The position numbers were made by a program, and so were the translations under genes. This document shows, piece after piece, positions 1 to 64,000 of a DNA stretch of 64,000 bases. Numbering within the stretch: position 1 is the stretch's first letter; every line of letters begins with the position of its first letter. Location: the NCBI GenBank assembly GCA_027532555.1, contig JAPZTJ010000001.1, forward strand, positions 62,001 through 126,000, written 5' to 3'. The notes under the pieces are model-generated. The model saw nothing but the letters and a program-made list of their open reading frames with translations. It was not told the DNA's origin and did not search any database. This stretch comes from Aquidulcibacter sp. (GTDB taxonomy: Bacteria > Pseudomonadota > Alphaproteobacteria > Caulobacterales > Aquidulcibacteraceae).

Positions 1-609
1 AATAGGCGCTAGCTCCATGATATAAGTGACTAATTTTGTAAGGGCGTGTGCGGCACCATCCAATACGTCGGCCACCGGCTTTGCAGCTTCTCGGGCACCC
101 AAGACACCAATGCCCAGTAAAATGGCAAACACGATCACGCTCAGCATATCGCCTTCAGCCAAGGCCTTTACTGGATTGGCCGGAATAAACATGGCCAGAA
201 TATCCGAACCCGTCGGCGGTGGCTTTACTGGAGGGGCAGACAATCCCGCCGGGGCCTCAATTCCAGCGCCCGGCTGAAAGAGCATGGCCAAACCAACACC
301 CAAACAAGCAGCCAACAAGCCGGACGGGATATAAAGAGCGGCGATGCGCGCACCGGATTTTCCCAGTCGGCTCAAATCGCCAATCGACACCACCGCTGCG
401 GCCACCGAAACAAATATCAGCGGGACCGAGAGCATCCGGATTAGACGGATAAAGGCATCACCAATCAACTTTAAACCAGCCGACCAAGCCTCACCATCAA
501 TCAGTCCATCCAAAAAGCCATCGGCTCGGATCCCAAAACCTAAAATGACTCCCAAAACCATGCCGACGAGAATGCGCACCCATAAGGGCTGTTGAAACAG
601 AGCGGTCAT
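1..609 (-). CDS. dicarboxylate/amino acid:cation symporter (DAACS/SDF family), partial, 3' end beyond window
   Basis: An open minus-strand frame starts at ATG 609 and runs off position 1, giving the first 203 residues. The translation begins MTALFQQPLWVRILVGMVLG, followed by the family's RLIRMLSVPLIF segment at about residues 55-66 and further hydrophobic helices (AALYIPSGLLAACLGVGLAM; VIVFAILLGIGVLG). This is the N-terminal half of a GltP/DctA-type secondary carrier of the inner membrane that couples proton or sodium entry to dicarboxylate or amino-acid uptake. The substrate-binding hairpins and NMDGT-like motif lie in the missing half, so the substrate cannot be inferred. A Pro-rich loop (about residues 125-135) interrupts the usual spacing. 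It is transcribed away from a second DAACS gene starting at 924; the pair looks paralogous but clearly diverged. Confidence 0.85.
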   Translation of the reverse strand, partial: MTALFQQPLWVRILVGMVLGVILGFGIRADGFLDGLIDGEAWSAGLKLIGDAFIRLIRMLSVPLIFVSVAAAVVSIGDLSRLGKSGARIAALYIPSGLLAACLGVGLAMLFQPGAGIEAPAGLSAPPVKPPPTGSDILAMFIPANPVKALAEGDMLSVIVFAILLGIGVLGAREAAKPVADVLDGAAHALTKLVTYIMELAPI

Positions 610-923
610 AGAGGTCCAAATTGCTGAAGGCCAATGAAAGGCCGGGCTATTGACGATGTTGCACAGCCAGACCCTTAATGGGGTCAATTCATCGTGAGGG
701 CTTTAAGCCAATGCGCATGCGAATTCCCCTTAACCTGTTCATATTAGGCACAATTTATGAGCTCGCTCCGGCAAGACGGCTATTAAAGCTTCACAACAAG
801 TTGAATGAAGCATAAGTTTAGTTCGAAAGTCACACGGGGGTGGACCACAGTCTGTTGGAAACAAGAGGAGGCTTTGAAGCCTCTTGTCCAGTTGTGTGTC
901 CGGATTGGAAGCAGGGCTACCGC
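610..923. promoter_or_regulatory. shared upstream region between two divergent symporter genes
   Basis: A 314-base non-coding gap lies between the divergent starts at 609 (minus) and 924 (plus). Open frames across it lack ribosome-binding sites and resemble no known protein. It must hold the promoters of both symporter genes, but no certain -35/-10 pair can be named. The right part holds an inverted repeat (861-887), listed separately. Confidence 0.5.
861..887 (+). promoter_or_regulatory. inverted repeat / leader hairpin before symporter gene
   Basis: The arms ACAAGAGG and CCTCTTGT flank an inner GCTT-TG-AAGC pairing, giving a strong stem with a small bulge that ends 36 bases before the ATG at 924. 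The stem contains a Shine-Dalgarno-like AGAGGAGG that would be buried when folded. No T-run follows, so it is not a typical terminator. It could be an operator or a leader RNA element; the role is inference. Confidence 0.4.
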
Positions 924-2192
924 ATGAACAAGCATTTCACACTTTTTATTCTCGCCGCCATGATTCTGGGGATCGCGGTCGGTGCCGCTATTTTCGAGTT
1001 TGTTCCCAAAGAAGGACAATTGGTCTGGGCGGACAATTTTAAGATTGTGACCGATATTTTCTTGCGTTTGATCAAGATGATCATCGCACCCTTGGTGTTT
1101 GCGACTTTGGTTGCCGGTATCGCCCATATTGGGGACACTACAACTTTGGGCCGCGTCGGCATCAAAACGATGGCGTGGTTCCTTGCGGCCTCGCTGGTTT
1201 CTTTGACCTTGGGTGCCGTGATTGCCAGCGTCTTGCATCCCGGCGTCGGCCTCAATCTGCCAATGCCGCCGGCCGATGCCGTTAGTGATATCAAGCCTTC
1301 GGCACTGACCTTGAAAGATTTCATCATCCATTTGGTGCCGAAATCCATTGTCGAAGCAATGGCTAACAACGAGATCTTGCAGATCGTGGTGTTCTCGATC
1401 TTCTTCGGTGTCGCCGTGACCGCGATGGGCGAAGAGGGCAAGCCATTGGCTGACCTTGCTGACAAAGTCTCCCACGCCATGTTGAAGCTAACGGGCTATG
1501 TGATGTCGCTTGCGCCGCTAGCGGTTTTTGCCGCGGTTGCTGCCGTGATCGCGACCAAGGGTTTGGCCGTTCTGGGCACTTATGCCTCCTTTATCGGTGG
1601 CTTCTACTTGGCACTGGCGATCTTGTGGGGACTTCTCTTGCTGGCAGGCTTTGTCGTCATTGGTCCTGCGATCGGCAATTTGATCGCCCGCATCCGCGAA
1701 CCCACCTTGCTGGCATTCTCTACCGCCTCGTCTGAGGCCGCTTATCCTAAAACGATGGAGCAGTTAGAGAAGTTTGGCGTGTCGCGCCGCATCGCCAGTT
1801 TCGTGCTGCCCTTGGGCTATTCGTTCAATCTCGACGGCTCGATGATGTATTGCACCTTCGCGACGCTGTTTATCGCCCAAGCCTATGGCATTGTGCTGAC
1901 CGTACCGCAAATCGCGACCATGTTGCTTTTGTTGATGGTGACCTCCAAGGGCATGGCCGGCGTGCCACGCGCCTCACTCGTGGTGATCGCGGCAACACTG
2001 TCCTTCTTCAAAATTCCTGAAGCCGGAATTTTGCTGATCCTAGCCGTAGATCACTTCTTGGACATGGGCCGTTCCGCCACCAACGTGATCGGCAACTCCA
2101 TTGCCACAGCTGTTGTGGCTAAGTGGGAAGGCGATCTGACCGATGATGAGCTGTTGGCCGACCAAAAGGCCGGGATTAAAAACCAAAGCTAA
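924..2192 (+). CDS. dicarboxylate/amino acid:cation symporter (DAACS/SDF family)
   Basis: A 422-residue inner-membrane carrier of the GltP/DctA type that takes up C4-dicarboxylates or acidic amino acids with protons or sodium. Family marks, in order: FLRLIKMIIAPLVF near residue 50, the serine-rich re-entrant loop FSTASSEAAYP, the NLDGSMMY element (equivalent of NMDGT), and DHFLDMGRSATNVIGN with the Asp, Arg and Asn that bind substrate carboxylates. All are present, so the protein looks functional. ATG 924 was chosen over an upstream GTG at 840 because the extra 28 residues are polar and non-conserved and the first helix starts right after this Met. Its end lies 16 bases from the rph stop (convergent). 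Confidence 0.9.
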   Translation: MNKHFTLFILAAMILGIAVGAAIFEFVPKEGQLVWADNFKIVTDIFLRLIKMIIAPLVFATLVAGIAHIGDTTTLGRVGIKTMAWFLAASLVSLTLGAVIASVLHPGVGLNLPMPPADAVSDIKPSALTLKDFIIHLVPKSIVEAMANNEILQIVVFSIFFGVAVTAMGEEGKPLADLADKVSHAMLKLTGYVMSLAPLAVFAAVAAVIATKGLAVLGTYASFIGGFYLALAILWGLLLLAGFVVIGPAIGNLIARIREPTLLAFSTASSEAAYPKTMEQLEKFGVSRRIASFVLPLGYSFNLDGSMMYCTFATLFIAQAYGIVLTVPQIATMLLLLMVTSKGMAGVPRASLVVIAATLSFFKIPEAGILLILAVDHFLDMGRSATNVIGNSIATAVVAKWEGDLTDDELLADQKAGIKNQS

Positions 2193-2208
2193 GCCTTAGT
2201 GAGCCGCT

Positions 2209-2928
2209 TTAGAGGCCCAGTGCTTGTCGCTGGGCCTCAAACAAATCCTCGCAGCCGGACTTTGCGAGCGAAAGAAGCGCGTTTAGCTCAGCTTCCGTAA
2301 ATGGCCGTTCTTCACCGGTCGCTTGAACTTCGACAAGGCCAAGACCTTCGGCCAGAACAAAGTTCGCATCAGCCTCAGCATTTGAATCCTCTGGATAATC
2401 CAGATCAAGAACGGGCACGCCCTGATAAATGCCGCAGGATACGGCAGCCACTTGCGCGCGGATCGGCTCTTCCGTGATCAGTCCCTCTGTCTTCAGATAA
2501 AGGCACGCTTGCTTCAATGCGACCCAAGCGCCCGTCAGCGCCGCCGTGCGTGTGCCACCATCAGCCTGAATCACATCGCAGTCAATGGTGATTTGACGCT
2601 CACCCAAGGCGACGAGATCGACCACAGAACGAAGACCACGGCCGATCAGACGCTGGATCTCCTGCGTGCGGCCAGACTGTTTACCTGAAGCAGCTTCGCG
2701 ACGGCCACGTGTGTGTGTCGCACGTGGCAGCATGCCATATTCAGCCGTCACCCAGCCGCGCTTTTGCCCGCGCAGCCATCCAGGTAAACTTTCTTCCAAA
2801 GAAGCCGTGACCAACACATGCGTGTTGCCAAATTTTGCAAGGCACGAGCCCTCGGCATAACGGGACACACCGGCTTCAAGGCTCAACGGGCGCAATTGGT
2901 CGGCCATGCGGCCAGAAGGTCGGATCAT
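2209..2928 (-). CDS. rph: ribonuclease PH
   Basis: A 239-residue phosphorolytic 3'-5' exoribonuclease that trims the 3' ends of tRNA precursors. The opening follows the family pattern (R-P-x-G-R then DQLRP), with [17 protein letters not shown] near residue 60 and the phosphate-binding basic segment, [19 protein letters not shown], and [18 protein letters not shown], which carries the conserved acidic residues. Length is normal. The ATG overlaps the rimM stop (ATGA), so translation is probably coupled. It is the last gene of a clpP-like, rimM, rph unit. In many alphaproteobacteria rph sits beside hrcA; here it does not. Confidence 0.95.
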
Positions 2929-3557
2929 GTAGTAGGGCCTTTCGGTGGTTTTTTCGACGATTTTCGTTGAGCAGGGGGCGGGGGAGCCTCTTCAGGAATT
3001 TCCCCGACCAAGGGGATCAGGCCAAGCGGGACCTCGCCAATCAGCTTCCTTCCCGGCAAATCGACAATCGGGACCAAGGCCTTTGTGAAGGGCAAGAACC
3101 AACTGCCCTTGGCACCTGGCGTCGCCTCGATCTCAAGAAGATCTTGTGGGCCGGGGATCACTGCGCGAACGCGGCCCAAATCTGCCCCATCCAAAGCCTC
3201 CAGCCGCAACCCAATCAGATCGACATGGTAGAACTCGTCTTCGTCGACTTCAGGAAGTCGATCCCGGGGCACGAATAACTTGGTATTGCGCATAGCCATC
3301 GCCGCTTCCCGCGTTGGCACTTCCTTCGCCGTCACCACAATGCCATCCTTAATCGGCCGCCACGACTGGATAGACAAAATGATTTGCCCCTCTTCATTAC
3401 AAAAAGGGGCATAATCCACAATCGCTTCTGGGTCTGCGGTAAAGCTGCGCAGGCGTATCTCACCGCGCACCCCAAAGGCACCGGCGATAGCACCCACCAA
3501 TAGGTAAGACTTAGCCAATATCGGTGCGCTTGGTGACAATCTTGCCGACGAGGCCAT
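2925..3557 (-). CDS. rimM: 16S rRNA processing protein RimM
   Basis: A 210-residue 30S assembly factor that binds ribosomal protein S19 and helps mature the 16S 3' domain. The N-terminal RimM fold shows [20 protein letters not shown] and the PRC-barrel half shows [15 protein letters not shown] and [20 protein letters not shown] basic, Pro-rich tail of about 30 residues ([15 protein letters not shown]) is an extra. Start choice is uncertain: ATG 3557 gives about 16 residues before the conserved region and overlaps the upstream clpP-like gene by 47 bases, while TTG 3518 would begin just before the conserved segment with an 8-base overlap. Either way it is translationally linked to the clpP-like gene and to rph. 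Confidence 0.92.
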
Positions 3558-4101
3558 AGGCAACAGCTTCTTCGGCGCTCATCCAATAATCGCGATCAGT
3601 ATCGGCTTTGATCTTTTCGATTGGCTGACCGGTTGCATCCGCAAAGATGGCGTTCAAACGTTCGCGCATACGGATGATTTCACGGGCCTGGATCTCAATG
3701 TCCGAAACCATGCCACCAACGCCACCGCGTGGTTCGTGCAGCAAAAAGCGGGTATTGGGCAAGCAGAAGCGACGCTCACGCTCTGCGGCGGCATAAATCA
3801 ATGCACCAGCCGACGCGACCCAACCTGAGCCCAATACGTTCACAGGCGCCGACACAAACTTGATCATATCATGGATCATGTCGCCGCTTTCCACATGACC
3901 GCCTGGTGAAGAGATGATCAGAAGGATTGGCTGATCGGAATCGCCCGAGAGCGCCAGCAGGCGTTCGCAAACCCGCTGAGCCAGTTTATCATCAACGCCA
4001 CCGGTAAGTAGAATGGTGCGGCTGTCGAAGAGCGCCTTTTCTACAATGGCTGGGGCTGGATTTCCCGCTTTGCTTTCGTCTTCTTCGTCCATGCGAAACA
4101 T
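3511..4101 (-). CDS. ClpP-like ATP-dependent protease proteolytic subunit
   Basis: A 196-residue ClpP-family serine peptidase. The catalytic Ser sits in GWVASAGALIYAAAE, the His in RFLLHEPRGG and the Asp in the [19 protein letters not shown] segment, so the triad appears intact. ISSPGGHVESGDMIHDMI matches the handle and oxyanion region. The divergent N-terminus suggests a second ClpP rather than the housekeeping copy that usually sits with tig/clpX. The start at 4101 is supported by GAGGAG eight bases upstream; a longer frame to 4254 has no ribosome-binding site. It heads an operon with rimM and rph and starts divergently from the gene at 4288. Whether it works with ClpX or ClpA is not visible. 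Confidence 0.85.
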   Translation of the reverse strand: MFRMDEEDESKAGNPAPAIVEKALFDSRTILLTGGVDDKLAQRVCERLLALSGDSDQPILLIISSPGGHVESGDMIHDMIKFVSAPVNVLGSGWVASAGALIYAAAERERRFCLPNTRFLLHEPRGGVGGMVSDIEIQAREIIRMRERLNAIFADATGQPIEKIKADTDRDYWMSAEEAVAYGLVGKIVTKRTDIG

Positions 4102-4287
4102 GCTTATAGGCTCCTCGTTCACTCGCTCTTTCCGACACGCTTTTGTTGATTTGGTCAACCTAGCGGCAGCCACAGCGCTGTTATCGTCTGCTCTAAGTGG
4201 TAAAGCCTGATGGAATATGAAAGAGCGTGCAATGTACTTGACGCACCTAGGCAAAGGTGAAACCCAAAGACGTAGGAGTATCTAGCC

Positions 4288-5160
4288 ATGAACCTGACCC
4301 GCCCTGAAGGCCCCGACGCCACCGTAACTTTGTCTCGACGTGGCCTGACCGGCGCGATGGGCTTTGCAGGTTTTGCCGCGGCCATTCGTCCGGTCCATGC
4401 AGCCGCCATAACGACGCCTTCAGACGGCCTCATATCAGAGATGATCACCTTTCCTTCAAAGGGATTCGATTTGCCGGCCTTTGTCGCCCGTCCGCTGGCG
4501 AGGGGGCGGAAGCCTGTCGTGATTGTGGTTAGCGAAATTTTTGGCCTGCATGAATATATTCGCGATGTGTGCCGCCGCTTTGCCCGTCTAGGCTATGTTG
4601 CTATCGCGCCATCCTTCTTTGCCCGTGCAGGTGATCCAGCTCCCCTGACTGACTTTACCAAGATCATGCCGATCGTGAATGCCGCCAATAATGCCCAGGT
4701 CATGGGCGATATCGAGGCCACCATCGCGTGGTTGGACCAGCAGAAATTCGTCAAAAGTGATGCCATTGGCATCACGGGCTTTTGCTGGGGTGGGGCCGTC
4801 GTCTGGATGGCCAGCGCCCTGACCCCCCGGATCAAAGCGGGTGTCGCTTGGTACGGTCGCTTAACGCCACGCGACGGCTCGACCGATCCGCGCAAATGGC
4901 CACTGGATGTTGCGGGCGAGTTGAAGAGCCCGGTTCTTGGCCTTTATGCCGAAAATGATGGTGGTATTCCGCTCAGCAGCGTGGAAGCGATGAAGGCGGC
5001 CTTAGACAAGGCCGGCAATCGTCAAAGCCGCTTCATTGTCTATCCCGGCACCCAACATGGCTTCCATGCGGATTACCGGCCGCAGTATCAGGAAACCGCG
5101 GCCAAGCAGGGCTGGGATGAGTTGCTCGCCTGGTTTGCCGCCAATGGCGTAAAGCCCTAA
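4288..5160 (+). CDS. dienelactone hydrolase family protein, Tat-exported
   Basis: A 290-residue alpha/beta hydrolase of the dienelactone hydrolase type. A twin-arginine signal (LSRRGLTGAMGFAGFAAA) ends near residue 38, so it is probably exported folded to the periplasm. The family nucleophile Cys is in GFCWGGAVV, the Asp in AENDGGIP and the His in TQHGFHADYRP, so the Cys-Asp-His triad is complete. VVSEIFGLHEYIRDVCRRFA is the typical N-terminal motif. The start has a TAGGAG box seven to eight bases before ATG 4288. No ring-cleavage genes are nearby, so a role in aromatic catabolism is not supported; a general carboxylesterase role is as likely. Confidence 0.88.
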   Translation: MNLTRPEGPDATVTLSRRGLTGAMGFAGFAAAIRPVHAAAITTPSDGLISEMITFPSKGFDLPAFVARPLARGRKPVVIVVSEIFGLHEYIRDVCRRFARLGYVAIAPSFFARAGDPAPLTDFTKIMPIVNAANNAQVMGDIEATIAWLDQQKFVKSDAIGITGFCWGGAVVWMASALTPRIKAGVAWYGRLTPRDGSTDPRKWPLDVAGELKSPVLGLYAENDGGIPLSSVEAMKAALDKAGNRQSRFIVYPGTQHGFHADYRPQYQETAAKQGWDELLAWFAANGVKP

Positions 5161-6779
5161 GCCCAAATTTGAGTAGACCAAGCGCCCATCAGAGTTGTGG
5201 TGGCCGCGCCAGAACGATGCAGGCAAGTCAGCCCAGACAGAAGTTGTGTGACGGCCACTGGCAACGCACACGCCTTACTACCCAAATTGACACAAACCAA
5301 ACCGCGAGCGCCGCGTCGATAAACGAACAAGCTCTCGTGCGCTGGTAACAAATCCTCATAGGCCCCAAATACCCAAGTCTCAGGATCTTTAGACCGTAGC
5401 TCCAATAAAGCCCGATAAAAGGCCCAAACTGAATGGCTGTCGACGTGCTGGCTGGCCAAGTCCACGCCTCCGAGATTGGGTGTTGGCTTCAGCCAAGGTG
5501 TTCCCAAGCTAAACCCACCTTCAGGCGTCCAAGGATAGGGTGTGCGGGCATGATCACGCGTCATGGCGACAGCCTTGGCTAAAGCTTCTGCTTCTGTATG
5601 CCCCTTTAACCGGGCGAGGCGATAAGTCGTTTTCGCCCAAACATCATCCAATTCTTCAACCGCTGTGATGGTGGTGTCACCCAGCCCTAATTCGTCACCC
5701 TGGTAGATAAAAGGCGTGGCGCGTTGCAGCAGATAGGTTGCGGCTAACGCCTTAGCGACCAGACTAGGGTCCGCATTCGCATCGCCAAAACGAGCGATCA
5801 AGCGCCGGAGGTCATGATTGCCAACCACGCAGGAATTCCAGCCATTTGACCCAATGCCCTTATCCCACCGATCAAAGACCGACTTGAACCAAACCCGGTC
5901 CCAGTCCCTGTCCTGTCGCGAGCCAGTATGATCCACAAAATCAAAATGATAGATCATATGCAACATAGGGTCAGCTGGATTAACGATGGCCGCAGCGCGC
6001 TCTGGATTGAGGCCCGGACCCTCGCCAATCGCCACGCAATCATAAAGGTCAAACACCTCTCGCCGCATGTCACGCAGCCATTCGTGCAAGCGTGGCCCGC
6101 CTGCCAACATATCGTAAAGCGGCATGGGCCTGGGATCTGGCGCATCGGGTAGGCCTGGTGGCTTTGATATGACCGTCACCACGTCAAGGCGGAAACCACT
6201 GACGCCCTTGTCCAACCAGAACCGCATCGCGCCATAGATTTCCTCGCGAACAGCAGGGTTTTCCCAGTTCAGGTCCGCCTGGGTCTTATCAAACAGATGG
6301 AGATAACACCCGTCATCGCCATCAGGCTTTGACCAAGCGGGGCCACCGAATATGGATTGCCAATTATTGGGTTCATCCCGCCAAATGTAATAGTCGCGGT
6401 ATGGTCCGGATGGATCGGACAGGGCCGCTTGAAACCAGGGGTGATCAATCGAGGTGTGATTAAGCGCAATGTCGAGCACGATCTTGAGGTCTAAGCGCTT
6501 GGCTTCAGCCAGCAACGCTTCAAAATCCGCTAGGGTGCCAAACAAGGGGTCAATCTCGCGATAGCCTGACATATCGTAGCCATTATCAACCATAGGCGAG
6601 CGGAAAACAGGTGACATCCAGACAATGCCGGCACCTAAGGCTTTGATCGCGCTTAGACCCTGCGTAATCCCGGCCAAATCGCCCATTCCGTCGCCATTGG
6701 CATCGCAATAGGAGCGCGGATAAATTTGGTAGACAGAGCGGGTCTTCCACCAAGTCTCGTCGGGCTTATGGCCGCTCAT
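5157..6779 (-). CDS. GH13 alpha-glucosidase (oligo-1,6-glucosidase / MalL type)
   Basis: A 540-residue alpha-amylase-superfamily enzyme that probably cleaves alpha-glucosidic bonds of short sugars such as maltose, isomaltose or trehalose-like substrates. The N-terminus (WWKTRSVYQIYPRSYCDANG) is typical of GH13 alpha-glucosidases. Conserved regions are DIALNHTS, GFRLDVV (nucleophile Asp), AIGEGPG (acid/base Glu) and VVGNHDLRR (transition-state Asp). No signal peptide was seen, so it should be cytoplasmic. Its ATG directly follows the smr stop, so it is the last gene of the timA-mltA-smr unit. No sugar transporter or regulator is adjacent. It overlaps the hydrolase gene at 4288-5160 by four bases, tail to tail. 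Confidence 0.9.
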   Translation of the reverse strand: MSGHKPDETWWKTRSVYQIYPRSYCDANGDGMGDLAGITQGLSAIKALGAGIVWMSPVFRSPMVDNGYDMSGYREIDPLFGTLADFEALLAEAKRLDLKIVLDIALNHTSIDHPWFQAALSDPSGPYRDYYIWRDEPNNWQSIFGGPAWSKPDGDDGCYLHLFDKTQADLNWENPAVREEIYGAMRFWLDKGVSGFRLDVVTVISKPPGLPDAPDPRPMPLYDMLAGGPRLHEWLRDMRREVFDLYDCVAIGEGPGLNPERAAAIVNPADPMLHMIYHFDFVDHTGSRQDRDWDRVWFKSVFDRWDKGIGSNGWNSCVVGNHDLRRLIARFGDANADPSLVAKALAATYLLQRATPFIYQGDELGLGDTTITAVEELDDVWAKTTYRLARLKGHTEAEALAKAVAMTRDHARTPYPWTPEGGFSLGTPWLKPTPNLGGVDLASQHVDSHSVWAFYRALLELRSKDPETWVFGAYEDLLPAHESLFVYRRGARGLVCVNLGSKACALPVAVTQLLSGLTCLHRSGAATTTLMGAWSTQIWA

Positions 6780-7385
6780 TTAAGTATCCTTCAGCGCCTT
6801 CAACAGAACATAATAGGCCCCGCTTCCTCCGTGGCGAGGGTGGGCAGAGGCATATCCCGATACATGTTCACGGATTCCCGGCCCACTCAACCATTCGGGC
6901 AGGCGACGACGGATAACGCCGGGTTGAGGGGTCAAATAATCTTCACCGACTTCGATGGCACGACCCTTGCCAGTAACAACCAATACACACCGCGCGCCGC
7001 TTCCGCGCATCCGCACCAAAAAGCCAGCGAGGGCTGTTTGTGCCTCTACTTGTCGATAGCCATGTAGATCAATCGAGCCATCGATATCCAGCTTCCCACG
7101 TCGCACTTTTTTGTGCCCTGAGGCGTCCGAAACCAACGACGCCGGTCTCACTTCAGCCTTTGGAGCGGGTGGCGCAGGAACGTATCGTGCAGCCTTGGCC
7201 CGCTTGAGTGCTAGGTGGGGCAGTTCTGGGGCGGGCTTTTTCGCTATTTCCGGGACAGGAGCAGGGGTCGGCGCAGCATCCTCGAGCGCTAATTTGGGCT
7301 TTTGGTGACCATAGATACGAACTGTCCGGGCAACCCGGTGCCACAGCTTAGCTTCATCCGGCATCAAATCCCGACGCCGGCTCAT
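6780..7385 (-). CDS. Smr/MutS2-domain protein
   Basis: A 201-residue protein with a C-terminal Smr domain (about residues 105-200): IDLHGYRQVEAQTALAGFL, VLVVTGKG and ASAHPRHGGSGAYYVLLK. Smr domains act as nucleic-acid nickases in several families. The first 100 residues are basic and Ala/Pro rich, with MPDEAKLWHRVARTV, a conserved opening of small alphaproteobacterial Smr proteins. ATG 7385 was chosen because it lies three bases after the mltA stop and the longer frame lies inside mltA. It sits between mltA and the GH13 gene. Its physiological role is unknown. Confidence 0.88.
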   Translation of the reverse strand: MSRRRDLMPDEAKLWHRVARTVRIYGHQKPKLALEDAAPTPAPVPEIAKKPAPELPHLALKRAKAARYVPAPPAPKAEVRPASLVSDASGHKKVRRGKLDIDGSIDLHGYRQVEAQTALAGFLVRMRGSGARCVLVVTGKGRAIEVGEDYLTPQPGVIRRRLPEWLSGPGIREHVSGYASAHPRHGGSGAYYVLLKALKDT

Positions 7386-7387
7386 CC

Positions 7388-8746
7388 TTAACGGACCGAA
7401 GCGGCGGCGGTGGGGGTTAGGCCTTTTGGCAAAAGAACCCAAAACCGCACGTCATGGTTGATCCGCCCCGCCCGCAAACCTGCCTCTGGCCCTGTGCCCC
7501 AGTAAAGATCACCCCGAATTGGGCCGCGGATCGCACCGCCAGTGTCTTGAGCCACTGCCAAGCGCCGCAGACTAACATCGGCTGAAAGCGCGACACGCGG
7601 CGCATCCGCTGCCAAAAAGATGGGCACGCCATAGGCATGATAACTTGTATCCACCGCAAGTGAGCCATTGGCTTCAAGTGCAGCTTGTTGACCTCCCTTA
7701 GGGCCCGCAATTGGATCCTTAATCGGTTCAAGCCGGAAAAAGACTGTGCGTGGGTTAGCATTCAAGACCTCGCGGGCCTCGCTGGGTGAGGCGGTCTTGA
7801 ACCAAGTCTTGATCGCATCCATGGAGGCACCATTGACAGGCAACGCCCCACGGCGGATCAATTCTTGCGCGTTTGAGCCAAAACGATGCCCGTTGTGCGC
7901 CGCAAATGCAGCGCGAACCTGGCTGCCATCATCAAATTGCAAGCGGCCAGAGCCTTGAACCTGCAGCGATAAAACTTCAGCCGGCTCACCCCACGCCAAG
8001 ACTGGCGCTGTGGATTGCGATATCTGGGCACGCGACCAATATGGCACGACTTTCCCCCGATCCATCCGAGCAACGATGGAGCGATTGCGCAAAGTGGGGT
8101 CGAACTGGCCAAGATCAATCTCAAATAAATCGGCAGGTCTGCTTTGGATTGGCTCCGAGTAAACAGGTGTCTTAACCCGAGACGCGACCATGACCGGCTC
8201 ATAATACCCTGTCAGTCGACCGACCTCGGTCGCCTCGGTTGCGACGCGCCAAGCCTGAAACTGGCTCTCCCAAAAGGTGCGGTCTTCAAGGCTTGGGTCG
8301 TTCGCCAAAGCGCAAACGCGCGCCCAATCGCCAACGCGGCCCGAATAGGTTGCTACTGCCGACAACAGCTGATCTTTGGGTCTGGCTTGAGAAATGGCAC
8401 ACGAACGAACAAGCGCGCGACGGGCAGCCCCCACATCCGTCTCTGCCCAATTAGGCAAACTCTCAAACGCCGCGGAACTAAACTGCAGCGGCACAATATC
8501 TATCGGTGCCGGAGGCGCAGCCGAGACCGTGGGCGGCGCAACAGCTGGACGCAGCGGGGTAATTGGCGCTGCAACAGCGGGTGCCGGGGTCGGCACAGGC
8601 GTTACGACAGGTGTCGGTGCCGGTTGCGGCACTGGCGCGGGTGCCGGTGTGGGTGTCGGTGTGGGTGTCGGTGCCACCGTGGCACAAGCCGAGAGTAAGA
8701 CCGACATCACGCATGATGTGGTCAACAAAGAATACATGCGGCGCAT
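7388..8746 (-). CDS. mltA: membrane-bound lytic murein transglycosylase A, lipoprotein
   Basis: A 452-residue peptidoglycan-cleaving enzyme producing 1,6-anhydro-muropeptides. The N-terminus carries a lipoprotein signal with lipobox LSAC near residue 20, followed by a Pro/Thr/Ala-rich linker (about residues 24-75) that lets the catalytic part reach the murein. The MltA domain shows LTGYYEPVM, and the C-terminal 3D domain shows AVAQDTGGAIRGPIRGDLYW and RINHDVRFWVLLPKG, with the conserved aspartates. It follows the Tim44-like gene by two bases and precedes smr. Confidence 0.93.
   Translation of the reverse strand: MRRMYSLLTTSCVMSVLLSACATVAPTPTPTPTPAPAPVPQPAPTPVVTPVPTPAPAVAAPITPLRPAVAPPTVSAAPPAPIDIVPLQFSSAAFESLPNWAETDVGAARRALVRSCAISQARPKDQLLSAVATYSGRVGDWARVCALANDPSLEDRTFWESQFQAWRVATEATEVGRLTGYYEPVMVASRVKTPVYSEPIQSRPADLFEIDLGQFDPTLRNRSIVARMDRGKVVPYWSRAQISQSTAPVLAWGEPAEVLSLQVQGSGRLQFDDGSQVRAAFAAHNGHRFGSNAQELIRRGALPVNGASMDAIKTWFKTASPSEAREVLNANPRTVFFRLEPIKDPIAGPKGGQQAALEANGSLAVDTSYHAYGVPIFLAADAPRVALSADVSLRRLAVAQDTGGAIRGPIRGDLYWGTGPEAGLRAGRINHDVRFWVLLPKGLTPTAAASVR
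8580..8676. repeat. short-period GT-rich repeat coding for a Pro/Thr/Ala linker
   Basis: Inside mltA the bases form an imperfect tandem pattern (units like GGTGTC / GGTGTG / GGTGCC) coding a chain of Thr-Pro, Ala-Pro and Val-Pro pairs directly behind the lipobox. Such tracts can change length by slippage; the linker length would change by two residues per six-base unit without breaking the frame. Confidence 0.6.
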
Positions 8747-8748
8747 GA

Positions 8749-9366
8749 TTAGGCGGTCCGGACCGCGCTCAGAAGCCAGTTTGGATCGCGGGCATCAACG
8801 GCACGTTCAAACGTCCAAACTTCATCAGCGGCGCGTAGGCCATCCCCACCATCGGCCAAGTCAGATGAGAAGGCCACGTCAATACGTGCGATTTTACCAT
8901 CTAATTCGGCATCTACGATCTTTGCATCGCTCAGCCTAATAACCTCGATCTTGGCGGCACCGGCTGTCCGCCGCTCATCCATCGAGGTCTTGTAAGCTTC
9001 AAACACGTCGGCATCGACCAGATCTTTCAAGGTCTGTTCATCGCCAGCGCCATAAGCCGTTACGATCATTTCATAAGCAGACTTTGCGCCTTCCAGAAAC
9101 GCTTCCGCGCTAAACCCTCGCTGGGCTGCCCCAATTGCTTTTAGGCCAGCCGCGCCAGGGCCATCATATTCCCGCGCAGGGAAGGTCAAAACCTTACCGC
9201 CATCGTCGGCAGTCTCGTCGCCATCCGCCTTTTCAGCAGGCGTCTCGGGCATACCAAATCTGGGCTGTTGCATCGGGGGTGGCTCTGCACCACGATTTTG
9301 GCCAAGCACTTGGTATAAACGGCCAAGTACGAGAGCTGCCACAACGGCGAAGAAGACTATTTCCAT
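8749..9366 (-). CDS. Tim44/TimA-domain inner-membrane protein
   Basis: A 205-residue protein with a single N-terminal membrane segment (IVFFAVVAALVLGRLYQVLG), an acidic and Pro-rich stretch, and a C-terminal Tim44-like domain (about residues 80-205: FLEGAKSAYEMIVTAYGAGD, ADEVWTFERAVDARDPNWLLSAV). The bacterial Tim44-like protein of alphaproteobacteria is the relative of the mitochondrial import motor anchor. Its exact bacterial job is poorly known. It heads the mltA-smr unit and is divergent from secB, an arrangement typical of this group. Confidence 0.85.
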   Translation of the reverse strand: MEIVFFAVVAALVLGRLYQVLGQNRGAEPPPMQQPRFGMPETPAEKADGDETADDGGKVLTFPAREYDGPGAAGLKAIGAAQRGFSAEAFLEGAKSAYEMIVTAYGAGDEQTLKDLVDADVFEAYKTSMDERRTAGAAKIEVIRLSDAKIVDAELDGKIARIDVAFSSDLADGGDGLRAADEVWTFERAVDARDPNWLLSAVRTA

Positions 9367-9502
9367 GGTTTTCGATCCGGTCCCGCTTGGTTTTGAATGG
9401 CGGTCATAAACTCATATAGGATGCAATGATGCGTAAGTCAGCCACTTGGTTGCCGTAAAGGGCTGTTGCGTGCTAGCCACCACAGCTTCTGGAGATCAAG
9501 AC

Positions 9503-10003
9503 ATGACAGATGATACGGCCTCTGCGCCACTGGAAAACGGTTCTTTAGCGAATGGTGGGGCGGAAACTGCCCCTTCGGTCCGTGTTTTAGCCCAATATGT
9601 AAAGGATTTTTCGTTTGAAAATCCAAATGCGCCTAACTCCTTAAGGGAAGGCGCACAGCCAAAAATCGATCTTCAATTAGACGTGAGCGCACGGGCGATG
9701 GACGAATCCGGCGTCTTTGAAGTGGATTTGAAGATCAATGCACGCAGCGACCGCGAGGGCCAAACCCAATTTATCATCGAATTGGTCTATTCGGGCCTGT
9801 TCCAATTCGCCAATATCCCCGGCGACGCTTTGGAGCCTCTGTTGCTGGCAGAATGTCCGAAGATCCTCTTCCCATTTGCCCGTCAGTTGATTGCTAATAA
9901 CAGCCAAGCTGGTGGCTATCCACCCTTGATGCTGGACCCCATGGACTTTGGTGCGCTTTATGCCACCCAGCGTGTTGAGCGTTCAGGCGGTCAACCCTCC
10001 TAA
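9503..10003 (+). CDS. secB: protein-export chaperone SecB
   Basis: A 166-residue tetrameric cytoplasmic chaperone that keeps preproteins unfolded and hands them to SecA. Recognised from VRVLAQYVKDFSFENPNAP, FVIELVYSGLF-like FIIELVYSGLFQFANIP, and LLLAECPKILFPFARQLI with PPLMLDPMDFGALY at the C-terminus. ATG 9503 is preceded by GGAG (9491-9494); the frame extends upstream to 9446 but without a binding site. The gene starts divergently from the Tim44-like gene, with about 136 bases between. Confidence 0.95.
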   Translation: MTDDTASAPLENGSLANGGAETAPSVRVLAQYVKDFSFENPNAPNSLREGAQPKIDLQLDVSARAMDESGVFEVDLKINARSDREGQTQFIIELVYSGLFQFANIPGDALEPLLLAECPKILFPFARQLIANNSQAGGYPPLMLDPMDFGALYATQRVERSGGQPS

Positions 10004-10043
10004 AGAGCCACGCAATTTTGATCCAATAGGATTTAAACGCGCT

Positions 10044-10790
10044 CTAGGCTGATTGCTGTCCACGATCGGTAAGGAACTTGTTCCAAACAGGTTCCTTACC
10101 CAGTGTGGCGATAAAGGTGCCGTGCGCCTCCAACTCTTCCAGCGTGGACAACAATTCTAAAGCATGGGGGCGTTCTCGCTTGGGCAAGCTGGCTTTGGCT
10201 TCCAAAACACCTTCCGACGCTTGGATCTGGGTCTCAGCCGCCTCGGCAGGATCGAGAAAATCGAGCCGCCTTTCCCTGCCTCCCTTGAGTTCGAGGTACA
10301 CAGCCGCCAGCAATTGGGAGTCCAAAAGAGCCCCGTGCTTATCGCGCGCCGTCAAATCAATATTCAGCCGCCGACATAAAGCGTCCAATGAAGCCGGTGC
10401 GCCGGGATATTTTTTGCGTGCTATCAGCAAAGTATCGACGCAGCGTTCCTTTGGAATAAGCGACAAGCCCAGTCGCCCAAGCTCTGCATTTAAAAACCGG
10501 CGGTCAAACTCAGCATTATGAGCGACAAGCGGAGCATCACCGATAAAAGCCAACAATTCTTCAACGACTTCCGAGGCACCGAACACAGGCTTATCGGAGA
10601 GAAAATCGCCTGTTAGGCCATGAACCCTTACGACTTCGGCCGGCACATCACGTTCAGGATTAATATAGCGGTGAAAGGTCGCCCCAGTGGGCACAAGGTC
10701 GATCAATTCAACACAACCGATTTCGACGATCCGGTCACCCCTTTCGGGATCAGTTCCGGTCGTCTCGGTATCAAAAACGATTTCACGCAT
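10044..10790 (-). CDS. dnaQ: DNA polymerase III epsilon subunit (3'-5' proofreading exonuclease)
   Basis: A 248-residue DEDDh exonuclease. Exo I is VFDTETTG at residues 5-12, Exo II HNAEFD near 93 and Exo III HGALLDSQL near 155, so all metal ligands and the catalytic His are present. The C-terminal tail (from about residue 180) would bind the polymerase alpha subunit. The start overlaps the coaE end by eight bases; it is the last gene of ppsR-maf-aroE-coaE-dnaQ, an order known next to the Caulobacter origin. Confidence 0.95.
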   Translation of the reverse strand: MREIVFDTETTGTDPERGDRIVEIGCVELIDLVPTGATFHRYINPERDVPAEVVRVHGLTGDFLSDKPVFGASEVVEELLAFIGDAPLVAHNAEFDRRFLNAELGRLGLSLIPKERCVDTLLIARKKYPGAPASLDALCRRLNIDLTARDKHGALLDSQLLAAVYLELKGGRERRLDFLDPAEAAETQIQASEGVLEAKASLPKRERPHALELLSTLEELEAHGTFIATLGKEPVWNKFLTDRGQQSA

Positions 10791-11403
10791 CTTTTTTTCT
10801 CGCCGTTTCGGCTGTTGGTTTGATCAATGCCTCATAAACCATCCCAACTTGTTCGCGCGCGGCGTCAAGACCCAAGCCGGTGTCGATCACAAAATCCGAC
10901 TTCGACCGCTTAACTTCATCGGGTGTTTGACGTGCCAAGATGGAAGCGAACTTCTCTTCCGTCATACCAGGACGGGCCAGAACTCGGGCCCGCTGCATCT
11001 CAGGTGGGCAGGACACTACAATCACGGCATCCACGTAGGCTTCACCGCCTGTTTCAAACAGCAAAGGTACATCGACGATGGTCAAGGGCACACCCTGTTC
11101 ACGCGCATCAGCCAAAAAGTCAGCGCGATCTTTGCCGACTAAGGGGTGCACAACAGCTTCAATTTGCTTGAGAAGCCCTGGATCTTGAAGAATTTTGCTC
11201 GTCAAAATGCCGCGGTCGACCCCGTTAGCTCCTATCGCATCAGGAATTAAAGCTTGTAGGGGCGTGATGGCTGCTCCGTCTGGTGCATAAAGACGGTGAA
11301 CAGCCGCATCGGCATCCCAAATAGGAACGCCTAACTCCTTAAACATGGCCGACGTGGTCGATTTACCCATGCCGATCGAACCTGTCAGCGCAACAATCTT
11401 CAT
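10783..11403 (-). CDS. coaE: dephospho-CoA kinase
   Basis: A 206-residue enzyme performing the last step of coenzyme A synthesis, ATP-dependent phosphorylation of the 3'-OH of dephospho-CoA. The P-loop GSIGMGKST is at residues 8-16, followed by WDADAAVHRLYAP, VDVPLLFETGG and QRARVLARPGMTEEK (lid region). The ATG overlaps the aroE stop by four bases and the end overlaps dnaQ, so it is embedded in the operon. Confidence 0.95.
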   Translation of the reverse strand: MKIVALTGSIGMGKSTTSAMFKELGVPIWDADAAVHRLYAPDGAAITPLQALIPDAIGANGVDRGILTSKILQDPGLLKQIEAVVHPLVGKDRADFLADAREQGVPLTIVDVPLLFETGGEAYVDAVIVVSCPPEMQRARVLARPGMTEEKFASILARQTPDEVKRSKSDFVIDTGLGLDAAREQVGMVYEALIKPTAETARKKDA

Positions 11404-12251
11404 GCGGAGACCGCCTTCTCTAAGGTTCTCAGGCCATCCTTAACATCTGGTAGAACGCCAAACCAATGCTGAAATGCCAAAGCACCTTGACCAGCTAACA
11501 TGCCCAACCCATCGAAATGCCGCCGCTTTGCGGCCTTGGCGCTCTCCAGATAGGCGGTCATACGAGGCGAATAAATGGTGTCATAAATGATCGCCTCCGA
11601 TCGCGTTGGCGAAAAATCCGGGGAAAAAGGCGACTGATTGTTGAGGCCTTGGCTGGTGGCATTAATCACAAGACCTGCACCCGCCAAATGCTGTGGCAAG
11701 TCCTGCCACGTTCGGACGAGAATTTGTTGGGGATTTAGGTCGTTTGCAATCTTCTGAGCTCGGTCTTGATCACGATTGATGACGCAAATGGCAGTTTGGC
11801 TATGTACGCATAGAGCCGCAAGAATGGAGCGGGCTGCCCCGCCGGCACCCAGAACCACTATATGTCCGGCAGAGTCGCGCCAGTCAGATGCCCGCGCGTC
11901 CAGATCAACAACCAGACCGTCGCCGTCCGTGTTGTTGGCATCGTACCCGCGACCAGCTCGGTCCAAACTTAGGCAATTAGCAGCGCCAACCAACTTCACC
12001 CGGTCAGATTGACGCAATGCCGCCTGTGCTGCGCGTTCCTTGAACGGTGTTGTGATGTTTAGCCCACACACATCGCTAGCGGCCAAGCCTTGAAGGGCCG
12101 CCTCAAAGTCTTCCAGCTCAACAGGAAGTGCGACATAAAGCGCGTTAAATCCGTGTGCTTGTATCCAAGCGTTTTGCAAAACCGGTGACATGGAATGCCG
12201 TACCGGATTGCCCAAGACCGCATAAAGCTCGGTCGATCCGCTAATCTTCAA
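11400..12251 (-). CDS. aroE: shikimate dehydrogenase
   Basis: A 283-residue NADP-dependent enzyme reducing 3-dehydroshikimate to shikimate in the aromatic pathway. N-terminal substrate part: AVLGNPVRHSMSPVLQNAW, and NITTPFKERA with the catalytic Lys; NANNTDGDG holds the conserved Asp. The nucleotide site is VVLGAGGAARSI. The C-terminal part ends with GLGMLAGQGALAFQHWFG. The start is a TTG at 12251 overlapping the maf stop; no ATG precedes the conserved region, so a non-ATG start is likely. Confidence 0.95.
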   Translation of the reverse strand: MKISGSTELYAVLGNPVRHSMSPVLQNAWIQAHGFNALYVALPVELEDFEAALQGLAASDVCGLNITTPFKERAAQAALRQSDRVKLVGAANCLSLDRAGRGYDANNTDGDGLVVDLDARASDWRDSAGHIVVLGAGGAARSILAALCVHSQTAICVINRDQDRAQKIANDLNPQQILVRTWQDLPQHLAGAGLVINATSQGLNNQSPFSPDFSPTRSEAIIYDTIYSPRMTAYLESAKAAKRRHFDGLGMLAGQGALAFQHWFGVLPDVKDGLRTLEKAVSA

Positions 12252-12835
12252 GTTGGGACCTCCCCATGCAGACGCAAGAAGGCTAGGACCTCTAATAACG
12301 GCAGGCCAAGGATTGAAAAAAAGTCCCCCTCAACCTTCTCAAACAATTGCGCACCAGGGCCCTCAAACTGATAACAGCCGACACTTGCAAGCGCCTCTTG
12401 ACCATAGGAAGTCAGGTATGAGCGCAAGAAATCATCCGAAAAGGCCCGCATGGTTAGTTTTGGGCTCGTTACTAAGCGCCAGACAGGCTGACCCTCTTTT
12501 GCGATAACCGCTGCGCATTCAAGGGTGTGTGTCTTGCCGCGCAATTGGCTGAGGCGTTCAAAAGCCTCGTCCAGTGTTTCGGCCTTGTCAAACGAATGGC
12601 CTTCAAACGACAGGATTTGGTCACAGCCGAGGACAAAGCCAGGCCGTCTTTGTGAAACCTTCAACGCCTTTAGTTCAGCGAGTTTATCCGCTTGATTGCG
12701 CGGACTAGCCCCTTCAGCCCGCATCGCTTCTTTTACGGCATCTTCGTCTACACCAGATCCAATAGCCTCAAAACGAATGCCGGCTTGCGTGAGGAGATGG
12801 CGACGAATGGTACTGGTAGAAGCGAGCGTTAGCAT
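12248..12835 (-). CDS. maf: Maf-family nucleoside triphosphate pyrophosphatase
   Basis: A 195-residue house-cleaning enzyme that hydrolyses non-canonical or m5U/dTTP-type nucleotides to monophosphates. It opens with LTLASTSTIRRHLLTQAGI (usual form is LASxSPRR; here the Pro is replaced). Further marks are VLGCDQILSFEGHSFDK and QLRGKTHTL. SVGCYQFEGPGAQLFEKVEGDFFSILGLPL is the typical Maf end region (the run shown here is split over about residues 150-180). It follows ppsR by two bases and overlaps aroE. Confidence 0.9.
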   Translation of the reverse strand: MLTLASTSTIRRHLLTQAGIRFEAIGSGVDEDAVKEAMRAEGASPRNQADKLAELKALKVSQRRPGFVLGCDQILSFEGHSFDKAETLDEAFERLSQLRGKTHTLECAAVIAKEGQPVWRLVTSPKLTMRAFSDDFLRSYLTSYGQEALASVGCYQFEGPGAQLFEKVEGDFFSILGLPLLEVLAFLRLHGEVPT

Positions 12836-12837
12836 GA

Positions 12838-13659
12838 CTATTTTGCATTCCGGTCTGTAAGCAGGTTCAAAATGGCGGCCGAGGTTTCTTCAATTGATCG
12901 TCGGGTTACATCGATTACGGGCCAATTCTGACGTTCAAACAAACGGTTCGCATCCGTAATCTCTTCGCGCACCGCATCTTCATCAACATATTCACTGGTC
13001 GCATCGGCATTAAGCGACAAAAGCCGGTTACGGCGAATGGCAATCAACCGATCAGGCGAAACCCGCAACCCAACAACCAATGGCTTATTGAGTTCTAACA
13101 ACGCTTGAGGGATTGGGGCTTTTGGCACCAACGGGAAATTCCCTGTTCGAATACCGCGGTTGGCAAGATAAATTGACGTTGGCGTTTTTGAGGTCCGACT
13201 GACGCCCACAAGCACCACATCCGCTTGATTGAATTCATGTACCATTTGGCCGTCATCATGGGCCATGGTGTAGTTAAGAGCGTCAATCCGACGAAAGTAA
13301 TTTTCATCCAATGCTTGCTTAGAGCCTGTCTTTTCACCGGCGCGCATTTTCAGATGATGTTCCCACATGGTGAGAACCTGATCTAGGAGCGGTAGTGCTG
13401 GAATGCCCAAGTGCTTACAATGATCAACCAAAACATCGCGGAGATCATGCGCGGCAATCGTGAACAGGACGACGCCGGGGAAGGACTCAATCTCAGCCAA
13501 AACCCGGTCGAGTTGGCGGCGAGACCGCACCAAATAATAAGAATGCTCTAATGGCGTCACACCTTCAAATAAGGGCGCAACGGCCCGCAAAACGGCGTTG
13601 AGCGTTTCGCCTGTGGAGTCAGACACCAAATGAACGTTTAGAAAAGTGGAAATGCGCAT
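12838..13659 (-). CDS. ppsR: pyruvate,phosphate dikinase / PEP synthase regulatory kinase-phosphorylase (DUF299)
   Basis: A 273-residue bifunctional regulator that phosphorylates (with ADP) and dephosphorylates a Thr of PEP synthase or pyruvate phosphate dikinase. Marks: VHLVSDSTGETLNAVLRAV at the N-terminus and the P-loop GVSRTSKTPTSIYLAN near residue 150. The start at 13659 places the conserved HLVSDSTGET near residue 10; a longer form from ATG 13707 adds 16 residues and has an AGG upstream. The gene points away from hemE across the predicted origin, as the corresponding gene does in Caulobacter. Confidence 0.9.
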   Translation of the reverse strand: MRISTFLNVHLVSDSTGETLNAVLRAVAPLFEGVTPLEHSYYLVRSRRQLDRVLAEIESFPGVVLFTIAAHDLRDVLVDHCKHLGIPALPLLDQVLTMWEHHLKMRAGEKTGSKQALDENYFRRIDALNYTMAHDDGQMVHEFNQADVVLVGVSRTSKTPTSIYLANRGIRTGNFPLVPKAPIPQALLELNKPLVVGLRVSPDRLIAIRRNRLLSLNADATSEYVDEDAVREEITDANRLFERQNWPVIDVTRRSIEETSAAILNLLTDRNAK

Positions 13660-13710
13660 AGAAAAGCTGTGACCGACGAACCATTTCGGATCAAGGTCTT
13701 CATACATTTT

Positions 13711-13733
13711 CAGACCTAACTTCTTTAGGTCTG
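13711..13733. promoter_or_regulatory. perfect 9-bp inverted repeat upstream of ppsR
   Basis: CAGACCTAA is separated by five bases from its exact complement TTAGGTCTG. The dyad lies at the ppsR side of the predicted origin, 51 bases before the chosen ppsR start and three bases before an alternative ATG. It looks like a dimeric protein operator, or a hairpin in the ppsR leader; no T-run follows. Not matched to a known regulator. Confidence 0.5.
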
Positions 13734-13778
13734 ACCAAAAGGTACCAATAGGTGGACCAGTTTACCCCGGTAGGGCTG

Positions 13779-13793
13779 TTAACAACTTGTTAA
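13779..13793. promoter_or_regulatory. CtrA binding site at oriC
   Basis: TTAACAACTTGTTAA fits the CtrA consensus TTAA-N7-TTAA exactly and is nearly palindromic. A third TTAA follows six bases later (13800-13803) and a fourth at 13824. In Caulobacter CtrA binding at the origin blocks replication in swarmer cells. Confidence 0.7.
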
Positions 13794-13900
13794 AAAAGCT
13801 TAATGAGTCTCTAAGAAACACGGTTAATTTTGTATGAATGTGCGAAACAAATTGCTGCGTGGGAAGTACTAAGGGATAAAGCCTCTGGAACTTTTCTCGA

Positions 13901-13909
13901 ACATCCACA
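13901..13909 (+). promoter_or_regulatory. DnaA-box-like 9-mer
   Basis: ACATCCACA agrees with TTATCCACA at seven of nine positions, keeping the ATCCACA core. Confidence 0.45.
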
Positions 13910-13942
13910 AGGCTGGTAAGCTGTTGAGACAAGCATCCCCAA

Positions 13943-13951
13943 TGTGGGTAA
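13943..13951 (-). promoter_or_regulatory. DnaA-box-like 9-mer
   Basis: On the minus strand TTACCCACA agrees with the consensus at eight of nine positions. Confidence 0.55.
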
Positions 13952-14010
13952 ATCTTTGATGCTATCTAGAGCAATCGCATGATTTTCGGTACTTTTCGTA
14001 TCGGATGCGC

Positions 14011-14019
14011 TGTGGAAAA
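14011..14019 (-). promoter_or_regulatory. DnaA-box-like 9-mer
   Basis: On the minus strand TTTTCCACA agrees with the consensus at eight of nine positions, the variant common in strong DnaA boxes. Confidence 0.6.
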
Positions 14020-14090
14020 AACAGGGGTAAAAGCTGATAAACAGCTTGAGAAATCCCGTTAGGTCATGCAGGTGACTTCCAAGGATCAGT

Positions 14091-14099
14091 CTATCCACC
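14091..14099 (+). promoter_or_regulatory. weak DnaA-box-like 9-mer
   Basis: CTATCCACC agrees with the consensus at seven of nine positions; it lies 57 bases before the hemE start. Confidence 0.35.
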
Positions 14100-14155
14100 G
14101 TACTACTATCTACTGATTCAAGAATCTAAAATATAAAAGGGAAGGGGAGCCCGCC

Positions 14156-15202
14156 ATGGGTGAGGGAGCAAAGGGTCACAACAGCGCATTGGTTCGCACC
14201 CTCCTAGGTGAACAACAAGCACATCCACCGATCTGGTTGATGCGCCAAGCGGGCCGCCATTTGCCGGAATATCGTGAACTTCGCGCGAAGAACAAGAGCT
14301 TCCTTGACTTTTGCTATGCGCCAGCAGCTGCGGCTGAAGCAACGTTGCAACCAGTCCGCAGATATCCGGTCGATGCGGCGATTATCTTCTCCGATATTCT
14401 GGTGGTACCCCATGCATTGGGCCGAGATGTGCGCTTTGCCGAAGGCGAAGGCCCGCTATTGACCCCGTTGGAGGGCGCGGCGGATATCGCAAAACTAGAT
14501 ATGTCCCGTCTCGAAACACGTTTAGCGCCGGTCTATGAGGCTCTAGAGCGGGTTCGGGCCGCAATGGACGAGGACCGTGCTCTAATAGGCTTCGCTGGTG
14601 CTCCTTGGACCTTGGCGACCTATATGATTCAGGGCCGCGGCGGTGAGCGTGATCTTGCTCGTGCTTTTGCGTATCAGAACCCAGAATTAGTCGACGATCT
14701 CTTAAAAATTCTGGCTGAGGCGATTGGCCAACATCTAATTGCTCAGGTTAAAGCGGGTGCAAATGCGCTACAGATTTTTGAATCCTGGGCTGAAGATATT
14801 CCCGGGCACCTGTTCGCGCGTCTCGTAACCAAGCCAATCAAGCAGGCCGTAGATGTGGTACGCGCGGTCTATCCCAATGTTCCTATTATTGGTTTTCCGC
14901 GAGGGGCAGGTCATCGGGTTGGTCAATTCTTTGCTGAAACGACTGTCCAAGGGGTCGGCCTCGATATTGCTGCAGATTTAGGCGCAGCGCGGACTGCGTT
15001 GGGCCCAAAGGTTTGTTTACAAGGCAATCTTGATCCCATGGCTTTGATGGCAGGTGGCCCCGCGCTTGAGCAAGCTGTCGATGCTATTCTTGCCGTGGCG
15101 GCCACGGGACCACATATCTTCAACCTTGGACATGGTGTGGTGCCAGCAACGCCGATCGCCAATGTCGAATATGTGATGCGGCGTGTGAAGGGTTTGACCT
15201 AG
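14156..15202 (+). CDS. hemE: uroporphyrinogen decarboxylase
   Basis: A 348-residue cytoplasmic enzyme that removes four carboxyls from uroporphyrinogen III to give coproporphyrinogen III. The signature PPIWLMRQAGRHLPEYRELR (residues 24-43) holds the substrate-binding arginines; AAIIFSDILVVPHALG holds the catalytic Asp; GFAGAPWTLATYMIQGRG and FNLGHGVVPATP are also conserved. A purine-rich AAGGGAAGGGGAG stretch precedes ATG 14156. It is the first gene of hemE-hemH-hemJ and borders the predicted origin, so its promoter probably lies inside oriC as in Caulobacter. Confidence 0.96.
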   Translation: MGEGAKGHNSALVRTLLGEQQAHPPIWLMRQAGRHLPEYRELRAKNKSFLDFCYAPAAAAEATLQPVRRYPVDAAIIFSDILVVPHALGRDVRFAEGEGPLLTPLEGAADIAKLDMSRLETRLAPVYEALERVRAAMDEDRALIGFAGAPWTLATYMIQGRGGERDLARAFAYQNPELVDDLLKILAEAIGQHLIAQVKAGANALQIFESWAEDIPGHLFARLVTKPIKQAVDVVRAVYPNVPIIGFPRGAGHRVGQFFAETTVQGVGLDIAADLGAARTALGPKVCLQGNLDPMALMAGGPALEQAVDAILAVAATGPHIFNLGHGVVPATPIANVEYVMRRVKGLT

Positions 15203-15243
15203 ATAAACGTCTGCAAATCAAGAAAAAGGTAATTGAAATCTCG

Positions 15244-16290
15244 ATGGGACAGAAAATAGCGATTGTGCTGTTCAATCTTGGGGGTCCGGACGGGCCAGAT
15301 TCCGTGCGCCCTTTTTTGAAGAATTTGTTTTCTGATCCAGCAATCATCCGCGTCCCGACACCGGTGCGTTGGATATTGGCCAGATTGATTTCAACGCTGC
15401 GCGCAAAATCAGCTCGGGCTAACTATGCGAAGATGGGCGGTGGCTCGCCACTGGTTCCAGAAACATTAGCTCAAGCGGAAGCCTTAGAGCGGGCGGTTAA
15501 AGCTCGTCCTGGCTATGAAAATGCGGAAGTTAAAACCTTCCTTGCCATGCGCTATTGGAAGCCATTTGTAAAAGATGCAATTGCCCAAGTTCGTGCATTT
15601 AAGCCTGATGAAACGGTGCTTCTGCCGCTCTATCCGCAGTTTTCGACCACCACGACTGATTCCTCGTTACAGGCTTGGAAGAAGGCAGGCGGTGGCCCTG
15701 CAAAGCTGATTTGCTGCTATCCTGATGCGCCAGGCTTTATTGAGGCCCATGCCGAAGCAGTAATGGAAACATGGCAAGCCGGTGGTTCGCCTGAGCGCGT
15801 TCGGGTTTTGTGGTCTGCACATGGACTGCCTGAAAAAATTATCCTCGACGGCGATCCATACCAAAAGCAAGTAGAAGAGACGGTTGCAGCATTACGGCCT
15901 CTGCTTCCTGATCATTTTGAGCATGCGATCTGTTATCAATCTCGCGTTGGTCCCGTAAAATGGATTGGCCCAGCCACGGAAACCGAGATTGAACGCGCTG
16001 GCGCGGACAATATACCTGTAATCGTAGTTCCGATCGCTTTTGTCTCCGAACATATTGAGACCTTGGTTGAATTGGATGAAGAATATTATGAAGTTGCGCA
16101 CGAAGTCGGTGTGCCGCTTTATTTGCGTGCGCCCGCTCTTGGTACGCGCGCAAAATTCATCGACGAGCTTGCCCGCCTAACGACCGATTTGTTGGAAGGT
16201 ACTGACCCAATACTCGCGGCACGCACGACAGGCTGCGTCGTCGCTTGTCCTTCTTGCCCGCGGGCAGAATTTGGCGGATGCGCTGTATGA
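15244..16290 (+). CDS. hemH: ferrochelatase
   Basis: A 348-residue enzyme inserting ferrous iron into protoporphyrin IX. Marks: VLFNLGGPDGPDSVRPFLKN at the start, LLPLYPQFSTTTTDSS, WSAHGLPEKII with the metal-binding His, CYQSRVGPVKWIGP, and PIAFVSEHIETLVELDEEY with the catalytic His/Glu. The C-terminus contains Cys residues (CVVACPSCPRAEFGGC) that resemble the 2Fe-2S-ligating cysteines of some ferrochelatases. The gene follows hemE by about 40 bases and overlaps hemJ. Confidence 0.96.
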   Translation: MGQKIAIVLFNLGGPDGPDSVRPFLKNLFSDPAIIRVPTPVRWILARLISTLRAKSARANYAKMGGGSPLVPETLAQAEALERAVKARPGYENAEVKTFLAMRYWKPFVKDAIAQVRAFKPDETVLLPLYPQFSTTTTDSSLQAWKKAGGGPAKLICCYPDAPGFIEAHAEAVMETWQAGGSPERVRVLWSAHGLPEKIILDGDPYQKQVEETVAALRPLLPDHFEHAICYQSRVGPVKWIGPATETEIERAGADNIPVIVVPIAFVSEHIETLVELDEEYYEVAHEVGVPLYLRAPALGTRAKFIDELARLTTDLLEGTDPILAARTTGCVVACPSCPRAEFGGCAV

Positions 16291-16742
16291 GTGGGTGGAT
16301 CGCCAGCCACTATGAAGTCTTTAGAGCGCTTCATATAATTGCGGTGATCGCGTGGATGGCTGGCCTGATGTATCTGCCACGCTTATTTGTCTATCATTCC
16401 CTAGCCCCTCTTGGAGGTGAACTGGATCAGCAATTGATCATCATGGAGCGGCGCCTACATCGCGGCATTATGATCCCCGCGATGATTGTGGTGTGGATTT
16501 TAGGCTTAAGCTTGCTGCTCGGCCGAGGTGGTTTGGATTTACTGGCCCAACCTTGGATGCAGATTAAGTTGGCCATGGTTATTCTCATTACGGCAGTAGA
16601 TCATCTTTATCTGCGCTGGCGCAAAGCGTTTGAGCGGGGTGAGCGTCCGTTGAACCACGTGGCCTTCCGGTTCCTAAACGAATTGCCGTTTGTTTTGATG
16701 ATTGTCGCTGTGTTTATGGTTGTCTTAGAGCCTTTTTCTTGA
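16287..16742 (+). CDS. hemJ: protoporphyrinogen IX oxidase HemJ
   Basis: A 151-residue inner-membrane protein of the HemJ (UPF0093, CopD-like) family that oxidises protoporphyrinogen IX to protoporphyrin IX. Four hydrophobic helices are visible. The first carries FRALHIIAVIAWMAGLMYLP with the conserved His, and a second conserved His lies in the ERRLHRGIM segment. ATG 16287 overlaps the hemH TGA (ATGA); the frame extends upstream inside hemH, but the internal Met matches the family start. With hemE and hemH it completes the end of heme synthesis. Confidence 0.9.
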   Translation: MSGWIASHYEVFRALHIIAVIAWMAGLMYLPRLFVYHSLAPLGGELDQQLIIMERRLHRGIMIPAMIVVWILGLSLLLGRGGLDLLAQPWMQIKLAMVILITAVDHLYLRWRKAFERGERPLNHVAFRFLNELPFVLMIVAVFMVVLEPFS

Positions 16743-16880
16743 CAACACACCTTGACCGCGCCAGCGTTAATCGTCATGTGATCGCTCGTTGCCAAAGCCT
16801 TCACTCGGTTTGGCACCTCCTTATAGCCGCTGCAGTCCTTGCAAAGACGGCTTTCACCAAAGATATTTTGAGGCCCTGAC

Positions 16881-18176
16881 ATGTCAGAGGAATTGTCGAT
16901 CGACGCGCCACCACGCCGGTCCACGCTACAAGAATTAAAGACCCGTACCCCTACAGAATTGGTGGTCCTGGCAGAATCCCTAGAAATTGACGGCGCTTCT
17001 AATCTGCGCACCCAAGATCTTTTGTTTGCTATTTTGAAGGCACAAGCAGAGCGTGGCTCCGAAATTGGCGGCGGCGGCGTGTTAGAAGTATTGCCAGATG
17101 GTTTTGGCTTCCTGCGCTCACCTGAATCGAACTATCTGTCTGGACCAGACGATATTTATGTCTCACCGCAGCAAATTCGTCGTCACGGCCTACGTACAGG
17201 CGACACCGTCGAAGGGCCAGTAAAGGCGCCAAAAGATGGCGAGCGCTATTTCGCTTTATCGAAAGTTGACACAATCAACTTTACCGATCCTGAGCAAGCC
17301 CGCCATAAGGTCAATTTCGATAACTTGACCCCGCTCTACCCCGATGAGCGCTTGCATCTTGAAATCCAAGATCCAACGCGAAAAGATCGCACCGGGCGCG
17401 TAATTGATATCGTGGCGCCAATCGGTAAAGGCCAACGGGCCTTGATCGTGGCACCGCCACGCACCGGTAAAACGGTTATTCTACAAAACGTTGCCAAATC
17501 GATCGAAATCAATCACCCAGAAGTCTATCTGATCGTATTGTTGATCGACGAACGCCCTGAAGAAGTCACCGACATGAAGCGATCGGTAAAGGGCGAAGTG
17601 GTATCGTCAACCTTCGACGAGCCAGCCACGCGCCACGTGCAAGTGGCTGAAATGGTTATCGAAAAGGCAAAGCGCTTGGCCGAACATGGTCGTGATGTCG
17701 TCATCTTGCTCGATTCGATCACACGTCTGGGCCGCGCATACAATACCGTTGTGCCTTCTTCTGGTAAGGTTCTAACCGGTGGTGTGGATGCTAATGCGTT
17801 GCAACGTCCCAAGCGCTTCTTTGGTGCCGCCCGTAATCTGGAAGAGGGCGGCTCTTTGACGATTATCGCGACCGCTCTGATTGAAACCGGCTCGCGCATG
17901 GATGAAGTCATCTTCGAAGAGTTCAAAGGCACGGGTAACTCTGAAATCATTCTGGACCGTAAGGTCTCAGATAAGCGTGTCTTCCCAGCCATCGACATCA
18001 TTAAATCGGGTACCCGCAAAGAAGAGCTATTGGTGCCCAAAGAGCACCTGCCCAAAATGTACATGCTGCGGCGGATCCTAAACCCCATGGGCACCATGGA
18101 TGCCATGGAATTCTTGCTCGATAAGCTCAAACAAACTAAAAATAATGATGACTTTTTCCAGAGTATGAACACATAA
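16881..18176 (+). CDS. rho: transcription termination factor Rho
   Basis: A 431-residue hexameric RNA helicase. The N-terminal helical part includes [20 protein letters not shown]; the RNA-binding cold-shock-like part includes [20 protein letters not shown]; the ATPase holds [17 protein letters not shown] (P-loop near residue 190), [15 protein letters not shown] and the Q-loop/R-loop region. Full length, no inserts. It is separated from hemJ by 138 bases, so it likely has its own promoter; a strong hairpin follows its stop. Confidence 0.97.
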
Positions 18177-18203
18177 GATTAACCGCTGTGTGATCGACTT
18201 GGG

Positions 18204-18229
18204 ACGCGGCTGGATCGTGCCAGCCGCGT
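18204..18229 (+). terminator. hairpin after rho, probable terminator
   Basis: ACGCGGCTGG pairs perfectly with CCAGCCGCGT across a six-base loop, 27 bases after the rho stop. Only a short T pair follows, so it may be a weak intrinsic terminator or an RNA end stabiliser. Confidence 0.55.
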
Positions 18230-18248
18230 TCTCAAAGGGGGTCTGGCG

Positions 18249-18686
18249 ATGCGCTATACTCTGATTCTAAGTGTTCTGGCGGCGGGCGTGTTCGCAATAG
18301 CCTGCGCACCAGCTGATCCGCTTGGCAAAATTTCGGCGGATGACCGTGAATTTTTATTTGCCGGTAAGGATACCAATGCTGCCTTCTTGGGCCAGCCAGG
18401 TGATCCCGGACCACTTGCTTGTAATCCACAGCGGATGAACCAAGGCTATGTCCTTATGGACGAAGAGACGGGCTATTGGCTGGACAGCATTCGGCCGTCG
18501 GGGATCGAGCGACATAAGGTTTTGACTGTAGAGCCAATTGAAAAAGGCTACGAGGTCAAAGGCAAAAATGGCGTTGGCGTTACATTCAGCTTGATAATTG
18601 AACAAACCGGTGACGATACCGCCAGTATCTCCTGGGATGGTGCAATGCCCGAAAAATATCTGCGCTGCGCAGGCATGCCTTCGTAA
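18249..18686 (+). CDS. hypothetical lipoprotein
   Basis: A 145-residue protein with an N-terminal hydrophobic signal and lipobox FAIAC (Cys at about residue 19), so it is probably anchored in the outer or inner membrane facing the periplasm. The mature part is small and polar, with two further cysteines (LACNPQRMNQ and RCAGM) that could pair. No family was recognised. It follows rho on the same strand; the preceding hairpin suggests separate transcription. Confidence 0.7.
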   Translation: MRYTLILSVLAAGVFAIACAPADPLGKISADDREFLFAGKDTNAAFLGQPGDPGPLACNPQRMNQGYVLMDEETGYWLDSIRPSGIERHKVLTVEPIEKGYEVKGKNGVGVTFSLIIEQTGDDTASISWDGAMPEKYLRCAGMPS

Positions 18687-18696
18687 GGCTCAGCCT

Positions 18697-19365
18697 TTAT
18701 TGAGCTGATTTCCGGCAAAAACCGGCGACTCCAAAGCCGCCAGGTACAAACGCCTGCTTCTCGCCGCGAGATAAAGCCCAAAGTGTCGCCGCGGCAATCT
18801 CATCATCCGCGGTCTTGCGTGAGGCCCGGGGGGGAACGTCATAGGCAATCAGCGCGCTTTGCCCTGAACGCGATCCAAGCTGATGGGCCTTATGCCACTG
18901 CCGTTTGGCAGCCTCTGCAGCCGACCAGAGCGGTCGGGCCGGATCTGGCTGCCAAGCCGCCCCTGATACGAAGATAACATGCACTCCGCCTGTTGATCCT
19001 AGATCGGACCGGCAATTCCGATAAGCGATTTCTAAAGACGAGACTTGGGTCGCCCATAATCGTGCCATACTTTCGGCATCGGTGCCCTCAGCGCGGTGCT
19101 GGGCGCAGTGGAACACATAGTCGAGTGGGCCAAAAAGATCCCTTGCAGAGGATGCCGCGTTGGTCCACATGGCTGCATCCGTAACATCTAAGCCCAAAGC
19201 TAAGCCTTCCGTCTTGGCTGCTGTATCGCGCGCGGCGGTAAGATCACAATCTCCCACGATCAACTTGCATCCACGATTGGCGAGGGCTTGGCACATCACG
19301 CGGCCAAACTGCCCCCCACCGCCGGTAACTAAGGCAATTTTGTTTGCAAAGCTTCTCTTCGTCAT
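18697..19365 (-). CDS. SDR-fold protein with altered active site
   Basis: A 222-residue Rossmann-fold protein of the short-chain dehydrogenase type (KIALVTGGGGQFGRVMCQAL, then LGLDVTDAAMW and YVFHCAQHRAEG). The cofactor loop differs from TGxxxGxG by a Gln. The Ser of VSGAAW is kept, but at the spacing where YxxxK is expected the sequence is WSAAE, so both the catalytic Tyr and Lys are missing. It may bind a nucleotide without being a normal dehydrogenase. Shorter than usual (about 250). It overlaps the HIG1-like gene by four bases. Confidence 0.7.
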   Translation of the reverse strand: MTKRSFANKIALVTGGGGQFGRVMCQALANRGCKLIVGDCDLTAARDTAAKTEGLALGLDVTDAAMWTNAASSARDLFGPLDYVFHCAQHRAEGTDAESMARLWATQVSSLEIAYRNCRSDLGSTGGVHVIFVSGAAWQPDPARPLWSAAEAAKRQWHKAHQLGSRSGQSALIAYDVPPRASRKTADDEIAAATLWALSRGEKQAFVPGGFGVAGFCRKSAQ

Positions 19366-19568
19366 CCCGCGCGCGTTTTAAGCCAAAAGCCAATCATCAA
19401 AAGGATAACCGCAATAAACTGGACCAGAACCCGCAAACGCATCAACTGGTTAGATCGCGACCGTGCCTTGTCGCCCGTGATGGCCAAATTTGCGATACCT
19501 GCAACTAGGACAGTAAAGACCGCGGCCATGGCGACGAAAATTGCAATGTTAAGGGGTTCTAAGGTCAT
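19362..19568 (-). CDS. HIG1-domain small membrane protein
   Basis: A 68-residue protein with two transmembrane helices (ILFVAMAAVF-like IAIFVAMAAVFTVLVAGIAN and LVQFIAVILLMIGFWL) and the HIG1 motif SNQLMRLRVLVQ between them. Bacterial HIG1 proteins are related to mitochondrial factors tied to cytochrome oxidase supercomplexes; function here is inference. ATG 19568 was chosen because the longer frame is Cys-rich non-homologous sequence overlapping the neighbour. It is coupled to the SDR-like gene by an ATGA overlap. Confidence 0.75.
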   Translation of the reverse strand: MTLEPLNIAIFVAMAAVFTVLVAGIANLAITGDKARSRSNQLMRLRVLVQFIAVILLMIGFWLKTRAG

Positions 19569-19696
19569 GGACCTGATATATGCCGGACGCACTGTTCCGG
19601 CAATCGCGACACGCTGTCGCGCAAGTAAAGCGCGTTTTGATCCGAGTGGATCAAAGTTGTGCGCCAAGACCTCGTTAGAGCATGAGGGAAGCTGCT

Positions 19697-20509
19697 CTAA
19701 CTGCTCTTCGTAAGCGCCAATAGGACAGCGGCACTGGACGGTCTTCCGGCATAGCCAGCACCAGGCACAACACCAATGGTCAAAACGCCCGATTGCCAAC
19801 GCACACTGGGCCGATCAAAGCTGCGCTGGACACGAATAAGTTTAACACGGCGCTCGGGACGACCAAAATAGCCACGAGGCGCGCGCGACATGCCTTGTGC
19901 GGCGCGCTCAAGGGCCTCGTAGACCAAGGCAGGAGGCAAAGCACCGGATGCTTCCACCCGAATGCTACGGTTAGAAAATTTATCAAACCATCGCAGTGCC
20001 TTTTCAAGGGTCGCCTGTAAGGTAGCTTCGCTTCGCGCAGGTGCTGATAGGGTTTTGGCTTTGCCTTCGCTTGCAGCAAGGCCTCCATTGGTCCCGAGCG
20101 GGCCATAAATGGTCACGCCGCCTAATGTCGTGATCCGAACAATGACTTCGCCGATATCATTGCGTAGAAACTCATCGCCGCGGGGGCCCCATTGCGAGGT
20201 CAGTGCCCAGACCTCTGGATCGCCGTCAAATCGCAATAAAACGACGCGTGGCTGTGAACGGTCTAGCACAAAGCGGATGTTGTTCGGCCCGGCACTGAAG
20301 GAGACCGCCTGCGAGGCCGCGGCATTGGGGCTGGTGAACATATCATTCAGGGTAAGGTCGCTGGCGCGCTTCTGCGTTTGCGCGGTTGCCATTCCGCCAA
20401 GCAAAACTCCAAAGGCTATGAAGACGCAGGAAAGTCGACTCAACCACGGTTGAGCCCAGACATCTGTTCCCAGATGCTTTTCACTTACGTGGCCGCGCTT
20501 AATCACCAT
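19697..20509 (-). CDS. exported protein, DUF4908-like
   Basis: A roughly 270-residue protein with an N-terminal signal (LSCVFIAFGVLLGGMATAQT) and no obvious catalytic motif. Recognisable elements are VLDRSQPRVVLLRFDGDPEVW, GGVTIYGPLG and a C-terminal GYAGRPSSAAVLLAL. I associate this with a family of unknown function (DUF4908) found mainly in Caulobacterales; that link is from memory and moderate. The start is uncertain (ATG 20509, or GTG 20524 or 20488). It lies upstream of the HIG1-like gene on the same strand. Confidence 0.65.
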   Translation of the reverse strand: MVIKRGHVSEKHLGTDVWAQPWLSRLSCVFIAFGVLLGGMATAQTQKRASDLTLNDMFTSPNAAASQAVSFSAGPNNIRFVLDRSQPRVVLLRFDGDPEVWALTSQWGPRGDEFLRNDIGEVIVRITTLGGVTIYGPLGTNGGLAASEGKAKTLSAPARSEATLQATLEKALRWFDKFSNRSIRVEASGALPPALVYEALERAAQGMSRAPRGYFGRPERRVKLIRVQRSFDRPSVRWQSGVLTIGVVPGAGYAGRPSSAAVLLALTKSS

Positions 20510-20593
20510 GCAATCCACATGCACCCAGAATCTGGCAACATAGAGACAAAAGTGTAATGAAGCGCAGTGAAGAAAGCCTTACAGATCTGGGTT

Positions 20594-21478
20594 TTATTCC
20601 GCCGCTTCTTGCCCGCGCATTTCATAATGCGCGCCCTGATCCATTAAGTCCGGCAATCCTAGTAATTCGTTGATTTGTTTGAAGTCCAACATCCGATCAC
20701 GGAATAAAGCGGTTGTGCCATTGGCTTTCAAGGATTGGAGAAACTGCTGTGCGATAAAGGCGTGGACTCGCACCATAGAGCCCGGCGCAATCACCAAGCG
20801 ATACCCCATGTCGGATAATTGATCCGCGGTAAGAAGCGGTGTTCTTCCCCCTTCAACCATATTGGCCAAAAGTGGAGTATCTGGGAACGCTTGGCAAATG
20901 GCCTGCATTTGATCAATCGCCTGCGGCGCTTCAACAAAAAGGATGTCCGCTCCGGCCTGTCGATAGTGTTCTGCCCGCTCTAGCGCAGGCTCGAACCCTT
21001 CCACAGCGATGGCATCCGTGCGGGCGATGATCAGGGTTTGTTCCGTACAGCGGGCATCCACCGCGGCCTTGATTTTCCCGACCATTTCGCTGGTTGAAAC
21101 CAATTCCTTTCCAGCCAAATGACCACAGCGCTTGGGTGCCGTTTGATCTTCCAATTGCAAAGCATTGGCACCCATCCGTTCGAACAAACGTAAGGTGTGC
21201 TGAACGTTCAAGGCGTTGCCAAACCCAGTATCCGCATCCACGATAAGGGGAATTTTCACACGGTCCCGCACGCGTCCAATAATGTCTGCGACTTGCGTGG
21301 ACGACACCAATCCAATGTCGGGCCGACCCAATTGCGTGTAAGAGATCGATGCGCCGGACATATAAATGGCTTCAAAGCCTGCTTGTTCGACCAAAAGTGC
21401 ACTCAACGCATCATAGGCCCCAGGTGCCAACAGGGCTTTTTTTTGGCCGAGCCGCTCGTGCAGAGAAAACTGTGTCAT
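20594..21478 (-). CDS. isocitrate lyase/PEP mutase superfamily lyase (alkylmalate or methylisocitrate lyase type)
   Basis: A 294-residue TIM-barrel enzyme. PGAYDALSALLVEQAGFEAIY and YMSGASISYTQLGRPDIGL form the opening; VDADTGFGNALNV holds the metal-binding Asp; the loop KRCGHLAGK contains the catalytic Cys of true C-C lyases (absent in oxaloacetate decarboxylase-like members); ANMVEGGRTP replaces the NMTEFG form typical of methylisocitrate lyase and resembles 2-alkylmalate lyases. It should split a malate-type dicarboxylate into pyruvate or an oxo-acid plus a smaller acid. ATGA overlap with the preceding hydratase small subunit gene shows one operon. Confidence 0.85.
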   Translation of the reverse strand: MTQFSLHERLGQKKALLAPGAYDALSALLVEQAGFEAIYMSGASISYTQLGRPDIGLVSSTQVADIIGRVRDRVKIPLIVDADTGFGNALNVQHTLRLFERMGANALQLEDQTAPKRCGHLAGKELVSTSEMVGKIKAAVDARCTEQTLIIARTDAIAVEGFEPALERAEHYRQAGADILFVEAPQAIDQMQAICQAFPDTPLLANMVEGGRTPLLTADQLSDMGYRLVIAPGSMVRVHAFIAQQFLQSLKANGTTALFRDRMLDFKQINELLGLPDLMDQGAHYEMRGQEAAE

Positions 21479-21984
21479 GCTCGATCCCTATGTGCCGCGT
21501 TTGTCTTTAGGTGTGCGATTAGGCCCCCGGCCCGAACCATGGCCATTAAGTGGTCTGGTATAGGCTTACACACTAAAGTCTCACCACGCGTCTTATTCGT
21601 GATCTTGCCCAAGACCGGGTCGACCATCAACAGGTCACCCTGGACAATCTTATCGGCACGCTCACAGAACAAAGCCGGAAGGCCCAAGTTTAGGGCATTT
21701 CGGTAGAAAATTCGCGCAAAGCTGGGTGCAATTACGCCGCCAACTCCCAATAGTCGCAGACTTACAGCGGCTTGCTCGCGTGAGGAGCCTAAGCCGAAAT
21801 TCTTGCCGGCCACAACAAAATCACCGGGTTGAACAGACTTCGCGAAATCCGGCGCGATGGCTTCAAGGCAGTGCTGTGCCAAATCTTCCGCCGACAGCTT
21901 CATAAGATGACCTGGTGCCAGAAGGTCAGTATCGATATTGTCGCCAAAAACGAAGGCGCGCCCAATCTGAGCTGTTCCCGTCAT
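21475..21984 (-). CDS. aconitase-family hydro-lyase, small (swivel) subunit, LeuD-like
   Basis: A 169-residue swivel-domain subunit: AFVFGDNIDTDLLAPGHL at the start and GKNFGLGSSREQAAVSLRLLG carrying the catalytic Ser region, then IFYRNALNLGLPAL. It would pair with the large subunit encoded just upstream to hydrate or dehydrate a branched dicarboxylate. The context (lyase, GntR regulator) argues for a catabolic enzyme rather than leucine synthesis. It overlaps both neighbours by four bases. Confidence 0.85.
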   Translation of the reverse strand: MTGTAQIGRAFVFGDNIDTDLLAPGHLMKLSAEDLAQHCLEAIAPDFAKSVQPGDFVVAGKNFGLGSSREQAAVSLRLLGVGGVIAPSFARIFYRNALNLGLPALFCERADKIVQGDLLMVDPVLGKITNKTRGETLVCKPIPDHLMAMVRAGGLIAHLKTNAAHRDRA

Positions 21985-23297
21985 GCCGCCCCCGCTAGAT
22001 CGGCCGCATGCAAGCGGGGATCACTAAGGCAGCCAGCGATTGCACTGGCCGCAACCGTGTAGGGTGACCCTAAATAGACCAAGGCCTCCGAATGTCCCAT
22101 CCGGCCTTTGAAATTGCGATTGGTCGTGGAGATGCACGTTTCACCTGCTGCCAATAAGCCTGCCCCCATACCTGCGCACGCGCCACAACCCGATGGCAAG
22201 AGAGTCGCCCCAGCTGCCAGTAAGATCGACAATGTCCCGTCGGCAGCCGCATCGGCTGTGACTTGCGAACTTGCTGGCGCAACCAAAAGGCGCACACCTT
22301 GGGCAATGCGCTGACCCTTTAGGATTTGGGCTGCCATGTGCAAATCTTCTAACTTTGCGCCAACACAAGCACCGATATAGGCCTGATCGATTGGCACGCC
22401 GGCCGCGTGGCTAATCGGAAAGCTGTTGGCGGGTGAATGGGGTGCGGCAATTTGCGGCTCAAGATCGCTAAGGTTGATCGTAACAATCCGCTCGTAATTT
22501 GCATCTGGATCGGGTTGCCAGGCCAAATCAACTTCCGACGTTTCTCCGCCATGGGCGCGAATATGATCTAGCGTCACTCTGTCCGCCGCGATCAGACCAA
22601 CTTCGCCACCGAGTTCTGCGGCCATATTGGACAAAACCATGCGTTCTTCCATCGACATCCCAGCCACACCTGGACCACCATATTCGATGGCCTTGAACGC
22701 ATTATCCATTCCAAGCTCGCGACAGAGAAGCAACATGACGTCTTTAGCCGAAACATGGTGCTTAAAACTGCCCGTCAATTCAACTCGAATTGTTTCAGGA
22801 ACGATTGTCCAGGTTTTTCCGGTAACCACAATGCCCAGCATGTCGGTAGCACCGAAACCTGCGGCATAGCATCCAAAGGCACCCGCATGAGGAGTATGAC
22901 TGTCGCCACCAGCGACAAAAATGCCCGGTCTCAAAAGGCCTTTTTGTGGAAGAATGGCGTGGCAAATCCCTTCCATATCAAAGAAATGACCAACATTCTG
23001 CTCCTTGGCAAACGCGCGCGTCAGCTTCAGAATCGCCGCACTCTCCCCATCGACCGCAGGCACATAATGGTCTGACACAATCACCACGCGGGAAGGATCC
23101 CACAAGGTTGCGCCAAGGGCGTCTAGGTGTGGCTTCCACCGCCGGGGTCCGCTTGAATCATGGGCCATAGCAAGGTCGACGTTGACGATGACGATATCAC
23201 CTGGGGCCACATCGTCGCGACCTGATGCCCGCGCCAGTAGCTTTTGGGCTAAGGTTTGGCCCGAAAACACCTTTTGAGGTTTGGTGGCTTCTGCCAT
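21981..23297 (-). CDS. aconitase-family hydro-lyase, large (Fe-S) subunit, LeuC/homoaconitase-like
   Basis: A 438-residue 4Fe-4S subunit. Visible marks are VNVDLAMAHDSSGP, VIVSDHYVPAVDGESA, VAGGDSHTPHAGAFG, the first cluster Cys in YIGACVGAKLEDLHMAAQIL, and the second and third in SGCGACAGMGAG. The first cluster motif is GACVGAK rather than the SCTNSR of leucine-pathway enzymes, as in proteobacterial members of a separate catabolic group. A frame reaching 23423 exists, but ATG 23297 (MAEATKPQKVFSGQTLAQKL) matches the family start. It is the first gene of hydratase-large, hydratase-small, lyase. Confidence 0.85.
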   Translation of the reverse strand: MAEATKPQKVFSGQTLAQKLLARASGRDDVAPGDIVIVNVDLAMAHDSSGPRRWKPHLDALGATLWDPSRVVIVSDHYVPAVDGESAAILKLTRAFAKEQNVGHFFDMEGICHAILPQKGLLRPGIFVAGGDSHTPHAGAFGCYAAGFGATDMLGIVVTGKTWTIVPETIRVELTGSFKHHVSAKDVMLLLCRELGMDNAFKAIEYGGPGVAGMSMEERMVLSNMAAELGGEVGLIAADRVTLDHIRAHGGETSEVDLAWQPDPDANYERIVTINLSDLEPQIAAPHSPANSFPISHAAGVPIDQAYIGACVGAKLEDLHMAAQILKGQRIAQGVRLLVAPASSQVTADAAADGTLSILLAAGATLLPSGCGACAGMGAGLLAAGETCISTTNRNFKGRMGHSEALVYLGSPYTVAASAIAGCLSDPRLHAADLAGAA

Positions 23298-23415
23298 GCT
23301 GGGCCGTGCATCCAACTTCGAGAAATGATCTATCTTTATATCAAATAACGTTTCAACATTGGCAAGGCAATGACTCACCCCTAGAGTGGATAAACCAAGG
23401 ATCAGGGAGTCCCAT

Positions 23416-23793
23416 GTGTCCAATCCACCAACGATACCCCGTCAAAGTCAACCGACGTTCCTATTTGTGTGCAAAGACGGTCCAAGCGCTCCTGAAAAGA
23501 GGCTGGAACATTTGGAAGGTCATCTCGCCCATGTCGAAGCCCATTGGACATCTTACGTAACAGCTGGGCCTCTAAAAGAACCGGGTAGTTCGAAAATTCA
23601 CGGGTCTTGCTTGATTGTGTGTGCCGACGATGTAGAGGCGGCTTGGGCCATCATGCGCGGCGACCCCTACTTTACGTGCGATATGTTTGCTTCGGTGGAA
23701 GTACACGACATGACCATGTCTATTGGGCTTTATCCAGGGGGCAAGATTTGGGAAAGTCTTGACTCTGTTCGAGAGCGTGCCAACGGTGGTTGA
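23416..23793 (+). CDS. YciI-like protein
   Basis: A 125-residue protein with the YCII-related ferredoxin-like fold: LFVCKDGPSAPEKRLEHLEG, HWTSYVTAGPLKE, LIVCADDVEAAWAIMRGDPY and FASVEVHDM. The conserved His and Asp of the putative active site are present (HLEGHLAHVEAH; RGDPY). A GTG start at 23416 is preferred because AGGGAG lies six bases before it; an ATG at 23386 has no binding site. It is divergent from the hydratase-lyase operon and upstream of the GntR gene, so it probably belongs to the same catabolic island. Confidence 0.75.
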   Translation: MSNPPTIPRQSQPTFLFVCKDGPSAPEKRLEHLEGHLAHVEAHWTSYVTAGPLKEPGSSKIHGSCLIVCADDVEAAWAIMRGDPYFTCDMFASVEVHDMTMSIGLYPGGKIWESLDSVRERANGG

Positions 23794-23918
23794 GATTAAG
23801 TTTACTTCGATAGACTGTCGGAGTGAGGCTCTTTAATCTTCGATTGGCACACAAATTTTTCTGTATGGACGCAACCTTGCCCACATCGCATAAACCAAGC
23901 TCAGAATTAAAGGCCACC

Positions 23919-24674
23919 ATGGTGGATCCAAGGCTGCCAACGCCTTTGTATCACCAGTTGTTCTTGGTTTTACGTGAACGCATACGCTCAGGAGCGTTTC
24001 CATTGGGAGCCGTCCTGCCGGGCGAACAAGATCTGACGCATGTCTTTAATGTTTCCCGCATCACGGTAAAGCGTGCGCTCAACGAATTGGCTTCTGCTGG
24101 CATGGTGTCGCGTCATCGTGGCCGCGGGACGGTGGTCACTTATAATGCGACCGTGCCGGTGGTGAAGGGCAGTTTTGATAATCTGATGGAGGCGCTCAAA
24201 GTGATGGGCCTTTCAACAGAGGTTGAGCTGATCAATGTTGCGCAAGTAGCGGCGACCGCTGAGATCGCCGAATTGCTGGGCCTGCCCAGTGGTGTTCCTG
24301 TACAGCGGGCAGAGCGCGTCCGTAAACTGGAAGGAGAGCCCTTCTCTTACATTGTTACCCACTTGCCGATCGATATTGCTGCGACCTTTGACCCTAATTC
24401 ACTTGGTCACACACCGATGTTGGACTTGCTGGAGCGGGCGGGCTTTGTGGCCGTTTCAGCGGAACAATGGATCACGGCTTGCAGTGCAGAGCCGGCAACC
24501 GCGCAAGCTCTAAAGATCGTAACCGGATCGCCGCTGCTCAAAATCGTGCGCGTGATGAAGGATTCTGAGTCCGCGCCAATCGAAGTCGTTCAGGGCTTTT
24601 ATCGCCCCGAACGCTTTCAATATCACATGAATCTGACGCGGCAGCGAAAGGGCGGCCGCGACGAATGGCGCTAG
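23919..24674 (+). CDS. GntR-family transcriptional regulator (HutC/UTRA type)
   Basis: A 251-residue regulator: N-terminal winged helix (PLYHQLFLVLRERIRSGAF, LPGEQDLTHVFNVSRITVKR, GMVSRHRGRGTVV) and C-terminal UTRA ligand domain (FSYIVTHLPIDIAATF; LLKIVRVMKDSESAPIEVVQ). ATG 23919 has AAAGG five bases upstream; longer starts at 23865 and 23823 lack one. It is next to the YciI-like gene and near the hydratase-lyase operon, so it likely controls them with a pathway acid as inducer. It ends tail-to-tail with cenR, sharing the CTAG. Confidence 0.88.
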   Translation: MVDPRLPTPLYHQLFLVLRERIRSGAFPLGAVLPGEQDLTHVFNVSRITVKRALNELASAGMVSRHRGRGTVVTYNATVPVVKGSFDNLMEALKVMGLSTEVELINVAQVAATAEIAELLGLPSGVPVQRAERVRKLEGEPFSYIVTHLPIDIAATFDPNSLGHTPMLDLLERAGFVAVSAEQWITACSAEPATAQALKIVTGSPLLKIVRVMKDSESAPIEVVQGFYRPERFQYHMNLTRQRKGGRDEWR

Positions 24675-25357
24675 GGCTCTAAGCGATAGCCGCCGCCTTC
24701 GGTGATCAAGAGGCCATTGCGGCTGGAAACCGGCTCGATTTTTTGGCGTAGTCGGTAGATGTGGGTTTCTAGCGTGTGGGTCGTAACTGCTGCATTATAG
24801 CCCCAGACTTCACGCAACAATTCATCGCGCGGCACAGCCTTAGCGCCAGATCGGTAGAGATAGCGCAAAATGGCCGCTTCCTTGTCCGTCAATCGAATTC
24901 GCTTACCACTTGCATCGGTCAAGGTCCGGTTCGCTGGCTTAAAGTCGTAGGGGCCAATTTTCAGCGTTGCGACATCGGTTTGATCATGGCTGCGCAAGTG
25001 GGCACGGACACGGGCCAAAAGTACAGCAAAACGGAACGGTTTGGTGACATAGTCATTAGCGCCAGCATCTAAGCCCAAAACCGTATCGGAATCAGTGGAC
25101 TGGCCGGTTAGCATGATGATTGGGCCAGCAAACCCGCCGGTGCGGATCGCTTTGCAGGCTTCGCGACCGTCCAGATCAGGCAAATCGATATCCAGCAGGA
25201 TCAGGTCAGGACCCTTGGTGCGGGCTGCGGCGACGCCGCTGGCCGCATCTTGGGCCATAACGGTATCAAATTCCCCCGTTAGCTCGAATTGCTCGGCCAA
25301 GGTGGTGCGGAGATCATGGTCGTCATCAACCAGAAGAAGAGTGCGCTTGCGTGACAT
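24671..25357 (-). CDS. cenR: OmpR-family response regulator, CenR-like
   Basis: A 228-residue DNA-binding response regulator. The receiver holds LLLVDDDHDLR, the phosphorylated Asp in LILLDIDLPDLDGREA, IIMLTGQ and TKPFRFAVLLARVRAHL; the winged helix holds LRYLYRSGAKAVPRDELLREVWGYN and TTHTLETHIYRLRQKIEP. The pattern FRFAVLLAR together with GYNAAVTTHTLETHIYRLRQ matches what I know of Caulobacter CenR, the essential regulator of envelope integrity. No histidine kinase is adjacent, as expected for CenK/CenR. ATG 25357 chosen over 25393 because it begins just before the receiver. An L,D-transpeptidase gene starts divergently. Confidence 0.85.
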   Translation of the reverse strand: MSRKRTLLLVDDDHDLRTTLAEQFELTGEFDTVMAQDAASGVAAARTKGPDLILLDIDLPDLDGREACKAIRTGGFAGPIIMLTGQSTDSDTVLGLDAGANDYVTKPFRFAVLLARVRAHLRSHDQTDVATLKIGPYDFKPANRTLTDASGKRIRLTDKEAAILRYLYRSGAKAVPRDELLREVWGYNAAVTTHTLETHIYRLRQKIEPVSSRNGLLITEGGGYRLEP

Positions 25358-25432
25358 GGGCTCTACATGGTTGTACCCTATTGCCTGATACAAGAGGGCG
25401 CTGCATCACAGAGTCTTGATCTGGGGGATTTT

Positions 25433-25939
25433 ATGCAGGTTTTTGCAGCATCAACATCGGGTTGGCTGACCTATGGTCAGACGAAAGTGCGTTGTTCCAT
25501 TGGTAAAGGCGGTGCTAAATCCGCCCAAGAGAAGCGTGAAGGCGATGGGGCCAGTCCTTTGGGGGTGTGGCCGATCCGCGCAATTCTCTGGCGTGAAGAT
25601 CGCGGGCCCAAGCCTGCGTCTGGGTTTGAGGCAACGGCCATTCAACCCCACGATGGATGGTGTGATGCGGCCGAAGATCCCAATTATAATCGTCCGATCA
25701 CGCATCCCTATCCGGCCAGCGCCGAACATTTGTGGCGCGAGGATGGGCTCTACAATATTGTCGTGGTCCTTGGTCATAATGATGATCCGGTCGTTCCCGC
25801 CATGGGATCCGCTATCTTCATGCACTGTGCGTCAGAAGACTACCGGCCGACGGAGGGCTGTGTGGCCTTGGCTGAAGCAGACTTGCGCGAACTTTTGAAG
25901 CAGGCCAAGCCGGGCGATGCTGTGGCCTTCATCGCCTGA
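25433..25939 (+). CDS. L,D-transpeptidase (YkuD) family protein
   Basis: A 168-residue YkuD-domain protein: VRCSIGKGGAKSAQEKREGDGASPLGVW-type substrate groove (residues about 20-47), the conserved His in SAIFMHCASE and the catalytic Cys in RPTEGCVALAEADL. The spacing of His and Cys is right for an active enzyme. No signal peptide is visible from ATG 25433 (supported by GGGGG seven bases upstream), which is typical of this short subgroup. It begins 76 bases from cenR on the other strand, suggesting shared control of envelope functions. Confidence 0.85.
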   Translation: MQVFAASTSGWLTYGQTKVRCSIGKGGAKSAQEKREGDGASPLGVWPIRAILWREDRGPKPASGFEATAIQPHDGWCDAAEDPNYNRPITHPYPASAEHLWREDGLYNIVVVLGHNDDPVVPAMGSAIFMHCASEDYRPTEGCVALAEADLRELLKQAKPGDAVAFIA

Positions 25940-26017
25940 TATCATCTGGATTCTCAGGCAAAGTGTTGCTTGAATGCTCTTGCGTATTCGCCGCGTTTGG
26001 CGTTTTAGGCTGGCTTC

Positions 26018-27445
26018 ATGCATGAAGACGCCGCAACATCCCACAAAGACGATCTGATGGATCGACTGACACCTGTGCAAACGGGCGACGCCGTAGCAGG
26101 TAAAACTCTGTTTATTCAGACTTATGGCTGTCAGATGAATGTCTATGACAGTGAACGCATGGCCGATGTCTTGCGGCCTCTGGGTTATAGCTCGGTTGAT
26201 AAGCCCGATCATGCGAACCTTGTTGTGCTCAATACCTGCCACATTCGCGAGAAGGCGACTGAAAAAGTCTATTCCGAAATCGGACGCTTGAAAGCGCACA
26301 AGGATGAGATGGCGCTCAATGGCAACAAAATGACAATCGCCATTGCAGGCTGCGTTGCACAAGCCGAAGGCGAAGAAATTATGCGTCGTGCGCCGGCTGT
26401 CGATTTGGTGGTTGGCCCGCAAGCCTACCACAAACTACCTGAGCTCATTGCGCGGGCAGCCCGTGCCACTGGCGAGCGCCTTGAAACGAGCTTTGAGGCG
26501 GTAGAAAAATTTGATGCGCTGCCTACCCTGCGTACACCCGACGGGCCATCGGCCTTTTTGTCTGTGCAAGAAGGGTGCGATAAGTTCTGCACGTTCTGTG
26601 TGGTGCCCTATACGCGCGGGGCTGAATATTCGCGGCCAGTGGACCCCATTATTCAAGAAGCACGCGGCCTTGCCCAACAGGGTGTGCGCGAAATCACGCT
26701 TTTGGGCCAGAACGTAAACGCCTATCACGGCCAAGGCCCGGCGCTGGCAGGCTCTGAAACATGGTCCTTGGCCCAATTGGTTCGCCATTTAGCCAAAATC
26801 GGCGGGATCGAACGGATCCGTTATACGACATCTCACCCCTGTGACATGGATGATGACTTGATCGAGGCCCATGGCGAGGTGAAAGAATTGATGCCCTATC
26901 TGCATTTGCCCGTGCAGTCTGGCTCCAACAAAATCCTGAAAGCTATGAACCGGAAGCACAGCGTGGAGAGCTATCTCGATAGTATCGCGAAGGTGCGTAA
27001 AGCCCGTCCGGATGTTGCTTTGGCCTCTGATTTCATTGTGGGTTTCCCAGGTGAGACCGAGCAAGACTTTGAAGATACGATGGAATTGGTTCGCGCTGTT
27101 GGTTATGCGGGTGCCTATAGCTTCAAATATTCTAAACGCCCCGGCACACCTGCCTCGGAAATGTATGGCCAGGTCGCCTCCGACGTGGCCGATGATCGTT
27201 TGCAACGCTTGCAGGCTTTGATCCTTGAGCAGCAGCGCGCCTTCAATGCCGCCAAAGTCGGGCAGACGTTTGACGTGCTCTTTACGGGAAAAGGCCGCAA
27301 TGAAGGCCAGATCCTCGGCCGGTCGCCATGGTTGCAGTCCGTCCATGTTGCGGGGCCAGAGCAATTGATTGGCCAGCTTCACAGCGTACGCATCATTGGC
27401 ACTATGCCGAATTCCCTCACTGGGGAATTGGTGTCAGCTTCGTGA
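26018..27445 (+). CDS. miaB: tRNA-2-methylthio-N6-dimethylallyladenosine synthase MiaB
   Basis: A 475-residue radical-SAM methylthiotransferase acting at A37 of tRNAs. The N-terminal UPF0004 part has [36 protein letters not shown] and AGCVAQAEG, giving three cluster cysteines. The radical SAM motif is [26 protein letters not shown] and [10 protein letters not shown] follow, with a C-terminal TRAM domain (about residues 405-470). All six cluster Cys are present. The stop overlaps the phoH-ybeY GTG (GTGA). It starts the miaB-phoH-ybeY-corC-lnt series. Confidence 0.95.
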
Positions 27446-28938
27446 CGCGTCGTCGCAAGTCTGAAGAGGGCCGCGTCGCGCTCACCAACCCAAGCTTAGT
27501 GCCTGTGGTGGCCGGGCCCGCTCATCGCAATCTGACCTTGGTCGAAGATGCATTTGGCGTTGATGTCACGGCTCAAGGTGGTGATATTCTTGTCCATGGC
27601 GATGATCCCGTGTCTGTTAATCAGGCACGCGAGGCCTTGCAGTCCTTGATCGAAAAGGCGGCAGCGGGGATGGCGTTAGGGCTGCCTGAGGTTCGCTCTG
27701 CCATTACATTTGTGCGTGCCGGGTCGCGTGCGCGTAGCGGGGCGTTGGCTTTACCGGGTCGTCGCGCCGACATCAAACCTAGAACCCCAACCCAGTCTGT
27801 CTATCTAGATGCGCTGATGGGTGGTGAGTTTGATTTGGTTTTTGGCGTTGGACCTGCCGGGACCGGCAAGACTTTTCTAGCAGTGGCCGTCGCCGTCTCG
27901 ATGTTGCTGGAGGGCCGCGTTTCGCGCGTCGTCGTCACCCGCCCTGCGGTGGAAGCCGGGGAACGATTGGGCTTTCTGCCTGGCGACCTTGAAGAAAAGG
28001 TCGATCCCTATCTGCAACCAATTTGGGATGCTTTTAAAACTTTACTGGGTGCCGCCCAATTAGAGCGCCGAAAAGCAGCCGGTGAAATTGAAGTCGCACC
28101 CTTAGCGTTCATGCGCGGTCGTACCTTGTCTGACGCTTTTGTCATCGTGGACGAAGCGCAAAATACCACGCGCATGCAGATGAAAATGCTGCTGACTCGC
28201 CTAGGTGAGGGCTCGCGCATGGCCGTCAATGGCGACCCAAGTCAGATCGATTTGCCGCGCTCCAGCGATTCTGGTCTGCCCCACGCCTTGCGCATTTTGC
28301 GACGTGTAGAAGGGATGAAGATCGTCCACTTCACGGCCGAAGACGTGGTTCGCCACCCACTCGTCGGACGGATTGTTTCGGCCTATGAGCGCGAAGTGGC
28401 AGATGTGACACCCATACCGCCTTCGCCACCGGTAACGCCAGAGCCTATGATGACTGAGGAGTCTGCTTCTTTTGACGTTGATGTCCAAATTGAAACCGAA
28501 GGTTGGCATGGGGTGTTTGGCCCTGATTCCGAAGCGGAAGTCGGCAAGATTGTGAAAGTCGTCTCACGTTATTTTGATCCAGCGGGAGACAGCTTTGCGT
28601 TGCTCATGACCAGCGACGCGGTGGTTCAAGGTTTGAATGCCCAGTGGCGGCATAAGGATCAGCCGACAAATGTCCTGTCTTTTCCGGCACCTGAGACAGT
28701 GCATGCGTTGGAGAAGACGTTGGGTGATGTTGCCCTCGCCTATGAAACCTGTGCGCGTGAGGCCCAAGAGCAGGGCAAGAATCTTAAAGATCACGCTACC
28801 CATCTACTTGTGCATGGGCTATTACATCTTTTAGGATATGATCATGAAGCCGAAGATGATGCGGCGGAGATGGAAGGCTTAGAGAGAGAGATATTGGCAA
28901 GCTTCGGCATTGCTGATCCTTATCACACCCATGACTGA
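27442..28938 (+). CDS. PhoH-like ATPase fused to rRNA maturation endoribonuclease YbeY
   Basis: One uninterrupted frame of 498 residues joins two normally separate neighbours. Residues about 1-320 are PhoH: Walker A GPAGTGKT at 138-144, [20 protein letters not shown], and Walker B VIVDEAQN at 234-241, then [12 protein letters not shown]. Residues about 320-343 are a Pro-rich linker. Residues about 344-498 are Ybe[13 protein letters not shown] and the metal motif with His 458, 462 and 468 ([11 protein letters not shown]). All catalytic residues of both halves are present. The start is GTG 27442 overlapping the miaB stop. Internal ATG codons at 28447 and 28450 could give free YbeY but have no binding site. 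Confidence 0.88.
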
Positions 28939-29863
28939 CGACCCATCCAGTAGTAACTCAGCCAAGAAACCTAGCTTTTGGAAGCGATGGACGCAGAAAT
29001 TGCGTCGCCAGAATGATTATGCCGGCCTAGACCCCGCAGAGCTTCTGCGTGAGCGCGAGCAATCGGGCGAAACCATTGAGCGCAATCAAAAGGACATGAT
29101 CGTCAAAGCAGCCAGCTTTGACCGCTTGTCTGTACGCGATGTGATGGTGCCTCGCGCGGACATTACGGCCGTCGACATCGAAATGCCGCTGGGTGAAGTC
29201 GCCCGCATGTTTGAAGAGCATCAGCATTCACGCATGCCAGTTTACGCCGAGAACCTCGATACACCTTTGGGGTTTGTCCATGTGAAAGACATTCTGTCGC
29301 TGTTGATCCCGGATGAGCAAGGCGAGACCAAAGCTAAATTGGATGATCTTGTGTTGGGTCGGCTTAAGCGCGATTTGCTCTATGTGCCCATCTCTATGAA
29401 GCTTCCGAACTTGTTGCTTCAAATGCGCGCGAAGCGGTGCCACATGGCATTGGTGATAGACGAATATGGCGGCACAGATGGACTTGTGACCATTGAAGAT
29501 CTCGTTGAAGAAATCATCGGCGATATTGATGACGAGCATGACGATCTCGACCAAGATTTAATCGTCGATACCGGCAATGGCGTTTGGGAAGCCGATGCAC
29601 GGGTGGAATTGGATGATTTTTCAGAGCGCGCTGGGGTCGATCTGACGCTGGAAGATATGGAAGATGATATCGACACGCTCGGCGGTTTGGTCTTCGCGCT
29701 TGCAGGTCGGGTGCCTCCGCGGGGCGAAATTCTTCATCACCCAACCGGCTATGATTTTGAAGTGATTGACGCAGACCCGCGGCGGATCAAGCGGGTGCGT
29801 ATCCGTTCTGCGAAGGCAGTCGAAAAGGCTAATACCGATAGTTTGCAGGTACCCTCTGCGTGA
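28931..29863 (+). CDS. corC: CorC/HlyC-type CBS and transporter-associated domain protein
   Basis: A 310-residue soluble protein: a pair of CBS domains ([51 protein letters not shown]) and a C-terminal CorC_HlyC domain ([17 protein letters not shown]). The run [13 protein letters not shown] after the second CBS is typical. The family is linked to magnesium/cobalt efflux or membrane ion homeostasis; no membrane DUF21 domain is present. ATG 28931 overlaps the phoH-ybeY stop by eight bases. Confidence 0.92.
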
Positions 29864-31473
29864 CAGAGGCCGCAGGAACTCTGCCCCAAGCGGCTGAACC
29901 CGAGATCCGTCATCCTATAGCCATCTTGGGGCCAAATAAGCCTGCATGGTTGTCGGGCTTGTCCGCGATGTTGTTGGGCGCGCTCGCCGTACTGGGTCAT
30001 GCGCCGTTCCATTTTTGGCCAGCTTTTGTGGTTTCGATCTGTGGTCTCGTCATCTTATTGGATGGGGCGTATCAGAACAAAAACCGCTTACGCTCCGCCT
30101 TCTGGCGTAGCTGGTCTTGGGGGTTTGGCTATTTTCTGGCTGGGATGTTTTGGGTCGGCAATGCCTTTTTGGTGGATGCAGAGAAGTTCGCCATTCTAAT
30201 GCCGTTTGCGGTTACAGCCCTGCCCGCTGCGATGGGGGTTTATTGGGGCTTAGCAGGCTTAGCCGCGATGTTCATTTGGGGCGCAGGCGCTGCGCGTCTC
30301 ATGACGTATGCGGTTTGCTTTGGCGTCAGTGAGTTTGTCCGCAGCCATTTGTTTACGGGGCTGCCCTGGAACTTGCCCGCCTATATTTGGAAGCCAGGTG
30401 AGGCGATTAGTCAGGTTGCAGGTTTGATCGGGCCATATGGCTTATCGTTTTTGACCCTATGGGTCTTGGCCACCCCAGTGGTTCTTTTGGCAAAGGGCGA
30501 GCCGCGTAAACCACCAATGACCCTGATTGCAGCGGGTATTCTCGCATGTGCTAGCTTTGCTTTTGGCTTTATCCAGTTACGTGCAGCCGGGCCAATTAGC
30601 CCGATGGCCGGGAACGGCCCTATCATCGCGGCCGGGCAAGCAGGCTTTAGCCAAAAGGATGTATGGGACCCGGCCAACACCATCGAGATCGTGGAAACCT
30701 ATCTGGGCCTATTGGATACGCCAGAGGCGCAAAAGGCCGATATTGTCGTTTGGCCCGAGGGGGCATTTCCATTCCTTCTTCTGGAAGAGTCCTTTGTCTT
30801 GGATCAGATCCAAGCCCGTCTGGGCGCACGCACATTGGCGGTCGGTTCAATCCGACGGGACCTTCTGGCCGGGCAGCCAGTCTATACCAATAGCCTTTTG
30901 GTTTTTGACGTCGAGCAGGGTGGTCTGACTACCCGTTCGGTCTATGACAAGCATCATCTGGTGCCATTTGGCGAGTATCTGCCGCTGCGTCCGCTCTTCA
31001 AGGCCCTCGGCATTGCTAGTTTGGTTTCCTATGATGGCGAGATGTCGCCGGGCCCTGAGCCCACGACCTTAAGCCTTCCCAAAGCGCCTTTGGCTGATGC
31101 CCGTATCTGCTATGAGATTGTGTTCCCAAGCTTTAACAAGCAGGCGACTGGCAAAGCCGCATGGATATTAAATGTGTCGATTGACGCTTGGTATGGCGAC
31201 CTATTGGGTCCAGACCAGCATTATGCACAAGCGCGCTATCGGGCTATCGAGACTGGCCTGCCTCTCGTGCGCTCGGCCAGCGGGGGGTGGTCGGCTATCG
31301 TAGACCGGCTTGGTCGCCCCGTCTCAGAGCATCGCGCAGGTGCCGGCTATGCAACTGCTCGTTTGCCGTCTACGGCTGGCCCGACACTTTATGCTCAGTT
31401 TGGAGAGCTTTCGTTTGGGTTTTTGATACTTGGCTTTAGCTTAATGGCGGTTTGGCGACATAAGCGGCATTGA
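29860..31473 (+). CDS. lnt: apolipoprotein N-acyltransferase
   Basis: A 537-residue inner-membrane enzyme adding the third acyl chain to lipoprotein N-termini. Several helices occupy about residues 25-230 and the nitrilase-like catalytic domain follows. The triad is visible: Glu in VVWPEGAFP, Lys in YDKHHLVPFGEYLPL and Cys in ARICYEIVFPS. FFGLPWNLPAY-like TGLPWNLPAYIWKP is the conserved loop. The GTG start at 29860 overlaps the corC stop (GTGA). Confidence 0.94.
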   Translation: MTEAAGTLPQAAEPEIRHPIAILGPNKPAWLSGLSAMLLGALAVLGHAPFHFWPAFVVSICGLVILLDGAYQNKNRLRSAFWRSWSWGFGYFLAGMFWVGNAFLVDAEKFAILMPFAVTALPAAMGVYWGLAGLAAMFIWGAGAARLMTYAVCFGVSEFVRSHLFTGLPWNLPAYIWKPGEAISQVAGLIGPYGLSFLTLWVLATPVVLLAKGEPRKPPMTLIAAGILACASFAFGFIQLRAAGPISPMAGNGPIIAAGQAGFSQKDVWDPANTIEIVETYLGLLDTPEAQKADIVVWPEGAFPFLLLEESFVLDQIQARLGARTLAVGSIRRDLLAGQPVYTNSLLVFDVEQGGLTTRSVYDKHHLVPFGEYLPLRPLFKALGIASLVSYDGEMSPGPEPTTLSLPKAPLADARICYEIVFPSFNKQATGKAAWILNVSIDAWYGDLLGPDQHYAQARYRAIETGLPLVRSASGGWSAIVDRLGRPVSEHRAGAGYATARLPSTAGPTLYAQFGELSFGFLILGFSLMAVWRHKRH

Positions 31474-31521
31474 CACAATCAACTCTTCATTGAAATAGTG
31501 ACAATACCAATGCTAGGTTTT

Positions 31522-31928
31522 ATGATCAATCACCGTCGATCTACTTCTGTTGATGCTTATGTTGGCTGCCGCTTGAAACAGCGGCGCGAAGATTTGGGCA
31601 TCAGCCAAGAACGCTTAGCCGAATTGCTGGGCTTATCATTTCAACAAGTTCAAAAGTACGAGCGCGGGCTAAACCGTGTCGGAGCCAGTCGCTTGTTCCA
31701 ACTATGTGGCCTCTTAAGCGTTGATCCATCGTTTTTTTTGATGGTCTGAACGTGGCCCTAGGGCCAGGTGTTTCCGAAACGCAAAACGAAACCGAAACTC
31801 TTTCAACCGCAAGCCTATTGTCGGCACCCGGCGCGTTAGAGCTTTTGGCCGATTACGCCCGCTTAAAGTCCAGTGCCCAACGCAAAAAAGTGATCGAACT
31901 CATCAAAATCTTGGCCGATAATGATTAG
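31522..31928 (+). pseudogene. XRE-family regulator interrupted by a frameshift in a T8 run (or recoded)
   Basis: The N-terminal HTH domain is clear (DAYVGCRLKQRREDLGISQE, LGLSFQQVQKYERGLNRVGA) and resembles the PraR-type regulator that follows lnt in many alphaproteobacteria. The frame ends at TGA 31747-31749 just after PSFF. In the -1 frame from the eight-T run (31732-31739) it reads on as FFFDGLNVALGPG and ends with a typical C-terminal helix (LELLADYARLKSSAQRKK, VIELIKILADND) at TAG 31926. One base is missing, or the run T-TTT-TTT serves as a -1 slippery site or transcriptional slippage site. The start is uncertain (31510 or 31522). Confidence 0.8.
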
Positions 31929-32191
31929 CGTCTTCAGCGTCCAACTCTGTGGCGTTTAAGTCGCAGACTGGCAGACGGTAAGGTGATTGTTCAAAAGCTG
32001 TTCCGACGTCTTTCGGTCATTCCCGCATGTGCTCACTCAATGACCGGCTCGATGTGGAAGAAACCAAAGCCTCAAAGCGATCTCCTGCGGTTTGCTTAGG
32101 GTGTTAGCGTTGGCCGATCTTCGTTAAGGCTAGGATTTGATGCTTGCGCCGCGATCGGGTAGCGTCGACACACTTGGTTCGGGAGGGCATG

Positions 32192-33556
32192 ATGGCAACA
32201 AATTGGGTTTTTGCGGTGGCGCTGTTTGCGGCACTTATTGGGCTTCCTGTCGCTGCTGCACCAGCGCCCGTAATGATAAGCCAGGCTGGCGAACACTCAC
32301 CCGCGCTGCCCCCGATCCAAAGCGCGCGCGAGCGAGCGATGACTGAGAACCGCATTTTAGCGGAGCGGCTTGATACCATCATCCCCGCGATCATGCGCGA
32401 ACAGCGCATCGATTTATGGCTGCTGGTGGCCCGTGAATATTTTGAAGAGCCGGTGGTTGCATCGATGCTGGATGCCGAAAACATGCATGCACGCCGGCGT
32501 ACAATTCTGATCTTCTACGACCCAGGTAATGGGAAACCGATCGAGCGTCTAACCGTCAGCCGCTATGGGCTTGGCGGCTTGTTCGCGCCAGCTTGGGATC
32601 CGAGTAAGCAGCCGGATCAGTGGAAGGCGGTCGCAGACATTATCGCGCAGCGTAATCCTGGAAAAATTGCGATCAACACCTCCGATCTTTACCAGTTCGC
32701 CGATGGTATGACGCTCAGTCAGTATCAGAAGTTTGTTGCCGCTTTGCCTGCTCCTTTGCATGCGCGGATCGTCAGTGGCGAAGCGCTCGCCATCCGTTGG
32801 CTTGAAACGCGCACGCCCGCCGAAATGGAGATCTACCCGACACTCATGCGAATGGCTCATAAGGTGATTGGCGAAGCGTTTTCGCGGTCGGTCATCACCC
32901 CGGGCGTGACGACGGCAGAGCAGGTGCAGTGGTGGTATCGCGACCGGCTGATCCAGCTCGGCCTCGATCCGTGGTTTCATCCGTCCGTCGGGATCCAGCG
33001 CAAGGGTGCCAAAGGCATGCTCGAAGGCGAGGAAGTGATCCAGCCCGGCGATTTGTTATGGACAGATTTTGGCATCACATACCTGCGGCTGAATACCGAC
33101 ATGCAGCATCTCGCTTATGTCTTGAAGCCAGGTGAGAGCAAAGCGCCTGCTGGCCTCAGGCAGGGGCTAGCAAACAGCAACCGTGTCCAAGATATGCTCA
33201 CCCGCAATTTCGCAACTGGGCGCACTGGGAACGAGGTGCTGGCGCTTACCCGGGCAGAAGCGGCGGCGACCGGTCTTGATGCATCAATTTACTCGCATCC
33301 AATTGGCTTGCATGGCCACGGCGCAGGCCCCTCAATCGGATTTTGGGATAATCAGAATGCTGATCCACGCGGCAGCGGCTTGATTGCCGCTAATACGGCT
33401 TGGTCAATTGAGCTGACAACTTTCGCCGCAGTGCCCGAATGGGACGGTCAGCGCGTCGATTTTCGGGCTGAAGAGAATGCATTCTTTGATGGGACTCACG
33501 TGCGCTACATCGACGGTCGCCAAACAGACATCACGCTAATCCCCTCTGGGCAGTAA
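32192..33556 (+). CDS. secreted M24-family metallopeptidase (Xaa-Pro peptidase-like)
   Basis: A 454-residue pita-bread-fold protein with an N-terminal signal (FAVALFAALIGLPVAAAPAP), so probably periplasmic. The N-terminal creatinase-like domain spans about residues 50-220. The five metal ligands of M24 are all visible: Asp in LWTDFGI and LNTDMQHL, His in HPIGLHGHG, Glu in WSIELTTF and RAEENAFF. It should cleave peptides or an amide. GGGAGGG directly precedes the tandem ATG codons at 32189/32192. It lies between the broken XRE gene and trmB, where metK is often found in relatives. Confidence 0.87.
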   Translation: MATNWVFAVALFAALIGLPVAAAPAPVMISQAGEHSPALPPIQSARERAMTENRILAERLDTIIPAIMREQRIDLWLLVAREYFEEPVVASMLDAENMHARRRTILIFYDPGNGKPIERLTVSRYGLGGLFAPAWDPSKQPDQWKAVADIIAQRNPGKIAINTSDLYQFADGMTLSQYQKFVAALPAPLHARIVSGEALAIRWLETRTPAEMEIYPTLMRMAHKVIGEAFSRSVITPGVTTAEQVQWWYRDRLIQLGLDPWFHPSVGIQRKGAKGMLEGEEVIQPGDLLWTDFGITYLRLNTDMQHLAYVLKPGESKAPAGLRQGLANSNRVQDMLTRNFATGRTGNEVLALTRAEAAATGLDASIYSHPIGLHGHGAGPSIGFWDNQNADPRGSGLIAANTAWSIELTTFAAVPEWDGQRVDFRAEENAFFDGTHVRYIDGRQTDITLIPSGQ

Positions 33557-33694
33557 GTCCGCGTCATGGTTCCGGCATCAGAGAATGCTGGCCGACGCAA
33601 GACTTATCAATCATCTTCCCACCATGCCCTGCCAAAAAGCCACTGGTCCAGATAGCGTCACACCGCGACGCAGGTCTCAATCTAGAAATCTCTC

Positions 33695-34210
33695 CTAGGC
33701 TTTCTCGCCGGCAAGTACCCTCTTCGCCTTAGCGGCTGCCCGGCGCGCGAGGTGGTAAAGTCTTGCCGCCCCCTCATCATAGCGAACCGTGACCTTGCAA
33801 TGCTCGCCATAAGTGTCTGTCAGAAACTTCCGTATCATGGCTTCCGCATTTTCGCGGGGGCCTAAGAGCTCAGCCGTTAGTGGGCATTCGGTGCGGCTGT
33901 GGTAGGTTGCATAAACCTCCCCATCCCCTTCAAACACATTGCCCATCGTGTAGGGGTAAAGGTCACAGTCCATTGGCCGATTGCCATAGACTTGGCATTG
34001 CTGGTCCCAATTAGGGCACGGACCGTTCCCAAGGGAGGAAAGCTCGTACAACTTTCCTTTCCGCGTGACGGTAAGGTGTTCACTTTTTCCAGCAAAAAGC
34101 TGCGTGTATTCTGCTTCGTTTATCTTCAGGCCATGAAGTTCGCGACAACAGCTTTGGTCCGTTGGGCATTTCAAGCAAGGGTTAGACACGCAATTACTCC
34201 CCAGTTTCAT
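33695..34210 (-). CDS. YkgJ-type cysteine-cluster protein
   Basis: A 171-residue protein with an Fe-S or zinc-binding Cys pattern: CVSNPCLKCPTDQSCCRELHG, then GNGPCPNWDQQCQVYGNRPMDC-like spacing (about residues 63-84) and RTECP. This matches the YkgJ family (putative zinc- or iron-chelating). Function is unknown. It is a lone minus-strand gene, with 138 bases of non-coding sequence after the M24 gene on the other side. Confidence 0.75.
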   Translation of the reverse strand: MKLGSNCVSNPCLKCPTDQSCCRELHGLKINEAEYTQLFAGKSEHLTVTRKGKLYELSSLGNGPCPNWDQQCQVYGNRPMDCDLYPYTMGNVFEGDGEVYATYHSRTECPLTAELLGPRENAEAMIRKFLTDTYGEHCKVTVRYDEGAARLYHLARRAAAKAKRVLAGEKA

Positions 34211-34353
34211 TGCACCATAGGCTAATCAGCAACTGTGAAATGACGCTTAAGAAGCGGACATAGAGTTCGCGTTTGTTCGGCGTCATTGACTTCGCTGCCT
34301 CGGCTGTGGGCGGAGGTCTGGTCCCGGGGCAGGCAAACAGGCATACTCAATCG

Positions 34354-35070
34354 ATGTCCAATCCTGATTTTTCTGCCCCAAAGCCTTTTGGGCCGCTTCG
34401 ATCCTTTGGCCGAGTGCGCGGGCGCGCGCTGTCTGATCGCCAAGAGCACTTGTTTGAAACCTTGTTTCCGAGCTTATCGATCCCCGCAGAACCTTCTGAA
34501 ACGCTAGATCCGTTTCACTGGATGCCTGCCGCAGAGGCGGTGATCTTTGAAATTGGTTTTGGCGGGGGCGAGCATTTGATTGGGCAAGCTCAGCGTCATC
34601 CAAACCATTTATTCCTGGGCGCGGAACCTTTCCAAGAAGGCGTTGCGAAGGCCTTAGTAGGGATAGAGGATCGCGGCCTAACCAACGTACGTCTCTTGGC
34701 CTCCGATGCAAGGCCGGTGTTGAAAGCGCTAAAGCCTGGCAGTCTCGATAAGCTTGTAATCTTGTTCCCGGACCCGTGGCACAAAGCCAAGCACAATAAG
34801 CGCCGCTTGATTCAGCACTCTTTTTTGGATGATGCTCAACGGGCATTGAAGCCCGGCGGAGAGCTTCGGTTTGCTACTGACTGGGCAAATTATGCTGCTT
34901 GGACGCTTGAGAGAGTTACCCAGCATGGCGGATTTGACTGGATGGCCGAGGCAGCAAGCGACTGGCGGACCCCGCCTGAAGACCACATCACGACGCGTTA
35001 TGAGACCAAGAAACTTGGCGATTGTCCGCCGATCTTCCTGAGCTTTACCGCCCGCCAGCAGGCGTCGTAA
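34354..35070 (+). CDS. trmB: tRNA (guanine-N7-)-methyltransferase
   Basis: A 238-residue class I methyltransferase that forms m7G46 in tRNA. The SAM site is IFEIGFGGGEHL, followed by FLGAEPFQEGVAKAL and the signature FPDPWHKAKHNKRRLIQ with the catalytic Asp; the C-terminal TTRYETKKLGD is also typical. ATG 34354 was chosen because upstream residues (from TTG 34273) are not conserved. The stop overlaps the end of the ABC ATPase gene by 26 bases, tail-to-tail. Confidence 0.94.
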   Translation: MSNPDFSAPKPFGPLRSFGRVRGRALSDRQEHLFETLFPSLSIPAEPSETLDPFHWMPAAEAVIFEIGFGGGEHLIGQAQRHPNHLFLGAEPFQEGVAKALVGIEDRGLTNVRLLASDARPVLKALKPGSLDKLVILFPDPWHKAKHNKRRLIQHSFLDDAQRALKPGGELRFATDWANYAAWTLERVTQHGGFDWMAEAASDWRTPPEDHITTRYETKKLGDCPPIFLSFTARQQAS

Positions 35071-35995
35071 GCGCGACAAAGACGTCTTCAAGATTGGGCT
35101 CTTCGATCCGTAAATCCTTGATCCGAACGCCAGAACCCATCGCTTGGGACAAGAGTGCTTCCACGCTATGTTCGTTGGGACGATAGTGAATGGCCAAAGC
35201 GCCGTCTGGCCGCAATACGCATTCCAGATCGGCCATGCCTGCTGGAATCTGGGTCAAAGGCTCAAGTGGCGAAATCACTACGGCCTTTTTGTCCAGCCGC
35301 CTGAGAATAGTGGGCGTAGGATCACAAGCAATCAGGCGACCTTGGTCGATGATCGCGATGTTGTCGCACAGTTCTTGCGCCTCTTCGAGATAGTGCGTTG
35401 TCAAAACGATCGTCACGCCACGCTCTTTATTGAGCATGGTGATATATTCCCACAATGATCGACGAAGTTCCACATCGACGCCAGCGGTCGGCTCGTCCAG
35501 AATTACCACAGGCGGGGTGTGAACCAAGGCCTTAGCAATCAAAAGGCGCCGCTTCATGCCGCCAGACAATTGTCGCGAATAGGTGTCGCGCTTGTCGGCG
35601 AGCCCAACAGCGTCAAGCAATTCCATGGAACGTCTTTCCTTCGGGGGTACGCCGTAGAATCCTGCTTGCAGCTCTAATGTCTCAAAGGGGGTAAAAAAGG
35701 CGTCAAAACTGATTTCTTGCGGGACTATCCCGATTGCAGCCTTTGCAGCACGGTGATCTTTGTCGATATCAATGTCCCAAATACGAACTTCCCCAGCAGT
35801 TTTGATGACAAGGCCTGCAAGGATATTGATAAATGTTGATTTTCCGGCGCCGTTTGGGCCTAGGAGTCCAAAGATCGATCCCTTTGGGATAGCCAGATCC
35901 AACCCTTTGAGTGCCTGCTTTTCTGGCGATTTCCCGCTAGCCGCATAGGTTTTCTGAAGCCTGCGGGCTTCAATGGCAAAAGATGACTGGGTCAT
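35045..35995 (-). CDS. ABC transporter ATP-binding protein (ABC-2 / NodI type)
   Basis: A 316-residue ATPase: Walker A LLGPNGAGKST near residue 45, Q-loop GIVPQE, signature LSGGMKRRL, Walker B VVILDEPTAGVD, and H-loop TTHYLEEA. The sequence family is that of exporters working with an ABC-2 permease. The C-terminal region (about 230-316) is a regulatory extension. No permease gene lies on either side, so the partner must be elsewhere. ATG 35995 chosen; a GTG at 36016 is possible. It is divergent from the zinc-finger gene. Confidence 0.9.
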   Translation of the reverse strand: MTQSSFAIEARRLQKTYAASGKSPEKQALKGLDLAIPKGSIFGLLGPNGAGKSTFINILAGLVIKTAGEVRIWDIDIDKDHRAAKAAIGIVPQEISFDAFFTPFETLELQAGFYGVPPKERRSMELLDAVGLADKRDTYSRQLSGGMKRRLLIAKALVHTPPVVILDEPTAGVDVELRRSLWEYITMLNKERGVTIVLTTHYLEEAQELCDNIAIIDQGRLIACDPTPTILRRLDKKAVVISPLEPLTQIPAGMADLECVLRPDGALAIHYRPNEHSVEALLSQAMGSGVRIKDLRIEEPNLEDVFVALTTPAGGR

Positions 35996-36097
35996 GGATT
36001 CTCGCTTGGCACACACGTTGACGAATAGGGCCGTAAGGTTCTAATTAAGCCCCTACGCAGTCCGTAGCAATCACGCTGCTGTGAGAGAAACAGATTT

Positions 36098-36295
36098 ATG
36101 TCCGTCAACGGTTCGCCAAATTCAGCCCAGCCAGTTGAAACCATTTATGTGGACAATCATCGCGTTGCTTGTGATGGCGGCGGCGGTTCATTGGGTCACC
36201 CTAAAGTCTGGTACGAGATGGGTGACGAAGGCAAAGTTGAGTGCCTGTATTGTGGCCGCGTTTACATCAGCAAGGATGGAGCAGATGCACACTAG
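36098..36295 (+). CDS. small CHCC zinc-finger protein (NDUFS6-like)
   Basis: A 65-residue protein with the zf-CHCC ligands: Cys in VACDGGGG, His in LGHPKVWYEM, and two Cys in VECLYCGRVY. It is the bacterial relative of complex I subunit NDUFS6, kept in alphaproteobacteria. It stands alone, facing away from the ABC ATPase, with the tad locus end after it. Confidence 0.82.
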   Translation: MSVNGSPNSAQPVETIYVDNHRVACDGGGGSLGHPKVWYEMGDEGKVECLYCGRVYISKDGADAH

Positions 36296-36330
36296 CATCG
36301 CTTAACAACACAGAGGCTTTCGCGTCTGCC

Positions 36331-37359
36331 TTAGCGCGACGCGCTGCCTGAGACATTCTTCGGACCAGCATCGCTATTCATATTCTGATATTGGATGTAG
36401 GCCGGGGTCAGGATAACAATAAACAAAACCGGCAGGAAAAATACGATCATTGGCACAGTTAGCTGTGCCGGCAATGCGGCCGCTTTTTTCTCTGCCTCCG
36501 TCATGCGAAGTTCGCGGTTTTCTTTCGCCATAACACGTAAAGCTGAGCCCAGGGGTGTACCGTATCGCTCGGCTTGGATCAGGGCTGTGGCGACTCCCTT
36601 TACGCCCGGGTGGTTGGTGCGTTTTGCCAAGTTCTCGTATGCGACCCGGCGATCTTGTAAGTAGGCGAGCTCGGCATTGGTTAGGCTTAACTCTTCAGCG
36701 AGCTCAATCGATGATGACCCAATTTCTTGCCCGACACGCAAGAATGCAAGTTCGATGGACATGCCTGATTCAACGCAGATAAGCAGCAAATCCAAAGCAT
36801 CAGGGAATGCGCGTATAATTGGTTTGCGTCGCTTTGTTGATATGTTTTTGACAATAATGTTGGGCAAGTAAAAGCCTGCCGCACAGGCACTAACGGCCGT
36901 AATGAGCCGATTGTTGCTCGTCATGTCTTTACCGAATACCGTTACGTAAGCTAGGGCACCGATGAAGAACAAAATGGGTGTTGCAAAGCGCGCAAAGTAA
37001 AACATGGCTACCGGACCTGGCCCACGTAGACCCGCTTCCAAAAGATTCTGCGTCACATTTGGATCTTCAAGAAGCTTCTGTAGATTCAGCTTGTCGACAA
37101 TGGACTTCCAAGGACCCTTGGCGCGTTGTCTAAGTGAGTTTTTTTCGGCCTGCTCACTGGCGATCGTTGCCCGGTTCTTGCGGCGCATAGATTCACGATC
37201 CGTCGCTACGCCCCTCATGCGCGCCGCAAGCTGATCGGTCTTCCACAGGGGTTGAGCAACCGTTATCGCGGTTACTAAGAGCGCAACAGCCATGATTACC
37301 GATGCCAGAAACTCTGGATCTGTGACCATTCGAGCAAATTCTCTAACTTCTACGAACAT
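36331..37359 (-). CDS. tadC: Flp pilus assembly protein TadC
   Basis: A 342-residue inner-membrane platform protein of the type II secretion F superfamily. Hydrophobic helices lie near residues 17-37 and 120-165 and at the C-terminus (LTVPMIVFFLPVLFIVIL). The GSPII_F domain contains RAFPDALDLLLICVESGMS and RYGTPLGSALRVMAKENRELR. With TadB it forms the platform around the motor CpaF. It is the last gene of the minus-strand pilus operon. Confidence 0.92.
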   Translation of the reverse strand: MFVEVREFARMVTDPEFLASVIMAVALLVTAITVAQPLWKTDQLAARMRGVATDRESMRRKNRATIASEQAEKNSLRQRAKGPWKSIVDKLNLQKLLEDPNVTQNLLEAGLRGPGPVAMFYFARFATPILFFIGALAYVTVFGKDMTSNNRLITAVSACAAGFYLPNIIVKNISTKRRKPIIRAFPDALDLLLICVESGMSIELAFLRVGQEIGSSSIELAEELSLTNAELAYLQDRRVAYENLAKRTNHPGVKGVATALIQAERYGTPLGSALRVMAKENRELRMTEAEKKAAALPAQLTVPMIVFFLPVLFIVILTPAYIQYQNMNSDAGPKNVSGSASR

Positions 37360-37369
37360 CGTTCGTTCC

Positions 37370-38344
37370 CTAAATGTCGAAGTTAATCATGTTGCGCATG
37401 ACGAAAATTCCAGTTGCCATCATCAAGATACCCACGCCCAGACCCATATTTCCTGTTGGGTCAGTGAAGAGCAGGCCCATGTAGGCAGGGCTGGTGATAT
37501 AGACCATCACACAGACACAGATCGGCAAAGCACCGATGATCATCGCAGACGCCTTGGCCTCTGAGGACAACGCGTTGATCTTCTCCCGCATCAGTTTTCG
37601 TGATCGCAAGATCATTGACAAATTGCCAAGCGCTTCTGACAAGTTACCGCCGGCCTTCAATTGGATCGATAGCACGATAGAGAAAAAGCTCACTTCGGGC
37701 AGTGGCATACGTTCGAACAACTTTGCCAAGCATTGATCCATTGGTACGCCCATGGATTGGCTGTCGCAAATCCGGCGAAACTCGGTGCATAGCGGTTCTG
37801 GTGCCTCGCGAGCGATGATCTTCAGACACTCCGCCAAAGGCAGGCCGGATTTAACGCCTCGCACAATAACATCGATTGCGTTTGCAAATTCGGCAATGAA
37901 TTTCTTTTGTCTGCGGCCAACCAAAAAGCCCACAATCCAGCGCGGCAAGCCAAGACCCGCAACCCCAGCCCCGGCCAAAGCAAAGTACCAAGCATTGCCG
38001 CTGATGAGGATCCCAAGGCCCACCAAGATGCCGAGGCCGCCCGATGCGATCCAGAAGGTCTTTTCCTCGATAGTCAGGCCAGCCTGCTCAATTCGTGCAC
38101 CAACTGACAGACGCGCGCGCCGCAATTGGCGTTCACGCATCTCGATGTCTTTGATACTGCCCAACAAGCGCTTGCGGCGGGTTTCGTCAGGGTCTGCAAC
38201 CCGGCGCTTAACTGCGGACTCCCGCGACTGTGCAACCGACTTAAGTCGTTTTTGCGATTCCTTATTGTCATCGCCAGCAAGCGCAATGCCGAAGAGCAGC
38301 ACCCCGGCTGCAACCAAAACAGGAATGATAGTTCCAAGATCCAT
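37370..38344 (-). CDS. tadB: Flp pilus assembly protein TadB
   Basis: A 324-residue inner-membrane protein with the type II secretion F domain (FANAIDVIVRGVKSGLPLAE; QLKAGGNLSEALGNLSMILR) and membrane helices near the start, the middle (FWIASGGLGILVGLGILISG) and the end. The arginine-rich cytoplasmic stretch at about 30-75 is usual. It sits between cpaF and tadC with short gaps. Confidence 0.92.
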   Translation of the reverse strand: MDLGTIIPVLVAAGVLLFGIALAGDDNKESQKRLKSVAQSRESAVKRRVADPDETRRKRLLGSIKDIEMRERQLRRARLSVGARIEQAGLTIEEKTFWIASGGLGILVGLGILISGNAWYFALAGAGVAGLGLPRWIVGFLVGRRQKKFIAEFANAIDVIVRGVKSGLPLAECLKIIAREAPEPLCTEFRRICDSQSMGVPMDQCLAKLFERMPLPEVSFFSIVLSIQLKAGGNLSEALGNLSMILRSRKLMREKINALSSEAKASAMIIGALPICVCVMVYITSPAYMGLLFTDPTGNMGLGVGILMMATGIFVMRNMINFDI

Positions 38345-38349
38345 GTTCG

Positions 38350-39840
38350 TTAGACGTCTGCTGCATCAAGGGCTTCGGCGAGCTCTTTCTCGAGTCCGTA
38401 ATAGCGGGCGCGATCCCAGAATTTCGGGCGCGCGATGCCTGTGGACCGATGCTTGCCAATAACCTTACCGTTCGCGTCCTCACCTTCCATCTCGAATACA
38501 ATGAGGTCTTGCGTAACAATCACATCACCTTCTAGGCCCAGGACTTCTGTGATGTGTGTGATCTTGCGGGAACCGTCGCGAAGACGGGCCGCCTGAATAA
38601 CGATGTCGATCGAACCAACGATCATCTCACGGATTGTCTTGGTGGGCAGCGAGAAGCCGCCCATGGTGATCATGCTTTCCATTCGCGAAAGACCTTCGCG
38701 TGGGCTGTTGGCGTGCAAAGTGCCCATCGAACCGTCGTGGCCCGTATTCATCGCTTGTAACAAGTCAAACGCTTCAGGACCGCGGACTTCGCCGACGATG
38801 ATGCGCTCGGGACGCATCCGCAGACAGTTTTTGACCAAGTCGCGCATGTGCACAGCACCTTGGCCTTCTAGGTTTGGAGGGCGGGTTTCAAGGCGGACAA
38901 CATGGGGCTGCTGTAGTTGCAGTTCTGCCGCGTCTTCGCAGGTGATGACGCGTTCGTCTGGCGCGATGTAACCGGTCAAACAGTTGAGCAGGGTGGTCTT
39001 CCCCGACCCGGTACCCCCAGAAATCAGCACATTACATCGTGCCGCCCCAATAATACCTAGAACCTTGCCTGCCGGCTCGGAAATCGCGCCGAATCCGACC
39101 AGGTCCGTCATTCGCAATTTGTCTTTTTTGAACTTACGAATGGTGAGGGTAGGTCCATCGAGTGCCAAGGGCGGCACAATCACGTTGACACGAGAGCCGT
39201 CGGGTAGCCGCGCGTCGCATATGGGTGAGCTTTCATCTACGCGGCGACCGACTTGGCTTACAATGCGCTGACAGATGTTCATCAATTGTTGATTGTCACG
39301 GAACCGGATTGGTGTCTTGGTTACCTTACCGCTGACTTCGATAAACACGCTGTTGGCACCATTGACCATGATGTCGGCAATGTCGTCGCGTGCCAACAGG
39401 GGTTCCAACGGCCCGTAGCCCAGCACGTCGTTGACAATATCGCCGAGCAATTGCTCTTGCTCAGCAACCGATATAATCACCTGCTTGATTGCAATGATCT
39501 CGTTGACGATATCGCGGATTTCATCGCGGGCGGTGCGTTGGTCTAATGCCGCCAATTGGCCCAGATCGATCGTCTCGATTAAAGCGTTATAAATCGACGC
39601 TTTCGTGCGATAATATTCATCAGTTCGCCCATCATTTTCAGGGCTTGGAGGCGGGGCCGATTGCGTCGGCGCGCGCACACCCTTTGCGACCCGCGCTAGG
39701 TCCACTGTTCCAGCGGCCGTTGCCGCGGCGGGGGTTGACGGCGGCGATACGGGTGCTGCTACTGGCTTTTGGGCCTCAAGGGGGGCAAACTTGGGGGGTG
39801 TTGTTGCCTGTGCCGCCCCGTCTGCGCGTTTACCAAACAT
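38350..39840 (-). CDS. cpaF: pilus assembly ATPase CpaF/TadA
   Basis: A 496-residue hexameric motor ATPase for Flp pilus extension and retraction. A Pro/Ala-rich N-terminus (about 1-60) is followed by GYGPLEPLLARDDIADIMVN, Walker A ISGGTGSGKTTLLN, the Asp box ITCEDAAELQL, Walker B RIIVGEVRGPEAFDLL and the His box GSMGTLHANSPREGLSR. All motifs are intact. It lies between cpaE and tadB in the operon. Confidence 0.95.
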   Translation of the reverse strand: MFGKRADGAAQATTPPKFAPLEAQKPVAAPVSPPSTPAAATAAGTVDLARVAKGVRAPTQSAPPPSPENDGRTDEYYRTKASIYNALIETIDLGQLAALDQRTARDEIRDIVNEIIAIKQVIISVAEQEQLLGDIVNDVLGYGPLEPLLARDDIADIMVNGANSVFIEVSGKVTKTPIRFRDNQQLMNICQRIVSQVGRRVDESSPICDARLPDGSRVNVIVPPLALDGPTLTIRKFKKDKLRMTDLVGFGAISEPAGKVLGIIGAARCNVLISGGTGSGKTTLLNCLTGYIAPDERVITCEDAAELQLQQPHVVRLETRPPNLEGQGAVHMRDLVKNCLRMRPERIIVGEVRGPEAFDLLQAMNTGHDGSMGTLHANSPREGLSRMESMITMGGFSLPTKTIREMIVGSIDIVIQAARLRDGSRKITHITEVLGLEGDVIVTQDLIVFEMEGEDANGKVIGKHRSTGIARPKFWDRARYYGLEKELAEALDAADV

Positions 39841-39847
39841 CCTATCC

Positions 39848-41242
39848 TCACTTAGCCGCTTTTGCGGGGATTAGTTTTGAGAGGAAGCTGGTCTTAGCCT
39901 TTGGTTGCGGCACCCGACCGGTGAAGAGCTGAGCCAAAAAGTCCATGCCCTCCGCACATTTGCTGTTTGGGTTCACGTTGGCCAGCATTTGCCCATTATT
40001 ACTCGCCGTACCAAACAGTTGGGGATCATAAGGTAGGACAAGCGTTGGCTGTACGCCCAAGGCGTCGGCAAAGTCTTTGACTGGGGTTTCAGGCCGCTTT
40101 GCCACGCCGACCATATTTAGAATTACTTTTGGCGGAGTATCGTTCGGGCGACCTACCCGGACCATGTCAAAAATGTTCTTTGCGTTGCGCAGGCCAGCCA
40201 AATCTGGCTGTGCGACTACAACAACTTCATCGGCAGACAACAATGTTTGACGCATCCATTTTGACCAAGTGTGCGGCAGATCGAGCACAACATAAGGCAC
40301 ACCCCGGCGCACACCTTCAATCACAGTTTCATAAGCTTCTGGCGAAATCTCAAACTCGCGCTCGAGGGAGGCGGGTGCGGTGAACAAGGTCAAATGATCC
40401 GTGTGACGGGTCAGCAAGCGGTCCAGCAACACATCGTCGACCCGTTCGGGCTGTTCCAACGCATCAGCAATACCGGTCGCCGGATCCGTGTTGAAATCAA
40501 GCCCGGTTGTTCCCCACGAAAGGTCGAGGTCAACCAAGGTTGTGTTTACTCGCGCATGCTCAGCCATACACCACGCCACATTGTGGGCGATGGTAGAAGA
40601 TCCAGCTCCACCTTTGGCACCGACGAAGGCAATGGTGCGACCCAAGAAGGGCTTGCTTGGATCCACATAAAGGCCAGAAATGGTGCGGATCAGCTGCAGC
40701 GGTTGCAGCGGTGGCACTAGGTATTCTGAAACGCCACGGCGGATCAGCTCCCGATACAGACCGATATCGTTCGATTCTCCAATCAGGATCACCTTAACGC
40801 CTGGCTCGCAATAGGAGGCCAATTCATCCAATTGCTGGATCAAGGTTGCTGGGGGCGCTAAACTTTCAACGATGATTAAGTTGGGCGAGGGTTGGGACTG
40901 GAAGAATTCTATGGCACCTGCCAAACCGCCCATTGAAACAGTCACATGCGCTTTCGCGATGCGACGATCCGTTGAGGCCGATTGCAAGCGCTGGGCCGTA
41001 TCTGGCCGCTCACAAAATACTTGGACCGAGATCCGCGGTACCGGTTGGTCGCCACCACGGGCTAGCTCACCCACATAGGTTTCTTCAAAGGCAGCCGCAT
41101 CAAAGTCACCCGGAGAAGCAGGTGCTGGAACGTTTTGAGCGTGGGTTGGCTCCAAGAAATCCAGATCGGCGTCAAGCTCGAAAGGCTCGTCAGCCGTTGC
41201 CAACTCTTCCCACATGGGCTTGCGTTTTGCATTCCCAATCAT
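39848..41242 (-). CDS. cpaE: pilus assembly / localisation ATPase CpaE
   Basis: A 464-residue protein with a receiver-like N-terminal part (about 70-190; KVILIGESNDIGLYRELIRR) and a ParA/MinD-type ATPase part with the deviant Walker A FVGAKGGAGSSTIAHN near residue 207 and LVDLDLSWGTTGLDFN. In Caulobacter CpaE places the pilus machine at the pole. The receiver lacks the usual phosphorylation context. The start overlaps the cpaD stop (ATGA). Confidence 0.93.
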   Translation of the reverse strand: MIGNAKRKPMWEELATADEPFELDADLDFLEPTHAQNVPAPASPGDFDAAAFEETYVGELARGGDQPVPRISVQVFCERPDTAQRLQSASTDRRIAKAHVTVSMGGLAGAIEFFQSQPSPNLIIVESLAPPATLIQQLDELASYCEPGVKVILIGESNDIGLYRELIRRGVSEYLVPPLQPLQLIRTISGLYVDPSKPFLGRTIAFVGAKGGAGSSTIAHNVAWCMAEHARVNTTLVDLDLSWGTTGLDFNTDPATGIADALEQPERVDDVLLDRLLTRHTDHLTLFTAPASLEREFEISPEAYETVIEGVRRGVPYVVLDLPHTWSKWMRQTLLSADEVVVVAQPDLAGLRNAKNIFDMVRVGRPNDTPPKVILNMVGVAKRPETPVKDFADALGVQPTLVLPYDPQLFGTASNNGQMLANVNPNSKCAEGMDFLAQLFTGRVPQPKAKTSFLSKLIPAKAAK

Positions 41243-41982
41243 TTGCCACCCCCGCCTGCAACGGCTCCACTAACTGTCGGGACGCCGCCTTTACGATGCA
41301 AATCGATACCGTTTTGGAGTCGAGCTGCGTCGCGCGGGCCTTCTTTGCGATCACCTAATAAGTCGCCGGGGTCCGCAACCATCGCTGCCAAATTGGCATT
41401 TTGCGCGCAGCCGAAACGGTCAGGCGGAATGTTCTCAGCAGTCTTTCTTGGATCAAAGGATGTCCACGGCTCACAGACGATCGGCTTGGTCTCATACCGC
41501 CCAAAGGAAATCAAAATTGGCGCATCTGTTTGACCTTGGGCTTGGTAGGGGCCGACAGAGATTTTTGAAAAATCCACGCCACCGAGAAACAGGGCCCGTT
41601 GCACGTCTTGGGCGACTTGGGCGGCACTTTGGCTATTGCTCGCGTTTGTCGGCACCGAGACAACAACGTTGCCACGGCCGAGGCGCACATATTCGTGTGC
41701 GAACGACTTTAGCTCAGCCGCGTCTTGAACAGTTGTGCCAATCGCGCCGCTGGGCGCGGAAATGGCGATGCGTGCTTCCACGGGGATGGCTTCAGGCTTA
41801 AAGGCATCCAGAACGGTGCGCTCAAGATGCGCTTTCTCAACCCGATCTACCGCTGGCTCCTCTTTGGCGGCGCTTGCGCCTCCACAGGCGCCTAACACCA
41901 TCAACGCAGTGAGAGCGACCGCTTTAAGGGCGGGTTTGCTCGGCTGAGCGAATGAAGCATATTTCGCGACTTCTCTTGTCAT
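41239..41982 (-). CDS. cpaD: pilus biogenesis lipoprotein CpaD
   Basis: A 247-residue protein with lipobox LGACGG near residue 33, so attached to the outer membrane. The CpaD-family core includes FAHEYVRLGRGNVVVSVPTN and the end region GCAQNANLAAMVADPGDLLG. It is thought to help the secretin CpaC. Position between cpaC and cpaE fits. Confidence 0.9.
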   Translation of the reverse strand: MTREVAKYASFAQPSKPALKAVALTALMVLGACGGASAAKEEPAVDRVEKAHLERTVLDAFKPEAIPVEARIAISAPSGAIGTTVQDAAELKSFAHEYVRLGRGNVVVSVPTNASNSQSAAQVAQDVQRALFLGGVDFSKISVGPYQAQGQTDAPILISFGRYETKPIVCEPWTSFDPRKTAENIPPDRFGCAQNANLAAMVADPGDLLGDRKEGPRDAARLQNGIDLHRKGGVPTVSGAVAGGGGK

Positions 41983-41998
41983 CGGCTTCTTCCTGACT

Positions 41999-43621
41999 CT
42001 AATTCACAATATGTCCGATAGGGGCTCGGTAACGCCCTTTTGGCAGCCCTTTGGAACCGGGCTTCACCATTCTATTCATGCGACCCAGCAGCAAAGCTGC
42101 CGTGTCACTGGCGGGTGCATAGCCATCGCCTGGGGTCTGAAGCTCATCCATCGAGGCCGATTTCACGATATAAGGCGTGACGATGATGACGAGTTCTGTT
42201 TCATTGCTTTGGAAATCGCGCGAACGGAACAAATTTCCCAAGACTGGCAAGTCTTTTAAGCCGGGCAAACCCTCAATAGACTGGCGCGTCGATTGCTGGA
42301 TCAGACCAGCCATCACCATCGAACGACCGGAGGGCAGTTCCATCGTGTTCTCGGCGCGGCGAACTGAAACGCCGGGGATCGACAAGCCGCGAATGGTGTC
42401 AGTCACGTTGCCGGCGGCATCGCGGATCAGCGTATCTGCTTGGCGGAAAGAAGCCGCCGTCGAAATCTCAGAAACTTCGGTCGAAACTTTAAGTGAAATT
42501 CGGTCGGCGCTTAGGATGATCGGTGTAAAGCCCAAACCAACACCAAATGGCTTGAATTCGACCGAAACGCGGTTGCCTTCTTGGGCTGTCGGTACTGGAA
42601 ATTCGCCACCGGCCAGGAATTTCGCAGGCTCTCCCGAGGTAGCAGTGAGGTTTGGCTCGGCCAAGGTTCGGGCCAAGCCAACGCGTTCCAAGGCTTGTAT
42701 ATTACTGTCAGCGCGTTGCCCGGTTACCAATTCACCTGGACCATAGGTGACTTCAGTGCGGCCCGTCTCTGGGTTAAACTTCGAGCTAAAGCCACCAGCG
42801 CCTGCGCCCACTCTGGGGTCAAGAAGTTCCGAAGTGCCACTTAGGAACGAATTTGAGACCGGCCGAATGAAGTTCTGGGCCCAGGTCGAGTCGAGCGTGG
42901 TTCCGCCCAAAAAGGCACCATTAACCGAGAAACCATTGGCGGTTGCAAACTTGATGCCCCAATCTTCGGGCAGCAATTGATTCAGGATATTGGACGAAGA
43001 CAGATTCATCCCTAATTGCTTGATGACAGACCGCTGCATTTCAACAATCCGCACCCGCAGCATGACTTGATCGCCTGAAAGGACGCTCATCATGTTTAGA
43101 ACTTTATCGGCATTACCGGCATATTGGCTCGAAATCCGCAAAACCTGATCGGCGACCAAGCCATTTGGGACGTCCCCGGTCAGAATGATCGAATCAGCAA
43201 CACTATCGACCACCACACGGGCTTCGGGTACCAGACGTTGAATCAACGCGCTTAGTTCCGAGGTGTCGCGGGCAACCCGGATTTCAAGTGCCAGAATCTG
43301 ACGACCTTGTGCATCCAGAAAGAAGACATTTGTTTCACCGACCCTCGTGCCGAGCACAATGCCACGTTGGCTGGTGCGCATCACTGCGTCTGCTATCGAG
43401 GGATCGGAAACCACAACGTCACGGGCTTCAACCGGCAGATCGACAATTGCCGATTTTCCAAGCGCCAAGGTAAGCCGTTGGGGCATAGGCTGCTCGGGTG
43501 TGGCCTTGATCGCGGCACCTTGCCCAGATTGAGCGAATAAGACACTCGGGGACACTAACGCGCTTAGCGCTAGGCATGAAACCGCGACTAGAACAAATTT
43601 CACACTTTGGGTTGGCTGCAT
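41999..43621 (-). CDS. cpaC: Flp pilus outer-membrane secretin CpaC/RcpA
   Basis: A 540-residue secretin: signal peptide, N-terminal pilus domain (LGKSAIVDLPVEARDVVVSD), BON-like part (VVVDSVADSIILTGDVPN), and the secretin core (LAEPNLTATSGEPAKFLAGG, VGLGFTPIILSADRISLKV) with VLGNLFRSRDFQSNETELVI near the end. It forms the pore through which the pilus leaves the cell. ATG 43621 overlaps the cpaB stop; a GTG three bases upstream is equally possible. Confidence 0.93.
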   Translation of the reverse strand: MQPTQSVKFVLVAVSCLALSALVSPSVLFAQSGQGAAIKATPEQPMPQRLTLALGKSAIVDLPVEARDVVVSDPSIADAVMRTSQRGIVLGTRVGETNVFFLDAQGRQILALEIRVARDTSELSALIQRLVPEARVVVDSVADSIILTGDVPNGLVADQVLRISSQYAGNADKVLNMMSVLSGDQVMLRVRIVEMQRSVIKQLGMNLSSSNILNQLLPEDWGIKFATANGFSVNGAFLGGTTLDSTWAQNFIRPVSNSFLSGTSELLDPRVGAGAGGFSSKFNPETGRTEVTYGPGELVTGQRADSNIQALERVGLARTLAEPNLTATSGEPAKFLAGGEFPVPTAQEGNRVSVEFKPFGVGLGFTPIILSADRISLKVSTEVSEISTAASFRQADTLIRDAAGNVTDTIRGLSIPGVSVRRAENTMELPSGRSMVMAGLIQQSTRQSIEGLPGLKDLPVLGNLFRSRDFQSNETELVIIVTPYIVKSASMDELQTPGDGYAPASDTAALLLGRMNRMVKPGSKGLPKGRYRAPIGHIVN

Positions 43622-44493
43622 CACTGCCCTCCCCGATATACTTTAACGGCCGTCGGAATCGCCTGAGCCGCTTGCTGAACGTTTTGCGATGATGGCGGCG
43701 GCTTTGGATCGGCCGAGCCTCCCGATGACGAAGTTTGATTCATCACATCTGTGCCGGCTGGTGAATAGGTTGGGGCCCCAGCATCAGAATAACCCCGAAG
43801 GGTGAGCGAAAGATCACCTAATTTCTGCGCTAGTCGCAGCTTTTCTGAATCGGATGCAGACAATTCGACCGTCGCAACCCCACCCGGCATTGTCGTTTTG
43901 TCCTTGTCCTGCGAGATAGCTTGGTCGATTGCGAGGACGCGGACACTTTCTAAAATCGCCGTTGAAACAATCTTAGATACAGATTGGCCGTTCGATTTAA
44001 GTTGTAATTCGCGGGTGAGGAGGATGTCCACGCGATCATTCGGCAATACAAAGCCTGCGACCGCCGTTTCAGGGCTAATCGGAAATGAAACAGCGCGCAT
44101 CCCCGGCGTCAACAAAGCCGCCATAGCACCTGTCCTTGCATCAACATCGACAATCTTGCTCGCCAAAACCGGCTCGCCCTTCACCATCGCTTGGCGGACG
44201 ATACCATTGCTGAATTCTTCAATCGCCTTGGGGTTCTTAGATTGCAGGAAGAACCCAGGTGTCGCGGCGCTCGTTGGTGTATAGGCTTCCCATCCCAAAG
44301 AGGCTGGCGAAATACGTTCGCCCACGACCATATCGCGCTTGGCCACCAATACATTGACGGTTTCGGCCTTGGCGTCGCTTGCAGAAACAGGCTGCACAAC
44401 CTGCGGATTGGCGGATTGCGAGCGCATCCAAATAAAGGCTCCGCCCGCAACAAGCAAAGCACCGCCAATGATCGAGATTTGCCGAATATTCAC
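43621..44493 (-). CDS. cpaB: Flp pilus assembly protein CpaB/RcpC
   Basis: A 290-residue protein with one N-terminal membrane segment (ISIIGGALLVAGGAFIWM) and an SAF/RcpC domain (VNVLVAKRDMVVGERISPAS; RAVSFPISPETAVAGFVLPN; VDILLTREL). The GTG start at 44493 has GAGAGG six bases upstream. About 175 bases separate it from cpaA, so cpaB may have its own promoter. The C-terminus is Gly/Ser/Pro rich. Confidence 0.9.
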   Translation of the reverse strand: MNIRQISIIGGALLVAGGAFIWMRSQSANPQVVQPVSASDAKAETVNVLVAKRDMVVGERISPASLGWEAYTPTSAATPGFFLQSKNPKAIEEFSNGIVRQAMVKGEPVLASKIVDVDARTGAMAALLTPGMRAVSFPISPETAVAGFVLPNDRVDILLTRELQLKSNGQSVSKIVSTAILESVRVLAIDQAISQDKDKTTMPGGVATVELSASDSEKLRLAQKLGDLSLTLRGYSDAGAPTYSPAGTDVMNQTSSSGGSADPKPPPSSQNVQQAAQAIPTAVKVYRGGQ

Positions 44494-44667
44494 GCTATGC
44501 CTCTCCCATTCGGGGTTCCAACTCAGAGCTTTTCCAGTTGTACCCTTCGAGAATCACCCATATCCAAAATGAACTACGAAATGACCATGCGTAAATATGT
44601 TCTAAGAAGAGGTTAACGGTGCGACTTCTATGGTTGAAGAAGTGTGAAAATTCAGCAAGATTCTATT

Positions 44668-45189
44668 TTAGAAATTTGGAAACCACAGGGTATAGGGGGT
44701 TGCAAGTATAGCCCCCACTCCCAAGGCTACGCCATAAGGAACGGCGCTAGATTTGCGGAGCAACCTGCGCGCCCATCGTGGTTTTTTCGGTAATCCGAAA
44801 TGACGTGCTAATTGCCTGCCTATAATCAAGGTCACGACTAAAGCACCGCCAGCAATTGCGGTATAAAGTATGAAGGGCATCATGGCAGTTGGGCCAAGCC
44901 AAAGCGCTGCGGCACCCGTGAGCTTTGCGTCTCCGCCACCATAAATGCCGACCAAAAACATGGCGAGGGCAATTATTGTGGTAAGTAAGCCGATCCCAAT
45001 ATGTGCTGCGAGATCATTCCAGCCCAAGCCCATTGGTAGCGCGAAAACCAAAAAGCCTGCCGCAATTAGCATATTCAGCTTGTTCGTAATCAGAAAGGTA
45101 CGGACATCGCCAATACCGGCCCAGATCATGGCACTCGAAAAGGCAAACAAGCCGGCAACAGCCGCGAAAGTGTCAGGTCCAAGCGTCAT
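44668..45189 (-). CDS. cpaA: prepilin peptidase CpaA/TadV
   Basis: A 173-residue membrane aspartyl peptidase of the A24 type that cleaves the Flp pilin and pseudopilins. The two Asp lie in IGDVRTFLITNKLN and the conserved GGGDAKLTGAAALWLG. Six hydrophobic segments are visible. It is just downstream of pilA behind a terminator, so expression probably depends on read-through or an own promoter. Confidence 0.9.
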   Translation of the reverse strand: MTLGPDTFAAVAGLFAFSSAMIWAGIGDVRTFLITNKLNMLIAAGFLVFALPMGLGWNDLAAHIGIGLLTTIIALAMFLVGIYGGGDAKLTGAAALWLGPTAMMPFILYTAIAGGALVVTLIIGRQLARHFGLPKKPRWARRLLRKSSAVPYGVALGVGAILATPYTLWFPNF

Positions 45190-45260
45190 ACATGACCTGT
45201 AACATGGGACCGCTAAGCCAAAGTAAATGCCACTGCGGGTCGCAAACCAAAACGATAGGC

Positions 45261-45294
45261 AAAAAAAAGGCGCTTGGTCCGAAAACCAAGCGCC
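45261..45294 (-). terminator. intrinsic terminator after pilA
   Basis: Read on the minus strand, GGCGCTTGGT pairs exactly with ACCAAGCGCC over a six-base loop and is followed by eight T. It lies between pilA and cpaA and would give an abundant short pilA transcript with limited read-through into the assembly genes. Confidence 0.9.
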
Positions 45295-45316
45295 AATTTT
45301 CCAGACTAAGTCTGTA

Positions 45317-45487
45317 TTAGCGGCTACCGACCGAGCTACCGATCGAGTTGAAGCGCTCGCTCATGTTGCTGCCCAAGGTGGTCAACGAGCTGATCAGAAC
45401 TACAGCGATCAAAGCTGCAATCAGACCATATTCGATAGCGGTTGCACCAGACTCATTATTGCGGATCTTCGAGAAAAGCTTTTTCAT
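45317..45487 (-). CDS. pilA: Flp/Fap pilin (major pilin)
   Basis: A 56-residue prepilin. The leader MKKLFSKIRNNESG ends in Gly and the mature part starts ATAIEYGLIAALIAV, the Flp motif with Glu at +5 and Tyr at +6; the tail is SERFNSIGSSVGSR. CpaA would cut after the Gly. The start is supported by GGGAA nine bases upstream. A perfect terminator follows. In Caulobacter pilA is activated by CtrA; no clean CtrA box was found here. Confidence 0.93.
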   Translation of the reverse strand: MKKLFSKIRNNESGATAIEYGLIAALIAVVLISSLTTLGSNMSERFNSIGSSVGSR

Positions 45488-46011
45488 TTTTAGGTTCCCA
45501 TTCTACATACGACCGGGTGGTTGAAGTCTTAACTGCTTCTCATTCCCTTTGTCCTCCTCGTTCTAGCCAAGACTCATAAACATGGCGTAAACTAAAACAT
45601 AAAAATTGATCGGAATTGCCCTTTTCTTGGCGTAATTGGGATATGTCCACAATAATAGATTGATTTTTATGTTGTTTTTTCCGCAGCTCTCTGACAAATT
45701 TTCTTCAAGATGTTGGATCTGATAGAATTAAATGCGAATTCAAGTTTAATGAGTTACCGCTTTTGGAAGAATATAAACCGGAAACACCAAGAACAGCTCG
45801 TAGCGTTTTCTGTAATCACCCAGCCTGTCCTCGAGCAATCAAAGGATCAAACACGTTATAAATTGCCCACACGATAAATTGTCGACACACGCGCGAAATC
45901 TCATTTTGCTGAAGATTGGGCGAAACTTACGACAAAGCGTCAGCGGGATTCACTCGTTAATGGCTAGTTTACGGGTCGGCGGTATTTAATGAAGCAACAG
46001 GGAGTTTTGTC
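45488..46011. promoter_or_regulatory. divergent upstream region of pilA and the pilus N-domain gene
   Basis: A 524-base AT-rich gap without a credible gene of normal size. On the minus side it is the pilA leader, with GAGGAGG followed by a four-codon mini frame (45529-45543). On the plus side a CtrA-like TTAA-N7-TTTA (45957-45971, one mismatch) lies about 40 bases before the ATG at 46012. Promoters for both directions must lie here but were not resolved. Confidence 0.5.
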
Positions 46012-46476
46012 ATGTCTAATCTCGTCAAACCATTGGCCTCGATCGCCTGCGCCTTTGCTGTTTTGGCAGCGGGCTCAGCTGGTGCACAATCGTTCCAGTT
46101 GGAAGTCGACCAAACTCAACCTCTCCGTTTTCAGCGCCCTGTGACGGGCGTTGTGGTCGGTAATGCCAGCATAGCGGACGTAATTGTTCATAACGCAAAT
46201 GTTCTCTTCGTGGTTGGAAAATCGGTAGGCTCCACAGAGATTTTGGCGGTGGATGCCGCTGGAAACACAGTATTCTCCGGCACCATTCAAGTGCGCCCGA
46301 CCAATGTTCGTAACATGATTACCATCCAGCGCGGCAAAGAAATTTCCACCGCTATTTGCCAGGACCGCTGCATTCCTAATGTTCACTCCGAAGGCACCAA
46401 CGCCGGCAATACATCGGCTATTTCTGCCATCGCGGCGCGATCAGCCTTTGCTGCAGGGTCTGGCGGACGCCAATAA
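46012..46476 (+). CDS. pilus assembly N-terminal-domain protein (stand-alone secretin N-domain)
   Basis: A 154-residue protein with a signal peptide (LASIACAFAVLAAGSAGAQS) and a domain like the first domain of CpaC (LEVDQTQPLRFQRPVTGVVV, then GNASIADVIVHNANVLFVVG and STEILAVDAAGNTVFSGTI). The rest of a secretin is absent; the tail has a Cys pair (ICQDRCIPN). It may be an accessory periplasmic part of the pilus exit. It is divergent from pilA and upstream of two TadE-like genes. GGGAG lies eight bases before the ATG. Confidence 0.85.
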   Translation: MSNLVKPLASIACAFAVLAAGSAGAQSFQLEVDQTQPLRFQRPVTGVVVGNASIADVIVHNANVLFVVGKSVGSTEILAVDAAGNTVFSGTIQVRPTNVRNMITIQRGKEISTAICQDRCIPNVHSEGTNAGNTSAISAIAARSAFAAGSGGRQ

Positions 46477-46573
46477 GGCGCCAATCATCGTTAATGGATA
46501 AAATTTTCAATGCTCGTTTAAGGCGGCTTAAAGGCATTCCGTGCTTAACTTGGTCGCGTTGAGGGAGTCGACG

Positions 46574-47149
46574 ATGTCTGCATTGCACTCGATTGTGGTT
46601 AAGCGTTTGGGCAAACGTCGCACGAAGCGGGGGAAGCGTGGTGCCGCTGCTGTTGAATTTGCGATGATCGCCACTCCGTTCATTTTTATGTTGTTCGGCA
46701 TCTTCGAAACCATGATGATCTTCTTCGTGCAAACGACGCTTGAAGCGGCCGTTTCCGAAGAGGCACGCAAAATTCGGACCGGTCAGGCTCAATCCCTGAC
46801 AGCGCCCATTACGAAAGAACAATTTAAGGCCAATGTCTGTGCTCGCATGATGGGCTTGGGTGATTGCAGCACACGTTTGTTCGTGCAAGTTCAGAACCAG
46901 CCTCTTTCTGGAACACTTCCGACCCCTTGGGAAGACGGGACACTTACGCCGGGATCAGCCGACGATGAGCCGTATGAAGCAACGGCGGCAAACGCGATTG
47001 TTGTGGTCCGTGGCTATTATGTTTGGCCCTTGATCACCCCTGGAATTTCCAATGCTATGCGGAATTTCTCCGACAGTGGTGGGACGCTTGGGAATTATAA
47101 CCGCATCATTGCCGCAACATCGGCCTTCCGTAACGAACCATTTAATTGA
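46574..47149 (+). CDS. TadE-like pseudopilin
   Basis: A 191-residue protein with a basic N-terminus (KRLGKRRTKRGKRG) followed by the TadE helix AAAVEFAMIATPFIFMLFGI with Glu at +5 after a Gly cleavage site. The mature part has paired cysteines. GAGGGAG before ATG 46574 sets the start; the longer frame is rejected. It belongs to the Flp locus, on the opposite strand to the assembly genes. Confidence 0.88.
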   Translation: MSALHSIVVKRLGKRRTKRGKRGAAAVEFAMIATPFIFMLFGIFETMMIFFVQTTLEAAVSEEARKIRTGQAQSLTAPITKEQFKANVCARMMGLGDCSTRLFVQVQNQPLSGTLPTPWEDGTLTPGSADDEPYEATAANAIVVVRGYYVWPLITPGISNAMRNFSDSGGTLGNYNRIIAATSAFRNEPFN

Positions 47150-47160
47150 GGTTGCTTGTG

Positions 47161-47772
47161 ATGCCCGTAAGAACTTCGCTTAATGCTCGGCTTAAAGGCC
47201 TCCATGAAACTGCTCATAAGCGTGCCGCACAGCGCGGTGTCTCGGCGGTTGAATTTGCGCTCATTGCGCCATTAATGTTGTTGATGCTGTTTGGTGCGTC
47301 TGAAGTTAGCCAAGTGGTCAGCGTGGATCGCAAGGTAACACTGGCTGCCTCGACTTTGGGTGACTTGGCAGCCCAGACTGATCGCGTATCCTGCGCAGAC
47401 CTTGCCCAAATTGCAACCGTGACCCGAAGTGTGTTCGCCCCCTACACAGCAACTACGCCTTCCTTGGTTGTTGCCTCCATCGCACTTGAATCCGGCGTAC
47501 CCAAGGTGGAGTGGAGCCAAGAGATTGACGGCACCGGTGGTTGTGCAAATGTGAACAACAGCCACACCTTAAAAGTGGGCAATACGGTTACGGTCGATAC
47601 GGGCTTGTTTGCTACAAATGGCGGCGTCGTCGTTGGGGAAGTAACCCTTCAATACACGTCCCTTGGCACATCTTTTTCGCCCAATACAACGACATTGCGT
47701 GAGCGCTTCTATTTTCGGCCTCGCAAGTCGGCCAAGCTATGCTTGACTGGGTTTACAACGCCTGGCTGTTAA
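47161..47772 (+). CDS. second TadE/TadF-like pseudopilin
   Basis: A 203-residue protein with the pseudopilin helix RGVSAVEFALIAPLMLLMLF (Glu at +5) after a basic leader, and a Ser/Thr/Val-rich extracytoplasmic part with Cys in VSCADLA, GGCANV and two near the end. The start is at ATG 47161 (GTG 47158 possible), 11 bases after the preceding stop, so the two are co-expressed. Confidence 0.85.
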   Translation: MPVRTSLNARLKGLHETAHKRAAQRGVSAVEFALIAPLMLLMLFGASEVSQVVSVDRKVTLAASTLGDLAAQTDRVSCADLAQIATVTRSVFAPYTATTPSLVVASIALESGVPKVEWSQEIDGTGGCANVNNSHTLKVGNTVTVDTGLFATNGGVVVGEVTLQYTSLGTSFSPNTTTLRERFYFRPRKSAKLCLTGFTTPGC

Positions 47773-47857
47773 GGCTGGTGGCAGGTAAGATCTATCTAAT
47801 CCTACTAGATCCAGAAGATGAGCTACATGATTGATACATTTCGATCTGGGTTAGAAA

Positions 47858-48676
47858 TTAGGTTAGCGCCTCAATAAGCTCTTCATAAAGTCTACGCTCT
47901 GTCTGAAGGACTCGTCCATTTAACGTGTGGATCGGACGAACCCCAACGAGTGCATTGGTTAGGCATGCGGCTTGGCACGTCTCAAGATCAGCGACATGGA
48001 TTCGGCTCTCGGTAACTAGGCCTGCACGAATCAAGCGGCCCCGAACGATCCCGGGCAGAGCACCATCTTCGAGTGGTGGTGTCTGCCACCGACGATCTTT
48101 TTGGATCAAAATATTCGCGCTTGTGGCACTCGCCACTGATCCGTCGCGCCCACGCATCAGGCCATCATCAGCACCCATGCTTTGAGCTAAGCTCAAAGCG
48201 ACAATATTGTCGACGTAGGATAAGGTTTTAAAGCGTGCCGAGGGGGCACTCGACGCCCGATAAATGTCGACAAGTCGTACATCAACCGCAGGAAATTCGG
48301 TCGGGATTGTCGCAATCGTCGCCAATACATTTGGCAAAGACGTTTTTGGAACCGTCAATCCTCGTGGCCCCACGCCGCGTGTCACCATTAGTCGCAAGGC
48401 GGCGCGCGTCACGCCGCTTGCGTGCGCTAGCTCCAAAAGGCCATTTTCCAATTCGGTTGTGGAAAAGGGAATAGTTAGGCCTAATTGGTTCGCGCCATGG
48501 TCCAATCGGGCCATGTGGTCGTCAAAAAAGCGAAGTTCGCGCCCGGTCCAGAGTAACGTTTCAAACAAGCCATCGCCCAAAGTAAAGCCACGGTCGGTCG
48601 GATCAATCCGCACTTGGGATGCCTTAACCAAGTGGCCATTGTGCCAACACATGTCGCCAACGGGGCCAGTTGTCAC
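47858..48676 (-). CDS. pabC: class IV aminotransferase, aminodeoxychorismate lyase-like
   Basis: A 272-residue PLP enzyme of fold type IV. The PLP Lys lies in RFKTLSYVDNIVALSLAQ; GDGLFETLLW and the SATSANILIQ phosphate loop are also typical. Next to pabB it most likely acts as aminodeoxychorismate lyase making 4-aminobenzoate for folate. A D-amino-acid or branched-chain aminotransferase role cannot be excluded. GTG 48676 overlaps the pabB stop. Confidence 0.85.
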   Translation of the reverse strand: MTTGPVGDMCWHNGHLVKASQVRIDPTDRGFTLGDGLFETLLWTGRELRFFDDHMARLDHGANQLGLTIPFSTTELENGLLELAHASGVTRAALRLMVTRGVGPRGLTVPKTSLPNVLATIATIPTEFPAVDVRLVDIYRASSAPSARFKTLSYVDNIVALSLAQSMGADDGLMRGRDGSVASATSANILIQKDRRWQTPPLEDGALPGIVRGRLIRAGLVTESRIHVADLETCQAACLTNALVGVRPIHTLNGRVLQTERRLYEELIEALT

Positions 48677-50067
48677 AGTACGTCTCCGCCGTGTGCCGCG
48701 ATACGTAGCGCGCGTGCTTTTACCAGAATTTCTTCATACTCTTGAGAAGGCTCGCTGTCGGCTACAATGCCAGCCCCGGCCCGCGCGTCAATGTGCCAGC
48801 GATCATCCCACTTCTGGCACGCAGCAGTCCGGATCAAGACATTTGAATCGGCAGCCCCATCAAAACCAACCCGGATCATCGAGCCGCACCAGGGGCCGCG
48901 TGGCTCGTCTTCTAGTTCACTGATAATTTCCATAGCGCGCACCTTGGGAGCGCCTGTGATGGAACCGGGCGGAAAACAACTGCGCAATGCGTCAAAAAAG
49001 CCAAGCTCAGGCTTTTGTTGGCCTCGGACTTCGGACACCAAATGATGCACCGTTGAAAAGCTCTCCAGATCACATAGGCGCGGCACTTTAACGCTTCCCG
49101 CCTCGCAGACACGTGCAATATCATTGCGCATCAAGTCGACAATCATCAAATTCTCCGCCCGATCTTTTTCGCTGCCTAGCAGGGTTTGCGCGTTGCGCGC
49201 ATCTTGGATCGGATCTTTGTGGCGCGTAGCAGTTCCTTTAATCGGCCGAGTTTCCAACAGGCCGGAACTCGATCGGGATATGAAGCGCTCAGGCGAATGC
49301 GAGGCAACAATTTTGTTCCCCAAACTTAAATAGGCAGCAAATGGCGAAGGGTGACGACCCATCAGGCGGCTAAACAAGTCAAAGGGCGTATCGCCGTGCT
49401 CCAACTGACCTGAAAATCGTGCAGAGATATTGGCCTGAAAGATGTCTCCTGCTCGAATATAGTCGATGGCTCGCGCGATTTGACTTTCCACGTCCGCCCG
49501 CGGTTGCATGGGGCGCAGTGCTAAAGTGGTTGGGGCCTCCACCGCACGCGGCTTCAAGGGCTGTGCGGCTTCAATCAGATTTGCGAGGCTTTGAGCTCGC
49601 TGCTCGGCTAGCGCGTGGTCTAATTGGGCTGCTTGGGTGAGCCCCCAAGATAACGCCCAGGCCTGTTGGCTTTCCGCGTCAAAGACTGCCAGCGTATCGT
49701 ACAATCCCAACCAAACATCTGGCCAGGTATCGGGCCAAGCGGCTGAACCGGTTTCGGGCAGTGCTTCAAAGGCATGGCCGAGCTCATAGCCCAAAAGCCC
49801 CGCCCAGCCCCCTTGAAAAGGGCCCAAGTCGGGGTGCGGCGTCATGTCAGGTGCAATCAAGGCCTCCTGCAGTCCAGCAAAGGGGTCGCCGCCCATGCTG
49901 CGATGCCACACATGGGTACGCACGGGTCTTGCCATAACATAGGACCAGCGTGACAAGGCATGGGCACCGCCTCCGATAAATCCAAGGCAACCTTCGTCAT
50001 GCCCGAGACAGGCAAGGGCTTGCAGTGGAGGCTTCCAAGAAAGGGGACGAACAGATGGATGTGTCAC
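48673..50067 (-). CDS. pabB: aminodeoxychorismate synthase component I
   Basis: A 464-residue chorismate-binding enzyme giving 4-amino-4-deoxychorismate with the PabA glutaminase. The C-terminal catalytic half has YIRAGDIFQANISARF, PERFISR, ETRPIKGTATR, ENLMIVDLMRNDIARVCEAG, GSITGAPKVRAMEII and RAGAGIVADSEPSQEYEE. The PIKGT Lys marks PabB rather than TrpE. The start is placed at GTG 50067, after the transporter stop at 50108; longer frames lie inside that gene. Confidence 0.9.
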   Translation of the reverse strand: MTHPSVRPLSWKPPLQALACLGHDEGCLGFIGGGAHALSRWSYVMARPVRTHVWHRSMGGDPFAGLQEALIAPDMTPHPDLGPFQGGWAGLLGYELGHAFEALPETGSAAWPDTWPDVWLGLYDTLAVFDAESQQAWALSWGLTQAAQLDHALAEQRAQSLANLIEAAQPLKPRAVEAPTTLALRPMQPRADVESQIARAIDYIRAGDIFQANISARFSGQLEHGDTPFDLFSRLMGRHPSPFAAYLSLGNKIVASHSPERFISRSSSGLLETRPIKGTATRHKDPIQDARNAQTLLGSEKDRAENLMIVDLMRNDIARVCEAGSVKVPRLCDLESFSTVHHLVSEVRGQQKPELGFFDALRSCFPPGSITGAPKVRAMEIISELEDEPRGPWCGSMIRVGFDGAADSNVLIRTAACQKWDDRWHIDARAGAGIVADSEPSQEYEEILVKARALRIAAHGGDVL

Positions 50068-50107
50068 GCAGGTGTCTATAAAGCAATTCCGATTGGTTGT
50101 CCGAAAT

Positions 50108-51559
50108 CTAGTAGGTGCCGCTTTCGAGGCGAGGTGGCTGTTTGACAAGAAACATTAGAGCCAGTCCACCAACCAATAAGAGCCCAGTTGATGCTAGGCC
50201 AATTTGTTGGCTTTGGAAGGCTTTTGTGAACACGCCTACCAGCATCGGCCCCATCCAAACGGTTGCGGACCCCGCCAAGGAATAAAGGCCAAAGAACTCG
50301 CCCTCCATCCCTTTCGGGGCGAGGCGGGCCATTAGGGTCCGCGACGAGGCATAGGCCGCTGTGATCGAGATGGCTATGATGATAGCTCCACACACAAAGA
50401 CCAGTTCGGGCAAAGTGGTGAACATAGGGGCGTTCCAGATCGGCGTGTCGGGCACAACATCCAACCAAAACACATGGGTCTTCGACTGTGAGGTCAGGAC
50501 CAAAAGGCAGATCAAGGTCACACCGATTTCTAGAATGATCGACCATTTGGCTCCAATTCGCGCATCGACCCTTCCGGCAATCAAGCCACCAAACACCGCG
50601 AAGATCGACAAGATCACGCCATAGGCCGACATCTCTAACAAGTCCCAGCCAAAAACCCCGGCTGCAGTTACCCCTGCGACTATCAGGATCGCGGTTTTGC
50701 CATCGACATAGAGCATACGTGCAATCAAATAGAGGCCTGCATTCCGGTCGACGCGGAACAATCTGCCAATTGCCTTAAACATGCCGACCACCCCGTCGAT
50801 CGCTGCTTTTGAGGGCTTTATGCCGGAGGGTTCTTTGTCGCGCGAAAAGAAAAACAAGGGCAGGGCGGCGATGGCAAACCAAACGGCGGCCATGGGTGCC
50901 ACAATGCGGCTGGTCTCGTGTGTTTCCGGGTTCAAGCCGAATAAGGGTTGGCTTGGGACAAAGCTCCAATCAACCCGCCCCGGAAGCGCCAAGCCCCAGA
51001 GCACAAAAATCAGAAAAACAACCGACGCCAGATTACCCAGTGCCAGCCCAAGACCTGAGGCGTGCGGCAAAGTGGCAGGCGTGGAGGCGGTTGGCAGCAT
51101 GGCATTGTGAAGGACTTCGCTATAGGCAAACAGGACGCCCAGCCCAGTGGTGAGTGCCCCGATCATCACAATCGACAGCCCGCCTTGGCCTGCTGGCAGT
51201 GCCCACCACAAGCTAAAAATGGCAAGCACCATGGCAAACGTCACGGCACCTAAAATCGGCTTGCGATTACCAAAACGGTCAGCAATGGCTCCGAGGAACG
51301 GCCCTGTTAGCGCGACGATGATACCGGCCAATGTATGCCAACTGGCAATCGTCGCTTGTCCGATTACTGGGTCTGAAAACACGGTCGTGGCAATATAGGG
51401 TGCCAGAATATAAATCGTGCACAAAATCACATAGGGGTTCCGTCCAGCCTCAAACCAAGCCCAAGATAGGCTGGATCGGTCGAGTTTCTCGGCGGGCAGC
51501 GCTGCAGAAGTGGTTAAGGGGCTGGTTGTCTCAGTCACAGGAGCATCCTTTAGCGCCAT
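50108..51559 (-). CDS. MFS transporter, UMF1 (Atg22-like) family
   Basis: A 483-residue membrane protein with 12 predicted helices. The opening SLSWAWFEAGRNPYVILCTIYILAPY-type segment (about 31-55), GPFLGAIADRFGNRKPIL and MARLAPKGMEGEFFGLYSLAG match the UMF1/Atg22-like branch of the major facilitator superfamily. Substrate is unknown; yeast Atg22 exports amino acids. It precedes pabB on the same strand. Confidence 0.85.
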   Translation of the reverse strand: MALKDAPVTETTSPLTTSAALPAEKLDRSSLSWAWFEAGRNPYVILCTIYILAPYIATTVFSDPVIGQATIASWHTLAGIIVALTGPFLGAIADRFGNRKPILGAVTFAMVLAIFSLWWALPAGQGGLSIVMIGALTTGLGVLFAYSEVLHNAMLPTASTPATLPHASGLGLALGNLASVVFLIFVLWGLALPGRVDWSFVPSQPLFGLNPETHETSRIVAPMAAVWFAIAALPLFFFSRDKEPSGIKPSKAAIDGVVGMFKAIGRLFRVDRNAGLYLIARMLYVDGKTAILIVAGVTAAGVFGWDLLEMSAYGVILSIFAVFGGLIAGRVDARIGAKWSIILEIGVTLICLLVLTSQSKTHVFWLDVVPDTPIWNAPMFTTLPELVFVCGAIIIAISITAAYASSRTLMARLAPKGMEGEFFGLYSLAGSATVWMGPMLVGVFTKAFQSQQIGLASTGLLLVGGLALMFLVKQPPRLESGTY

Positions 51560-51737
51560 TCTGGCGACCCGCCTTATCCACTGGCGTCGCGCATCATGTC
51601 CTGCTTAAGCCGCATGGTAAAGGGGAACCCGTTACAAGGATATTGGCACCCATCTGTTTCTTTAGCCGCCCTTTACTTTGGCCAGCCCCCCCGCCATTTT
51701 GCCGGCACTATTCAAAATCGGTTCGGGGGATCCAGCG

Positions 51738-52085
51738 ATGAGCTATGTATTAATTCATAATCCGGGCTGCGGCTCGTCCAAAAAGGGCTTAGAAGTTCTG
51801 GAGGCTGCTGGCGTGCAACCGGAAATTCGGCGTTATATGCTGGTTGTGGAACGCTTGAGCGTGGATGAACTCAAAGAGATTGCCCGCAAGATGGGCGGCG
51901 TGTCCCCGCGTGCTTTTATGCGGGATAAGGATGCTGCGGATGCCGGTCTTGCAGCTGACGCCAGTGACGCAGATGTTTTTGCTGCCATGGCGAAAAACCC
52001 CAAACTGATCCAACGTCCGATTGGCATCAATGGCGAAAAGGCTGTTCTGGGTCGTCCGAACGCAGCACTTCTAACCATTGTTTAA
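51738..52085 (+). CDS. ArsC-family reductase-like protein
   Basis: A 115-residue thioredoxin-fold protein with the reactive Cys near the start (IHNPGCGSSKKGLEVLE), KNPKLIQRPIGINGEKAVLGRP, and the VDELKEIARKMG segment, as in glutaredoxin-type arsenate reductases (ArsC/Spx-like). No other ars gene is present, so the arsenate role is unproven. GGGGGA seven bases before ATG 51738 sets the start. Confidence 0.82.
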   Translation: MSYVLIHNPGCGSSKKGLEVLEAAGVQPEIRRYMLVVERLSVDELKEIARKMGGVSPRAFMRDKDAADAGLAADASDADVFAAMAKNPKLIQRPIGINGEKAVLGRPNAALLTIV

Positions 52086-52115
52086 GTCCTTCGCCTCCCG
52101 CCGGGCAGAGTTGGG

Positions 52116-52769
52116 ATGTCGATGCTCATTTTGGCAGTAGATACAGCGCTTAACGCCTGTTCGGTGGCAATCCTGCGGTCGGGCGAGGTCTTGCTATCGC
52201 GCGTCGAACCCATGGCGAAAGGTCAGGCAGAGCGACTGGCCCCCATGGCGCGTGAGGTGTTAGCGGAAGCCGGGATAACGCCAGCGGCGCTTGATCGGAT
52301 CGCCGTAACGCGCGGGCCTGGCGCATTCACCGGCCTTCGGATCGGCCTCGCCTTTGCCCGTGGCCTTGCGGTAGCCTTGGATCGTCCCTGTGTTGGGATT
52401 TCAACATTGGAGGTGCTGGCACATGCCGCCAATGCCCAGCGGACTTTGGCGGCGATTGAAGTGGCTGGAAGCTTGTTCGTCGGGGCATGGGAAGGGCGCG
52501 CCTGCGTGCTTGAGCCCAGCCGGCTCAGTGCGGAGGATGCGCTTGGGAAATTGAATGGAGATTGGACGTTGACCGGCCCGGGCGCTCAATCTCTAGCACG
52601 GCTTCGCCCAGATTGGCATGTGGTCTCCCAAGATCTGCCGGACCCAGTCGTCTTGGCGCACTTGGCACAGCACCTTGATCCTGCCCTCAATCCCCCGACC
52701 CCGCTCTATCTGAGGGGCCACGAAGCCAAGTTGCCGGGCGGCCTATCGTTGGAGGCTGAACGTCTATGA
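52116..52769 (+). CDS. tsaB: tRNA threonylcarbamoyladenosine modification protein TsaB
   Basis: A 217-residue ASKHA-fold partner of TsaD in t6A37 formation. ILAVDTALNACSVAIL at the start and VTRGPGAFTGLRIGLAFARGLA near residue 65 are conserved. The gene overlaps rimI (ATGA) as in many bacteria. Normal length. Confidence 0.93.
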   Translation: MSMLILAVDTALNACSVAILRSGEVLLSRVEPMAKGQAERLAPMAREVLAEAGITPAALDRIAVTRGPGAFTGLRIGLAFARGLAVALDRPCVGISTLEVLAHAANAQRTLAAIEVAGSLFVGAWEGRACVLEPSRLSAEDALGKLNGDWTLTGPGAQSLARLRPDWHVVSQDLPDPVVLAHLAQHLDPALNPPTPLYLRGHEAKLPGGLSLEAERL

Positions 52770-53209
52770 CTTTGCGGCGGGGGCAAACGGGGGATGTGTC
52801 TGCCCTTACAAGGATCCATCGCACCGCTTTTGAACATCCTTGGTCAGAATCTGATTTTGCCGCCTATTTGGCGTCCGACCTTGTGTGGGTAAGCGGAGAG
52901 CCAATTGCAGGTTTTCTGCTAATCCGCGCGGTGGGTGATGAGGCAGAGATTTTGACGCTCGCCGTAGATTCAGCGCATCGGCGAGCCGGCCACGCTGCAG
53001 CGCTCTTGGATGCTGCAAAGCAAGACCTAGCAAAGACCGACGTCTCGCGTCTCTTCTTGGAAGTCGCTGCTGATAATTTCCCTGCTTTGGCGCTATACGA
53101 GAGGCAAGGTTTTCTGCCGATCGGCGTGCGGAAGGGCTATTATCGCCGCGATGTGGGTCCAAATATGGACGCTCAGCTTCTTTCTTATGCGTTGCGTGCT
53201 GAACATTGA
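52766..53209 (+). CDS. rimI: ribosomal protein S18 alanine N-acetyltransferase (GNAT)
   Basis: A 147-residue GNAT acetyltransferase: HRTAFEHPWSESDFAAYLAS, the acetyl-CoA loop LAVDSAHRRAGHAAALLDAA and LEVAADNFPALALYERQGF with IGVRKGYYRR. These fit RimI. It follows tsaB with a four-base overlap and precedes fur. Confidence 0.9.
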   Translation: MTLRRGQTGDVSALTRIHRTAFEHPWSESDFAAYLASDLVWVSGEPIAGFLLIRAVGDEAEILTLAVDSAHRRAGHAAALLDAAKQDLAKTDVSRLFLEVAADNFPALALYERQGFLPIGVRKGYYRRDVGPNMDAQLLSYALRAEH

Positions 53210-53273
53210 TGTCAAAGCGCTAGACGAAACAGCGCAAACCTCGCATATCTTCACCATGACGGACGGAACCAAC

Positions 53274-53687
53274 ATGCCTGATCGCATTGAAGCCCTTTGC
53301 GTGCAAAAAGGTCTGCGAATGACAGAGCAGCGCCGGATTATTGCGCGCACCCTGTCAGAAGCAAAAGATCACCCCGACGTAGAGGAATTGCACCGCCGCG
53401 CCGCCGCGGTCGATAAAGGTATTTCCATCGCCACCGTCTACCGTACCGTTCGCCTGTTTGAAGAAAGCGGAATCTTGGAACGGCACGATTTCCGGGATGG
53501 AAGGTCGCGTTATGAAGAGGCAGGTGCGGAGCACCATGACCATCTGATCGACATGAAGACTGGCAACGTGCTGGAGTTTGTCGACCCCGAGATCGAACGT
53601 CTGCAACAAGAAATTGCCCGCCGCTTGGGCTATCGTCTGGTAGATCACCGGCTTGAGCTTTATGGCGTCCCGCTTGAGGATTCCTAA
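53274..53687 (+). CDS. fur: Fur-family iron/manganese-responsive regulator
   Basis: A 137-residue ferric uptake regulator-type repressor: KGLRMTEQRRIIARTLSEAKDH and GISIATVYRTVRLFEESGIL form the DNA-binding half, and EHHDHLIDMKTG the metal site. The C-terminal CxxC zinc motifs of enteric Fur are absent, as in alphaproteobacterial Fur/Mur proteins. GGACGG seven bases before ATG 53274 favours this start over ATG 53256. It follows rimI by about 65 bases, an arrangement shared in the group. Confidence 0.9.
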   Translation: MPDRIEALCVQKGLRMTEQRRIIARTLSEAKDHPDVEELHRRAAAVDKGISIATVYRTVRLFEESGILERHDFRDGRSRYEEAGAEHHDHLIDMKTGNVLEFVDPEIERLQQEIARRLGYRLVDHRLELYGVPLEDS

Positions 53688-53758
53688 TAGATTGGCTCCA
53701 AAGAAATAATATTGGTGCTTTCTGTGTTCTTCATCCCCCAAAAATAAAGGCTGACCCC

Positions 53759-54334
53759 ATGTTCAAAAAGCGACTGATGTCACTGATGCTGATTTCCTGC
53801 GCCGCCCTGATGGCCTGCCAGCCTGCAGGTGCCAACCAAGACAAGTCTCTAATGGAGGGTGTCGATGGGAAGGCCGCAGAAGCGCCCCTAGATGCCAATG
53901 GGCAAGCAGCTAAGGAATTCCTTGAAAAAAATAAAAGCGCCCCTGGCGTTGTGACGACGGTTTCGGGTCTTCAATATGCCATCATTTCGAAAGGCCCTGA
54001 GACCGGTCCAAAGCCTGCTGTCGATTCCATGGTTCAGGTGAATTATGAGGGCAAGCTTCTCAATGGCGAGGTCTTTGATAGCTCGTTCGCACGCGGCGAA
54101 GCGGCAGAGTTCGAGGTTGGTCGCTTGATCCCGGCATGGGTTGAAGCGCTACAAATGATGCGCCCTGGCGATGAATGGACGATTTGGGTTCCACCCGCCA
54201 TTGGCTATGGGGCAGAGGGCGGTGGTCCTATTCCGCCAAATTCCCTGCTGATCTTCCGGATGAAGCTGGAAAAAATCGTCGGTGGCCCTGAGTCCGACGC
54301 CGGAATTCAGGCCGAGAAGGGTGCGACGCGCTGA
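53759..54334 (+). CDS. FKBP-type peptidyl-prolyl isomerase, lipoprotein
   Basis: A 191-residue protein with a lipoprotein signal (lipobox ALMAC, Cys near residue 20) and a C-terminal FKBP domain from about residue 78: VQVNYEGKLLNGEVFDSSFA, EFEVGRLIPAWVEALQMM, and AIGYGAEGGGPIPPNSLLIF. It should fold proteins in the periplasm. It lies between fur and the rimP leader. Confidence 0.92.
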   Translation: MFKKRLMSLMLISCAALMACQPAGANQDKSLMEGVDGKAAEAPLDANGQAAKEFLEKNKSAPGVVTTVSGLQYAIISKGPETGPKPAVDSMVQVNYEGKLLNGEVFDSSFARGEAAEFEVGRLIPAWVEALQMMRPGDEWTIWVPPAIGYGAEGGGPIPPNSLLIFRMKLEKIVGGPESDAGIQAEKGATR

Positions 54335-54358
54335 TTTTTGACGGCATATTGTTCCTTT

Positions 54359-54405
54359 GCTGAGGAAGCCTGTGCCAAAGCTGGTGACAAGGTAGCTTCC
54401 TCAGC
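54359..54405 (+). promoter_or_regulatory. long inverted repeat in the rimP leader (hairpin 1)
   Basis: GCTGAGGAAGC and GCTTCCTCAGC are exact 11-base complements around a 25-base loop. No T-run follows, so it is more likely a leader RNA structure or the end-stabiliser of the FKBP transcript than a terminator. Confidence 0.55.
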
Positions 54406-54427
54406 CTATAAGGGGTCAACAGATCGA

Positions 54428-54480
54428 CTTTGATCGCTTGAGGCGGTCAAAGCGGCTCCGGGTCACCGGGGCCGCTTTTT
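54428..54480 (+). promoter_or_regulatory. putative attenuator: overlapping hairpins before rimP-nusA-infB
   Basis: CTTTGATCGC (54428-54437) pairs with GCGGTCAAAG (54443-54452) with one G-U pair. The next stem, AAGCGGC (54450-54456) with GCCGCTT (54471-54477), is followed by five T and looks like an intrinsic terminator 35 bases before the rimP ATG. The two stems share bases 54450-54452, so they compete partly, as in an attenuator. A terminator for the FKBP gene alone is the simpler reading. Confidence 0.6.
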
Positions 54481-54514
54481 GCTTGTTCTGAAACCTGCCG
54501 ACCTCGCCTGAGGG

Positions 54515-55144
54515 ATGGCGCAACAGATTGAGACCCACGTGCGCACAACGTCGCCTTGTGAAGACAAACTCTTGGCCTTGATTGAGCCTGCTGCCCGGGA
54601 TTTGGGTTATGAGATTGTGCGTGTGCGATTGATGGGATCCCGCCGTAAGACCTTTCAAATCATGGCAGAGCGCCCCGATGGTCGCATGTCATCCGGCGAT
54701 TGCGAAAAATTGTCTCGGGGCCTCAGCCCTCTGTTAGAAGCCGAGGACCCGATTGACTCCGAATATGCTTTGGAAGTCTCGTCGCCCGGTATTGATCGTC
54801 CTTTGACCCGCTTTGTCGATTTTGACCGCTGGATCGGCTGGGAAGCCAAGCTGGAGCTGGATCGGGGCATCGAAGGCCGTAAGCGCTTTTCGGGCGAGCT
54901 GGCCGGCACCGAAGACAACAACATTTGCATCAATCTCGAAGGTGAGGAGGACACGGCCCTCATTCCTTTCGAATGGATTGCCAGCGCCCGCTTGGTGCTG
55001 ACAGACGATCTGATCCGTGAATCCCTGCGCCGTCGCGGGGCAGACGAAGACGAACTTGAGCAACTGGAGAAAGCTCTGGACGATGATCAGGTGGAATTTG
55101 TCACCGATGATGTCCTGCCAGACGCCGACCCAGACCTAACCTAA
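54515..55144 (+). CDS. rimP: ribosome maturation factor RimP
   Basis: A 209-residue 30S assembly factor. LIEPAARDLGYEIVRVRLMG, AERPDGRMSSGDCEKLSRGL and EYALEVSSPGIDRPLTR are conserved, followed by the C-terminal SH3-like part and an acidic tail longer than usual (from about residue 180). It opens the rimP-nusA-ylxR-infB operon. GAGGG abuts the ATG, unusually close for a binding site. Confidence 0.94.
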   Translation: MAQQIETHVRTTSPCEDKLLALIEPAARDLGYEIVRVRLMGSRRKTFQIMAERPDGRMSSGDCEKLSRGLSPLLEAEDPIDSEYALEVSSPGIDRPLTRFVDFDRWIGWEAKLELDRGIEGRKRFSGELAGTEDNNICINLEGEEDTALIPFEWIASARLVLTDDLIRESLRRRGADEDELEQLEKALDDDQVEFVTDDVLPDADPDLT

Positions 55145-55176
55145 TCAGCCCATTCCGTTTCAGAAGGAAGACTACT

Positions 55177-56787
55177 ATGGCCATTTCCGCCAATCGGCTT
55201 GAACTTTTGTCCATCGCCCGTTCGGTCGCTTATGAGAAGAATATCGACGAGTCGATCGTGGTTGAAGCGATTGAAGAGGCGATCAGCAAAGCTGCCCGGG
55301 CCCGCTATGGTGCTGACCATCAGATTGATGCGCGTATCAATCCGAAGTCTGGCGAACTCACCTTGAAGCGCAAGCAGACCGTCGTTGCTACCCAAGACGA
55401 AGTGGAAAACCCGAGCCAGCAAATTCCGCTATCAGTTGCTAAGCGTATCGACCCCAGCGTGGAAGTCGGCCATGTCTTTGAAGAAGACCTGCCCTTGTTC
55501 GACTTTGGCCGCGTGATGTCTTTGACAGGTAAGCAAGTCATCACCCAGCGCGTTCGCGAAGCTGAGCGCGACAAGCAGTTTGAAGAATACAAAGACCGCG
55601 TGGCGGATATCATCAATGGTATCGTCAAGCGCGTTGAATATGGCAATGTTATTGTTGATCTGGGCCGCGGCGAAGGCGTGATCCGCCGTGACCAGACTTT
55701 GCCGCGCGAAAATCTGAACATGGGCGACCGCGTCCGTTGCTATATCTACGACGTACGCCGCGAACCAAAGGGTCCGCAAATCTTCCTGTCTCGCGCCCAT
55801 CCGGGCTTTATGGCGAAATTGTTTGAAGCCGAAGTGCCTGAAGTTTACGACGGCGTGATTGAAATCAAGGCCGTTGCTCGCGATCCTTCTTCGCGTGCGA
55901 AGATTGCTGTATTCAGCCACGACAACTCGATTGACCCTGTGGGTGCCTGCGTCGGTATGCGCGGTTCGCGGGTTCAGGCTGTGGTTGGTGAACTAGGTGG
56001 CGAGAAAATCGACATCATCCCTTGGTCGCCCGATCCTGCAACCTTCATCGTGAATGCGCTTCAGCCTGCTGAAGTGACCAAAGTGGTACTCGATGAAGAC
56101 GAAAACCGCGTTGAAGTGGTCGTTCCTGATGAGCAATTAAGCTTGGCTATCGGCCGTCGCGGTCAAAACGTGCGTCTGGCCAGCCAATTGACGGGTTGGT
56201 CAATCGATATCCTGACCGAAGAAGAAGAGCGTTCGCGCCGCGAAAAAGAAGCCAACAGCCGCACCGAATTGTTCATGGGTGCGATTGACGTCGACGAAAT
56301 GATGGCCCGTCTCTTGGTTTCTGAAGGCTTCGAAACCATTGAAGAATTGGCCTATGTTGAATTGGGCGACCTTTTGCAGATTGAAGGCTTTGACGAAGAC
56401 GTCTCGGCAGAACTGCAAGCCCGCGCCCGCGACTTTATCGAACGCGCTCAAAACGAACTCAACGCCAAGCGCGCAAGCTTGGGCGTGGAGGACGAAGTTC
56501 TGGGTCTGCCCGGCGTCACTCTCGAAGTCGCCATTAAATTGGGCGAGGGCGGCGTGAAGAATGTTGAAGACGTGGCAGGCCTTGTCTCTGACGATCTTCG
56601 CGGCTGGTTTGAAGTTAAAAATGGCGAAAAGACCCGCTTCCCAGGCTTGCTTGAAGGCATGAGCATGAGCGCGGAAGATGCCGATGCGTTGATCATGGCT
56701 GCACGCGTCGCCATGGGCTGGGTAGAGGCTCCCGTGGTTGAGGAAGCCGAAGCCGAGGCGGAAGTTGCCGCCGATGGACAAGAGTGA
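55177..56787 (+). CDS. nusA: transcription termination/antitermination protein NusA
   Basis: A 536-residue RNA polymerase-associated factor. The N-terminal domain has VEAIEEAISKAARARYG; an S1 domain follows (GIVKRVEYGNVIVDLGRGEG), then KH domains (GACVGMRGSRVQAVVGELGG; LSLAIGRRGQNVRLASQLTG) and C-terminal helix-hairpin repeats (about 350-500). Start supported by AGAAGGAAG upstream. In E. coli NusA acts back on this operon. Confidence 0.96.
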   Translation: MAISANRLELLSIARSVAYEKNIDESIVVEAIEEAISKAARARYGADHQIDARINPKSGELTLKRKQTVVATQDEVENPSQQIPLSVAKRIDPSVEVGHVFEEDLPLFDFGRVMSLTGKQVITQRVREAERDKQFEEYKDRVADIINGIVKRVEYGNVIVDLGRGEGVIRRDQTLPRENLNMGDRVRCYIYDVRREPKGPQIFLSRAHPGFMAKLFEAEVPEVYDGVIEIKAVARDPSSRAKIAVFSHDNSIDPVGACVGMRGSRVQAVVGELGGEKIDIIPWSPDPATFIVNALQPAEVTKVVLDEDENRVEVVVPDEQLSLAIGRRGQNVRLASQLTGWSIDILTEEEERSRREKEANSRTELFMGAIDVDEMMARLLVSEGFETIEELAYVELGDLLQIEGFDEDVSAELQARARDFIERAQNELNAKRASLGVEDEVLGLPGVTLEVAIKLGEGGVKNVEDVAGLVSDDLRGWFEVKNGEKTRFPGLLEGMSMSAEDADALIMAARVAMGWVEAPVVEEAEAEAEVAADGQE

Positions 56788-57409
56788 GCGACGTGAAGGC
56801 GCTGGACGTGTCCGGCGCTGTGTAGCAACCGGAGAGGTTCAGCCTGAAGCGGGCCTCATCCGATTTGTAGCCGATCCCGACGGCTGGGTCTTTCCAGACC
56901 CAGCCGCGCGCGCACCCGGGCGAGGCGTTTGGGTCACCGCAACGCGGGAAGCCGTTAGTCTGGCGATTAAGAAGGGCGCGTTCTCGCGCGGGCTAAAGCG
57001 GGAAGCTAAGCCACGCGACGATTTGATGGACAAGATCGTCGAGGGTTTGAGACAACGTTGCTTAAGCCAGCTCTCCATCGCTCGAAAAGCGGGTGAAATT
57101 GTGCTTGGCAATGATCAAGTGGCGTCTGCGTTGCGAACCGCCAAGCCTGCTTGGCGCATTGAAGCCGTTGACGGATCGCCCGACGGGCGCGGCAAACTGG
57201 ACGGACTTTCGCTGGCATGGGGCGGGGTCCCAACTGCAGGCTGTTTCACGGGGGTGGAAATGGGCATGGCGTTAGGACGCGATGTTGTGATACATGCTAT
57301 CTTAATGCCAGGGCGTTTAGCAGATAGCTGGACGACGGACATCAGGCGCTTAGCGGGTTTTATCCCATTAGTGCCCGATGATTGGCCAAGGGACGGCACC
57401 TATATCTAG
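56774..57409 (+). CDS. YlxR-L7Ae RNA-binding protein
   Basis: A 211-residue protein joining a YlxR/DUF448 domain (RRCVATGEVQPEAGLIRFVA, RAPGRGVWV) at residues about 10-85 with an L7Ae-like domain from about residue 95 (LSQLSIARKAGEIVLGNDQV; GREVVIHAI-like ALGRDVVIHAILMPG). This arrangement between nusA and infB is usual in alphaproteobacteria. ATG 56774 lies within the end of nusA (14-base overlap). Confidence 0.88.
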   Translation: MDKSERREGAGRVRRCVATGEVQPEAGLIRFVADPDGWVFPDPAARAPGRGVWVTATREAVSLAIKKGAFSRGLKREAKPRDDLMDKIVEGLRQRCLSQLSIARKAGEIVLGNDQVASALRTAKPAWRIEAVDGSPDGRGKLDGLSLAWGGVPTAGCFTGVEMGMALGRDVVIHAILMPGRLADSWTTDIRRLAGFIPLVPDDWPRDGTYI

Positions 57410-57572
57410 GGTGCAGGACCGTTTGGAACTGGACGAAGCCGATCTTGAACGGCACAGAACGCCCGGGCGGTAATCCTGCTCGAACGGCGGTTTTTGTGCT
57501 TGCTGGACCTAATTTTGGGGCCAAAGGCCGGTTGAATTTTTACGACGCGCCAATGAGTGCGCAAGGATGAGC

Positions 57573-60269
57573 ATGAGCGACGGTAACGACAACGAAAATC
57601 AATCGGGGCGCAAGCCTCTGACCCTTTCCCGCAATGTGGGCGCTGGCACCGTTCGCCAGAGCTTTTCGCATGGGCGCACCAACCAAGTTGTGGTTGAGGT
57701 CAAAAAGAAGCGTACGATCGGTCCAGGGGATGCGCCTACGGGCGGCGCTGCCGGAGCCGTTCCCAAGCCTGCTTTCGCGCCGCCTACCCGTCCTGCAGCA
57801 GCGCCTGTGGCCGCAGCACCTGCCCTGAAGCCTGCAGCACCCGCACCTGCTGAAGAATCACGGCAAGCCCCCGCGCGCACGACAAAAACACTAGGCCTGT
57901 CCGATAGTGAAATGAAGGCGCGCATGGCCGCGCTCGAGCGGGCCCGCGAACAAGAACAAGCCCGCCGCCAACAGCAATTGGCTGAAGCAGAGTTGCGTCA
58001 ACGTCGCGAAGATGCTGACCGTCGCCGCGCCGATGAAGAGCGTCAGATCGCGGAAGCTGAAGCGCAACGCAAACGCCAACAAGAAGAAGAACAAAAGGCC
58101 ATTGAGGCCCGTCGTAATGCCGCACAAGCCGCCGCTGACGCGCCAACGGGTGCCCCTACGCGTGGCCGCGAAGAAGCCGCACCTGCGGCCTACGAGCCTG
58201 AGCCCCCTGTTTCTGGTTCCGCTGGCGATGAGGATGCCGGCGAAGCCCCTGTAGGTGAAGAAGGTGAAGACGGTGACTTGCTGTCTGAATTGGGTGGTCG
58301 GGTAAAACGACAAAAGGTTGCCGTCGTGCGTGCGCCCCCAGTTTCCCGTGCCAAGGGCGCGCAACAGCGCCGGTCAGGCAAACTGACCATCACCTCAGCT
58401 TTGGGTGACGATTCCGACCGTCAGCGTTCGCTCGCGTCTGTCCGCCGTGCCCGGGAGAAGGAACGCGACCGCCGTTTGCGCATGCTAAAGGGCCAAGAGC
58501 AGACCAAGCAAGTGCGCGAAGTTATCGTGCCTGAAGTCATCACCGTGGCTGAATTGGCCAACCGGATGGCTGAGCGTCTGACGGACGTCATCAAATATTT
58601 GATGAAGCAAGGCCAGATGATGAAGGGTGCCGATAATCTCGACGCCGATACCGCCGAATTGATCGTCACCGACTTTGGCCACAGCGTGAAGCGCGTTGCT
58701 GAATCTGATGTTGAAATTGGTCTGGAAGGCGAGGCTGATACGGACGCCAACCAAGTGCCTCGTCCGCCTGTTGTTACCATCATGGGTCACGTTGACCATG
58801 GAAAAACGTCGCTTCTTGATGCGATCCGCTCTGCCGACACGGTTAAAGGTGAAGCCGGTGGCATTACCCAGCACATTGGGGCCTACCAGGTTCGTTTGGG
58901 CAGCGGTGAGCGCGTAACGTTCTTGGACACGCCAGGTCACGCAGCCTTTTCCAGCATGCGCGCCCGTGGTGCCGGTATCACAGACGTGGTGGTTCTGGTG
59001 GTTGCGGCCGATGATGGTGTCATGCCTCAAACTGTGGAAGCCATCAGTCATGCCAAAGCGGCTGGTGTGCCAATCATTGTGGCCGTCAACAAAATCGACA
59101 AGCCAGAAGCCAATCCGCAAAAGGTTTTGAACGAGCTTCTGCAATATGAAGTTCTGACCGAAGCCGTTGGCGGCGACACCTTGTGGGTACCTGTTTCGGC
59201 CAAAGAGCGCACCAATCTGGACACGCTGCTTGAAACTATCCTGCTGCAGTCGGAAGTTTTGGACCTTAAAGCCAATCCAGATCGCGCCGCAGAAGGTACG
59301 GTTATCGAAGCCAAGCTCGACAAGGGCCGTGGCTCTGTTGCTACCGTTCTGGTGCAACGCGGTACGCTTAAGCGTGGCGATCTGGTCGTTGCCGGGACGC
59401 AATGGGGTCGCGTGCGCGCCCTCAGCGATGAGCGCGGCCAAACCGTGCAATCAGCAGGGCCTTCGCAGCCAGTTGAGATCCTCGGTCTCGACGGTACGCC
59501 AGAGCCCGGTGACGTGGTAGTGGTTGTCGAGAATGAAGCCCGCGCCCGTGAAGTTACCGATTACCGGATCCGCATGAAGCGGGAAAAGGTCGTCGTACGC
59601 CAAACCGCGCGTTCGGGTCTGGAAGCCATGTTGGCGCGCATCAAGGATGCCGAAGTCAAGGAATTCCCGCTCATCGTCAAAGCCGATGTGGGTGGGTCCG
59701 CCGAAGCCATTACCGCAGCGCTCGAAAAACTATCGACCGAAGAAGTGCGCGCCAAGGTCATCCATCAGGCTGTTGGCGGGATTACCGAAAGCGACGTGCT
59801 TTTGGCGAAGTCGTCTGGCGCACCAATTCTTGCCTTCAACACACGTGCACCCAAGCAAGTGCGCGATCTGGCCGAGCATGAAGGCGTTGAGATCCGTTAT
59901 TATTCCATCATCTACAATTTGTTGGATGATGTGAAAGACATTCTCTCTGGCATGTTGGAGCCAGAGCGCAAAGAAACCTTCTTGGGTTACGCCCAAATCT
60001 TGCAGGTGTTCAACATCACCAAGGTTGGCAAAATTGCTGGCTGTAAGATCAATGAAGGTAATATCAAACGCGGTTGCGGTGTTCGCTTGCTGCGCGATGA
60101 TGTCGTCATCCACGAAGGTAAGCTCTCCACTCTGAAGCGCTTTAAGGACGAAGTCAGCGAAGTTTTGGCTGGCCAAGAATGCGGTATGGCATTTGAAGGC
60201 TATCAGGACCTGCGCGAAGGCGATCTGATTGAGTGCTTTGACGTGCAGATCATCAAGCGCTCGCTCTAA
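57573..60269 (+). CDS. infB: translation initiation factor IF-2
   Basis: An 898-residue GTPase delivering initiator tRNA. A basic N-terminal motif, an Ala/Pro-rich linker and a long Glu/Arg coiled region (about 110-200) precede the IF2_N domain and the G domain ([40 protein letters not shown]). Domains III-IV follow, ending [25 protein letters not shown] five bases before ATG 57573 favours it over ATG 57567. About 160 bases without a gene separate it from ylxR. Confidence 0.96.
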
Positions 60270-60290
60270 GCGACCTTCTTTTTCGAACAA

Positions 60291-60327
60291 AGCGCGTGGC
60301 AAAGCATATGATGTTTTGCCACGCGCT
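60291..60327 (+). terminator. strong hairpin between infB and rbfA
   Basis: AGCGCGTGGCAAA pairs exactly (13 bases) with TTTGCCACGCGCT over an 11-base loop. No long T-run follows, so it may be a partial terminator, an RNase III site or a stabilising element that sets the infB/rbfA ratio. Confidence 0.6.
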
Positions 60328-60383
60328 CTCCATCCCTCCGCCTTGACTGGACGAAGCCAGCATGTGCGCATCAGGTGAAAACT

Positions 60384-60791
60384 ATGGCAAAGCGTTTCGA
60401 TAATTCATCTGGCCCGACCCAGCGGCAATTGCGGGCGGGGGAAAATATCCGTCACGTGCTGGTCGAAATCCTGCGCCGGGGCGATATCCGCGATCCGGCT
60501 CTGGTCGATAAAAGCATCACGGTCGGCGAAGTCCGCATGAGCCCAGACCTTAAGCATGCTAATGTGTTTGTCGCCGCACTGGGCCTTGAAGATGCCGAAG
60601 AGATTGCCAAGGCACTTAATCGCGCCTCGAAGTTCTTGCGCGGCGAATGCGGACGGGCGCTGGAAAGCAAATTTACCCCAGACCTGCGCTTCTTGGCTGA
60701 CACGTCCTATGACGCGGCCTTGAAGATGAATGATCTTTTCAACGATCCAAAGGTTCGCGCTGATTTGGTCAAGCCGGCGGATGAGGCCTGA
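60384..60791 (+). CDS. rbfA: 30S ribosome-binding factor RbfA
   Basis: A 135-residue KH-like cold-shock assembly factor: [40 protein letters not shown] and [25 protein letters not shown] six bases before ATG 60384 sets the start (a GTG at 60375 lies in that box). The stop overlaps the truB ATG. Confidence 0.94.
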
Positions 60792-61753
60792 TGTCGCGGC
60801 GCAAGAAGGGCCAAGACATCCACGGCTGGATCGTTCTGGATAAAGATCTGCACCTAACCTCCACCGATGCGGTCACCCGCGTGCGTCGGGCGTTTGACGC
60901 CAAGAAGGCCGGCCACGCAGGCACGTTGGACCCCTTGGCGACAGGCATTTTGCCAATTGCACTTGGCGAAGCCACCAAGACGGTGGCTTGGCTGATGGAG
61001 GCTGAAAAGTCCTATCGCTTCACGGTCGAATGGGGGGCCTCAACCGATACTCAGGACCGCGAGGGCAAAATCATTGCCACATCCGATGTGCGACCAAGCA
61101 AAGAGGCAATCGAGGCGGCTCTGATTGGCTTTATCGGCGAAATCCAACAAGTTCCGCCAATCTATAGCGCGATTAAAGTGGCGGGCGAGCGGTCCTATGA
61201 TCTGGCCCGCGATGGCGAAGTGCCTGAACTGAAAGCGCGAACGGTTTTGCTGATCGAAGCCCGATTGGTGGATGTACCCGATACCGATCACGCCACCATC
61301 GAATGCCGTTGTGGTAAGGGATTTTACGTCCGCGCCTTGGCCCGCGATCTCGCAACTGCCTTGGGGGCCGAGGGTCATGTGAGCGCGTTGCGGCGAACTT
61401 CGGTCGGCCCATTCCACGAGAGCGCAGCAATAACACTGGAAAAGCTGCAGCAAGTATGCAATAGCGACGCCGCGTCCGACAGCCTTTTGCCAGTTGAGAC
61501 CGCGCTGGACGACATCCCGGCGCTGGCCGTAACAGCGGAAGAGGCTTTCAGGTTGCGGCAAGGCCGCGGGATTGTTCTTCTCCCCCACCAGGTTGAAGAG
61601 CTGCGCTCTAAGCGCAGGCCCCGTGTTGTATCCGGCGAAGACATGAGCCGAGCAGCACTGGCAACCCTTCAGGGCCAAGCCGTCGCTATAGGAGACGCAC
61701 GCGCGGGACGGTTTGAACCGGTCCGTGTGTTTCAACTCAGTGCGAGCGATTGA
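60791..61753 (+). CDS. truB: tRNA pseudouridine55 synthase
   Basis: A 320-residue pseudouridine synthase. The catalytic Asp is in [20 protein letters not shown] (about residue 48); [39 protein letters not shown] and [16 protein letters not shown] are conserved. Full length with the C-terminal extension. It overlaps rbfA by one base. Confidence 0.95.
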
Positions 61754-61781
61754 ACCCGCCGCCAACCCAAAGGGAACCACG

Positions 61782-62051
61782 ATGTCGGTAGCACCAGAGC
61801 GTAAGCTCGAAATCATGAAAGAACATGGCCTCGCCCCAAACGATACGGGCAGCCCAGAAGTACAGATCGCGATCCTGACAGAGCGTATCGTGAACCTGAC
61901 TGAGCATTTCAAAATGCACAAGAAGGACAATCACTCCCGTCGCGGCCTGTTGGCCATGGTGTCGTTGCGTCGCCGTTTGCTGGACTATGTAAAGTCCCGC
62001 GATGTGGCACGTTATCAAGCCATTTTGACCAAGCACGGTCTGCGTCGCTAA
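61782..62051 (+). CDS. rpsO: ribosomal protein S15 (uS15)
   Basis: An 89-residue 30S protein: [40 protein letters not shown] and [19 protein letters not shown] before ATG 61782 fixes the start. It follows truB by 28 bases and precedes pnp, the usual order. Confidence 0.96.
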
Positions 62052-62072
62052 GGCGTCGTGACAAAACCAATC

Positions 62073-62100
62073 AGGGCGGTGCGAGATGCGCCGCCCTTTT
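62073..62100 (+). terminator. terminator between rpsO and pnp
   Basis: AGGGCGG pairs with CCGCCCT around a short loop and is followed by T residues. In E. coli an equivalent element ends most rpsO transcripts with partial read-through into pnp. Confidence 0.8.
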
Positions 62101-62174
62101 GCTATTTGCTCCACACCGAGATTCGGTAAGCGGGGTAAGATGAAAGATGGTTCTCGCATAGGGTGAGGGCTTTC

Positions 62175-62261
62175 TCCGGCAAGGACGCCGGACCCCTTGG
62201 TTCAGGAAGGCCTGTTCCAAGTTTTGTAGGCGGCAGCATGGGGAAGGCCCCATGATCTGCC
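62175..62261 (+). promoter_or_regulatory. pnp leader hairpins
   Basis: Two stems lie in the pnp leader: TCCGGC with GCCGGA (62175-62192), and CATGGGG with CCCCATG over a four-base loop (62237-62254), extended by GGCAG/CTGCC to 62232-62261, ending just before the AAGGA ribosome-binding site. In E. coli an RNase III-cut leader stem lets PNPase repress itself; this looks analogous. Confidence 0.55.
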
Positions 62262-62274
62262 AGAAGGAATGATG

Positions 62275-64000
62275 ATGTTTGACATAAAGACTGTTTCGCT
62301 CGAATGGGGCGGACGTACGCTGACACTGGAAACTGGCCGCATGGCGCGCCAAGCCGATGGGGCCGTTCTGGCTACCTATGGCGACACCCAAGTTCTCGCG
62401 ACCGCTGTTGGTGCGCGTTCGGCCAAGCCGGGGATCGATTTCTTCCCGCTGACCGTAAATTATCAAGAAAAATTCTATGCTGCTGGTCGCATCCCAGGTG
62501 GCTATTTTAAGCGCGAAGGTCGTCCAACCGAAAAGGAAACTCTGGTTTCCCGCTTGATCGACCGGCCAATCCGTCCCTTGTTCGCCAAAGGCTTCAAGAA
62601 CGAAACCCAAGTCGTAATCACCACTTTGTCGCACGATCAGGAAAATGATCCCGATATCGTTGCTCTGGTTGCTTCGTCGGCTGCTTTGGTTCTGTCTGGT
62701 TTGCCATTCATGGGCCCAATCTCGGCCGCACGCGTTGGCTATATCAATGGCGAATATGTGCTGAACCCAACCGTCGATCAGCTGAAAGAAAGCGACATGG
62801 ATTTGGTGGTCGCAGGGACCGCTGACGCCGTGATGATGGTTGAATCCGAAATCTACGAATTGTCCGAAGATGTGGTGTTGGGCGGGGTTTCCTTCGCACA
62901 CAAGCAAATGCAGCCTGTGATCGACTTGATCATCTCGCTGGCCGAGCAAGCCGCTAAAGATCCGTGGGACTTCCAAGCTGAAGATCACAGCGCCGAAAAC
63001 AAGGCCGTCAAGGACATGATCGGTGCCGAGATCGACGCTGCTTACCGCATCGCCGACAAGGGTGCACGTCAAGACGCCGTTGGTGCCGCGAAAAAGCGTG
63101 CCGAAGCAGCTTTGGTGGCATCGGAAACCAACCCAGACGGTATGGACGGCTCGCTGTTCAAGACGGTCTGTAAAGAAGTCGAAAGCGACATCGTGCGCAG
63201 CGCCATCGTGAAGGAAGGCCGTCGTATTGATGGTCGTCCAGTCGACAAGGTTCGTGCGATTGTTTCTGAAGCAGGCGTTCTGCCACGTGCGCACGGCTCA
63301 GCCTTGTTCACCCGCGGTGAAACCCAAGCTCTCGTAGTTGCCACGTTGGGCACGGCCGATGACGAGCAATTCATCGACAGCTTAGAAGGCACCTATAAAG
63401 AGCGCTTCATGCTGCATTATAACTTCCCTCCATACTCAGTCGGCGAAGTTGGCCGCATGGGTGGCGCTGGTCGTCGCGAAATCGGTCACGGCAAGCTGGC
63501 TTGGCGTGCGATGCAAGCGGTTCTGCCAACCCCAGAACAATTCCCATACACCATCCGTTTGGTGTCGGAGATCACCGAATCCAACGGCTCGTCCTCGATG
63601 GCGTCGGTTTGCGGTGCCTCTTTGGCTCTGATGGACGCAGGCGCGCCAATCAGCTCGCCAGTTGCTGGTGTGGCGATGGGCCTCGTGCTGCAAGATGACG
63701 GCAGCTTCGAAGTTCTGACCGACATTCTCGGTGATGAAGATCATCTGGGCGACATGGACTTTAAGGTCGCTGGTACCGAAAACGGCATCACGTCGCTTCA
63801 AATGGACATCAAGGTTGCAGGCATCACCGAGGAGATCATGAAGGTCGCCCTCACACGTGCCCATGCTGGCCGCATGCACATCTTGGGCGAAATGGCGAAG
63901 TCTTTGACCGGCGCCCGTGGCGAGCTTAATGCCTTCGCACCAAAGATCGTGTCCTTCATGATCCCAACCGACAAGATCCGTGAAGTGATCGGCACCGGTG
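62275..64000 (+). CDS. pnp: polynucleotide phosphorylase, 3' end beyond window
   Basis: An open frame of 575 codons running off the window. Two RNase PH domains are visible: the first with [20 protein letters not shown]-type opening (residues about 12-30) and [29 protein letters not shown]; the second with [32 protein letters not shown], and [16 protein letters not shown]. It stops at the beginning of the KH domain ([12 protein letters not shown]). AAGGA six bases before the third of three tandem ATG codons (62269, 62272, 62275) favours 62275. The S1 domain is outside. Confidence 0.96.

Follow-up and report, generated by a model that had tools for sequence, protein, structure and literature searches.

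The closest described counterparts of the locus are the YbeZ/PhoL protein (PhoH family) and the YbeY protein encoded by the ybeZYX operon of E. coli, S. meliloti and P. aeruginosa, which are the same two proteins, with the same intact catalytic motifs, encoded in the same order with corC/ybeX next. In S. meliloti, ybeY lies within a phoH–ybeY–tlyC operon (PMC6943124). The two proteins interact in an E. coli two-hybrid assay (PMC5101352), and in P. aeruginosa YbeZ binds YbeY in pull-downs and loss of either impairs maturation of the 16S 3′ end (PMC7327168). In all of these operons they are two polypeptides, whereas in Aquidulcibacter they are one, with a short disordered linker.

Two other arrangements bear comparison. 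YbeY–Era fusions are known from Clostridia, some Selenomonadales and Thermoleophilum (PMC10582724). There too YbeY shares a polypeptide with a second 30S assembly factor with which it interacts, but this factor is the GTPase Era and YbeY is N-terminal, whereas in Aquidulcibacter it follows the PhoH ATPase on the C-terminal side. In PhoH2, the RNA 5′–3′ helicase PhoH is joined to an N-terminal PIN-domain RNase. PhoH2 thus gives a precedent for a PhoH ATPase and an RNase in one protein, although its RNase is the PIN domain and not YbeY; the Aquidulcibacter protein misses the cut-off of the PhoH2 equivalog NF053827 (103 against 680 bits) and is not assigned to that family. A literature search, outside which lay most subscription papers and the InterPro architecture tables, found no PhoH–YbeY fusion.

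The phoH–ybeY frame and its domains

In the window, the 64,000-nucleotide stretch of Aquidulcibacter DNA that was analysed, phoH and ybeY form a single uninterrupted frame of 498 codons at 27442–28938 on the forward strand, to which all the coordinates below refer, with a product of 53.8 kDa. The frame starts with the GTG at 27442, which overlaps the stop codon of miaB as GTGA, and ends with the TGA at 28936–28938; there are no other stops from 27304 to 28938. The earlier note had read this frame as PhoH and YbeY with intact Walker A/B and three-His motifs joined by a Pro-rich linker, and each part of that description holds: both domains are complete and the linker, of about 25 residues, is predicted to be disordered.

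The PhoH/YbeZ ATPase domain occupies residues 111–316 (27772–28389; Pfam PF02562, E 1.3e-86, 289.8 bits against a cut-off of 27) and the PhoH part of the AlphaFold model matches PDB 3b85 (PhoH) in Foldseek. The Walker A motif, GPAGTGKT, is at residues 137–144 (27850–27873) and the Walker B region, VIVDEAQN, at residues 234–241 (28141–28164); the key residues of the former and D237, E238, Q240 and N241 of the latter do not vary among the aligned fused proteins. The region preceding the domain (residues about 20–100) is also predicted by AlphaFold to be folded, and this N-terminal domain, together with the operon place between miaB and ybeY/corC, identifies the PhoH part as the YbeZ/PhoL type rather than the short PhoH.

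The YbeY endoribonuclease domain spans residues 344–498 (28471–28935). It is recognised by the NCBIfam equivalog TIGR00043 (residues 366–491, scoring 126 bits where the cut-off is 45) and by Pfam PF02130 (residues 384–487, E 1.3e-31, 109.6 bits against 25), and Foldseek matches it to E. coli YbeY, 1xm5 (E 5e-11, TMt 0.85), and also to 7y7o and 1oz9. The metal site, a three-His site of the HGxLHLxGYDH type, lies at residues 458–468 (28813–28845); all the aligned fused proteins have its three histidines and a catalytic-type arginine, Arg403. The site is intact, and the YbeY part is a predicted RNase of 16S 3′-end maturation. In the AlphaFold model the two domains are well folded, with residues 324–340 between them at pLDDT < 50.

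The fusion protein is the only YbeY in its genome. A second PhoH gene there (L002, G000:C61:23761–24363) is a short paralogue, a 268-aa open frame that lacks YbeY and shows 52% identity over the ATPase domain; a second PhoH-family match also occurs in the other fused genomes searched. The locus is a genuine ybeZ(phoH)–ybeY fusion, and we consider it likely that its single polypeptide performs the ancestral role in cis.

The linker and a putative internal ybeY start

The Pro-rich linker (residues 319–343, 28396–28470) differs strikingly in its evolution from the domains on either side. In a comparison of seven Aquidulcibacter genomes the linker has a dN/dS of 0.42, against 0.016 for PhoH and 0.05 for the first part of YbeY. 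Between lineages both the length and the sequence of the linker differ while the reading frame is always kept. The linker evolves like a translated, weakly constrained spacer between strongly constrained domains.

One short block departs from this pattern. The sequence CCAGAGC-N5-ATGA at 28438–28453 is invariant in all seven Aquidulcibacter genomes, and outside it the linker (codons 319–342) is nearly unconserved among them. Only three of the 24 third positions in the linker are invariant, and they lie in its CCA, GAG and ATG; the clustering gives p = 0.00035 in a scan-statistic permutation, for a block that was recognised after seeing the data and in seven closely related genomes only. The ATG (28450–28452) encodes Met337, and a start there would give a YbeY of 162 aa and 17.8 kDa. 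In several unfused relatives, too, phoH and ybeY overlap as ATGA, and the block is a probable relic of a ybeY translation start, or one that still functions. A sigma-70 promoter-like match at 28423–28451, over the internal ATG, was rejected as it is not conserved in relatives.

If the old start still works, the gene would have two products, the full-length fusion and free YbeY, and some free YbeY may be made in this way in Aquidulcibacter. In favour of this, strong nucleotide conservation in the linker, third positions included, is confined to the block, its ATGA has the form of the junction in several unfused relatives, and the protein N-terminus from Met337 resembles a normal YbeY start. The ATG is, however, not preceded by a canonical Shine–Dalgarno sequence and is absent from Ca. 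Phycosocius and from G025, another fused member of the family; the case depends on few and close genomes and a block picked post hoc, which could be an unconstrained relic. On balance, we put two products at somewhat below an even chance. More tentative is the fuller proposal that, after at least two origins of the fusion within the family, Aquidulcibacter has kept an internal ybeY start under selection, so that tethered enzyme and free YbeY would be made in a set ratio. A dual-product fusion, if real, would be a natural test of whether 16S 3′-end maturation requires the ATPase to be attached to the RNase.

Distribution and origin of the fusion

The fusion belongs to a small set of freshwater bacteria. 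Each of the nine genomes of the genus (Aquidulcibacter and Candidatus Phycosocius) encodes YbeY in frame with PhoH, among them the complete chromosome CP012156.1, A. paucihalophilus TH1-2, Ca. Phycosocius bacilliformis and Ca. Phycosocius spiralis. Two further members of the family, G014 and G025, both incomplete assemblies (87% complete), are also fused. In the other family genomes examined, including G016, which is nearest to the fused G014 and is itself unfused, phoH and ybeY are separate, usually overlapping or abutting, or the operon phoH is missing (the genus g7, considered below). In one family member the YbeY match is split over two frames (G053:C5:627250–627596), which may reflect a frameshift or a pseudogene.

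A profile search with the fused protein covered 387 alphaproteobacterial genomes and 259 further Pseudomonadota (partly overlapping), together with 130 genomes from the phylum to which a Lacticaseibacillus belongs and 130 from that of an actinomycete. Fused proteins would be expected at the top of the match ranking; among the matches listed, that in the genome under study was the only full-length one free of stops, and no fusion was found outside the family in these about 870 genomes of three phyla. The PhoH–YbeY fusion is rare. Each of the ten matches listed in a plasmid search joins two pieces, as separate genes would, and in the two with both genes annotated phoH and ybeY are given separately. 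Five genomes (G268, G292, G216, G132 and G029) appeared to be fused from the length of the frame between stops, but translation puts phoH and ybeY in different frames; stop-to-stop length alone yields false fusions in high-GC Caulobacterales. A separate peculiarity was seen in five genomes of the actinomycete phylum sample (G1055, G1059, G1074, G1086 and G1151), where the PhoH match, lying within long open frames, is interrupted near residue 228; in G1151 the two halves are about 1 kb apart. The pattern resembles that of an intein or another in-frame insertion.

The tree of MiaB, CorC and Lnt requires three changes of fusion state. A single clade of all fused genomes is rejected (p-AU 9e-6) and therefore fusion arose at least twice, or arose and was followed by re-splitting. 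On the tree G025 appears as an independent second origin; with a clade of the genus plus G014 borderline (p 0.037), G014 is probably a third. Unfused relatives typically have phoH and ybeY directly adjoining or overlapping by a few bases, several with ATGA, GTGA or similar junctions. Given such a stop/start overlap in the ancestral genes, one indel can fuse them, and the recurrence of fusion is therefore less remarkable than at first sight. The fusion would have been made by an indel, after which the stop/start overlap of the ybeZ(phoH)–ybeY pair was read through.

The ease of this route raises the question of whether the fusion is neutral, overlapping neighbours having drifted into one frame and the tether being tolerated without functional consequence. 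Dozens of Pseudomonadota have both genes in the same frame, interrupted by just one to three stops within the match, and the sequence of the linker is barely constrained, as would be expected were it neutral. Yet despite the easy route the fusion is absent, among the matches listed, from the about 870 other genomes, so that it is either not freely tolerated or seldom fixed, and it has been retained through the divergence of a whole genus. We regard neutrality as an explanation that deserves consideration but is less likely than not. A sequencing or assembly artefact, that is, a stop or frameshift missed in the linker, is excluded and its probability negligible, because the same open frame is found in nine genomes, one of them the complete chromosome CP012156.1, and the linker varies in length only by multiples of three.

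Probable function of the tethered pair, and its operon

On the favoured reading, a true fusion acting in cis, a short flexible linker would tether the YbeY metallo-endoribonuclease to the PhoH-type ATPase, which has an N-terminal domain of its own. As an ATPase of the RNA-helicase type, PhoH would deliver YbeY to its target or remodel RNA for it there, the target being either immature 30S particles or the 3′ end of the 16S rRNA precursor, and the tether would fix the ratio of PhoH to YbeY at 1:1. We infer the rRNA role and the cooperation of the fused domains by analogy with the separate proteins.

A genus related to Aquidulcibacter within the family, g7, has lost the operon phoH and kept ybeY. 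In the four g7 genomes read (L097–L100, G017–G020), miaB is followed directly by ybeY–corC–lnt, and in the five searched, which include G021, the short PhoH paralogue elsewhere is the only PhoH kept. Thus g7 is a natural lineage with YbeY and without YbeZ, and its loss of the operon phoH counts against a strict need of YbeY for its partner. The earlier note had called the fusion direct evidence that PhoH and YbeY act in the same place, probably in 16S rRNA 3′-end maturation or ribosome quality control. It does fit the published YbeY–YbeZ partnership, but the evidence is supporting rather than direct, since one indel can produce the fusion, g7 keeps ybeY without the operon phoH, and an internal start may free YbeY. 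The fusion supports the known partnership and leaves the view of the function of the two proteins unchanged.

What YbeZ/PhoH does alongside YbeY is still poorly understood, and the family offers a comparison of fused (Aquidulcibacter, Phycosocius), separate (most genera) and lost (g7) operon PhoH, with YbeY kept in all. While this reveals no new pathway by itself, it makes the contribution of PhoH to YbeY directly testable, and the naturally tethered pair is a construct of fixed stoichiometry for structural studies of immature 30S particles.

The gene order around the fusion is miaB–[phoH–ybeY]–corC–lnt. Upstream is miaB (26018–27445; TIGR01574, 503.5 bits), and the overlap of its stop with the fusion start is also present in the fused genomes. 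Downstream, corC/ybeX (28931–29863; CBS and CorC_HlyC domains) has an ATG that overlaps the 3′ end of the fusion and is followed by lnt (29860–31473; LNT_N and CN_hydrolase). A stretch at 28780–29020, covering fusion codons about 447–498 and the first about 30 codons of corC, shows extreme synonymous conservation among the seven Aquidulcibacter genomes and is in part common to Ca. Phycosocius. Up to 19 of 20 third positions are invariant and dS falls to 0.14 from about 1.4 in the rest of the gene, making this the most conserved stretch of the operon. It has no Rfam or promoter matches, folds with less structure than shuffled sequences (z +1.66), and contains no overlapping open frame common to the genomes across its whole length; it may serve corC–lnt as an internal promoter or regulatory site.
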